Shown here: one piece after another, positions 1 through 35,287 of the stretch
Layout: every line of letters begins with the position of its first letter
How positions within the stretch are numbered: the stretch's first letter is position 1
Assembly (NCBI GenBank): GCA_905480595.1
Contig: CAJQQY010000453.1
Span: forward strand, 1 to 35,287
Source of the DNA: an uncultured Saprospiraceae bacterium
Lineage (GTDB): Bacteria; Bacteroidota; Bacteroidia; Chitinophagales; Saprospiraceae
Direction: 5' to 3'
Length of the DNA: 35,287 bases
Position numbers and translations under genes: made by a program
Notes under the pieces: model-generated
The model's database searches: none
Seen by the model: only the letters and a program-made list of their open reading frames with translations
Told to the model about the DNA's origin: nothing

Positions 1-795
1 CAATTAATCGACGATGCATTGGTAAAAGACGAATATTTGAAATTGAAGAATGTCGAGGTCAAAGAGTATGAAGCGATGTTGACTTTTTGTGGAGGCGATG
101 CGCGGAAGTTGTATAATATTTTGGAGTTGGTTTGCAATTTCTCGACCAAAGATGAGACTTTAGTCATCACCAATGAACTTGTAAAATCATTGTTACAACA
201 GAACATTGCCATGTACGATAAAGGTGGCGAACAACACTATGATGTCATTTCTGCTTTTATAAAAAGTATTCGAGGAAGTGATCCGAATGGAGCAGTTTAT
301 TGGTTAGCTCGAATGGTTGAAGGTGGAGAAGATGTAAAATTTATTTGTCGACGAATGATGATTTCTGCTTCCGAAGATATTGGTTTGGCTAATCCAAATG
401 CATTGTTAATGGCAACAACTTGTTTCCAAGCTGTGCAAGCAGTTGGGTTGCCAGAGGCAAGAATTATTTTATCACAAACAGCCATTTATTTAGCGACTTC
501 TGCCAAAAGTAATTCCGCATATTTAGCCATTGGAAATGCACAAAGAAAAGTTCGAGAAACGGGTGGACTTCCTGTTCCATTACCATTAAGAAATGCACCT
601 ACCAAACTGATGAAGAGTATGGATTATGGAAAAAATTATAAATATGCTCATGACCATAAAAACAACTTTGTCGATCAAGAATTTTTGCCAGAAGAAATTT
701 CCAAAACAAAATTTTACGAACCGAGTGAGAATGTTGCGGAGGAACGGATTAGACAAAAATTGAAATCGATGTGGGAAAAGAGGTATAAATACTAA
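1..795 (+). CDS. rarA: Replication-associated recombination protein A, C-terminal part (partial at left edge)
   Basis: The reading frame is open from base 1, so the gene begins outside the window; 264 residues are visible. RarA (MgsA) is a cytoplasmic AAA+ ATPase that acts at stalled replication forks. The visible part corresponds to the end of the AAA+ lid (FCGGDARKLYNILE, the sensor-2 type GDAR region) followed by the conserved MgsA C-terminal domain: YDKGGEQHYD, SAFIKSIRGSDPNGAVYWLA, EDIGLANPNAL and IYLATSAKSNSAY are hallmark blocks. The Walker A and B motifs lie upstream and cannot be checked. A TTG at base 19 could be mistaken for a start, but homology clearly continues to its left. No terminator is evident after the stop; a secreted-protein gene starts 61 bases later. 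Confidence 0.95.
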   Translation, partial: QLIDDALVKDEYLKLKNVEVKEYEAMLTFCGGDARKLYNILELVCNFSTKDETLVITNELVKSLLQQNIAMYDKGGEQHYDVISAFIKSIRGSDPNGAVYWLARMVEGGEDVKFICRRMMISASEDIGLANPNALLMATTCFQAVQAVGLPEARIILSQTAIYLATSAKSNSAYLAIGNAQRKVRETGGLPVPLPLRNAPTKLMKSMDYGKNYKYAHDHKNNFVDQEFLPEEISKTKFYEPSENVAEERIRQKLKSMWEKRYKY

Positions 796-855
796 GCTCT
801 TTCCACCATCAATTTGACTCCAACAATCACTAAATCTTCTCTTTAATTATTACAA

Positions 856-2349
856 ATGGATTCGTACATAAAACTAAATATATTACTAGTCTGCTTACTT
901 CTCTCAATAGTTGGATTTGCTCAAGAAGAAACAAATATTATTGAAGGTGAAAGTACCAAGTTTAAATCATTCATGGCTAGTAATCTGCCCGAAGGAAAAA
1001 GACTGGTAACTAGATATGGGTACTATTTTTTAAAGGTTGAAAAAAATAAAAAAGAGGGAAGATATACCTTATACCATTATGGAAAAGATCTGGATTTAAT
1101 TAATTCAAAAGAGATCATTATTACTTATAACCTCGAGCAAAGGAAAATCCTACACTTCACTTTAATGAAGGACAAAATTCTAGTTTTCGAATCACTAATC
1201 AAAACCAACAAAAAGAGCAAATCAATTAGAATGTCCACATTCGATCCTTTGTCGTTTGAAAAAATTGGAGAACCAAAAATTGTCTTTGAATCAAAGTATA
1301 AAGGGATCTGGAAATTTGCCAATAGGTTTCATTTTTCAAGATCTCCTAACTCTAAATATTTACTTATTTGTGAAAGTAATTATCAATCTACTAAAGACAG
1401 AGAAATAGGAATAGCAATTTTAAATGAGGACAATGACAATATTCAATTAGAAAAAATTTCAGTTCATAAAAAAAGATTTTTAATCATTCAAAATGCATTA
1501 ATCTCTGATTCGGGAGAAGTCTTTATTCTCCAAAAGCGCTGTTGGCATGTAGACCCAATTAATAAAACATACTCCAATTTTGATTTTGATTATCGGGATA
1601 TTTGGTATCATGGATTAAGAAAAATTGAATATTATTTTCATAGAATTTCACCTAAAAATAGATCAATCACCAAATTAGATCTTAATGAAAACATTAAAGA
1701 AGTACACATGAATTTTGATATAAATCAAAATCCTTTTTTTATGGGTTTTAATTTTTACAAAAATTATAAAGGGGTAGTTTTAATAAAAACTGATGGGGCT
1801 AATTTTGATGAAAAGAATTTTAGTTATAAATATTTCAACTATACAACTAATAAAGAATTCTCCTCTCTATTAAAATCCAAACTGAAACAGAATACTTTAA
1901 GGATTAAAAAAACACTACAAAAACCAAATGGTAACTTTGTAATTATTGGAGAAGAGGGACATGTATCAAACTATTCAAAATCTAACCTAAAAAATATTCG
2001 ATACTACAATACTAACCTAATCATTACAGAGCTTCATGAAGATGACGGAGAAGAATGGAGTCACTTAATCACCAAAACTAACAGAACAAGTTATTCACGT
2101 CCCGCAGATTTTTTCCTTTTTGATTCTAAAGATGATTTTTATATTATTACTCAAGATAGGAGTTCAAAACAACCGTTAAACTTGACTCATATAACCGCAA
2201 AAGGAAATATTAATACTTCCTCAATATTTGATAAAAATTACTCATCAATTTATAAACTAAACATAAAAATCTCTGATGAAGAATTTTTGATTCTTTTAAA
2301 TAGTAAAAAAAATGACCTAGAATTCGTAAAATTTAAAATTGAAGAATAA
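856..2349 (+). CDS. Secreted protein of unknown function (497 aa)
   Basis: The product starts with a clear Sec signal peptide: a hydrophobic core LNILLVCLLLSIVGFAQ with likely cleavage after FAQ, so it should reach the periplasm or outer membrane. I recognise no domain. The rest is rich in K, N, F, I and aromatic residues, with alternating hydrophobic stretches that suggest a beta-rich fold, possibly a propeller-like repeat; this is an impression rather than a family match. No C-terminal T9SS sorting domain is visible. The next gene starts only 26 bases after its stop and also encodes an exported protein, so the two are probably co-transcribed. By eye the pair is more A+T-rich than rarA and the acyl-CoA dehydrogenase on either side. 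Confidence 0.8.
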   Translation: MDSYIKLNILLVCLLLSIVGFAQEETNIIEGESTKFKSFMASNLPEGKRLVTRYGYYFLKVEKNKKEGRYTLYHYGKDLDLINSKEIIITYNLEQRKILHFTLMKDKILVFESLIKTNKKSKSIRMSTFDPLSFEKIGEPKIVFESKYKGIWKFANRFHFSRSPNSKYLLICESNYQSTKDREIGIAILNEDNDNIQLEKISVHKKRFLIIQNALISDSGEVFILQKRCWHVDPINKTYSNFDFDYRDIWYHGLRKIEYYFHRISPKNRSITKLDLNENIKEVHMNFDINQNPFFMGFNFYKNYKGVVLIKTDGANFDEKNFSYKYFNYTTNKEFSSLLKSKLKQNTLRIKKTLQKPNGNFVIIGEEGHVSNYSKSNLKNIRYYNTNLIITELHEDDGEEWSHLITKTNRTSYSRPADFFLFDSKDDFYIITQDRSSKQPLNLTHITAKGNINTSSIFDKNYSSIYKLNIKISDEEFLILLNSKKNDLEFVKFKIEE

Positions 2350-2375
2350 TTTTTTGGCTACAAAAAAACTGAAAC

Positions 2376-3365
2376 ATGAAACTTCTCTACTCTATATTTT
2401 TTTTAATTTCTACAAATATTCTTCTTGCTCAAGACACTTTAAATAATAACTTCCCCAATTATTTTATTGCGACCATTGAGTTGAGATATGAATTGGTCAA
2501 AATAAAGAGAGGAGGAATATTCCCTAATCATTATAAAAGTTTTCCTTCGCTCGAACTGCATCAAACAATCAAGCCATTTTCACTTGATGAATTGCCTCCT
2601 TATTTTGACCTTGAATTATCTGAAGAAGATATTTTCGAATTCCAAAGCGGCTTTAAAATAGAAGGAATGGATTATTTTTGGTTAGCAAAAAATAATCATA
2701 AAAAACCCACTTCAAAAAATCAATATTCCAAAACTGCTTTAATTTATACTACGAATTTTGATGAAAAAGAATCTGTCAATTTCTATCAGCAATTGATTAA
2801 AAAAAATACGCTTAATGGAAATAACTATCTTGCTTTTTCCAATATAATTTATCAACGACAAAAATTTCTTCGATCTTTTTTGGAGTGGAATTTAAAATTT
2901 GGCAAAAGGAGTTTTCATATCAATATTGCCCATACTAATAATTTAGAATATCAAGATTTAGATCTTACTTCCATAGGATATGGAGATCAAAATTTTGTTT
3001 ATTTTCCAGAAGCTTATCATGAAAAAAGGAATGGAGAATGGGGGTATTTATTCGAAACTCAACATTTATTTTTAAGTGAAATAAATGTTTTTACAAAAGT
3101 GCTGTTTAACCCTTTAAAAAAAACATATCTTAAATTTGATTATGATTTACGTTACTTTTTCTTTCAATCAAATAAAAGAGAACGGCAAAGATTTCATGCT
3201 TTGGGAATTGGAGTAAAACCAAAAGAAGGGACTCTTTTATTTTTAGAATACACCAATCAAACCGTCTTTTTTGATCGAATCCCATTGCAAAATAAATTCC
3301 CTTCAGATGCTTACTTTGCCCTAAATGCAAAACAAATATTAAAATTTCGTTTATTTAAAAAATAA
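2376..3365 (+). CDS. Secreted protein of unknown function (329 aa)
   Basis: It begins with a Sec signal peptide (MKLLYSIFFLISTNILLAQ, cleavage expected after LAQ). No family is recognised. The second half has amphipathic strand-like stretches with aromatic residues (FLEWNLKFGKRSFHINIAH, TYLKFDYDLRYFFFQ, GTLLFLEYTNQTVFF) and the protein ends ILKFRLFKK. Alternating strands with a terminal beta-strand would fit a small outer-membrane barrel, but the N-terminal 130 residues do not obviously belong to one. It follows the preceding secreted-protein gene by 26 bases and probably shares its mRNA. The 227 bases after its stop contain no clear terminator. Confidence 0.75.
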   Translation: MKLLYSIFFLISTNILLAQDTLNNNFPNYFIATIELRYELVKIKRGGIFPNHYKSFPSLELHQTIKPFSLDELPPYFDLELSEEDIFEFQSGFKIEGMDYFWLAKNNHKKPTSKNQYSKTALIYTTNFDEKESVNFYQQLIKKNTLNGNNYLAFSNIIYQRQKFLRSFLEWNLKFGKRSFHINIAHTNNLEYQDLDLTSIGYGDQNFVYFPEAYHEKRNGEWGYLFETQHLFLSEINVFTKVLFNPLKKTYLKFDYDLRYFFFQSNKRERQRFHALGIGVKPKEGTLLFLEYTNQTVFFDRIPLQNKFPSDAYFALNAKQILKFRLFKK

Positions 3366-3592
3366 ATTTATACCAAGTAAAATTGTTTAGTGGAAAACTA
3401 TTCTCCTTTTTTTTAGTTTAAAATAGAGTAAAAGCATTAGTTTTGAGGGCTTTTTCAAAAAAGCATTATTGAACTAATTTGAACGTACATTTTTACAAAC
3501 CAAAAGCGAAAATTCGCAAAAGAAAAGATGCAGATTTTCCTGCACTTCAACACTTTATTTAACAATTTAATAATTATCGAAAAAAAGATCTA

Positions 3593-4750
3593 ATGACTGT
3601 ACAGACAGACGCATTTTTGGAAAATCTTCAAATGATTGAACAGAGTGCAAAAGATTTTGCAGAAAATCACATCCGCCCCCACGTCATGGAATGGGACGAA
3701 GCGCAGCACTTCCCTGTTGAGACGATGAAAGAACTAGGTAAACTTGGATTCCTTGGAATTCTTGTTCCTGAAGAATATAATGGATCAGGCCTAGGCTACC
3801 AAGAATACATTTCTATTCTAACTGAAATTGGAAAAGTTTGTGGCTCAGTTGGCTTATCCGTTGCGGCACACAACTCACTTTGCACAGGCCATATTATGGC
3901 TTTTGGAAATGAAGAACAAAAGAAAAAATATCTCCCAAAATTAGCTACTGGTGAATGGATTGGTGCTTGGGGATTAACTGAACCTAACACAGGAAGCGAC
4001 GCAGGTCGAATGAAGTGTGTAGCAGTTAAAGAAGGTGACCATTATATTTTGAATGGAGCAAAAAATTTCATCACTCATGGAAAATCTGGTGATGTTGCAG
4101 TTGTGATTGCTCGAACTGGAGAACTGCTTGATAGTCATGGAATGACTGCTTTCGTAATTGAGAGAGGTACACCTGGTTTTGAAGCTGGGAAAAAAGAAAA
4201 TAAGCTTGGGATGCGTGCGAGTGAAACTGCTGAAATGATTTTTAGCGATTGCAAAATTCACGAAAGCCAAATTCTAGGAAACGTTGGAGATGGTTTTATT
4301 CAATCTATGAAAATTTTGGATGGTGGCCGAATATCGATTGCTGCTTTGTCTTTAGGAATAGCCAAAGGTGCTTACGAAGCTTCTGTAAAATATGCGCAAG
4401 AGCGAGAGCAATTTGGAAAACCTATTGCATCTTTCCAAGCAATCAGTTTTAAATTGGCTGATATGTCTACTAAAATTCAAGCTGCAGAATTACTGACTCG
4501 TCGAGCTGCTGATTTTAAAAATGCAGGTAAAAAAATGACGAAAGAAGGTGCCATGGCAAAATTATATGCATCGGAAGTTGCAGTTGAATGTGCCAATGAA
4601 GGTGTTCAGATTTTTGGAGGTTATGGATTCACCAAGGACTTTCCAGTTGAGAAGTTTTACCGTGATGCAAAATTATTGACGATTGGGGAAGGAACTTCTG
4701 AGATTCAAAAATTAGTAATTTCTAGAGAAATATTGAAAGGGAATGTTTAG
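3593..4750 (+). CDS. Acyl-CoA dehydrogenase, short/branched-chain type (385 aa)
   Basis: This is a cytoplasmic FAD-dependent enzyme that introduces the alpha-beta double bond in acyl-CoA and passes electrons to electron-transfer flavoprotein, in fatty-acid beta-oxidation or branched-chain amino-acid breakdown. Length and domain order are typical: helical N-domain, middle beta domain with GAWGLTEPNTGSDAG, then a helical C-domain with REQFGKPIASFQAI and the QIFGGYGFTKDFPVEKFYRD block. The catalytic base is Glu366 in EGTSEIQ, the position used by short- and medium-chain enzymes. Exact chain length cannot be told from sequence. It stands alone between secreted-protein genes and a strong terminator, so it is probably monocistronic. 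Confidence 0.95.
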   Translation: MTVQTDAFLENLQMIEQSAKDFAENHIRPHVMEWDEAQHFPVETMKELGKLGFLGILVPEEYNGSGLGYQEYISILTEIGKVCGSVGLSVAAHNSLCTGHIMAFGNEEQKKKYLPKLATGEWIGAWGLTEPNTGSDAGRMKCVAVKEGDHYILNGAKNFITHGKSGDVAVVIARTGELLDSHGMTAFVIERGTPGFEAGKKENKLGMRASETAEMIFSDCKIHESQILGNVGDGFIQSMKILDGGRISIAALSLGIAKGAYEASVKYAQEREQFGKPIASFQAISFKLADMSTKIQAAELLTRRAADFKNAGKKMTKEGAMAKLYASEVAVECANEGVQIFGGYGFTKDFPVEKFYRDAKLLTIGEGTSEIQKLVISREILKGNV

Positions 4751-4778
4751 TTAATATTCCTTTTTTGAAAAATAAAAC

Positions 4779-4812
4779 ACGGTTAGCATTTAAAAAATGT
4801 TAGCCGTTTTTT
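4779..4812 (+). terminator. Intrinsic terminator of the acyl-CoA dehydrogenase gene
   Basis: Arms 4779-4789 and 4797-4807 pair over 11 bp, with two G-U pairs in the RNA, around a 7-base loop. A run of six T (4807-4812) follows. It begins 28 bases after the stop codon at 4750. Confidence 0.85.
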
Positions 4813-4860
4813 ATTGAACACCTTTCATATATTTTTCAACTTTATACTTTAAAACAAAAC

Positions 4861-5099
4861 CTGGAGGCAAGTATAAAAATCAAGCTCTATCCAAATCCTG
4901 TTGCTGATTTTTTTTTAAAGATAGAGATGAATAAACGAACAGATAGAATTATCATTGAGAATATTTTAGGTCAAACTATTTTGAATCTTGACTCGCTTGA
5001 TTTTTATGAAAATTTTATACTCAAAGTTGGAGTCATAGAATGTACACCATCTCTGTTTTTTACACAAAAGAAAAATTGACGTATAAATTTTTTAAATAA
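4861..5099 (+). pseudogene. Frameshifted remnant of a T9SS cargo C-terminal sorting domain
   Basis: Codons from 4870 read SIKIKLYPNPVADFF, then IIIENILGQTILNL. This is the YPNP...(G)Q pattern of the type A Por-secretion (T9SS) C-terminal sorting domain. That frame runs on to a stop at 5076, but the family's typical ending appears in another frame from 5040: MYTISVFYTKEKLTYKFFK and a stop at 5097. A shift in frame between about 5015 and 5040 therefore separates the halves. There is no start codon or cargo domain upstream: the first frame is closed by a stop at 4801, inside the terminator of the previous gene. It is most likely the tail of a deleted secreted-protein gene. Its own terminator follows at 5114. 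Confidence 0.75.
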
Positions 5100-5113
5100 A
5101 TTATATTTTACTC

Positions 5114-5146
5114 AAAATGGAGAGAAATAAATTCTCTCCATTTTTT
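5114..5146 (+). terminator. Perfect 13-bp intrinsic terminator behind the sorting-domain remnant
   Basis: Arms 5114-5126 and 5132-5144 are perfectly complementary over 13 bp around a 5-base loop, and the right arm runs into six T (5141-5146). It lies 15 bases after the ancestral stop of the T9SS remnant, so it was probably that gene's terminator. No intact gene now ends here. Confidence 0.85.
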
Positions 5147-5236
5147 GATTTATTTCTTGAAATAAATCTTCTCTTCAAACATTTTTTATAGCTTAGTCAT
5201 TCAACCAATTTTGTAAAATATAATTCGCTATAATAC

Positions 5237-6409
5237 ATGTATCTGGTTTTTCCCAATTTTAATATTTACAGTTTGACTTTATTAATTTTTGTTTTGCAAG
5301 GATTAATATTTGCTTTGCTTTTACTCAAGAGATATTTTACCAAAAAACATTTATCTGATTTCTTCCTTTCTCTTTTACTAATTATTTCTGGCTATCATTC
5401 TACGACCTATATTATTGGATTTATGGATTGGTATGATACTTATCGAAATACCAAAATAAATTATTGGCTAGTTCATTTCATTTTCGCAGTCGGTCCTCTT
5501 ATTTATTTTTATATCAAAAGTCTAACTCAACCTTATTTTAAATTTAGAAAAATAGATTACCTCCATTTCTTACCCGCCCTACTCTATTTCATTTATCGCA
5601 CAGGAGTTTTTATTTATGATGCGTCCCTTCCTGGTTTTGATAATGTACAAAATGGATGGTTCATTAGTAATATTCATGAATCATTTATTTCTCCCATTCT
5701 AAATATTGCAACTGAATTAAGTATGCTTATTTATTTGTTTTTAGCGGGTCGACAATATTTTACTTACCGAAAAAGTATCGTTCAATATTTTTCAAACATC
5801 TATAAGGTTGAATTGAATTGGTTAAGAAATTTTCTTTTGATTTATACTGCACTTTATATTTTCGGGTTGTTTATTCGAATTACAGATTACTCTTTTTTCG
5901 AAAATTTTTGGAAGCAAAGATGGTGGGCTTTTTTAGTAGGTTCTTTGACAATGATATATGTGGGGATGATGAGTTATTTCTCCGATTTATCAAAATTATA
6001 TAATTTAGAAGCTCCGACTAATCCAGATTCATCAGAAAATTCAAATCCTATTTCAACAAAAGAAGACGTTTTAAATGATTTAAAAAAGCAGATTTCGAAT
6101 TACATGGATTCGGAAAAACCATTTCTCAATCCTGAAATCACCTTACCTGAGTTAGCCAAAGATTTAAAAATAAGTTCCAATCAATTATCACAAATTATCA
6201 ATGCAAATTTTGGAAAAAACTTCAACGAATTCATCAATGAATATCGAGTAGAAATGTTTAAATCTAAGCTTAAAGATGAATCTGTTCAGCACCTCTCCTT
6301 ACTCGGTATTGCTTTAGAATGTGGCTTTAATAGTAAAGCGACTTTTAACCGAGTTTTCAAGAAAATCACCCAAGTCTCCCCTTCTGAATATCAAAAAAGC
6401 ATTAGCTAA
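5237..6409 (+). CDS. Membrane-embedded AraC-family transcriptional regulator (390 aa)
   Basis: The N-terminal 250 residues contain about seven hydrophobic helices (roughly 9-30, 43-62, 76-96, 110-130, 151-172, 196-215, 229-248). A linker of about 30 residues and an AraC/XylS-type double helix-turn-helix at about 285-388 follow. The HTH shows LPELAKDLKISSNQLSQIIN and the second-helix signature ALECGFNSKATFNRVFKK..VSPSEY. Such 7TM-AraC proteins are common in Bacteroidota and are thought to sense a membrane or external signal and act as membrane-bound activators; the signal is unknown here. The two secreted-protein genes downstream are likely targets, because a 15-bp direct repeat lies between (6483-6520). 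Confidence 0.88.
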   Translation: MYLVFPNFNIYSLTLLIFVLQGLIFALLLLKRYFTKKHLSDFFLSLLLIISGYHSTTYIIGFMDWYDTYRNTKINYWLVHFIFAVGPLIYFYIKSLTQPYFKFRKIDYLHFLPALLYFIYRTGVFIYDASLPGFDNVQNGWFISNIHESFISPILNIATELSMLIYLFLAGRQYFTYRKSIVQYFSNIYKVELNWLRNFLLIYTALYIFGLFIRITDYSFFENFWKQRWWAFLVGSLTMIYVGMMSYFSDLSKLYNLEAPTNPDSSENSNPISTKEDVLNDLKKQISNYMDSEKPFLNPEITLPELAKDLKISSNQLSQIINANFGKNFNEFINEYRVEMFKSKLKDESVQHLSLLGIALECGFNSKATFNRVFKKITQVSPSEYQKSIS

Positions 6410-6482
6410 AAATTAATGTTCTAGCCTTTTCATTTCTTTTTTATTTAAAAAATCCACCAAAAACATTTTCACCAACACTTTT

Positions 6483-6520
6483 GGCGTCTCAAATCATCAT
6501 TCTGAGCCGTCTCAAATTAT
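6483..6520. promoter_or_regulatory. Direct repeat, candidate operator of the AraC-type regulator
   Basis: GGCGTCTCAAATCAT (6483-6497) recurs as GCCGTCTCAAATTAT (6506-6520), 13 of 15 bases identical and 23 bases centre to centre, about two helical turns. AraC-family regulators typically bind direct repeats on one face of DNA at such spacing. It sits 73 bases after the regulator's stop and 73 bases before the next start. Function is inferred. Confidence 0.5.
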
Positions 6521-6592
6521 TTTAGGTCGATTTTATAAAGGTTTTAGCAGATTTTTGAGTCATCATTAATTCACAAATAAAATTTAAAAGAA

Positions 6593-7129
6593 ATGAAAAA
6601 GACATTTAAAATCACCACATTTTACTTTTTTCTCCTAGCCAATTTATTATTTATTTCCTCCATTTATGCTCAAACTAATTCGATTCAAAATTCAGATTTT
6701 GAAGGAATTAACCAAAACTGGATTGGTCAATTACAATACCTAAATTATGGCGATGACAAAAGTATTGTCACCATTCCATGCTCCTTGAAAACTGATTTTA
6801 TCAATGGGAAAATCAAGTCGTTCATTGAATTTGACGAGCTAGATAAAAAAGGGAAAAAGATGACTAGCAAAACTAAGTTTCAATTATCGAAGAATGGAAA
6901 ACATTTTATGGTCGATCGAGAAAAATGGGAAGTAACTTCGATAGAAAATACTGCTCAAAAAATAAAAATAATTGCTCAAAAAAAAGGAAAAGATAATAAT
7001 CGGTCAGCTGATTTGAAAATCACTTGGACACTAGAAAAAGGCAAATCCATTTCATGGAAAAAGGATGTTCGCTACGATGGAACGGATATTTTTTTTAATC
7101 GAAATAATTTCAGCTTCTCAAAAATTTAA
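6593..7129 (+). CDS. Small secreted protein of unknown function (178 aa)
   Basis: The product has a long signal peptide (basic KKTFK, core FYFFLLANLLFISSIYA, likely cleavage after YAQ). The mature part has a repeated strand-turn look: WIGQLQYLNYGDDKSIVTIP, KTKFQLSKNGKHF, ADLKITWTLEKGKSISWKK. It resembles small lipocalin-like or beta-sandwich periplasmic proteins, but I cannot name a family. It is the first gene after the 7TM-AraC regulator and carries the direct-repeat operator candidate upstream. The GIN-domain gene follows after 55 bases in the same direction without a terminator, so the two are probably one operon under that regulator. Confidence 0.75.
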   Translation: MKKTFKITTFYFFLLANLLFISSIYAQTNSIQNSDFEGINQNWIGQLQYLNYGDDKSIVTIPCSLKTDFINGKIKSFIEFDELDKKGKKMTSKTKFQLSKNGKHFMVDREKWEVTSIENTAQKIKIIAQKKGKDNNRSADLKITWTLEKGKSISWKKDVRYDGTDIFFNRNNFSFSKI

Positions 7130-7184
7130 AATTCACATTCTACAAATCTTTTAATTCAATTATTGAAAATAAATTATAATAATT

Positions 7185-8105
7185 ATGAAAAATTTAATCA
7201 TAAAAATATTCTTATCCTGCATCGTACTTTTTCAATTTCAATTTGCCTTCGCTCAAATAAAAGGAAATGGAAAGGTGATTACTCAAGAAATAAAAGTCGT
7301 TCCTTTCCAAAATATTCATATTAATTTCCCTGTAATTTTAGAGGTAGATGCTAATGCGGATTACTCCTTAACTATGACCACCGACGAAAATATTCTATCT
7401 AAAATAGCCTTAGAAAATAAAAACAACAAACTCTCTATCCTACAGGATAAGTGGATCCAACCAACCAAAATGGTTCGAGTAAAAATCGGAATCAATGGCT
7501 TAGCATCACTTGAAATTGGTGGCTATGGAGAGGCTAAAGTTTATAACTTAAATGAAGAAAAGTTGAATATTATTAATTCAGTTGGAAGGGTTGTCTTGGA
7601 TGGAATGGTAGATCATCTGGATTTTACCATAGAAACTGGAAAACTAGATGCCTCAAAATTAATGGCAAAAAAAGTCAAAGCAGAAATCTGGAGTCATGGT
7701 GAAGCCATTATCAATGCATCAGATTTACTCGAAGGAAAGATCTTAGAAAATGGTAAAATTGTATATGCGGAAAAACCTAAAAAATTAAATATTGATTTGG
7801 GAGAGGAAGGAGAAATGATTTCGATAGCTGAAAATAAAGCACAAAAAAAGAATACTCCACCTGTAAAATATATCAAGGTAAATTTGAGAAATAATAAATT
7901 TTTAAGAATTCATACTTTTGTAAAAGGGCCTAAAAACAAAAATTTCAGTTATGGAATGCCTTTTAATCCTAAGCAAACACGGGAGGAAAATTACCCTATT
8001 GGTACTAAAATTTTTAAAGTGAATAAGTTGGGTTCTCGAAAATTATTGGTGACAATTGGGGCCGATGATGAAGGGAAAACAATAGATTTATTTACTTCAA
8101 ATTAA
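7185..8105 (+). CDS. Secreted GIN/DUF2807-domain protein (306 aa)
   Basis: Signal peptide LIIKIFLSCIVLFQFQFAFA, with cleavage likely after FAQ. The following GNGKVITQEIKVVPFQNIHI then repeated short strands (VKIGINGLASLEIGGYGEAK, LDASKLMAKKVKAEIWSHGE) match the head domain of the DUF2807/GIN family, which forms a right-handed beta-helix and is very common in Bacteroidota; its molecular role is not established. Residues from about 225 to 306 form a further segment (KYIKVNLRNNKFLRIHTFVK, then KNKNFSYGMPFNP) that I do not recognise. It is probably co-transcribed with the small secreted protein before it. A perfect hairpin ends the unit at 8115-8147. Confidence 0.8.
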   Translation: MKNLIIKIFLSCIVLFQFQFAFAQIKGNGKVITQEIKVVPFQNIHINFPVILEVDANADYSLTMTTDENILSKIALENKNNKLSILQDKWIQPTKMVRVKIGINGLASLEIGGYGEAKVYNLNEEKLNIINSVGRVVLDGMVDHLDFTIETGKLDASKLMAKKVKAEIWSHGEAIINASDLLEGKILENGKIVYAEKPKKLNIDLGEEGEMISIAENKAQKKNTPPVKYIKVNLRNNKFLRIHTFVKGPKNKNFSYGMPFNPKQTREENYPIGTKIFKVNKLGSRKLLVTIGADDEGKTIDLFTSN

Positions 8106-8114
8106 CTCAACATG

Positions 8115-8147
8115 AAAAGGATCAGAAGCTAGATTTCTGATCCTTTT
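8115..8147. terminator. Terminator between convergent genes
   Basis: Arms 8115-8127 and 8135-8147 pair perfectly over 13 bp around a 7-base loop. There are four A on the left side and four T on the right, so it can work in both directions. It lies 9 bases after the GIN gene stop and 23 bases beyond the aldo/keto reductase stop. Confidence 0.8.
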
Positions 8148-8170
8148 CTGTTTTCATAGAATTAAACAAT

Positions 8171-9103
8171 CTATTTCTCAATTAAATTAATTAATCGCTT
8201 TTGCAATTCTTGATTAGGATATTTTCCAAAACCAGCTTGAACATTATCTTTCATATGTTTTGCGATTGAGGTCCCTGGAATTACACAATTTACAGCAGAG
8301 TGAGCTAATATGAATTTAAGAAAAACTTGTCCCCAACTCTCCGCTTCAAATTCTTTCGCCCAAGTTGGAATTGCCTTGCCTTTTACTTTTTTAAATAACG
8401 AACCTCCTTCGTAAGGACGGTTAATTATCACAGCAATTCCTTTATCTTTTGCTAATGGCAATATTCTTTCGGCAGCATCTCGAACAGCGAGATTATAATT
8501 GATTTGGATAAAATCAATTTTCTCTGTTTTCATAATTTTCTCCATTTCAGCATAACCACCTTTATGATAATGAGTAATTCCGATGTTACGAATTTTTCCT
8601 TCCTCTTTCCATTTTTTCAAAGTTTTAATATGCGTTTTCCAATCTACCAAATTATGGATTTGCATTAAATCCATCGGCATCGCTCCCATCAAGTTCATAG
8701 AAGTATGCATCTGATCGATGCCTTCTTCTTTTCCAGTTGTCCAAACTTTTGTTGCTTCAAAAATTTTATTCTTAATTTCTAATTCAGCAGTTAATTCTCC
8801 AACTACTTTTTCTGATCGGCCATACATTGGTGATGAATCAATTACAGATCCTCCACTCTCAATTAATATTTTTAGGACTTCTTTTAATGGATTTCTTTCT
8901 GCTTGAGAACTACTTACATCAAAACTTTGCCATGTTCCTACTCCAACAACTGGTAATAATTTTCCACTCGAAGGTATTTTACGTGTATTCATTGTTATAT
9001 TTTTTTGACCACCTAATAGCCTCGGAACCAAAAGTGAGGACGCTCCAAAGGATATCCATTTTGTGGCCTCTCTTCTTGAAATCTTACTCCATTTATTTTC
9101 CAT
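8171..9103 (-). CDS. Tat-signal aldo/keto reductase (310 aa)
   Basis: This is an NAD(P)H-dependent oxidoreductase of the aldo/keto reductase superfamily, with a (beta/alpha)8 barrel. The catalytic tetrad is visible: Asp89 (VIDSSPMYG), Tyr94, Lys119 (EATKVW) and His150 (QIHN). The N-terminus carries a twin-arginine motif, SRREATKW (Arg10-Arg11), followed by a moderately hydrophobic stretch FGASSLLVPRLLGG, which suggests export of the folded, cofactor-loaded enzyme by the Tat system. An internal Met38 could give a cytoplasmic form beginning MNTRKIPSSGK, but the upstream extension is a coherent Tat signal, so the longer start is preferred. The substrate is unknown. It is transcribed convergently to the GIN gene. 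Confidence 0.88.
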   Translation of the reverse strand: MENKWSKISRREATKWISFGASSLLVPRLLGGQKNITMNTRKIPSSGKLLPVVGVGTWQSFDVSSSQAERNPLKEVLKILIESGGSVIDSSPMYGRSEKVVGELTAELEIKNKIFEATKVWTTGKEEGIDQMHTSMNLMGAMPMDLMQIHNLVDWKTHIKTLKKWKEEGKIRNIGITHYHKGGYAEMEKIMKTEKIDFIQINYNLAVRDAAERILPLAKDKGIAVIINRPYEGGSLFKKVKGKAIPTWAKEFEAESWGQVFLKFILAHSAVNCVIPGTSIAKHMKDNVQAGFGKYPNQELQKRLINLIEK

Positions 9104-9132
9104 AATTGAATTTTTAGGATTTTAAATATACT

Positions 9133-9140
9133 CAAAGTTA
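9133..9140 (-). promoter_or_regulatory. Candidate -7 box for the aldo/keto reductase gene
   Basis: The minus strand reads TAACTTTG, an exact match to the Bacteroidota -7 consensus TAnnTTTG, 29 bases before the start codon. No convincing -33 TTTG lies 19-21 bases further upstream, so support is partial. Confidence 0.3.
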
Positions 9141-9359
9141 TCACAAAACATTAATACTTTAATTACATAAAATAGAAAAAACAACTCTTCAAAGCATTGA
9201 TAATCAAATAGTTACATGATTTAATTTTAAACTAAAAATTTAAAACTGGAAAGCATCCATTTTTATAAAGTAGTTAAAAACTTTTCAATCAATTTAACTA
9301 TTTGAATTTCAAAACCCAAAATTAACGACGTGTACCAAATAGCAATTCATTTTATTTAT
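9141..9359. other. Non-coding stretch between aldo/keto reductase and EI24-like gene
   Basis: A very A+T-rich region with no open frame of note, no tRNA-like structure and no repeat that I can see. Together with the flanking promoter box and terminator it fills the 330-base gap 9104-9433. Confidence 0.6.
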
Positions 9360-9400
9360 AAAAAATAAGTGCTGTTAATCCATTTAGACTAACAGCACTT
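9360..9400 (-). terminator. Intrinsic terminator ending the 12820-9434 gene set
   Basis: Arms 9367-9377 and 9390-9400 pair perfectly over 11 bp around a 12-base loop. On the minus strand the hairpin is followed, after one A, by six T (plus-strand A 9360-9365). It lies 33 bases beyond the stop codon at 9434. Confidence 0.8.
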
Positions 9401-9433
9401 TTATCTTTTTTTAAATTGTTTTTTGGGAAAAAC

Positions 9434-10234
9434 TTAAAAAGCATTCTCCACAAATACCTCATCCAAAGAGTTGTCTTTTTCATCTAGTTCATGCATGGTA
9501 ATGGTTGCTGTCACAGCTGCTAAAAGTGGAGCTAAGAAAGCACCTAGCACCGGAAGTAACATCAATACATAAACCACAATCCCAATTGCGATAGACACCC
9601 CTGTGTATTGCCGAGTATATTTAAAGCTTTGTTTGATAGTCATGTGGTAGATTTCATTGTAATTATCAATAATTACAAAACCTAGAAAGAAACATTGAAT
9701 AACAAAGTTCACTCCTGGCTTAATAATTCCTATTCCTAAAATAGAAATTCCAACTCCAGCCAAAACCGTTGAAACTGTTTCCATTACATAAGCAAACAAA
9801 ACAACCTTAAACATTCGAACTTGTGCTTGAATAAATGAATTCAAACTTGCTTCCGCTTTTTCTCCTGTCAAAATTTCTAACGTCTTTCTAGCAAAATGAA
9901 AAATCACCACTTCCATCAAAATCAATATCGCATACTTAAATCCACTCATCATAAAAAGGTCATAGCCTTCATCTATCGTATTTCCAATTAAGTTACCGAC
10001 AGAGTTAAATGATATCCCTTGTTGGGAAGTCTGATTAAAAAAATCATTAAAAACTCCAGCAAACTTTAAACTGGCTACCGCGCCAACTAACAATAAAAAT
10101 TTTGTCACCCAACTATAACCAAGAAACCCCTTCCACAACTTATTCGTTTTGATGAAAGGGAAAACTTCACGATAGTTTTTGATCGTGACTATAAAATCTC
10201 TTTTGAAAAATTGAAGGGAAGTAAGTATATCCAT
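9434..10234 (-). CDS. Multispanning membrane protein, EI24/CysZ-like (266 aa)
   Basis: It has about five hydrophobic helices: FLLLVGAVASLKFAG, YAILILMEVVIFHFA, VVLFAYVMETVSTVLAGVGI, FVIQCFFLGFVIIDNY, and a long C-terminal pair ending GAFLAPLLAAVTATITMHEL. The basic loop TIKQSFKYTRQYTG followed by a helix and a Pro/Gly/Ala-rich last segment resembles the end of the EI24/CysZ membrane family; this is a weak resemblance rather than a firm match. The acidic tail LDEKDNSLDEVFVENAF is cytoplasmic or periplasmic. It is the last gene of the set that includes the PspA-like and coiled-coil proteins, 77 bases behind the PspA-like gene, and is closed by the terminator at 9360-9400. Confidence 0.7.
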   Translation of the reverse strand: MDILTSLQFFKRDFIVTIKNYREVFPFIKTNKLWKGFLGYSWVTKFLLLVGAVASLKFAGVFNDFFNQTSQQGISFNSVGNLIGNTIDEGYDLFMMSGFKYAILILMEVVIFHFARKTLEILTGEKAEASLNSFIQAQVRMFKVVLFAYVMETVSTVLAGVGISILGIGIIKPGVNFVIQCFFLGFVIIDNYNEIYHMTIKQSFKYTRQYTGVSIAIGIVVYVLMLLPVLGAFLAPLLAAVTATITMHELDEKDNSLDEVFVENAF

Positions 10235-10311
10235 TGCAATGATTCTTGTTATAAAAAAACTTGTAAGTTGATTATTATTTTTTTTATAACAATCAACTTA
10301 CATTTTAGATT

Positions 10312-11334
10312 CTATTCAAATAAATTCTTGTAATTATTATCAGATTCACCATCTTGCCGAGCTTCCGGCTGGGCAATCTCACTATTCAAATCCAAAGTCT
10401 GTGTCGAAGAGCCATCCCCCATTAATAAAATATTACTTCTCTTTTCATACTCTTCCAACATCTTAATTCCTTCCTCCTCGAAAACTCCATTTTGCAAATC
10501 GATTGAATCCATAAACCCAGAAGACATTTCCATAAACCTTTCCATTTCACCTACTTTATTAGCTACGTCATCAGCTACTCTTTCCATCGCCATATCGAAC
10601 ATTGCCCGCTTATCTGGATCCCCAGAAATCACACTCATCGCAGATTTCATCGCAGAGTGAGAACCTCTAATCGCTTTACGTTCTTGTTTCTTCAACTCCA
10701 CGTTATCCACGGTATCCTCAATAAGTATCTCTGAATTTTGATACATTTTAGAAAGTATTCGATACAAAATTTGCATTCGATTATGCAATTTATCATATTT
10801 CGCATTCACCTCTTTTAGCCTCGCAGCTTTTCGACTAGACAAAATCATTTGCTTCTCCATTCCTTTTTCTCTCGCCTTGCTTGCCAATTTCATATTAGTC
10901 ATAATCTCAGTTGAATTTTTATCCATAATGGTTTTCAACTTTCGCATCTGACCTTTGAGTGCACCAATCTGCTCACTCATTTTACGAAGGTTACTTTTCA
11001 AATCATCGACATAACTTTCCAAAATTCCAATTGGATCGATGTTCACGAAAACACCAGTTACTTTTCGCATTACACTTTTATACATGTACCAAATGAGGTT
11101 ACGCATTTTAGGATCAAGTATCATATAAAGTACTGCTCCTAAAACTGCCAATGTTGCCACTAAACCAATTGTTCCTGTAACAAATCCAAGAATAGCTTCT
11201 AGATTAGTTGCAATTCCATAGCCAGCCAGTCCTAAAAAAGCTATTAAGAAAACCGCACCAGTCATTCCCTCAGGTCTTGACCAAAATGATTTTTTAGTAA
11301 ATTCATTATTATCGAAGGGAGCTAAATCTGCCAT
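10312..11334 (-). CDS. Membrane-anchored coiled-coil protein resembling PspA/IM30 (340 aa)
   Basis: Two hydrophobic helices (about 24-42 and 47-73) are followed by a basic stretch and a long helical, heptad-rich region (about 100-290). That region has the layout of PspA/Vipp1 (ESCRT-III fold): a DP-x(2)-L-x(2)-Y-V-D-D start (NIDPIGILESYVDDLKSNLR), then KLASKAREKGMEKQMILSSR, which recalls PspA helix alpha-2 with its A-x-x-A-x-x-x-G-x-E pattern, and long charged helices after it. Classical PspA has no transmembrane segments, so this would be an anchored variant. PspA-type proteins bind and remodel the inner membrane under stress. The tail of about 45 residues is polar and probably disordered. 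Family membership is inferred. Confidence 0.6.
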   Translation of the reverse strand: MADLAPFDNNEFTKKSFWSRPEGMTGAVFLIAFLGLAGYGIATNLEAILGFVTGTIGLVATLAVLGAVLYMILDPKMRNLIWYMYKSVMRKVTGVFVNIDPIGILESYVDDLKSNLRKMSEQIGALKGQMRKLKTIMDKNSTEIMTNMKLASKAREKGMEKQMILSSRKAARLKEVNAKYDKLHNRMQILYRILSKMYQNSEILIEDTVDNVELKKQERKAIRGSHSAMKSAMSVISGDPDKRAMFDMAMERVADDVANKVGEMERFMEMSSGFMDSIDLQNGVFEEEGIKMLEEYEKRSNILLMGDGSSTQTLDLNSEIAQPEARQDGESDNNYKNLFE

Positions 11335-11403
11335 ATTTTTTATTTTTTTAAAATGAATTATTCGGTTTAAAAATAATTAATTTGAATATTATTCTATTAC
11401 AAT

Positions 11404-11955
11404 TTATAAATTCTCATGAATGCCCTCAATATCTTTTTCAATTTGATTCATTACACTTTGATGAGCGAATTCAAACTTTTCTTTTGCCTTTGTAATTTTT
11501 TCCGTCGCAGCACTAATCTTTTCATCTGCTGTATCAATTGTTTTTTGATGCTTACCAATAAGAGCTTCTAACTCTTTAATTTGAGTTTTATATTTTTCAA
11601 TTTGAACTTTAAGTTTTTCTACTTCATTCTTTTTACCTGCCACATTTTTGGTAATTTGATTTTGCATTGCATCACCAAATTTCTTTTTCTCTCCATCCAA
11701 AATCTTTTTATAATGTGCTGCCGTCTCCAATAATTTATCTTTGGTCAATCCAACAGTTGCAGCAGTAGCATAAGCAGATTTCATTGCAGTTGATTCATCC
11801 AAATTCATCTTAGCCAAAGCTACCATCGATTGTTTAAATTCGATATAATCAAATCCTGGTAAATTATTTTTCTCCAAAGCGTCAGTCAAGATCGTGATGC
11901 TTTTTTCATCCAACATATGATTTTCTCCAAATAATGATTTAAGGTCTTTTGACAT
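11404..11955 (-). CDS. Soluble coiled-coil protein of unknown function (183 aa)
   Basis: There is no signal peptide or membrane segment. The N-terminal 90 residues look like a small all-helical domain (KSLFGENHMLDEKSITILTD, YIEFKQSMVALAKMNLDEST). Residues about 95-175 form a continuous charged coiled coil (KKNEVEKLKVQIEKYKTQIK, AATEKITKAKEKFEFAHQSV). No family is recognised. The gene starts 16 bases after the TonB-C-like gene and ends 69 bases before the PspA-like gene, so it should be co-transcribed with both. A cytosolic coiled-coil partner for a PspA-like protein would be a reasonable role but is not shown. Confidence 0.7.
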   Translation of the reverse strand: MSKDLKSLFGENHMLDEKSITILTDALEKNNLPGFDYIEFKQSMVALAKMNLDESTAMKSAYATAATVGLTKDKLLETAAHYKKILDGEKKKFGDAMQNQITKNVAGKKNEVEKLKVQIEKYKTQIKELEALIGKHQKTIDTADEKISAATEKITKAKEKFEFAHQSVMNQIEKDIEGIHENL

Positions 11956-11971
11956 TGTAATAATTTAATTT

Positions 11972-12820
11972 TTATTGAAATTTAAATGTAATTGTTCCAC
12001 ATTCTTCCGGATCCAAACCTTTAGAAAACTTTGTTTTCTGAGCCGCTTCTATTGCCATATTTCTAAGCGTTTTATTAAACGTAGTTGAACCTCTTTGTGT
12101 AAATTTAGCAGTTTTTACATTTCCTTCTAAATCTATACACATCTTTATAACTACTGTTCCTTTTTTCGGATTTTGCCCTCTGACCACAGGCGGCTGGGCC
12201 AATGTTCTTCCTTTAAAACTACTTTCCGTAATTACATTGTTATTAATTGGTGTACCTTCTGATTTCATAACTCCTGATCGCTCTGTCATTTGTTCCTTTT
12301 TGCCTACTTTTAGAGGAACGATTGTGGAATATTCTTCTACCATTTGTTCTTTTGGAGGAGTTGAATTTCCTTTTAGATTTTTTTCGGTTTCACCGATATA
12401 ATTTGTTGCAACACTTCCGTCCAATTGGAACATAGCAAATTCTAAAATCGCTCTGTCGTATTTTTCTTTCTCATTCAAATTGAGATTTTCTCTAGCATCA
12501 CTTTCTGCTAACCCTTTTAATTCTCTAGATGAACCATTAGTCGGTACACCTAAATAAATTGGTGCATTAGAGTTCGCATTCAAAATGACTAATACTCCCT
12601 TCACCTCAGCATTATCTTTCAACAGAGATCGAAACTCTATCCCATTCGAAGCAGTAAACAAAGGTTTTATTGCATATCCTGCTTTACCACCATCTAGCCC
12701 CATTTCTTTTTGGTAAGCATATCCTTTAGTCAAGTATTTATATTCATCCAAGCTTGTTTCACTTTGAGCGAGCAACATGATTGGAAAAAACAATAAAACG
12801 AAATTGAATATATTTTTCAT
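11972..12820 (-). CDS. Secreted protein with TonB-C-terminal-like domain (282 aa)
   Basis: The start at 12820 gives a clean signal peptide, MKNIFNFVLLFFPIMLLAQ; an in-frame ATG 14 codons upstream would put polar residues before it and is less likely. The last 80 residues (PPVVRGQNPKKGTVVIKMCI, DLEGNVKTAKFTQRGSTTFN, NMAIEAAQKTKFSKG, GTITFKF) have the strand-helix-strand order of the TonB C-terminal/energy-transducer family, including the typical DLEGNV turn. A TonB partner normally has an N-terminal transmembrane anchor; here the segment reads as a cleavable signal, so the protein may be periplasmic. The middle part is unknown. It heads the four-gene minus-strand set, 209 bases downstream of sbcC. 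Confidence 0.7.
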   Translation of the reverse strand: MKNIFNFVLLFFPIMLLAQSETSLDEYKYLTKGYAYQKEMGLDGGKAGYAIKPLFTASNGIEFRSLLKDNAEVKGVLVILNANSNAPIYLGVPTNGSSRELKGLAESDARENLNLNEKEKYDRAILEFAMFQLDGSVATNYIGETEKNLKGNSTPPKEQMVEEYSTIVPLKVGKKEQMTERSGVMKSEGTPINNNVITESSFKGRTLAQPPVVRGQNPKKGTVVIKMCIDLEGNVKTAKFTQRGSTTFNKTLRNMAIEAAQKTKFSKGLDPEECGTITFKFQ

Positions 12821-13029
12821 ACCTAAGTTTTTTGCATTCAATTTCAAAGGGAATAAATTCAAATGCGATTATAAAAAAATAAAAAATTGAAATCTCTTTC
12901 AGTATTGTTCGACTAGTATCCGAAAATAGTCTGCGAATGAAGTTTAAGTTAATAAAAAAGTTTAACAGTTGGCAATTTCTAATATCCATTATACGATATG
13001 CAAACTGTATCTTAAAAACTGATTACTGC

Positions 13030-15420
13030 TCAACCATTCAACCAATTAACCGCACTTCCCTCTTCTGTTTTCCTAACTTCCAATATTTCTGGAAAATGTT
13101 CTTTGATCGAATTAATATGAGAGACAATATAAATCTGTCGATATTGCTCCTTCAGATGATCCAAAGCCTTCAATATTTCGAACCTACGATCTTCATCTTG
13201 ACTCCCAAAAATTTCATCAAATCCTAAGAAACTTAAACCTTCTTCTGATCCTGATAATTCTGCAATCGCTCGACTGATTCCTATCCTTAAACACAAATTC
13301 GCCAGATCAACTTCTCCGCCTGAAAATCTCGAAATTGGAAAATATTCTCCATCCTCCAAAATCTGAAATTCAAAATTCTCATCCACCGTAATCCCTTCGT
13401 ATCGACCAAGAGTGATTTTTTGAAAAAGCTGACTTGATGTGTGTGAAATCGAAGGGCGAACTCTTTCCAAAATTTGAGTTTTAAAAGTCTGGAAAACACC
13501 ATTCAACTCATCTAACTGAAAAAATGATGCCTGACTTTCGACAATCTGATTTTCTATTTTATGATGAGCATCGAGTTCTTTTTGAGTAGCTTGCAATTTT
13601 GCTTTCACTTCTTGCCAATACTGCAATTGTTTTTGCCAAATATGCTGTGCTTCATCTTTTTCAATTTCAAGAGCATCCATTTTTTGTTGTAATTCATTGA
13701 ATTTTTCTGGAGAAAATTTCAATGCTTTGATGGCTTTTTTTTGTTCTTTGATGGATTTTTCTCCTTTAGAAATTCTCTCTTTTAAAATTTTGGACTCTTG
13801 CTCAATTTTGGACTTTTTAGCTACTTCGTTTTCGTTAGACTTGAATTGGATAAATGTGTTTTGAAAATCAGCAATTGCTTTTTTCAATTCTAAATGCTGT
13901 TTCGAATCGTAATCTATTTTTCCAAAACTATCAATTTCATTTTTCACTCGGTGCAAATCGTTTTGATTTTCAACGATTTCTTTTTCATGACTAGAAACTT
14001 GAGTGAAAACATTTCTCAACTTATTCAATTCACTTTCCAATTGTCGAGCTTCTTTTTTCTTATTTAAAATTTGCTCTTCCAATTTTTCTAACGCTAAATT
14101 AATCTTCGTCAATTCTTCTTTTTCGTAGGCCTCAATTTCCTTTTGCAATTTCCCAATCGTTTCATCATAACTGTTGACCAGCGGCTGCAAGCAAGTTGGG
14201 CAAGAAGCATCTTTCCCTAAATTTTGAATATTTACAACAATGCTTTTACGGTCTTCTATCCGACCTTGAATTGTTCCTTTTTGAGTCCTACATTTCGAAA
14301 TTTCTTTTTCGTAAATGTCTTGTTGAGAAATACAATTTTGCACTAATCCTTTTTTCTCAACACCTGCTTTTTTAAGGTCAAAATCTTTTGGGAAATCCTT
14401 TTTTAAATCAGCTAATTTTGTCTGCAATGATTTTTGTTGGGACAACAACATTTTTTGTTGTTCTAAAAATGATTTCTGATTATCAAATTTCAACCTTTCT
14501 TTTTCAAAAATAGCTTCCTGTTTTTTCTGCTCTAAAAAAACATTAACTTGTGGTTGAATTAATTTTAACTCTTTTTCTAAAAGGTTTAATCTTTCAGCTT
14601 CTTGATGGTTTTTTGCCAAGTTTTCTTTTAATCCTTCTATTCCTTTTTCCCAGCGTCCTAATTCTAAATTAAGCTGATTAAATTGGCGACTTAATCCACT
14701 TTGCTCATCGAATACTTTTTTAGCGTCTTGGTATTTTTTATTCTTTTTTTCAAAAACTTTTTTAAGCTTCTCTTCTTCTTTTTCTAATTTTTTCGACTCC
14801 TTACTAAATGTAACTAACTGATTTTCAATATCTTGCAATTCCTCTTCAGTCAATAACAATTTCCTTTGACCTTGAACTTCCTTACCTATAGTATTCCGAT
14901 CTTCTCTAATTATTTTTTGAATATCATCCAACTTATCCAAACCAACCATCTTCCGAACCATTCGTTTTCGCTCCTCTCCTTTTGTATTGGAAATGATTCC
15001 CAATTCTTTTTGACCTGAAAAAACGGAGCGAGTAAATGCGTCTTTATCCATGCCTAACAAACGAGTAACCTCTCTTGTCACAGGGGTGGAATCAGTAGCA
15101 ATCATCTCATCCTTTTGATTGTACAATCCTGCTTTGGGGGCTAATGCTTTCCCTCGAAATTCTCGAATCACTCGCCAGTCTTTTCCTTGCACTTCAAAAG
15201 TCAACTCTAAGGAAACGGATTCTTTTTGTTCGACCCAACTAGATTTGTAGTGATTTTTATCCAAAGAAATCTTACCAAAAAGGCAAAGCAAAATTGCTTC
15301 AAAAACACTCGATTTCCCTGAGCCATTTTTCCCAACAACACCTACGAGTCCTTCTCGAAAATCGAGTTCGAGTTTTCCGTATTGTTTGAAGTTTTTAAGT
15401 TGTAATTTTTTTAAAATCAT
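13030..15420 (-). CDS. sbcC: SbcC-type (Rad50-like) nuclease ATPase subunit (796 aa)
   Basis: SbcC is the SMC-like ATPase of the SbcCD complex, which cleaves hairpins and processes double-strand-break ends in the cytoplasm. The N-terminal lobe has Walker A GKNGSGKS at residues 30-37. Two long coiled-coil arms flank a zinc-hook CPTC at 407-410. The C-terminal lobe has the ABC signature FSGGE at 699-703 and Walker B FLGFDE with Asp735-Glu736. At 796 residues it is shorter than E. coli SbcC (about 1050), mainly in the arms, which is common in Bacteroidota. It follows sbcD by 45 bases in the usual sbcD-sbcC order, with a palindromic element in the gap. Confidence 0.95.
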   Translation of the reverse strand: MILKKLQLKNFKQYGKLELDFREGLVGVVGKNGSGKSSVFEAILLCLFGKISLDKNHYKSSWVEQKESVSLELTFEVQGKDWRVIREFRGKALAPKAGLYNQKDEMIATDSTPVTREVTRLLGMDKDAFTRSVFSGQKELGIISNTKGEERKRMVRKMVGLDKLDDIQKIIREDRNTIGKEVQGQRKLLLTEEELQDIENQLVTFSKESKKLEKEEEKLKKVFEKKNKKYQDAKKVFDEQSGLSRQFNQLNLELGRWEKGIEGLKENLAKNHQEAERLNLLEKELKLIQPQVNVFLEQKKQEAIFEKERLKFDNQKSFLEQQKMLLSQQKSLQTKLADLKKDFPKDFDLKKAGVEKKGLVQNCISQQDIYEKEISKCRTQKGTIQGRIEDRKSIVVNIQNLGKDASCPTCLQPLVNSYDETIGKLQKEIEAYEKEELTKINLALEKLEEQILNKKKEARQLESELNKLRNVFTQVSSHEKEIVENQNDLHRVKNEIDSFGKIDYDSKQHLELKKAIADFQNTFIQFKSNENEVAKKSKIEQESKILKERISKGEKSIKEQKKAIKALKFSPEKFNELQQKMDALEIEKDEAQHIWQKQLQYWQEVKAKLQATQKELDAHHKIENQIVESQASFFQLDELNGVFQTFKTQILERVRPSISHTSSQLFQKITLGRYEGITVDENFEFQILEDGEYFPISRFSGGEVDLANLCLRIGISRAIAELSGSEEGLSFLGFDEIFGSQDEDRRFEILKALDHLKEQYRQIYIVSHINSIKEHFPEILEVRKTEEGSAVNWLNG

Positions 15421-15434
15421 TATATTTTATTCGG

Positions 15435-15462
15435 GTAGAGACAAGTCATACTTTCTCTCTAC
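15435..15462. repeat. 28-base palindromic element, degenerate copy between sbcD and sbcC
   Basis: The outer arms are GTAGAGA...CTCTAC. The 28 bases match the perfect palindrome at 30671-30698 at 24 positions with no gaps. It lies 3 bases beyond the sbcD stop codon. The mismatches (positions 12, 13, 18 and 21 of the element) reduce the pairing, so this copy looks decayed. Confidence 0.75.
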
Positions 15463-15465
15463 AAT

Positions 15466-16608
15466 CTATCTATTTTTATATTCTCCAGAATCGAATATTT
15501 CGAAATAATAATGTGCTTTTTTGGATAGCTCTTCTGCTTTTTCGCTATCGTCTATTTTATCTGAGATAAAACTTTTCATGAGGCTAACTAGGCTTTCTGA
15601 TTTGTTTTGAAAACCAGCTTTTTCCGTTTCAGTAACAATAAACTTACGGTGAATTGAAATATGAACAGGAGCAGTAATCATGGCATAAATTTTACGAGTT
15701 GATAATTCCACCGATTGAATTGGTTCGATATCTTCGAGATGAATACTTAGCAGGGCACCTTTTAAATCTTCTCGGTCTGCTAACTTTTGCAATTGCTCTT
15801 CGATTTCGGAAATGGATTTTTCATTGCATTTTTTTATTTCTTCAACGACCCAATTTCGAGTAGGAATTGGAATAAACTCTGGCACAATCTTCTTTCCTTT
15901 TTCTAAATCAAAAACACAAAATCCCTTTTCACTTTTTGCCTCCGCCTCACTCATTCTCTCTGTTGAACCAGAATACCAAGCGGTATCTAACTTCCCAACT
16001 TTTTGGAAATTATGCCAATGTCCTAAAGCCACATAATCGAATTTATTCAATAATTCCAAGCGTTCTGGTGGGTACAGTTTTTCTCCATACTCATCCATCA
16101 TAAATGTTTTACCAATCGAAGTATGTAAAAGGATAATATTAAATTTATCCTCCACAGGTTGAATTTTGTCCATTTCTTGTAGTTCCATCATGTCATCATT
16201 GATGTGAGGAACTCCATGAACAACTATATCTCCAAACTCAAAAGTCTCATACTTTTGACTAAAGATTGGATAAACATTTGGAATAGTTCGAAATGCTTTT
16301 AAGATGGGGCTAGTAAAAATGGTCTTGGGTGTTTCGTGATTTCCAGCAATGACAACGATTGGAATATTAGCCTCTGAAAGTCGAGACAATTGCTCTAAAC
16401 CAAAAATCATTGGCCGATTAGCAGGTGAAGGTCGATGGAAAAAATCTCCAGAGTGAAGTATCAAATCAGGTTGGATTTCCAAAGCAACATCTATAACCTT
16501 TTGGAAAGAATCATAAACATCTTGTTCTCGAAGATTAATGCCGGATGGACTGAGTTTATCTAACTCATGATAGCCTAAATGGGTGTCGGAAAAGTGAAGT
16601 ATTTTCAT
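15466..16608 (-). CDS. sbcD: SbcD-type (Mre11-like) nuclease subunit (380 aa)
   Basis: This is the metallophosphoesterase nuclease of SbcCD. Metal-binding motifs are in order: DTH (Asp8, His10), SGDFFHR (Asp55), GNHE (Asn90, His91) and, further on, GHWHN. Length agrees with SbcD. The start at 16608 is chosen because MKILHFSDTHLGYH is the universal SbcD N-terminus; the frame is open for 27 codons more upstream, but those codons lie within the inverted repeat at 16631-16693 and would put an unusual Cys-containing peptide in front. A TATATTTG box (16615-16622, minus strand) lies only 7 bases from the start. Confidence 0.95.
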   Translation of the reverse strand: MKILHFSDTHLGYHELDKLSPSGINLREQDVYDSFQKVIDVALEIQPDLILHSGDFFHRPSPANRPMIFGLEQLSRLSEANIPIVVIAGNHETPKTIFTSPILKAFRTIPNVYPIFSQKYETFEFGDIVVHGVPHINDDMMELQEMDKIQPVEDKFNIILLHTSIGKTFMMDEYGEKLYPPERLELLNKFDYVALGHWHNFQKVGKLDTAWYSGSTERMSEAEAKSEKGFCVFDLEKGKKIVPEFIPIPTRNWVVEEIKKCNEKSISEIEEQLQKLADREDLKGALLSIHLEDIEPIQSVELSTRKIYAMITAPVHISIHRKFIVTETEKAGFQNKSESLVSLMKSFISDKIDDSEKAEELSKKAHYYFEIFDSGEYKNR

Positions 16609-16630
16609 ATCCGACAAATATATAATTTTG

Positions 16631-16693
16631 AATTTTGAATGATGAATTTTGAATGCGCATTTTATACACATTCGAAACTCATCATTCAAAATT
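16631..16693. repeat. Long inverted repeat (REP/MITE-like) upstream of sbcD
   Basis: Arms 16631-16645 and 16679-16693 are perfectly complementary over 15 bp. After one mismatch the pairing continues for nine more positions (16647-16655 with 16669-16677, one G-U), leaving a 13-base loop. The arms are built from repeated AATTTTGAAT words. There is no T-run on either side, so it is not an ordinary terminator. Confidence 0.75.
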
Positions 16694-16701
16694 TAAAACC
16701 T

Positions 16702-17415
16702 TTATTCGTAGGAGTGAATATCAGAAGAACCTGATGATTTTAATTTTGTCTTCTTTGGGTCTCCTTTAAAATTAACATCGCTTGCTCCACTTGCCGATAC
16801 TTCAATACTTTCAGAAGCATATACATTTGAATCAGAACCACCTGAAGCAGAAACTTTTGCTTCTCTTGTTTTGAAATTAAATCCATTAAAATCACTTCCG
16901 CCTGAAGCGTGTAATTCCAATGTTTCTGCTGATCCATCTAAATCTACATCAGAACCTCCGCTGGTGTGGCATTCTAAATGTTTTACTTCTAATTCCAATT
17001 CGATATCAGAACCTCCACTTGAATGAATTGATAATTCATCAAATTTCAATTGTCCTTTTGATTCAATATCCGAACCACCGCTTGCGCTAATTTTCTTTAA
17101 ATTATTAACCGTGATAGATACGGTTGCCTTTTTTACACGACGCACATTTTTATCAAAATAGATATTCAATTGTCCACCTTTTACCTCTGTAACTAGATTG
17201 TCTATTGCATTTTCAGATGCTTCTACTGTAAGGTTTTTAGAAGTACCTTGGGTAATCATCAAGTCGATACCTCCACTCACAGATACTTTTGTGAATGAAC
17301 TAACTGAGCGATCTTCTTTCTTTGTATTTCCGTCTTTATCCCACTTTTGTGCTTGAAGAGAGGTCGTTAATAAAACGATGGTAAGAGTTGCTAGAATGTG
17401 CTTAAAGATTTTCAT
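16702..17415 (-). CDS. Secreted GIN/DUF2807 protein with GGSD ladder (237 aa)
   Basis: Start at 17415 gives a good signal peptide (KIFKHILATLTIVLLTTSLQAQ); an ATG 16 codons upstream would add a poor, basic extension. The mature protein begins with the DUF2807/GIN head domain (FTKVSVSGGIDLMITQG). From residue 113 a SxGGSD turn returns every 18-21 residues: 113, 134, 153, 172, 192, then variants GASD at 210 and GSSD at 229. This regular spacing fits rungs of a right-handed parallel beta-helix with a Gly-Ser-Asp turn stacked on one edge; a metal- or ligand-binding Asp ladder is possible but unproven. It is the second GIN protein of the window (the other at 7185-8105). Confidence 0.88.
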   Translation of the reverse strand: MKIFKHILATLTIVLLTTSLQAQKWDKDGNTKKEDRSVSSFTKVSVSGGIDLMITQGTSKNLTVEASENAIDNLVTEVKGGQLNIYFDKNVRRVKKATVSITVNNLKKISASGGSDIESKGQLKFDELSIHSSGGSDIELELEVKHLECHTSGGSDVDLDGSAETLELHASGGSDFNGFNFKTREAKVSASGGSDSNVYASESIEVSASGASDVNFKGDPKKTKLKSSGSSDIHSYE

Positions 17416-17511
17416 TTTTTGACTTTTAAATTGAGCAAATAAAATAATTCTTCTTAATGACACAGGGTATTTCTAGATAGTTGGAATTCATTGGATTTTT
17501 TTTTACACAGA

Positions 17512-18480
17512 TTACAAAACCTCATTCGCAAATTCTAAAGCTCTAATTTCAGACCAAGCAAATTCTTCATTCGGAAGCATAAAACCACAATGTCCTCCAT
17601 TCTCAGGGTTTTCAATAAAAATATTAGCATGGTTTTTTGCCATTGAAATTGGTGAACATCCTGGAGTCAAAATTGGATCATTAAGTGCATTGACTAACAA
17701 GGTTGGAACTTCAATGTTTTCCATAAAATTCATGGCAGATGAGTTAAGATAAAAATCATCCGCATCTTTATAATTATTTAGTGGAGCTGAAAAATACTCA
17801 TCAAAATCTCTCCATTCTTTGATCTCTTCCAGTTTTTTTAAATCAACAAGTCCTGGAAATTCTTGCTCTTTGATAAGAATTTTTTTCTTTAGTTTTCTGA
17901 AAAATCGCTTTCGATAAACTGCATTAGATTTAAGGTTGAGAATCTCTGCTCCTTCTTTTAAATCGCAAGGAGTCGAAAAGGCTACAGCTGCTTTTATTTG
18001 AGAAGGAATGTTTTTTCCATTTTTTCCTAAATAATTTAAACTCATCGCTCCGCCCATACTGAATCCAATCATCACTACATTTTCATATTCTTTTTTTGCC
18101 AAAGCATGATCGATGACTGTACCTATATCTTCAATATCTCCATGATGATAAAGTCGTGAAGTTCGATTCATTTCGCCGCTACACGAACGACAATTCCAAG
18201 CAAGCACATCCCAATTGTTTTTGGAAAAAAGCTTCGCTGCGCCTTGAATATATTGACGATCTGAACTTCCTTCCAATCCATGTGACAGCAAAACAAGGTT
18301 TTTGCTATCATTAAAGATCCAATCTAAATCTAGAAAATCTTGATCTACAAGTTCAAGACGTTCGCGTTGATAATTAACGTCTTTTACTTTTCGGAAAACT
18401 CCTGGAATGATGGTTTGAAGGTGTCCGTTGAATTGGTAGAATGGAGGTTTTGTATAGGAGGAGGTTTTAATGATAGGCAT
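17512..18480 (-). CDS. YheT-like alpha/beta-hydrolase (322 aa)
   Basis: It matches the YheT/EMB8 family of alpha/beta-fold hydrolases, likely esterases acting on an unknown substrate in the cytoplasm. Family blocks seen are PPFYQFNGHLQTIIPG near the N-terminus, LLSHGLEGSSDRQYI (oxyanion region), WNCRSCSGEMNR, the nucleophile elbow GFSMGGAMSLNYLG, NALNDPILTP (acid) and NGGHCGFM (catalytic His). The length is normal. The start is supported by an AGGTTAG stretch a few bases upstream. It is the first gene of the minus-strand run after the terminator at 18515-18558; the GIN gene follows after 96 bases. Confidence 0.92.
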   Translation of the reverse strand: MPIIKTSSYTKPPFYQFNGHLQTIIPGVFRKVKDVNYQRERLELVDQDFLDLDWIFNDSKNLVLLSHGLEGSSDRQYIQGAAKLFSKNNWDVLAWNCRSCSGEMNRTSRLYHHGDIEDIGTVIDHALAKKEYENVVMIGFSMGGAMSLNYLGKNGKNIPSQIKAAVAFSTPCDLKEGAEILNLKSNAVYRKRFFRKLKKKILIKEQEFPGLVDLKKLEEIKEWRDFDEYFSAPLNNYKDADDFYLNSSAMNFMENIEVPTLLVNALNDPILTPGCSPISMAKNHANIFIENPENGGHCGFMLPNEEFAWSEIRALEFANEVL

Positions 18481-18514
18481 TTTCTAACCTGTGTTTTTTA
18501 TAGTATGTTTTTTG

Positions 18515-18558
18515 AAAAAAAAAATTCCGCGGCACTACTTTGAGTTGTGCCACGGAAT
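18515..18558 (-). terminator. Intrinsic terminator of the 1504-residue protein gene
   Basis: On the minus strand, arms 18558-18547 and 18535-18524 pair over 12 bp (one G-U in the RNA) around an 11-base loop. Ten T follow (plus-strand A 18515-18524, the last in the stem). It begins 6 bases after the stop at 18565. Confidence 0.9.
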
Positions 18559-18564
18559 ATGTTA

Positions 18565-21500
18565 TTATTTAGATGCTTGTGCTCTTCGAACAAATCTCTC
18601 TGCTGTCGAAGGTTCAACATATTGTAGTTCTACAATTTCGCCGTCTGGCATTTTTAAGATTCTATCTTTCTTTTTGGCATTAATTACGATGTCGTTAAAC
18701 TTAGTATTATTGGAAACCACATTTAAAATTCCACCTTTATAACCAAAGAAATAATAAGTATCACTTGGCGATTTCAAATAAATATATAATCGATCATCTC
18801 CATTCGATGGCATTTTGAATTCGATAAATGCTTTGATCGTTACATTCACTTCTTCCCCAGCAATACTGATTAATCCTATTTGATCTTTTTTAGTAACAAA
18901 TGATTGATAATCTGGGTCCCATTTCATGGGCATTTTTCCAAATAAGAAGGAGTAAGGATTATGTTTTTTAGGAATTCCTAATTTGTATTCCGTTCTCATT
19001 CTAGCAACTGTCTTATCCAACAAGGTTGTATCTGCAATGTATTCTGACAAGGCTTTTTCATAAAATGCAGCATCAGTATAATCTACTCCTCTTGCATCAA
19101 AACTACTACTCTTAATATCTTGGATGATGAAATCCAACATATTTCCAGGAATAAAACTTTTGATTCCTGCCATCATATCTGCTTCGACTTGATATCCAAA
19201 TGGTCCTCGAATGGTCGAATCTTGGGCAGATGGAAACATAGAACGAGCTTCTCCCGCTGCATCAATTTTGATGTATTTTAGTTGATCTCCAATGTTTAAT
19301 TTTCCTTCAGCTTTAAAACTTCCATCTCTATTACTGAAAGTAACTTTACTTCCTTTTTTCGCATTCTTTAGAATTTTAAGAGTATCTCCAAAAATGAATT
19401 CATCTCTAACTTCATCCAATTTGAATAAACCTTTTGCTTCAATGATCGTTCGATCTTTTCTCAAATATTTAGGCATCATCACTCGTGGGTAGAGGTAAGC
19501 TGATTCTTTACTTAAATATAAACCTGTGTATAATTTATATCCTTCATAATTTTTAGGTTCATCAAACCCTATGACCAAATCATTTTTATCCCCTTCACTA
19601 TTAATGGAAAACCATTCTCGATCTCGCATTTTATCAGAATCTAATCTTGCAAAACCATTGAAGTCCAACGGTTTTTTATCTCCTGTCAAAGTGATTTCTC
19701 CACGAAATTCTGTTTTTAAATCAATGTAAAAATTATCTGATTCGAGAACTTCACCTTTAGCAGTTGTTCTTGTTTTTTTCTCGCTTCGTTTTCCTTTTCC
19801 ATATCGTTTCCCAACAATATTATCAAATTGAATTTCTTGTTCCCGTCCTTTTATATTGTACTCATAAAAACCTTTGGCTTTATATGATTTCTTTCCTTCG
19901 ATGTCAACTGTTGCTCGATTGATGACGTGATTTTTAGTAGTGGTATCACAAACAATTTTACAATTTTCAAGCGTAGACATTTCTCCACCTTTAAAAATTT
20001 CTAGTTTTCCATCATCAGTATAAATAATTGCATCACACGTTTTAATTTCGGGTACTCCATCAATTTTCAACTCATTTGATTTCAAATCATAAAAGGCGTT
20101 TTCTCCATCAAAATGCAATGAATCTCGATTCTTACCAGTAGCTACAAATGATCCCAATTCTCCAGGAGTAGTCTTAAAAGTTACTGCATCATTAGCCATA
20201 TCCCAATCAAAAGTAGTCAAAGAAGTTTTGTATTGATTATAGGGGAGATCGGTAAAATTACCTTTTTTATTGGCTTCAACATGCCCAGTTTGTTTATCAA
20301 AATCAAGTTGACTATTTACATTACTTGTTGATAAGGCAAGTTCGCTTGCTCCTACTGCATTAATGGTCAAAGTTGAAGTATCAGAATCAGCTGAGTATGC
20401 TCCAAACTTAATCAACTCTGAAGAAAGCCCCCCTTTTGTCCATTTCATTTGTCCATTTCCTCTCAGACCATCAGGTGTCAAAATCAAACTTCCTAAAATG
20501 TTGTGGTCATTATCTTTAAACAACTCGAAGGGTTTATCCTTTTTAGTAGTAATATACATACTATCAGAATATGGTCTCCAATCAATTGCAACTTCTTCTC
20601 CATGCGCTTGTGGTACTTCAACTGCTCCTTTTCGATCTTCTTCCAAATCAAACAATCTTGCCGTCGCAGTCATTTGTTTTGGCTTAAAAAGAATATCCTC
20701 TGAATCTGTTGAAGAGGTCAAATAGGTAATCGTTCCTTTTCCTAACATCCCTTTATTACTCATGTGAATTTCACCTTTGTAATTTCCTATCCCTTGGTAA
20801 GTTGGCAAACCTTCTGAAGGTGTCTGTGTAGTAAATCCTAAAGATTGATCTTCTTCTTGGAGTAATAAAGTCTCTTTAATATCTGGGAAAATTTCAGCTG
20901 AAACTAAATTTCCTTTAAAATGAATATCATTCTTAGTAAAATTATCGAGGCTATTAAAGCTAAATTTATCTAGTTTAAAATAGAAAGAATCTCTTTTGTA
21001 AACTCCATCATGAATTATCCGATTATCATAATATACATAAGAATAATCCTTAGTATTAAAGGATGGGAAAAGATCAATGTCATTGGCTCCTGATTTATTA
21101 TCTGGTGCATCAATAAGTAATACTCCATTGGTATGCTCAATTCTTGAAGCAATAGAAATGGAAATAGGTCGTCCATTTTCATCTTTGGCTTCGGTAGGAA
21201 CGAACAAATCAAAATACCGAACCGAATCTAATTCTATCGCATATTTTTCATAATCAAAATGAAAATCCTTTCCTTCCAATGTACTAAACCCTGCAAAGAC
21301 TTTTCCATTGAAATCCATATCTCGATTCTTTTTCATCGTTATGGATTTATTCCCTGGCTTAATGGCTACTTTCTGTAATTTACTGATTTCCAAGTCAACT
21401 ACATTGTTGGCAGTCAATGATCTATCTTTCATAGAGAAAACAGCATTGGCCTCTTTGTCAGAAACAGATACTAATTTGATCGCATCGTAATCTGTTTTTT

Positions 21501-23079
21501 TAGCCATCGCATCCGCATAATGAAAAATCTTATCCTTGACATAAATTATCTCTTTTTCTCTATCATAATCTACAAAACCACTTGCGACAAATTCGTAAAG
21601 TAAACTTTCAATATTTGGAGTATCGAATCTTGGGTTTAATTTTAAAGCGTAATCTCTAGCCTCTATTTCTCTTAATCCTAATTCATCGGATAATACTTTT
21701 AAGGAAACAATTGGGTTTACATCTGAGATATTTTGAATTCGCATCAAGTACTTTTCATCATAATATTTCAAACTTTCAAAAGTAACCTCGTCTTTTCCAT
21801 TTCCAATTCCGAATTGTTTTTTTCCAATCAACAAACTATCATTGACCAAATTCCAGTCAACTTTATCTGCATTAATATTTACTTGGTGATAGGAATCAAA
21901 AAATGGATTTCTATCACTTCCTCTTTTTCCTCTTGAGAGGTTCAAATCTTTGGTAGTAATATCATATTTCAAATTTACGGAAGGATGGTAAATGGAATCT
22001 TGATCAAAGAATAAAGTTACTCTCACTTGCTCTCCAGCGATTCTTTCACTTTTACGAATTTTAAATAATTGAGTAGTTGCTCTGAAAGAAAGTTTACCTC
22101 CGTTCCTCACTTCAATTTTGGCAGGATTTTCTTTATCACCAGACCCGTACACCGTATTTCCTTCCAATCTAAAACCTCCTGTATATTCAATTCCTTCTCC
22201 AATCCCATTGATTTTCAAAATCTTATCATAAGATGAAAAACGAGGATAGGAACCTTCTCTCGATTTATTTCTTACGACAACCTTATCTTCAAAGTCTCCT
22301 TCTATTTCCTCTCCGGGAAACAGCGAAGGGTAAATTAACTTTACATTTTTGGCACTATACAAACTCTTTTTCCCTTCAATTTCATACTTATTCAAAATAC
22401 AATACACATCCTTTTGATCCAATTTTTCCCAAGTCACTTTTCCACCTGAGCCTTTCCATTTTTCTTGTGTTGGAAAATATTGTCCAGTTGTTTCTAGGAT
22501 CACCACCGAATCTTTTCCACGAGTCCCAATCAAATTCAATTTCTCAAATTCTACAAAAGGAACTCCTTCTTCAATATCCATTAAATAATTTTCAGATTCA
22601 TAATACCACTTCATCCCTTGCTTTGACCATCGCAAAGCTTTTTTAGCATAAAAAGACTCAGAAAATTTTAGGTAATCTTTGTAAGGTTTGAGTTTTCTAT
22701 TTTCAATAGCTTTTAACATCGTATGGGTAATAGCATTCCATTCATTTAATTTTGCCCCATCCGTTTCATTTTGCTTGATAGCCAAAACTACTGAAAGGTA
22801 ATTTTTAAAATATGGATTTGCTGACATCTTTTTAGCTAACATCTCATTACACACATCTCTGAAAAAACTAAATTCTTCATCTGTTATCGAAGCATTGAAA
22901 TAATCTTCGAAGTCCTCAAAGAATTCTTTCATTTGCTTGCTCTTACTTTTGGTAAAAAATTCTTCAAATTCTTTGAGAAAGGCAGGTCGTTCTTCAGGAA
23001 AAACATTTTCTTTTTGCGACCATACTGAGGAGGCAAAAAATAAAATTACGGCAAGAGGGAATAGTATCTTTTTTATCAT
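18565..23079 (-). CDS. Giant secreted beta-rich protein of unknown function (1504 aa)
   Basis: Starting at 23079 the product has a signal peptide (MIKKILFPLAVILFFASSVWS) and then about 1480 residues without any membrane helix. The first 200 residues are helical and rich in K, E and F. The remainder is a long run of short alternating strands with turns such as EGKKSLYSAKNVKL, GNGKDEVTFESLKYY, GMLGKGTITYL and KAKGFYEYNIKGREQEIQFD. The segment from about 989 (HFDGENAFYDLKSNELKIDG, then VPEIKTCDAIIYTDDGKLEI) recalls LptA/OstA-type beta-jelly-roll repeats. An elongated periplasmic beta structure, as in LPS- or lipid-transport bridges, is therefore possible; this is inference. No conserved enzyme motif is seen. 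prmA precedes it on the same strand across a 91-base repeat-filled gap. Confidence 0.85.
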   Translation of the reverse strand: MIKKILFPLAVILFFASSVWSQKENVFPEERPAFLKEFEEFFTKSKSKQMKEFFEDFEDYFNASITDEEFSFFRDVCNEMLAKKMSANPYFKNYLSVVLAIKQNETDGAKLNEWNAITHTMLKAIENRKLKPYKDYLKFSESFYAKKALRWSKQGMKWYYESENYLMDIEEGVPFVEFEKLNLIGTRGKDSVVILETTGQYFPTQEKWKGSGGKVTWEKLDQKDVYCILNKYEIEGKKSLYSAKNVKLIYPSLFPGEEIEGDFEDKVVVRNKSREGSYPRFSSYDKILKINGIGEGIEYTGGFRLEGNTVYGSGDKENPAKIEVRNGGKLSFRATTQLFKIRKSERIAGEQVRVTLFFDQDSIYHPSVNLKYDITTKDLNLSRGKRGSDRNPFFDSYHQVNINADKVDWNLVNDSLLIGKKQFGIGNGKDEVTFESLKYYDEKYLMRIQNISDVNPIVSLKVLSDELGLREIEARDYALKLNPRFDTPNIESLLYEFVASGFVDYDREKEIIYVKDKIFHYADAMAKKTDYDAIKLVSVSDKEANAVFSMKDRSLTANNVVDLEISKLQKVAIKPGNKSITMKKNRDMDFNGKVFAGFSTLEGKDFHFDYEKYAIELDSVRYFDLFVPTEAKDENGRPISISIASRIEHTNGVLLIDAPDNKSGANDIDLFPSFNTKDYSYVYYDNRIIHDGVYKRDSFYFKLDKFSFNSLDNFTKNDIHFKGNLVSAEIFPDIKETLLLQEEDQSLGFTTQTPSEGLPTYQGIGNYKGEIHMSNKGMLGKGTITYLTSSTDSEDILFKPKQMTATARLFDLEEDRKGAVEVPQAHGEEVAIDWRPYSDSMYITTKKDKPFELFKDNDHNILGSLILTPDGLRGNGQMKWTKGGLSSELIKFGAYSADSDTSTLTINAVGASELALSTSNVNSQLDFDKQTGHVEANKKGNFTDLPYNQYKTSLTTFDWDMANDAVTFKTTPGELGSFVATGKNRDSLHFDGENAFYDLKSNELKIDGVPEIKTCDAIIYTDDGKLEIFKGGEMSTLENCKIVCDTTTKNHVINRATVDIEGKKSYKAKGFYEYNIKGREQEIQFDNIVGKRYGKGKRSEKKTRTTAKGEVLESDNFYIDLKTEFRGEITLTGDKKPLDFNGFARLDSDKMRDREWFSINSEGDKNDLVIGFDEPKNYEGYKLYTGLYLSKESAYLYPRVMMPKYLRKDRTIIEAKGLFKLDEVRDEFIFGDTLKILKNAKKGSKVTFSNRDGSFKAEGKLNIGDQLKYIKIDAAGEARSMFPSAQDSTIRGPFGYQVEADMMAGIKSFIPGNMLDFIIQDIKSSSFDARGVDYTDAAFYEKALSEYIADTTLLDKTVARMRTEYKLGIPKKHNPYSFLFGKMPMKWDPDYQSFVTKKDQIGLISIAGEEVNVTIKAFIEFKMPSNGDDRLYIYLKSPSDTYYFFGYKGGILNVVSNNTKFNDIVINAKKKDRILKMPDGEIVELQYVEPSTAERFVRRAQASK

Positions 23080-23090
23080 AAGTCTGTTTT

Positions 23091-23186
23091 TAACGGTCAA
23101 TGGTTAACGGTGAACGGTTAATACCGCTTGGTGCTAACCGTCCAACATTAATCGTTAACAGTTAACCGTTAATAGTTAACCGTTAG
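23091..23186. repeat. GTTAAC/CGGTTAA-rich repeat array overlapping the prmA 3' end
   Basis: About 95 bases made almost only of permuted TAACGGTTAAC words in both orientations. The palindrome GTTAAC occurs four times (23103, 23154, 23161, 23175). ACGGTTA near 23114 and TAACCGT near 23135 can form a hairpin. It fills the gap between prmA and the next gene and covers the last five codons of prmA. Confidence 0.8.
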
Positions 23187-23996
23187 TTTTATGCATATCC
23201 AATTATTACGATATTCTGTTTTTTCTATTTTAAAATTACTGGCTTCGGCCGCATTTTTAACAAGTTCCTCATCTTCTTTCAAAATACCTGAAATCAGCAA
23301 AATTCCATTTGGTGCCAACATCTTATTTAACGTCGAAAAACTATCCAAAATTACATGACGATTGATGTTTGCTAGGATGATGTCGTACATTTGATCGTCC
23401 ACTTTTTCAAGTGTTCCATGAATGGATTTAATATTTTCGATATTATTTATACGAGCATTTTCCAAAGTGTTCTCATATGAAGGTAATTCTATGTCAACTG
23501 CATCAATTTTTTTTGCCCCTAATTGACTTGCCAAAATCGCTAAAATACCTGTTCCACAACCATAATCAAAGACCGTTTTCCCTTTAAAATCAAGGTTTTC
23601 CATAATCGACATCATCATCCAAGTGGTTTCGTGATGTCCAGTCCCAAAAGCCATTTTAGGGTTAATCACGATTTCATGTTTCACTTCAGTAAGTGGTTCA
23701 TGAAAGTCTGCTCGAATTCCGCAAAAGTCTCGAACTACAATAGTATCAAAATTAGACTCCCAAACGGCATTCCAATTTTGGTACTTTATTAACGTTTTTT
23801 GATGTGAAAATTCGAAGAGGTTTTTTAACTCCAGGATTCGTTCCTCTATTTCAGGAGTCTCATTTTTGACTTGAACATAGGCGTCTAATCCATTTTCATT
23901 TTCTTCAAATGATTCGAATGGTAATTCTCCCAAAAGTGCGATAAGCATTTCATTATTTTCGGGATTGGTTTGGAATTCAAATTTTAAATAATCCAT
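23169..23996 (-). CDS. prmA: Ribosomal protein L11 methyltransferase (275 aa)
   Basis: PrmA methylates lysines and the N-terminus of ribosomal protein L11 using S-adenosylmethionine. The N-terminal domain is the short substrate-recognition type. The catalytic part shows the family blocks INPKMAFGTGHHETT, the SAM-binding FDYGCGTGILAILASQLGAK, VDIELPSYENTLENARINNI and ILANINRHVI (the NP-x-Y-equivalent asparagine motif). Length is slightly under the usual 290, which is normal in Bacteroidota. Its last residues, LTVNY, are encoded by the start of the intergenic GTTAAC-rich repeat (23091-23186), so the C-terminus seems shaped by that element. Confidence 0.95.
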   Translation of the reverse strand: MDYLKFEFQTNPENNEMLIALLGELPFESFEENENGLDAYVQVKNETPEIEERILELKNLFEFSHQKTLIKYQNWNAVWESNFDTIVVRDFCGIRADFHEPLTEVKHEIVINPKMAFGTGHHETTWMMMSIMENLDFKGKTVFDYGCGTGILAILASQLGAKKIDAVDIELPSYENTLENARINNIENIKSIHGTLEKVDDQMYDIILANINRHVILDSFSTLNKMLAPNGILLISGILKEDEELVKNAAEASNFKIEKTEYRNNWICIKLTVNY

Positions 23997-24121
23997 TTTG
24001 TATGGTTGTTTTTTTGAATGCCAAAAGTAAGAATAAAGAGGAATTATTTTTTGGAAAAAGAAAAGATGTGCAATGTAGTTGACTGCTTCAAATCGAATGT
24101 ATCTAAGTATGTAGCAGTCTG

Positions 24122-26767
24122 CTATTCGTAAACCACAACCTGCTCTCCATCTGCAACCAATATTGCATTTTTGTCATCAGAAAATAAATTGACTAATTCA
24201 AATTGTGTTGTTCCTGCTAAGGGGAAATCAGGATGCAACTGACCTTTTTTGTCAAATAGAAATATCTGATTTTGTTTTTTGCAAAGTGAACCGATCTTCG
24301 CTTTTCCCATATTTTTAGATTGGACAGGAAAAATAGCATCTTGAGGATTGGAAAATTGATAATTACCAAAATTTTGAAACTTATCTTGATGGTAGTATTG
24401 AATTTCTAAATTGTTATTTTTTAAAACAGCAAAATCTGAAAAATTATCTCCTCCGAAATCTGCAGAGGCAAATTTGTAATTATCTTGATTTCCTCTAGAA
24501 GGTGGGGAAGTTATTTTTCCTTTTTGTAAAAGATTAAAAACTTTTGCTTCTCCATTTTCATTGACGATGGCCATTTGGGTTTTTAACTTTCCTAATTGGA
24601 AATAAAGTGGATGGTTATTTTTCACAGAAACATTGGCAGATTCCATTTCAACAAAACCATCTTTTCCAAATGAAAAAACACTTCCTTCTGAATTAATGGC
24701 CACAATAAAATCCATGTCTTCTGTTTCAAAATGTTTCAATGGAACATTTATCCTACCTGCACCTTCAATTGAATTCCAACCTGACAAAGGAATTCCCATT
24801 TTATCAAAACCATAAATAATTTCATTTTCGCAAGCAATATAAATACCAAAATCATCCTCTCCAAAATCTGCTAACAATAATCCATTACTCGCAGGTGAAG
24901 ACAATTTTAATGGAAAATCATTTTTATCATTTCCTTCCAAATCCAATAAATAAATTTTATCCAAAGTATTAAATAAAATTCCACTCGAACTATCTTCAAA
25001 AAAGTTAGCGGCAAATATTTCAGATTGAATTTGACTCGTCAGAAGTTTTTCCCAAACGATTTCTCCATCTTGATTTAATAAATACAATCTTAAATCTTCG
25101 TCTTGAATCAAAATATCATACGCCCCTTTTTCATCATTTAAAATGGCAAAAGGTTGTGTTATCGCCTTTTTTTTCAAGGCTGTACGCCATTTCACTTTTG
25201 CTTTATCTTTATTTTCTTTTTCATAAAACAAGTATCCATTGGTGACAAATTCTTTATTCTCCCAAATTGTATTTAATCCAAGAACAGGAAAATTCTCCCA
25301 TAAGTCAATTTGTGATTTGGCGCTTTTTTCTTTTGCATCAAACGAGTTTTTTAAAAACTGATTTGCCATTCGACTATTCCAATAAAATTCAGCAACACCA
25401 TTTGCTCCTCCTATTCCTTTCATTTTTAAATAAGGAACATGGCTCGCTAAAGTTTGATTCGTCACAAATTGATCGATCCAATTTTCCAAAATTCTGGGCG
25501 CTCCTGAAAAAACAACATAGTCATCAATAAATGCATAACAAGGTTTTTTCAGAATCAAAAATTCATCCGTTGCAAATGGAACGGGTAAATTATCAGTCGC
25601 AATTTGTCGAATATTATAGGTTTGATAATCCCAACTATTCGTCACGCCCAAACTGTCCGTCCATTTTTCTAAATAATGTTGAGCCATTTTATTTTGGCCT
25701 TCTTTGATTTCGTAGGCGATAAATTTTTCTGCTCGCATCTTTTGAGTGAAGATTTCAGTTCGTCCAATTAACCACTCCTCACCTATCCATGGCAAGAATT
25801 TCTTCTCAAAAAGTCCTGGTGTTTTTTGGGTTGAATTGTTATTTTCAGAAAGTCCTTTTAAACTGTGTCTAAAAAAGTAGCCTACGTTTTTCGGTAAAAT
25901 ATCTGCTGATTTGGAATTTGTAATTCTACTGTTAGAAAATAATTTTTCAATGGAGACATTCCCTTTTTTCGTTTTTAAACAACCTTGCATACTCACTCCT
26001 TCTTTTTGAAAATCCAAAATCCAATGACCAGAAGTAATATTTTTAGAAAAGAAATTTAAATACCGAGTCGCATTTTTATCTAAAAAAGGATTAGCGAAAG
26101 CTTTTAAATTTTCAAACAGAACTGACACTTCTATTTGATGCTCAGATCTTTTTGTTTTTTTAGAAAAATTCAATCGTTCGTCTCCGAGTAAATTGTTAGC
26201 AGGACTTTTTAATTGTTGCATGGCATTTTCCACCAAGTAAGCATATTTCGAAATCATGATTAGATCTTGATAAACCGCAATTGTATATTTTTTGCCTTTG
26301 GCTATTTCTAATCGATATACCGTATTTTGATTGGCGATAGATTTTCGAGCTGGAAATTTATCTAAAAGTTCTTGAAGGTTAAAAACACTTTTTTCATCTT
26401 TTAAAACATATAAAAAATCCACATCAGATTTACCACTCAAATGCAAACCTGTGGTAATTGGACTATTTAGTAAAAGTTGAATATGATTTTTACTCTTAGA
26501 AAAGAGCTGACGGATTACTCTAAAATCTTCTGACATTTTTTTTACGAAAAAAGCACCACTCATGTCATCAGCATAAGGCATCTTTGCAACTTCATGACGC
26601 AACATATAATAATCATCGAATTCTAAAATGATTGCTGTATTTTGTGGAATGGCTTCGATGGAAAGGACGCTTGCAAAAGGATTGCGGTAAGTTTCTTGAA
26701 TAAAGAAAAACCAAACGAGCAAAGCGATTAGCCCTGAAGCGACAAGGAATAGAAATATTTTTCTCAA
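24122..26767 (-). CDS. Membrane-anchored DUF3352-like protein with C-terminal propeller (881 aa)
   Basis: A single N-terminal anchor (about residues 5-24, IFLFLVASGLIALLVWFFFI) is followed by a periplasmic region. Residues about 35-540 resemble DUF3352-type proteins (IPQNTAIILEFDDYYMLRHE, later FATDEFLILKKPCYAFIDDY and VVFSGAPRILENWIDQF). Residues about 545-881 form repeats with the look of a PQQ/FG-GAP-type beta-propeller: LYLLNQDGEIVWEKL, KIYLLDLEGNDKNDFPLKLS, IIYGFDKMGIPLSGWNSIEG, IFLFDKKGQLHPDFPLAGT. The first Asp-rich loops (DFGEDDFGIYIA, DFGGDNFSDFAVL) recall FG-GAP calcium loops. The function is unknown; a scaffold or sensor at the inner membrane is likely. It is divergent from the DUF423 gene and is followed by prmA after 125 bases. 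Confidence 0.8.
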   Translation of the reverse strand: MRKIFLFLVASGLIALLVWFFFIQETYRNPFASVLSIEAIPQNTAIILEFDDYYMLRHEVAKMPYADDMSGAFFVKKMSEDFRVIRQLFSKSKNHIQLLLNSPITTGLHLSGKSDVDFLYVLKDEKSVFNLQELLDKFPARKSIANQNTVYRLEIAKGKKYTIAVYQDLIMISKYAYLVENAMQQLKSPANNLLGDERLNFSKKTKRSEHQIEVSVLFENLKAFANPFLDKNATRYLNFFSKNITSGHWILDFQKEGVSMQGCLKTKKGNVSIEKLFSNSRITNSKSADILPKNVGYFFRHSLKGLSENNNSTQKTPGLFEKKFLPWIGEEWLIGRTEIFTQKMRAEKFIAYEIKEGQNKMAQHYLEKWTDSLGVTNSWDYQTYNIRQIATDNLPVPFATDEFLILKKPCYAFIDDYVVFSGAPRILENWIDQFVTNQTLASHVPYLKMKGIGGANGVAEFYWNSRMANQFLKNSFDAKEKSAKSQIDLWENFPVLGLNTIWENKEFVTNGYLFYEKENKDKAKVKWRTALKKKAITQPFAILNDEKGAYDILIQDEDLRLYLLNQDGEIVWEKLLTSQIQSEIFAANFFEDSSSGILFNTLDKIYLLDLEGNDKNDFPLKLSSPASNGLLLADFGEDDFGIYIACENEIIYGFDKMGIPLSGWNSIEGAGRINVPLKHFETEDMDFIVAINSEGSVFSFGKDGFVEMESANVSVKNNHPLYFQLGKLKTQMAIVNENGEAKVFNLLQKGKITSPPSRGNQDNYKFASADFGGDNFSDFAVLKNNNLEIQYYHQDKFQNFGNYQFSNPQDAIFPVQSKNMGKAKIGSLCKKQNQIFLFDKKGQLHPDFPLAGTTQFELVNLFSDDKNAILVADGEQVVVYE

Positions 26768-26796
26768 AGTAAGTGTTTCTTGATAGTATGTAAAAT

Positions 26797-26829
26797 CGTT
26801 GGACGTTAAACGTTAACCGCTTGACGACA
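26797..26829. repeat. Short copy of the GTTAAC-rich repeat in a divergent intergenic region
   Basis: GTTGGACGTTAAACGTTAAC (26798-26817) followed by CGCTTGACG shares GTTGGACG(G)TTA and the GTTAAC core with the array at 23091-23186 (read on its minus strand). It lies between the starts of two divergent genes. Confidence 0.5.
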
Positions 26830-26848
26830 ACACAAAAATAGTCTTTTT

Positions 26849-27238
26849 ATGTATAAAAATCTTTTATCCGTAGGTGCATTGTTAGGATTATTGGCAGTTG
26901 CCATTGGTGCGTTCGGAGCACATGGTTTGGAAGGGAAAATTACGGAAGCTAGAATTACCACTTTTGGAACGGGAGTTGACTATCAGTTTTATCATACGTT
27001 TGCGATTTTTATTGCGGTGGGATTGGCTGCGTATTTTAAAGATAAATTGTTTCTTCGAGCAGGTTGGCTCTTTGTAATTGGGATTTTATTTTTTTCGGGG
27101 TCATTGTACCTTTTGGCGACTCGAACATATTTAGGGATTGAAAGTTGGTCGAAGATTATTGGGCCAATTACTCCGATTGGGGGATTGTTTTTTATTGCGG
27201 GTTGGGGAGTTTTGCTTTATGGAATTTTGAAAAAGTAA
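26849..27238 (+). CDS. DUF423 / TMEM256-family small membrane protein (129 aa)
   Basis: The protein has four hydrophobic helices and the family signature near the N-terminus, GALLGLLAVAIGAFGAHGL, then TGVDYQFYHTFAIFIAVGLA, and ITPIGGLFFIAGWGVLLYG at the end. This is the DUF423 (E. coli YgdD, animal TMEM256) family of inner-membrane proteins whose biochemical role is not established. Length is exactly typical. It is divergent from the 881-residue protein gene, with 81 bases between the starts. A 55-codon membrane-peptide gene begins 3 bases after its stop and is almost certainly on the same transcript. Confidence 0.93.
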   Translation: MYKNLLSVGALLGLLAVAIGAFGAHGLEGKITEARITTFGTGVDYQFYHTFAIFIAVGLAAYFKDKLFLRAGWLFVIGILFFSGSLYLLATRTYLGIESWSKIIGPITPIGGLFFIAGWGVLLYGILKK

Positions 27239-27241
27239 TTT

Positions 27242-27409
27242 ATGAAAATTCATATTGAGAAACATTTCGAAAATATCGTTTTAGCTATTCTTCTAGTTAT
27301 AATATTTTTCACATCTGGATTGGATGGAATTTTTCATGTTTTTATTTCAATAATATTCATTTTTATCGTTGCATACATTCTATTCAATTTTTTTAATAGA
27401 TTCTTTTAA
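27242..27409 (+). CDS. Small membrane protein (55 aa)
   Basis: An ATG three bases after the DUF423 stop opens a 55-codon frame ending TAA at 27407-27409. The product is MKIHIEKHFENIV followed by two hydrophobic stretches, LAILLVIIFFTS (about 14-25) and HVFISIIFIFIVAYILFNFF (32-51), separated by a GLDGIF turn, which predicts a helical hairpin in the membrane with a basic end (NRFF). No family is recognised. The near-overlap with DUF423 argues for translational coupling and for a real gene; codon use fits the region. It could also be a chance A+T-rich frame, but the length and topology make that less likely. Confidence 0.6.
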   Translation: MKIHIEKHFENIVLAILLVIIFFTSGLDGIFHVFISIIFIFIVAYILFNFFNRFF

Positions 27410-27421
27410 ACGATAAGTATG

Positions 27422-27443
27422 AATCTTAATTTTGCTTAAGATT
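27422..27443. other. Hairpin behind the small membrane protein gene
   Basis: AATCTTAA and TTAAGATT pair over 8 bp with a 6-base loop, 12 bases after the stop at 27409. A second small hairpin, GAACC/GGTTC, follows at about 27451-27464. Neither has a T-run, so a role as a terminator or mRNA 3' stabiliser is only possible. Confidence 0.4.
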
Positions 27444-27589
27444 AAAAACGAACCAAGAGGTTCAGCGCTTAGAATAGTTCATTCTTCCAAATTTTCATAT
27501 TCCCTCCTTTTCACTCTTTTTTTCAAAACCCAAACCTATTTCTCTCAAAAAGTGTTAAATTGAAATAAATGCGTTCCAAATAAAAAATC

Positions 27590-29971
27590 ATGACCATTAA
27601 TAAACCTGCTATAATATTTAAAAATGATGTTTTTGATCCAAGTTGTCCAAAAGGACAATCTATAATCGAAGAAATGAAGAAGTTTCCCTATCCTACGAAA
27701 CTAAGTTTTGTGCCTTTGATCGAATATTGGGAAGGTCTTCTGGAAAATGGAGAACTGGATGAAAGAGTAATTGCTCGGGAAGTATTTAAGCAATTAGATA
27801 AATATCCTTTTTTCAATGAACTGATAGAAGATGAGTCTATTTTGGAAAAATATCCTGAAGTAGTAAATCTTCTTTTAAGTGGGTTTTTTCCTTCCATTCA
27901 GCGAAAGAAATTATTGGGAGCAGCACACAAACCATTCTTCATGGAGCCATTTTTCAGGACTCCTGCCATGCTTGATTTTTTAAGTGCTGGTCGACTCAAT
28001 ATTCATTTTGACATGGAAATGGTGGAGGCAAAAAAAATGGGAATTATCAAGGCTTGTAGCTTTATTTTAAATCAACATTATGGACAAAAATTAGATATAA
28101 ATCCTTCTTTTATTTACACTTTAGAAATTGAAGGGACTTCAAAAATTGGACATTACAAATCTCTATCTGATAAACAATTCGTTGAGGTAATTCCTACTAA
28201 GCCTCTTAAAAAAATTACACAAGAACAAATTAATCAACTACTTCGAAATGTTTATGACTCAGAGCTTTGGTTAAAAATGTTACCACCTGAAAACTTCGAA
28301 TTTCAAGGTATTGGATTAGAGCGTTTAATAAACATTACCGCCGAAGAGACTCTCTCTAAAATGAAATATAAATTATTAGAGAAAGATGCCATTGTCAAAC
28401 CTGAGAATATAAAAGAACTTGAAAAAGACTTAAAAACATATTTTGATATTCCTGATTTATTGTTGGGAATTACTGCTTTAGATTATCCTTCCAAGTTTGA
28501 AGTTTCACATCGCTATAAAATTCGATATGATTTTTTAGCAGAAAAACATGAGAACATATTAAGTGAAAATAATCACGATTCACTCTATGAAAAAGTTTGT
28601 AAATGGAATACAGAAATGATCATTGAGGATTTGAGTACATATGATGATGGAACTTCATTTCCAAAAGATTTAATAAAAGAAGGAATCAAAAGTATTATCG
28701 TTACTCCTTTAGTAAATAAAGATAATCGTGTGATTGGCATTTTAGAAATTGGCGCTCCTAAAGCATTCCAATTAACCAGTTTTCATAAGTTAAAATTAAA
28801 AGCCGTTGCTCCATTATTTTCCATGTCCTTACTTCGAAGCCGTGAGGAAATTGACAATCGGATTGAAGCAATTATGCGGGAAGAATTTACAGCCATGCAT
28901 CCAAGTGTAGAATGGAAATTTATCGAAGAAGCTTTTGAAATCATGGAAAAAAGAGAGGATGATCCAGATTATTCCAATATGAATCCAATCGGTTTTGAAA
29001 ATATTTATCCTCTGTATGGTCAAGCTGATATCGTTGGTTCATCTCATCTAAGAAATATTTCTATTCAAGCTGATTTAATTGCAAATTTAAATTTGATTAA
29101 AAATGTTTTTTCAGTTGCTGTCAAACACATCACATTTCCTTTGCTAGATCTAAAATTATCTGAGGTAGAAAAAAATATAAAATCTATTCGAAAGGGAATT
29201 ACTTCTGATGACGAAACCAGAGTTCTAGAATTTATCAAAAATGAAATTCATCCTTTATTCGAAGAAATAAAAAATCGGAATCCAGAAATTCGAGCAGAAA
29301 TAATAACCTATTATAAAAAATTGGATCCTAATTTTGGATTCCTTTATCAGGATCGGAAAAAATATGAAGAAAGTGTCGCGAAAATAAATGACATGATTTC
29401 GTGGGTTCTTAATGATGCTGAAAAAGAAGGACAAAAAATGATTCCACATTATTTTGATGAATACAAAACTGATGGCGTTGAGTATGATATTTATACAGGC
29501 CAATCACTTTTAAAACAAGGAAACTTTAATGAAATTCATTTGCATAATTTACGTTTATGGCAACTGATGACAATGGTCGAAGTGACTCGAAAAGTAGAAA
29601 AACTAAAAGCAACCTTGGAAGTTCCCTTGGATACTGCTCAACTTATTTTCGTTTATGGGAATCCACTCTCGATTGTTTTTAGATTGGATGAAAAAAGGTT
29701 TGATGTAGATGGAGCATACAATGTTCGATATGAGATCATCAAAAAACGAATTGACAAAGCGACAATCGAAGGAACAGGCGAACGATTAACGGTCAAAGGA
29801 AAAATCGCAATAGCTTATACTTCTGAAAAAGATAAAGTGGAGTATTTAGGGTACCTCAATTTTTTAAAAGAAAAAAAATACATATCTGGAGAAATTGAAG
29901 ACTTAGCACTTGCTAAAATGCAAGGGGTCGAAGGACTAAGAGCTTTACGAGTTACAGTTGAGATGAATTAA
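27590..29971 (+). CDS. GAF-domain protein, cytoplasmic (793 aa)
   Basis: There is no signal peptide or membrane segment. A GAF-like sensory domain lies at about 270-420: GIKSIIVTPLVNKDNRVIG (from residue 365), then ILEIGAPKAFQLTSFHKLKL with the typical closing strand and helix. The N-terminal 250 residues and the long helical C-terminal part (450-793) are unfamiliar; the latter includes SIQADLIANLNLIKNVFSVA and a last domain with YNVRYEIIKKRIDKATIEGT, DKVEYLGYLNFLKEKKYISG. No kinase, cyclase (GGDEF or class III) or phosphodiesterase motif is seen. GAF domains often bind cyclic nucleotides or other small molecules. The DUF5706 membrane protein follows after 70 bases in the same direction, so the two may form a signalling pair. 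Confidence 0.75.
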   Translation: MTINKPAIIFKNDVFDPSCPKGQSIIEEMKKFPYPTKLSFVPLIEYWEGLLENGELDERVIAREVFKQLDKYPFFNELIEDESILEKYPEVVNLLLSGFFPSIQRKKLLGAAHKPFFMEPFFRTPAMLDFLSAGRLNIHFDMEMVEAKKMGIIKACSFILNQHYGQKLDINPSFIYTLEIEGTSKIGHYKSLSDKQFVEVIPTKPLKKITQEQINQLLRNVYDSELWLKMLPPENFEFQGIGLERLINITAEETLSKMKYKLLEKDAIVKPENIKELEKDLKTYFDIPDLLLGITALDYPSKFEVSHRYKIRYDFLAEKHENILSENNHDSLYEKVCKWNTEMIIEDLSTYDDGTSFPKDLIKEGIKSIIVTPLVNKDNRVIGILEIGAPKAFQLTSFHKLKLKAVAPLFSMSLLRSREEIDNRIEAIMREEFTAMHPSVEWKFIEEAFEIMEKREDDPDYSNMNPIGFENIYPLYGQADIVGSSHLRNISIQADLIANLNLIKNVFSVAVKHITFPLLDLKLSEVEKNIKSIRKGITSDDETRVLEFIKNEIHPLFEEIKNRNPEIRAEIITYYKKLDPNFGFLYQDRKKYEESVAKINDMISWVLNDAEKEGQKMIPHYFDEYKTDGVEYDIYTGQSLLKQGNFNEIHLHNLRLWQLMTMVEVTRKVEKLKATLEVPLDTAQLIFVYGNPLSIVFRLDEKRFDVDGAYNVRYEIIKKRIDKATIEGTGERLTVKGKIAIAYTSEKDKVEYLGYLNFLKEKKYISGEIEDLALAKMQGVEGLRALRVTVEMN

Positions 29972-29998
29972 AAGAATAAATTTCTGACGAAGATTTAT

Positions 29999-30006
29999 TA
30001 GATTTG
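29999..30006 (+). promoter_or_regulatory. Candidate -7 box ahead of the DUF5706 gene
   Basis: TAGATTTG matches TAnnTTTG and lies 35 bases before the start at 30042. The -33 region holds TTTCTG (29981-29986) rather than a clear TTTG, so this internal promoter is tentative. Confidence 0.3.
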
Positions 30007-30041
30007 ACATGTAATTAAACAGCTAATAAACAAAGGAAATT

Positions 30042-30671
30042 ATGGAAGAGTTGAATTCTGAAAAACCTCAAATGGAAAATCTAGGAAAAAAGGAGAAAAA
30101 AGAGAAAAAGAAAAAAAAGAAAAATACTTCTGGTGGTTTGGTTGACAGTAGCAAAGGAGCTCAGGTAATGTTCAAAACTGCCCTTCGTAATCATATCGAC
30201 CTCACTAATATTGCTGATAATAAAGCCAATATTATTCTTACGATCAATGCAATTATTATCACAATTGCATTACCCTTACTGTCTACCTACGCAGCTACAA
30301 ATCATCATTTATACGTCCCCGCATTTTTTTTACTGAGTACAAATATGGCAAGTATTGTTTATGGAGCCTTAGTCACTCGCCCAGTTAAAATGCAGGGAAC
30401 CACTCCATTGCATAAGATAAAGGAAGGACGATCTAATCTTTTCTTTTTTGGAAACTTTTACAATATGTCAATTGAAGATTATCGAAAAGGAGTAACTGAA
30501 ATAATTTCTGATGAAGACTTATTAGATAAGGTAATTATGACTGATTTATATTATTTGGGGCAAGCACTTGGGAAAAAATATGAATTGCTTCGAACTTGTT
30601 ATACAGTATTTATGATCGGAATGATTTTAACGGTGGTGACATTTGTGATTGCCTTTTTTACGGCTCATTAG
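30042..30671 (+). CDS. DUF5706 membrane protein, Pycsar-effector-like (209 aa)
   Basis: After a lysine-rich cytoplasmic leader (residues 16-27 are nearly all Lys) comes ALRNHIDLTNIADNKANIIL leading into the first membrane helix. This ADxKAxxxLxxN block is the signature of the DUF5706 family, which includes the membrane effector (PycTM) of the Pycsar anti-phage system. Predicted membrane helices lie at about 62-83, 90-111 and 186-207, with a cytoplasmic helical segment between. In Pycsar the effector is paired with a uridylate or cytidylate cyclase; no cyclase is present in this window, and many Bacteroidota carry DUF5706 proteins outside defence loci. The neighbour is a GAF-domain protein. 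It ends on a 28-base palindrome. Confidence 0.8.
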   Translation: MEELNSEKPQMENLGKKEKKEKKKKKKNTSGGLVDSSKGAQVMFKTALRNHIDLTNIADNKANIILTINAIIITIALPLLSTYAATNHHLYVPAFFLLSTNMASIVYGALVTRPVKMQGTTPLHKIKEGRSNLFFFGNFYNMSIEDYRKGVTEIISDEDLLDKVIMTDLYYLGQALGKKYELLRTCYTVFMIGMILTVVTFVIAFFTAH

Positions 30672-30698
30672 TAGAGACAAGGTATACCTTGTCTCTAC
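30671..30698. repeat. Perfect 28-base palindromic element
   Basis: Two 14-base arms with no spacer, starting GTAGAGACAAGG and mirrored exactly; the first base is the last base of the DUF5706 stop codon. A 24/28 match occurs at 15435-15462. It lies between convergent genes and could also block read-through, although no T-run follows. Confidence 0.8.
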
Positions 30699-30723
30699 AG
30701 ATGCATATGATATGATAATATGA

Positions 30724-31530
30724 TCAAAATCTCAAACTGAAATATCCACCAGTTGGATTCAAAGACAGTTCAATATTCTCATTACGATTTTTTATTTTAT
30801 GGATTTGTGGAACTAGGATTCCAATCACAGAACCAACTGCGTATCCAGTTATTACATCAGTTGGAAAATGTTTTCCAGCTCGCACTCTAAGATATCCAGT
30901 AATCGCAGGAATCGTAGCTGCAGCTCCCCAAACAATTGGTTTCCATTTAGAGTCTGGATGGTAATCAGCAAAAACTTTAGCAGTAAAAAATGAACTAGCA
31001 GCTACTACAGAAGCATGTCCTGAGAAAAAAGAGAAACGAGCATTTTTATCCAATTTTAAGGATATATCAAAATCAGAATTATACACAAAAGGTCGATTTC
31101 GAAGAACAGTCTTTTTTGTAATTGCGGTAACTCCAACAGTTAGAAATAATGTTTCACCATAAATGAGAGAAATACTTTTAGCATCTTTTCTCATTTTTTT
31201 GGAAAAAGCAAATAAAGAAGGCATTGCTAACGCAGTATAAAAAAATACGTCGCTTGCTTTTTTTGCTGTCATGGAAGAATAAGAAGTAGCAATTCTATCA
31301 AAACGATTAATTGAATTCTTATCCAGTAATTGTACTTGCTCAACATTTAGAACAGGAGCTTTTGTATGCAAGTAATAGCCAAGGCCAAGACCAGCTGAAC
31401 CAATCGTATAGATGATAGCATCTTTCTTTTTGGTACATTGATAAGGACTTTCAAATTGGGCTTGTAGATTAAAAACTGGAGTTAGAAAAAAGAAAAGGAA
31501 AAGAAAATTGATAATGGTTTTTATCGCCAT
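30724..31530 (-). CDS. PAP2-family phosphatase, membrane/secreted (268 aa)
   Basis: It has the three motifs of the type 2 phosphatidic acid phosphatase superfamily: K-x6-RP (Lys139...Arg146-Pro147, KKTVLRNRPF), SGH (Ser170-Gly-His172, FFSGHAS) and R-x5-H-x3-D (Arg215...His221...Asp225, LRVRAGKHFPTD). The second motif has Phe instead of the usual Pro before SGH. An N-terminal signal peptide (FLFLFFFLTPVFNLQAQ) and hydrophobic helices around the active site place it at the envelope, where such enzymes dephosphorylate undecaprenyl or phosphatidate lipids; the substrate is unknown here. The C-terminus (NIELSLNPTGGYFSLRF) ends in aromatic Phe, as outer-membrane proteins do, though this is not decisive. 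It is convergent with the DUF5706 gene and divergent from the barrel gene. Confidence 0.92.
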   Translation of the reverse strand: MAIKTIINFLFLFFFLTPVFNLQAQFESPYQCTKKKDAIIYTIGSAGLGLGYYLHTKAPVLNVEQVQLLDKNSINRFDRIATSYSSMTAKKASDVFFYTALAMPSLFAFSKKMRKDAKSISLIYGETLFLTVGVTAITKKTVLRNRPFVYNSDFDISLKLDKNARFSFFSGHASVVAASSFFTAKVFADYHPDSKWKPIVWGAAATIPAITGYLRVRAGKHFPTDVITGYAVGSVIGILVPQIHKIKNRNENIELSLNPTGGYFSLRF

Positions 31531-31681
31531 AATGATTGTTGATTTATTTAAGATAATGTAGATTTATTTGTTTTTAAAAATAGGGTGTTAGAATATTATT
31601 ATTCAATACGTATTTTTTTTGAAAATGGTGGCCTATATTATTTTTTTCTCAAAAAACATAACGAAAAACTATTAACCTCAG

Positions 31682-32725
31682 ATGAAACATATTCTTTGTA
31701 TTTTACTTCTTTTGTTCGGGAATTCTACATATTCTCAAGTCAAACCAGATTTATTTCCAGAAGATTTACTAGAAAACGATCTTGAAGTCCGATGTTATTG
31801 TTCTCCAGGTGTATATAATAAATCCAAATCTCGGGGAGTCGTCCTTAGTTACGGCTGGATGAATGGAGGAACCTTTAATGAACAAGATTATCCGTTCACC
31901 AATCAATTAAGTAAATACAGTAGATTAGAAAGCTTAGAATTTAAACTAAAAGCTCCCTTGGTGCTTAAAGATAATTTTAAACTTCTTATAGGTTATCAAT
32001 ATTTTTCTGAAAATTTCAGTTTTAAAAACGTAGGTGAAGACTTTAATCCAGTTTTTAGTGAACTAAAGAATGAACGATTGAAGAGTAATTCATTAAGTCT
32101 TATTGTTTCCAAACCTATCGATGAAACCAGGTATTTAGCTTTTCGAGTTAAATATACTTCCAGCGGAGATTACAATAATTATTTTTCTTTCAATGATAGA
32201 TATGCCATTTATAAATTCTTAGGATTGTACGCTTTCAAACCTAATGAAGATTTGGAATGGGGAATTGGATTAGCTCTTTCCAAAAGCTTTAGAAGAAATA
32301 ATATCCTTCCATTTATTCTTTATAATAAAAATTTCAATAAACATTGGGGTATCGAAGCTGTTTTGCCTGGGGTGATATTTGGACGATATAATTTTAATCC
32401 ATCCAACTTATTATTATTTGGAGCGGAATACAATAGTGAAAGTTATCGCATTGATATCAATGAAGATTCTATGCTTACCCCACTAGATTATGCCTATAAC
32501 CATTCGGAAATAATTCTTTCTGGAAGATGGGAACATCGATTTACACCATGGGTTTGGGGAAGCATAAAGGCAGGATATCAGTTTAATTTCAGTAGCGAAT
32601 TTGAAGCAAAAAATATTTCCACCGATGAGTTTAATACTAATCCAACGGGTTCTCCTTTTTTTAACATCAGCATTTTCGTTTCGCCTCCAAAAGAGGAACT
32701 AGAACATACTCATAAGAAAAAATAG
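31682..32725 (+). CDS. Outer-membrane beta-barrel candidate, DUF6268-like (347 aa)
   Basis: Signal peptide MKHILCILLLLFGNSTYSQ, then a mature part made of amphipathic strands: RGVVLSYGWMNGGTF, LESLEFKLKAPLVLKDNFKL, LIGYQYFSENFSF, LAFRVKYTSSGDYNNYFSF, WGSIKAGYQFNFSSEFE and a final FFNISIFVS strand. The order and tone match the DUF6268 family of Bacteroidota outer-membrane proteins, but I cannot confirm the match. The His/Lys tail HTHKKK after the last strand is unusual for a barrel. It reads in the same direction as the large phosphoesterase-type gene, 40 bases upstream of it, and could share its transcript. Confidence 0.7.
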   Translation: MKHILCILLLLFGNSTYSQVKPDLFPEDLLENDLEVRCYCSPGVYNKSKSRGVVLSYGWMNGGTFNEQDYPFTNQLSKYSRLESLEFKLKAPLVLKDNFKLLIGYQYFSENFSFKNVGEDFNPVFSELKNERLKSNSLSLIVSKPIDETRYLAFRVKYTSSGDYNNYFSFNDRYAIYKFLGLYAFKPNEDLEWGIGLALSKSFRRNNILPFILYNKNFNKHWGIEAVLPGVIFGRYNFNPSNLLLFGAEYNSESYRIDINEDSMLTPLDYAYNHSEIILSGRWEHRFTPWVWGSIKAGYQFNFSSEFEAKNISTDEFNTNPTGSPFFNISIFVSPPKEELEHTHKKK

Positions 32726-32765
32726 ACGGTAGAAACTTTTTTGAATTTCCTCAAAAAAATCAATC

Positions 32766-35287
32766 ATGGATTCAATTAAACATACTATTATTTTCCTTTT
32801 TATTGTAAGCTTAAGTTTTTCATCACAAGGGCAACAAAAAAAAGATTACAAACATCAAGTCTTTTTGACTGGAAATATTTGTGATGCAGTTTCAGATGAA
32901 GGTTTTTACACTTCGCTTGAAATTACTTTGAAAAATACTCAACAACCTTACTCCTTGATTTTAAATGGAGATTTGACTGATGCAAAATATGGTTCAAAAA
33001 AATGGATTGCTCAAATAAAGCGGATTAAATTTTTAATAAAAACCGTTGAGAAAAATCCAAAAGGAAAAATCATTTTAATTGCTGGTGATCGAGATTGGAA
33101 CAGCAGTCGAAAAGGCGGACAAAAGCAATTTGGGAAATTAGAAAAAGAATTAAAATCATTTATCAAAGACAATAACTATAAACGAACTGAATGGACCAAC
33201 AAAAAAGGATGCCCTGGTCCAGACACCTATGACTTGGATGAATCTTTACTTTTGATTGTCGCAAATTCTCAATGGTGGAATCATCCCTTTGATAAACCAA
33301 GATCGGAGGATGGGCTCTGTACCGTAATCACAGGGGAAGATTTTGCAGAAGAATTAGAAAGCGAAGTAAAAGAGAATCAAGACAAAAATATTATCATTGC
33401 TGGACATCATCCGGTTGTATCATTTGGGAATTATGGTGGTCATTTTTCCTTCTTTGATCACTTAAAACCATTCCCAATTATTGGAAGTTTTAAAACTGCT
33501 TTTCATAAAAACATTGGCACACCTAAAGATCTTTCAAATGAACACTTGCATGAATATCGAGAAGAGTTGATTAACCTTTTCTTTTTCCATAAAAATTTAG
33601 TTTATGTTTCAAGTCATGAAAAAAACCAACAGATTGTTCGAGTAGGAGAAAATTACACCATCAATTCTGGAGCGCCTTCAAAAGGTAAATACGCAGCTCA
33701 GCATGAAAATGCTCTGGTAAGTTCTTCGAAAGCAGGCATCATCGTTTTGAACTATTTTGATTCTGGAAAAATCGAATCTACTTTTTGGGAAAGAAATAAT
33801 GAGGAATTAAAGGCTAAAGAAAATCATTTGCTATGTCTTTCCTCTTGCATCGAAGGAAATCTAAATGCAGGAAATACTCCAGTCAATTATTCCTATTCAC
33901 CTTGTCTTTCCAAAGGACAAGCCACCAAGAAAATGAGTCGAACTTATCCAGACACCATTGCAATTGCTGGCCCAGAATATAAAAGTGGAGGCTGGAAAAA
34001 AGCATGGCTAGGAAAACATTATCGGTCCACTTGGACACAACCTGTTAAAGTTCCTTCTTTAGATTTAGACAATACTTATGGTGGACTAACTATCTATAAA
34101 AAAGGAGGAGGCCGCCAAACGACTTCTCTTAAATTTAAAGCAACTGACGGCACTCAATACACATTTCGTTCTGTCAACAAAGATCCTTCGAAGGCTTTTA
34201 ATTACACCTTGCGACCGACATTCATCACTCCCCTGATGCGTGATCAAACTTCAACTCAAAGTCCATATGGTGCTATGGCTGTTGCCGCACTTTTGGATGA
34301 AATCGATATCCTTCACGCCACGCCCAAATTATATCTTTTACCCGATGATCCTAAGTTAGGCGCGTTCCAAAAAAGATATGGCAACCTCCTTGGGATGCTC
34401 GAAGACAACCCAAGCAAGCCAAATGATGCAGGGGAAGTTTTTGGTGGAGCGGATAAAATTTATCAAAGTAATAAGCTGTATAAAAAATTGTATGAATCTC
34501 GAAAAAATCGAATTGATGAAAAAGAATTTATCAAAGCGAGAGTTTTCGACATGTTGATTGGAGACTGGAGTAAGCATGAAGACAATTGGAAATGGGCTAG
34601 ATATGACAAGGAAGATGGATATTACTTTAGACCAATTCCTCGAGATCGAGATCATACTTTTTCATTGCAAGATGGAATTATTCCATGGATCGCCAATCGA
34701 AGTTGGGCCATCAAAAATATTGAGACTTTTAGCTATGATTTAAAGAAAAAAGAGTTGCGTAGTTTGATGTATCAAGCCATTCATATGGATCGATTTTTAT
34801 CAACAACTGGAACTCGCGAAGATTGGTTAGCAGCTGCTAGAAGTATTCAAGAAAATATTTCAGAAGAAGAAATTGACCAAGCCGTTTTAAAAATGCCACT
34901 CGAAATTCAAGAAACTTCAGGAAAAACTATTGCCAAAAAACTTAAATCTCGGATCAAGCATTTGGAAAAATATGCAGGCTGGTATTATGATTACTTGGCA
35001 GAATATGTTGATGTTATTGGTTCTAATAAAGCTGAATATTTTGAAATTACACGAATGGATGATGGAAATGTCAATCTTAAAATTTTCAATGAAAAGAAAA
35101 ATAAAAAAGGTAACAAGCTTTATTACGAAAGAACTTTTTATCCAAAAGAAACTAAGGAATTAAGAATTTATGGATTGGGAGGAGATGATATTTTTGACAT
35201 TAAAGGTGATGGTAAATCGAAAATAGTTATTCGCGTTTTAGGGAACTCAGGTGATGATCTTTTTAAAGATGAAGCAAAATCTTCGAA
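32766..35287 (+). CDS. Large secreted protein: degenerate metallophosphoesterase domain plus kinase-like motif (partial at right edge)
   Basis: The frame opens at the ATG at 32766 and stays open to the last base (840 codons visible). Signal peptide: IIFLFIVSLSFSSQG. Residues about 30-300 follow the calcineurin-like phosphoesterase pattern: TGNICD (35-40), LNGDLTDA (66-73), IAGDRDW (105-111), AGHHPV...GGH (212-226) and SSHEKNQQ (282-289). Several metal ligands are altered: Asn37 for Asp, GDRD for GNHD, SH for GH. Residues 594-630 contain FDMLIGDWSKHEDNW and PIPRDRDHTF, which resemble the catalytic loop and metal-binding Asp of atypical kinases (CotH, FAM20, HipA or PI4K types). LRIYGLGGDDIFDIKGDG near 795-815 is the kind of segment that precedes an outer-membrane barrel in related Bacteroidota proteins, so a barrel is expected beyond the window. 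Confidence 0.82.
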   Translation, partial: MDSIKHTIIFLFIVSLSFSSQGQQKKDYKHQVFLTGNICDAVSDEGFYTSLEITLKNTQQPYSLILNGDLTDAKYGSKKWIAQIKRIKFLIKTVEKNPKGKIILIAGDRDWNSSRKGGQKQFGKLEKELKSFIKDNNYKRTEWTNKKGCPGPDTYDLDESLLLIVANSQWWNHPFDKPRSEDGLCTVITGEDFAEELESEVKENQDKNIIIAGHHPVVSFGNYGGHFSFFDHLKPFPIIGSFKTAFHKNIGTPKDLSNEHLHEYREELINLFFFHKNLVYVSSHEKNQQIVRVGENYTINSGAPSKGKYAAQHENALVSSSKAGIIVLNYFDSGKIESTFWERNNEELKAKENHLLCLSSCIEGNLNAGNTPVNYSYSPCLSKGQATKKMSRTYPDTIAIAGPEYKSGGWKKAWLGKHYRSTWTQPVKVPSLDLDNTYGGLTIYKKGGGRQTTSLKFKATDGTQYTFRSVNKDPSKAFNYTLRPTFITPLMRDQTSTQSPYGAMAVAALLDEIDILHATPKLYLLPDDPKLGAFQKRYGNLLGMLEDNPSKPNDAGEVFGGADKIYQSNKLYKKLYESRKNRIDEKEFIKARVFDMLIGDWSKHEDNWKWARYDKEDGYYFRPIPRDRDHTFSLQDGIIPWIANRSWAIKNIETFSYDLKKKELRSLMYQAIHMDRFLSTTGTREDWLAAARSIQENISEEEIDQAVLKMPLEIQETSGKTIAKKLKSRIKHLEKYAGWYYDYLAEYVDVIGSNKAEYFEITRMDDGNVNLKIFNEKKNKKGNKLYYERTFYPKETKELRIYGLGGDDIFDIKGDGKSKIVIRVLGNSGDDLFKDEAKSS

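Follow-up and report, generated by a model that had tools for sequence, protein, structure and literature searches.

The gene that closes the window (the whole stretch of DNA analyzed, 35,287 nucleotides from an uncultured Saprospiraceae bacterium) encodes a protein built from four parts in the order purple-acid-phosphatase–like domain, kinase-fold domain, β-linker, and Omp85 barrel. Judged from sequence and structural models, this copy is predicted to be a double pseudoenzyme that is maintained, and it quite plausibly works together with an intact paralogue, in the manner of Fam20A and Fam20C. To our knowledge, few bacterial kinase-fold domains are extracytoplasmic, and little is understood about them. 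The domain found here, which is common in the phylum and missed by Pfam, is fused to a phosphatase fold and to a barrel of the outer membrane. Catalytically degenerate copies recur and sit in genomes also holding intact copies, which makes a bacterial secreted kinase–pseudokinase partnership directly testable.

The ORF at 32766–35285 on the + strand comprises 840 amino acids, and its 3′ end is open at the contig end. The contig of the window (C453) shares an exact overlap of 141 bases with contig C312 of the same genome, and the joined frame stays open to yield a full protein of 1,231 amino acids. A relative with 85% identity (L007) shows the same gene order on a single unbroken contig, which supports the join. 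The features are as follows.

32766..35287, + strand: predicted pseudo-phosphatase/pseudokinase/Omp85 gene, first 840 codons (ORF, overlap with C312, order in L007)
32766..32834, + strand: signal peptide-like N terminus, about residues 1–23 (sequence reading alone)
32853..33800, + strand: purple-acid-phosphatase–like domain, about residues 30–345 (Pfam PF00149, L007 model, motif counts)
32874, 33087, and 33615: changed phosphatase positions N37, D108–R109, and K286 beside the kept H284, respectively
32973, 33405, and 33615: kept phosphatase positions D70, H214–H215, and H284, respectively
33954..35003, + strand: kinase-fold domain, about residues 397–746 (AlphaFold2 model, Foldseek and VIA-align matches)
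34101..34130, + strand: G-rich loop KGGGRQTTSL, residues 446–455 (conserved in the family)
34167..34181, + strand: R468-S-V-N-K472 at the place of the β3 Lys (near-invariant in the family)
34548..34595, + strand: catalytic-loop region, residues 595–610 (hhalign to CotH and HipA alignments, family counts)
34569–34571, + strand: Ser602, at the position expected to hold the catalytic Asp (same hhalign alignments and family counts)
34644..34652, + strand: D627-R-D629, equivalent of the DFG Asp (hhalign, conservation; the CotH row reads IPYDYDNTF here)
35004..35285, + strand: start of the β-rich linker (GLGGDD repeats) toward the barrel (models)
31682..32725, + strand: upstream DUF6268 gene, kept in L007 (Pfam)
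30042..30671, + strand: PycTM-like gene with two transmembrane segments, whose homologues often lie near family members across the phylum (PF18967, PADLOC, linkage)

The motif residues named in the earlier note are all found in this ORF, which reads, residue by residue, N37; D108-R109-D110; S283-H284-E-K286; D595-M-L-I-G-D600-W-S602-K-H604-E-D-N607-W-K-W610; and R626-D627-R-D629-H630. A chance occurrence of the motifs is ruled out by the conserved family and by a Pfam Metallophos match above the cut-off. By sequence, the window protein has no match in NCBIfam or the PDB, the family profile has none in the PDB either, and a scan of viral contigs found no relative. PADLOC gives a weak match to PDC-M03A (E 2.5e-5) at residues 562–624.

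The phosphatase domain is the only part of the window protein that Pfam recognizes above the cut-off (PF00149, residues 56–226, 23.2 bits versus a cut-off of 21.5). Its fold was judged on the model of L007, which comprises 1,198 residues (pLDDT 88.7, pTM 0.84) and shows an α/β phosphoesterase domain, a kinase-like domain, a β-linker, and a barrel. Structural matches to the first part of this model include the purple acid phosphatase of humans (2bq8, Z 24.8, 259 residues aligned, 3.1 Å) and GAP50 (3tgh, Z 23.8). Hence, the domain has the metallophosphoesterase/purple acid phosphatase fold. The five metal-ligand motifs are complete in the neighboring paralogue L005 and incomplete in the window copy (N37, D108–R109, K286), so that the altered phosphatase described earlier is borne out: the Asp of motif I, the Asn-His of motif III, and the second His of motif V are gone.

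The kinase-fold domain of the window protein has no Pfam match. Across residues 346–840 of 49 members, Pfam returns scattered weak hits (best E 0.011); the CotH profile PF08757 matches 0 of the 49 at E ≤ 1, and HipA_C likewise has no match at E ≤ 1. The AlphaFold2 model of window residues 346–840 has a pLDDT of 90.2 and a pTM of 0.87. Searched with Foldseek, it retrieves CtkA (E 3.6e-5; TM-scores by target length of 0.50–0.57, rmsd 7.3–8.9 Å) and HipA (E 4.1e-5). In VIA-align, CotH 5jd9 (Z 14.7, 249 residues aligned, 4.1 Å) is tied by PI4KIIβ 4wtv (Z 14.7) and followed by CtkA (14.4) and HipA (11.9). These matches place the domain in the CotH/HipA/PI4KII group and support the earlier assignment of a kinase fold at this place. 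In the model, R468 and K472 sit at β3.

To locate the catalytic residue, the family domain was aligned by hhalign with CotH and HipA alignments built from the same phylum. The HipA loop N-x-D-D-H-x-K-N falls on D600-W-S602-K-H604-E-D-N607, and the CotH stretch G-x-W-D...IPYDYDNTF falls on G-D-W-S602...PIPRDRDHTF. Herein, the catalytic-type Asp of both rows corresponds to residue 602, which is Ser in the window, and D600 aligns with the Asn of the HipA row and the Ser of the CotH row. The metal-binding Asp following β8 (the DFG equivalent) is present, with D627/D629 aligned to the CotH DYD. HipA D309 is the Asp of its N-x-D-D-H motif, and the spacing of five residues from 602 to N607 matches that of other kinases; the ligand roles of CotH residues are likewise taken as background. 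D309 is the residue changed in PDB entry 3tpt, by its title. The hhalign probabilities are weak (32% for CotH and 3% for HipA, local). The scores reach 39.3 for CotH versus a maximum of 34.5 in 20 column shuffles and 26.3 for HipA versus a maximum of 21.0, with controls of 23.5 for the phosphatase and 15.3 for the barrel. The placement of residue 602 rests on the fold matches and the shared motif, the profile alignments being weak when taken alone. The earlier note had counted D600 as a member of its motif and had called this kinase live, which is probably wrong. The window domain is, from sequence and model, probably a pseudokinase devoid of the catalytic residue.

Across 395 genomes of the phylum, a profile search detects the kinase-fold domain in 146. 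It comes in three layouts: with phosphatase and barrel, with the barrel alone, and as a kinase-like domain alone. The family table holds 288 proteins of the loci that were read, one row per distinct kinase-domain sequence and fragments included. Asp602 is present in 187 of them. An intact phosphatase is accompanied by Asp602 in 92 proteins and by another residue in 0; with a degenerate phosphatase the numbers are 40 and 92, and with no phosphatase 55 and 9. The window protein belongs to the 92 proteins that combine Ser or Gly at 602 with a degenerate phosphatase, herein termed window type. Gaps at motif positions were scored as degenerate, which concerns 3 of the 92 window-type rows (residue 37) and 8 of the 40 degenerate-phosphatase rows with Asp602. 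The proportions are not natural ones, as 80 of the 92 stem from a search seeded with six peptides including KHEDNWKW. The 40 proteins with a degenerate phosphatase and Asp602 suggest that the phosphatase motifs can be lost before Asp602.

Within the window type, motif I carries Asn in 89 proteins and a gap in 3, the Asn of motif III is replaced by Asp in 91, and D70 and H214 are kept in all 92. All 92, the window protein among them, share D595, D600, D627, R628, D629, R468, K472, and E546. When the 92 window-type and 187 Asp602-type proteins are counted together and the 9 others left out, R468 is found in 277 of 279 and K472 in 278. E605, N607, W608, K609, and W610 are likewise found in 92 of 92 window-type proteins, whereas in the Asp602 type position 605 is variable and residue 607 is Gln in 176 of 187 proteins. 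Since KHEDNWKW served as a search seed, this loop conservation is partly selected for in the 80 proteins. The 11 window-type proteins found by profile keep D600, E605, N607, W608, K609, and W610, with slight changes at 603, 604, and 606. In a tree of 173 rows from which the loop columns were left out, the loss of Asp602 needs five changes, at least four of which are forced by starred branches. The window clade contains 47 rows, 41 without and 6 with Asp602; it represents one or two loss events, and comparisons across the family count related sequences. Two further Gly602 copies from the order sample (G573, G605) belong to the class with no phosphatase and occur alongside Asp602 copies.

The next gene on C312, 46 bases past the stop when counted to the first listed start, encodes a paralogue of 1,269 residues (L005) with the same domain architecture, in which every motif is intact. 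It begins like a lipoprotein (LPSC, by eye), and by a crude pattern such starts occur in 27 of 62 intact copies versus 1 of 83 window-type copies. A third paralogue of the same genome, of 1,232 residues on C211 (L006), combines a degenerate phosphatase with Asp602. The window gene itself is not a decayed pseudogene: compared with L007, dN is 0.089 and dS 1.09, the latter being near saturation, and the resulting dN/dS of about 0.08 indicates purifying selection and argues against decay.

Coexistence of the two types was followed in 32 of the 80 loci from the seeded search. Another family member is held by 29 of these 32 window-type carriers, each time including at least one with Asp602; no second member was seen in the other 3, which are MAG records (L016, L018, L040). 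In an order sample of 298 genomes, all 12 window-type carriers also contain an Asp602 copy, and 73 of the other 286 genomes hold any member (Fisher 1.6e-7, kinship ignored). Carriers of this sample were classed by score and sequence, the members of other genomes were read in part, and 4 of the 12 carriers appear also among the 32, by identical coordinates. At 20 loci, two members lie no more than 2 kb apart, and 14 of these pairs combine a dead with a live copy as judged by residue 602. Of the 14, 7 are from the window or from loci retrieved by using it as the query, and another 3 (L309, L311, L321) come from genomes picked as window-type carriers. The remaining 6 pairs (L133, L347–L351) have Asp602 in both members, so that a strict rule of one live and one dead neighbor is rejected. 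One member of L351 is devoid of R468, D627, and D629, and one of L350 of D629. A further pair lying 2.4 kb apart (L352) has Asp602 in both. In three Hymenobacter-like genomes (G387, G166, G072), the window-type copy does not adjoin the intact copy.

Other arrangements were seen along the way. Hymenobacter-like loci L122, L125, L309, L311, and L321 carry head-to-head, barrel-less kinase-like genes with DWDRH and DWSRR, respectively, a second live/dead pair that is separate on the tree. At L175:3267-5927, a member of 887 residues has almost all kinase motifs lost and adjoins one with Asp602 and the DRD motif. A CotH-family kinase gene flanks family members in L150, L165, and L147 (PF08757 E 8.1e-48 in L165).

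The outer-membrane barrel that the earlier note had expected beyond the window is seen after joining C312. The last part of the protein scores as ShlB (E 6.7e-7), and that of its neighbor as Omp85. In the L007 model, the barrel begins at residue 850 and has 16 long strands by our count; it matches BamA 8xnb with Z 24.9, and the best 50 Foldseek rows for the whole model are chains of BamA, TamA, and the SAM complex. An LRGF-type motif is present in the sequence. Hence, the barrel is of the 16-stranded Omp85 type. POTRA domains were found in none of six proteins tested, and residues 346–840 of 49 members give one weak hit (E 0.12). Because the strand number is even, both ends of such a barrel should face the periplasm, although the passenger of PlpD is released outside the cell (PMC4104836). 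A location on the cell surface, as proposed earlier, is thus unsupported.

The product of 30042–30671 matches PF18967 (E 2e-22, Pfam) and is called PycTM by PADLOC. A PycTM homologue is present in 133 of 395 genomes: 119 hold both it and the kinase-fold family, 27 the family alone, 14 PycTM alone, and 235 neither (Fisher 3e-57, kinship ignored). Where both occur and family coordinates are listed, the two lie within 10 kb on one contig in 96 of 115 genomes and not in 19. An earlier hand-picked set had given 30 of 32 within 10 kb, partly chosen after the locus flanks had been seen, and 8 of 32 genomes picked for having no family member hold a PycTM homologue. Of 63 PycTM-homologous ORFs, 41 are at least 300 residues long, and an N-terminal HD domain was found in 3 of 3 longer ones tested by Pfam. 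In G387, G166, and G072, PycTM lies beside the copy with all motifs intact and the window-type copy lies elsewhere, which ties this inner-membrane partner to the intact enzyme more than to the dead copy. The PycTM-like gene, a Pycsar effector by its Pfam name, has the look of a conserved module of the envelope rather than of a sporadic defense gene. It is possible, albeit tentative, that a large part of the Bacteroidota have an undescribed envelope-spanning phosphate-signaling module, in which an inner-membrane PycTM-like protein (often HD-PycTM) would act with the outer-membrane phosphatase–kinase–Omp85 protein; some lineages, that of the window among them, would have added a double-dead regulator copy, and dead copies would have arisen several times. 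Also in the window, 27590–29971 encodes a protein of 793 residues with no Pfam or NCBIfam match, homologues of which are found close to family members at 26 of 100 loci and in L007. L005:6959-8797, which lies roughly 1.8 kb downstream from the intact copy, is an ORF of 612 residues that reads as class-III-cyclase–like, and similar ORFs occur in just two other loci of those searched.

The loss of both sets of motifs while the Asp pair, R468, K472, E546, and most loop positions stay fixed points to a maintained double pseudoenzyme. The same fixed loop could be read as the mark of a different reaction, for instance AMP transfer or glutamylation via D600, D627, and D629, since it does not drift in any of the 92 window-type proteins and D600, D627, D629, R468, K472, and E546 are kept in 92 of 92. 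Pseudokinase-type AMP transfer has a precedent in SelO. SidJ is reported to be a pseudokinase with another activity. However, the seeding of 80 of the 92 with KHEDNWKW inflates the loop conservation, and a dependent partner is the better fit to the presence of an Asp602 copy in the same genomes. The joint loss with the phosphatase motifs can also be explained without a new chemistry, and we regard this reading as unlikely. A scaffold, or a role in outer-membrane assembly or secretion, in which the barrel works and both N-terminal domains are binding modules in all copies, is rather doubtful as well. The BamA/TamA-like barrel (8xnb, Z 24.9) and the match of the phosphatase part to GAP50 (Z 23.8), titled an anchor in the PDB, would fit it, but 92 proteins keep all five phosphatase motifs and Asp602, which pure scaffolds do not need, and POTRA domains are missing from the six proteins, with the single weak hit among the 49 members.

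The reading of the earlier note, in which a dead phosphatase and a live kinase are combined at the cell surface, is very improbable. The kinase fold, the DxD, and the D/H/N residues are real, and 40 of 288 relatives (8 with a motif gap), including the third paralogue L006, do combine a degenerate phosphatase with Asp602; the window, however, has Ser602 at the place of the catalytic Asp, and exposure at the surface lacks support. For a double pseudoenzyme with an intact partner, chances are about even. Against the partner stand the 3 of 32 carriers without a second member, the 6 of 20 pairs with Asp602 in both, and the nonadjacent copies in G387, G166, and G072. In this reading, the protein is a secreted outer-membrane member of the Omp85 superfamily carrying purple-acid-phosphatase–like and CotH/HipA/PI4KII-like modules ahead of the barrel. 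In the window copy, both modules are devoid of canonical catalytic residues, whereas R468, K472, E546, the Asp pair of the metal-binding type, and most loop positions are fixed. It would most likely bind L005 or another intact paralogue and would control the activity or position of the latter on the periplasmic face of the outer membrane. The intact form, too, may be something other than an ATP kinase, because ATP is presumably scarce in the periplasm.

Compared with mammalian-type purple acid phosphatases, the first domain has the same fold (Z 24.8), and the intact paralogues keep the motifs GDxG, GDNxY, GNH, HH, and GHxH of these enzymes; unlike them, the window copy is devoid of several metal-ligand positions. 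CotH kinases (PF08757) are a tied best structural match, and in the alignment their G-x-W-D and the subsequent IPxDxDxxF fall on the loop of the family and on PRDRD, but the window type, unlike CotH, has no Asp and is fused to a purple-acid-phosphatase–like domain and a barrel. HipA, CtkA, and PI4KII kinases share the fold, with N-x-D-D-H-x-x-N of HipA aligned to D-W-[DSG]-[RK]-H-x-x-[QN] of the family; they are cytosolic or host-acting proteins, unlike the family described here. Fam20A and Fam20C form a secreted kinase-fold pair in which an inactive copy coexists with an active paralogue, as proposed here. Fam20A binds ATP that is not hydrolyzed, and its complex with Fam20C raises Fam20C activity. 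The lost residue of Fam20A differs (Glu to Gln), and the animal protein has neither phosphatase nor barrel; a complex is demonstrated there, whereas coexistence and adjacency are read from sequence here.

The closest architecture in print is the "Metallo" subfamily of Heinz and Lithgow (2014), a PF00149–Omp85 fusion called a metalloprotease and listed among the non-POTRA architectures, and said to be conserved at genus level (PMC4104836). By domain content (PF00149 and Omp85 barrel) and not by the sequences of that article, the window protein falls into this subfamily. The pairing was considered little described by the earlier note: the fusion of phosphatase and Omp85 has been known since 2014, but the word kinase is absent from the main text of PMC4104836, and at the level of titles and listings, with subscription papers mostly outside the scope, a kinase domain in this setting was not found and is apparently not described. 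The subfamily shares with the present family the PF00149 domain ahead of the Omp85 barrel and, as far as its published text goes, was listed without a function. Here, a kinase-fold domain, present in 146 of the 395 genomes searched in the phylum, is placed between the two, which provides a lead to that function.
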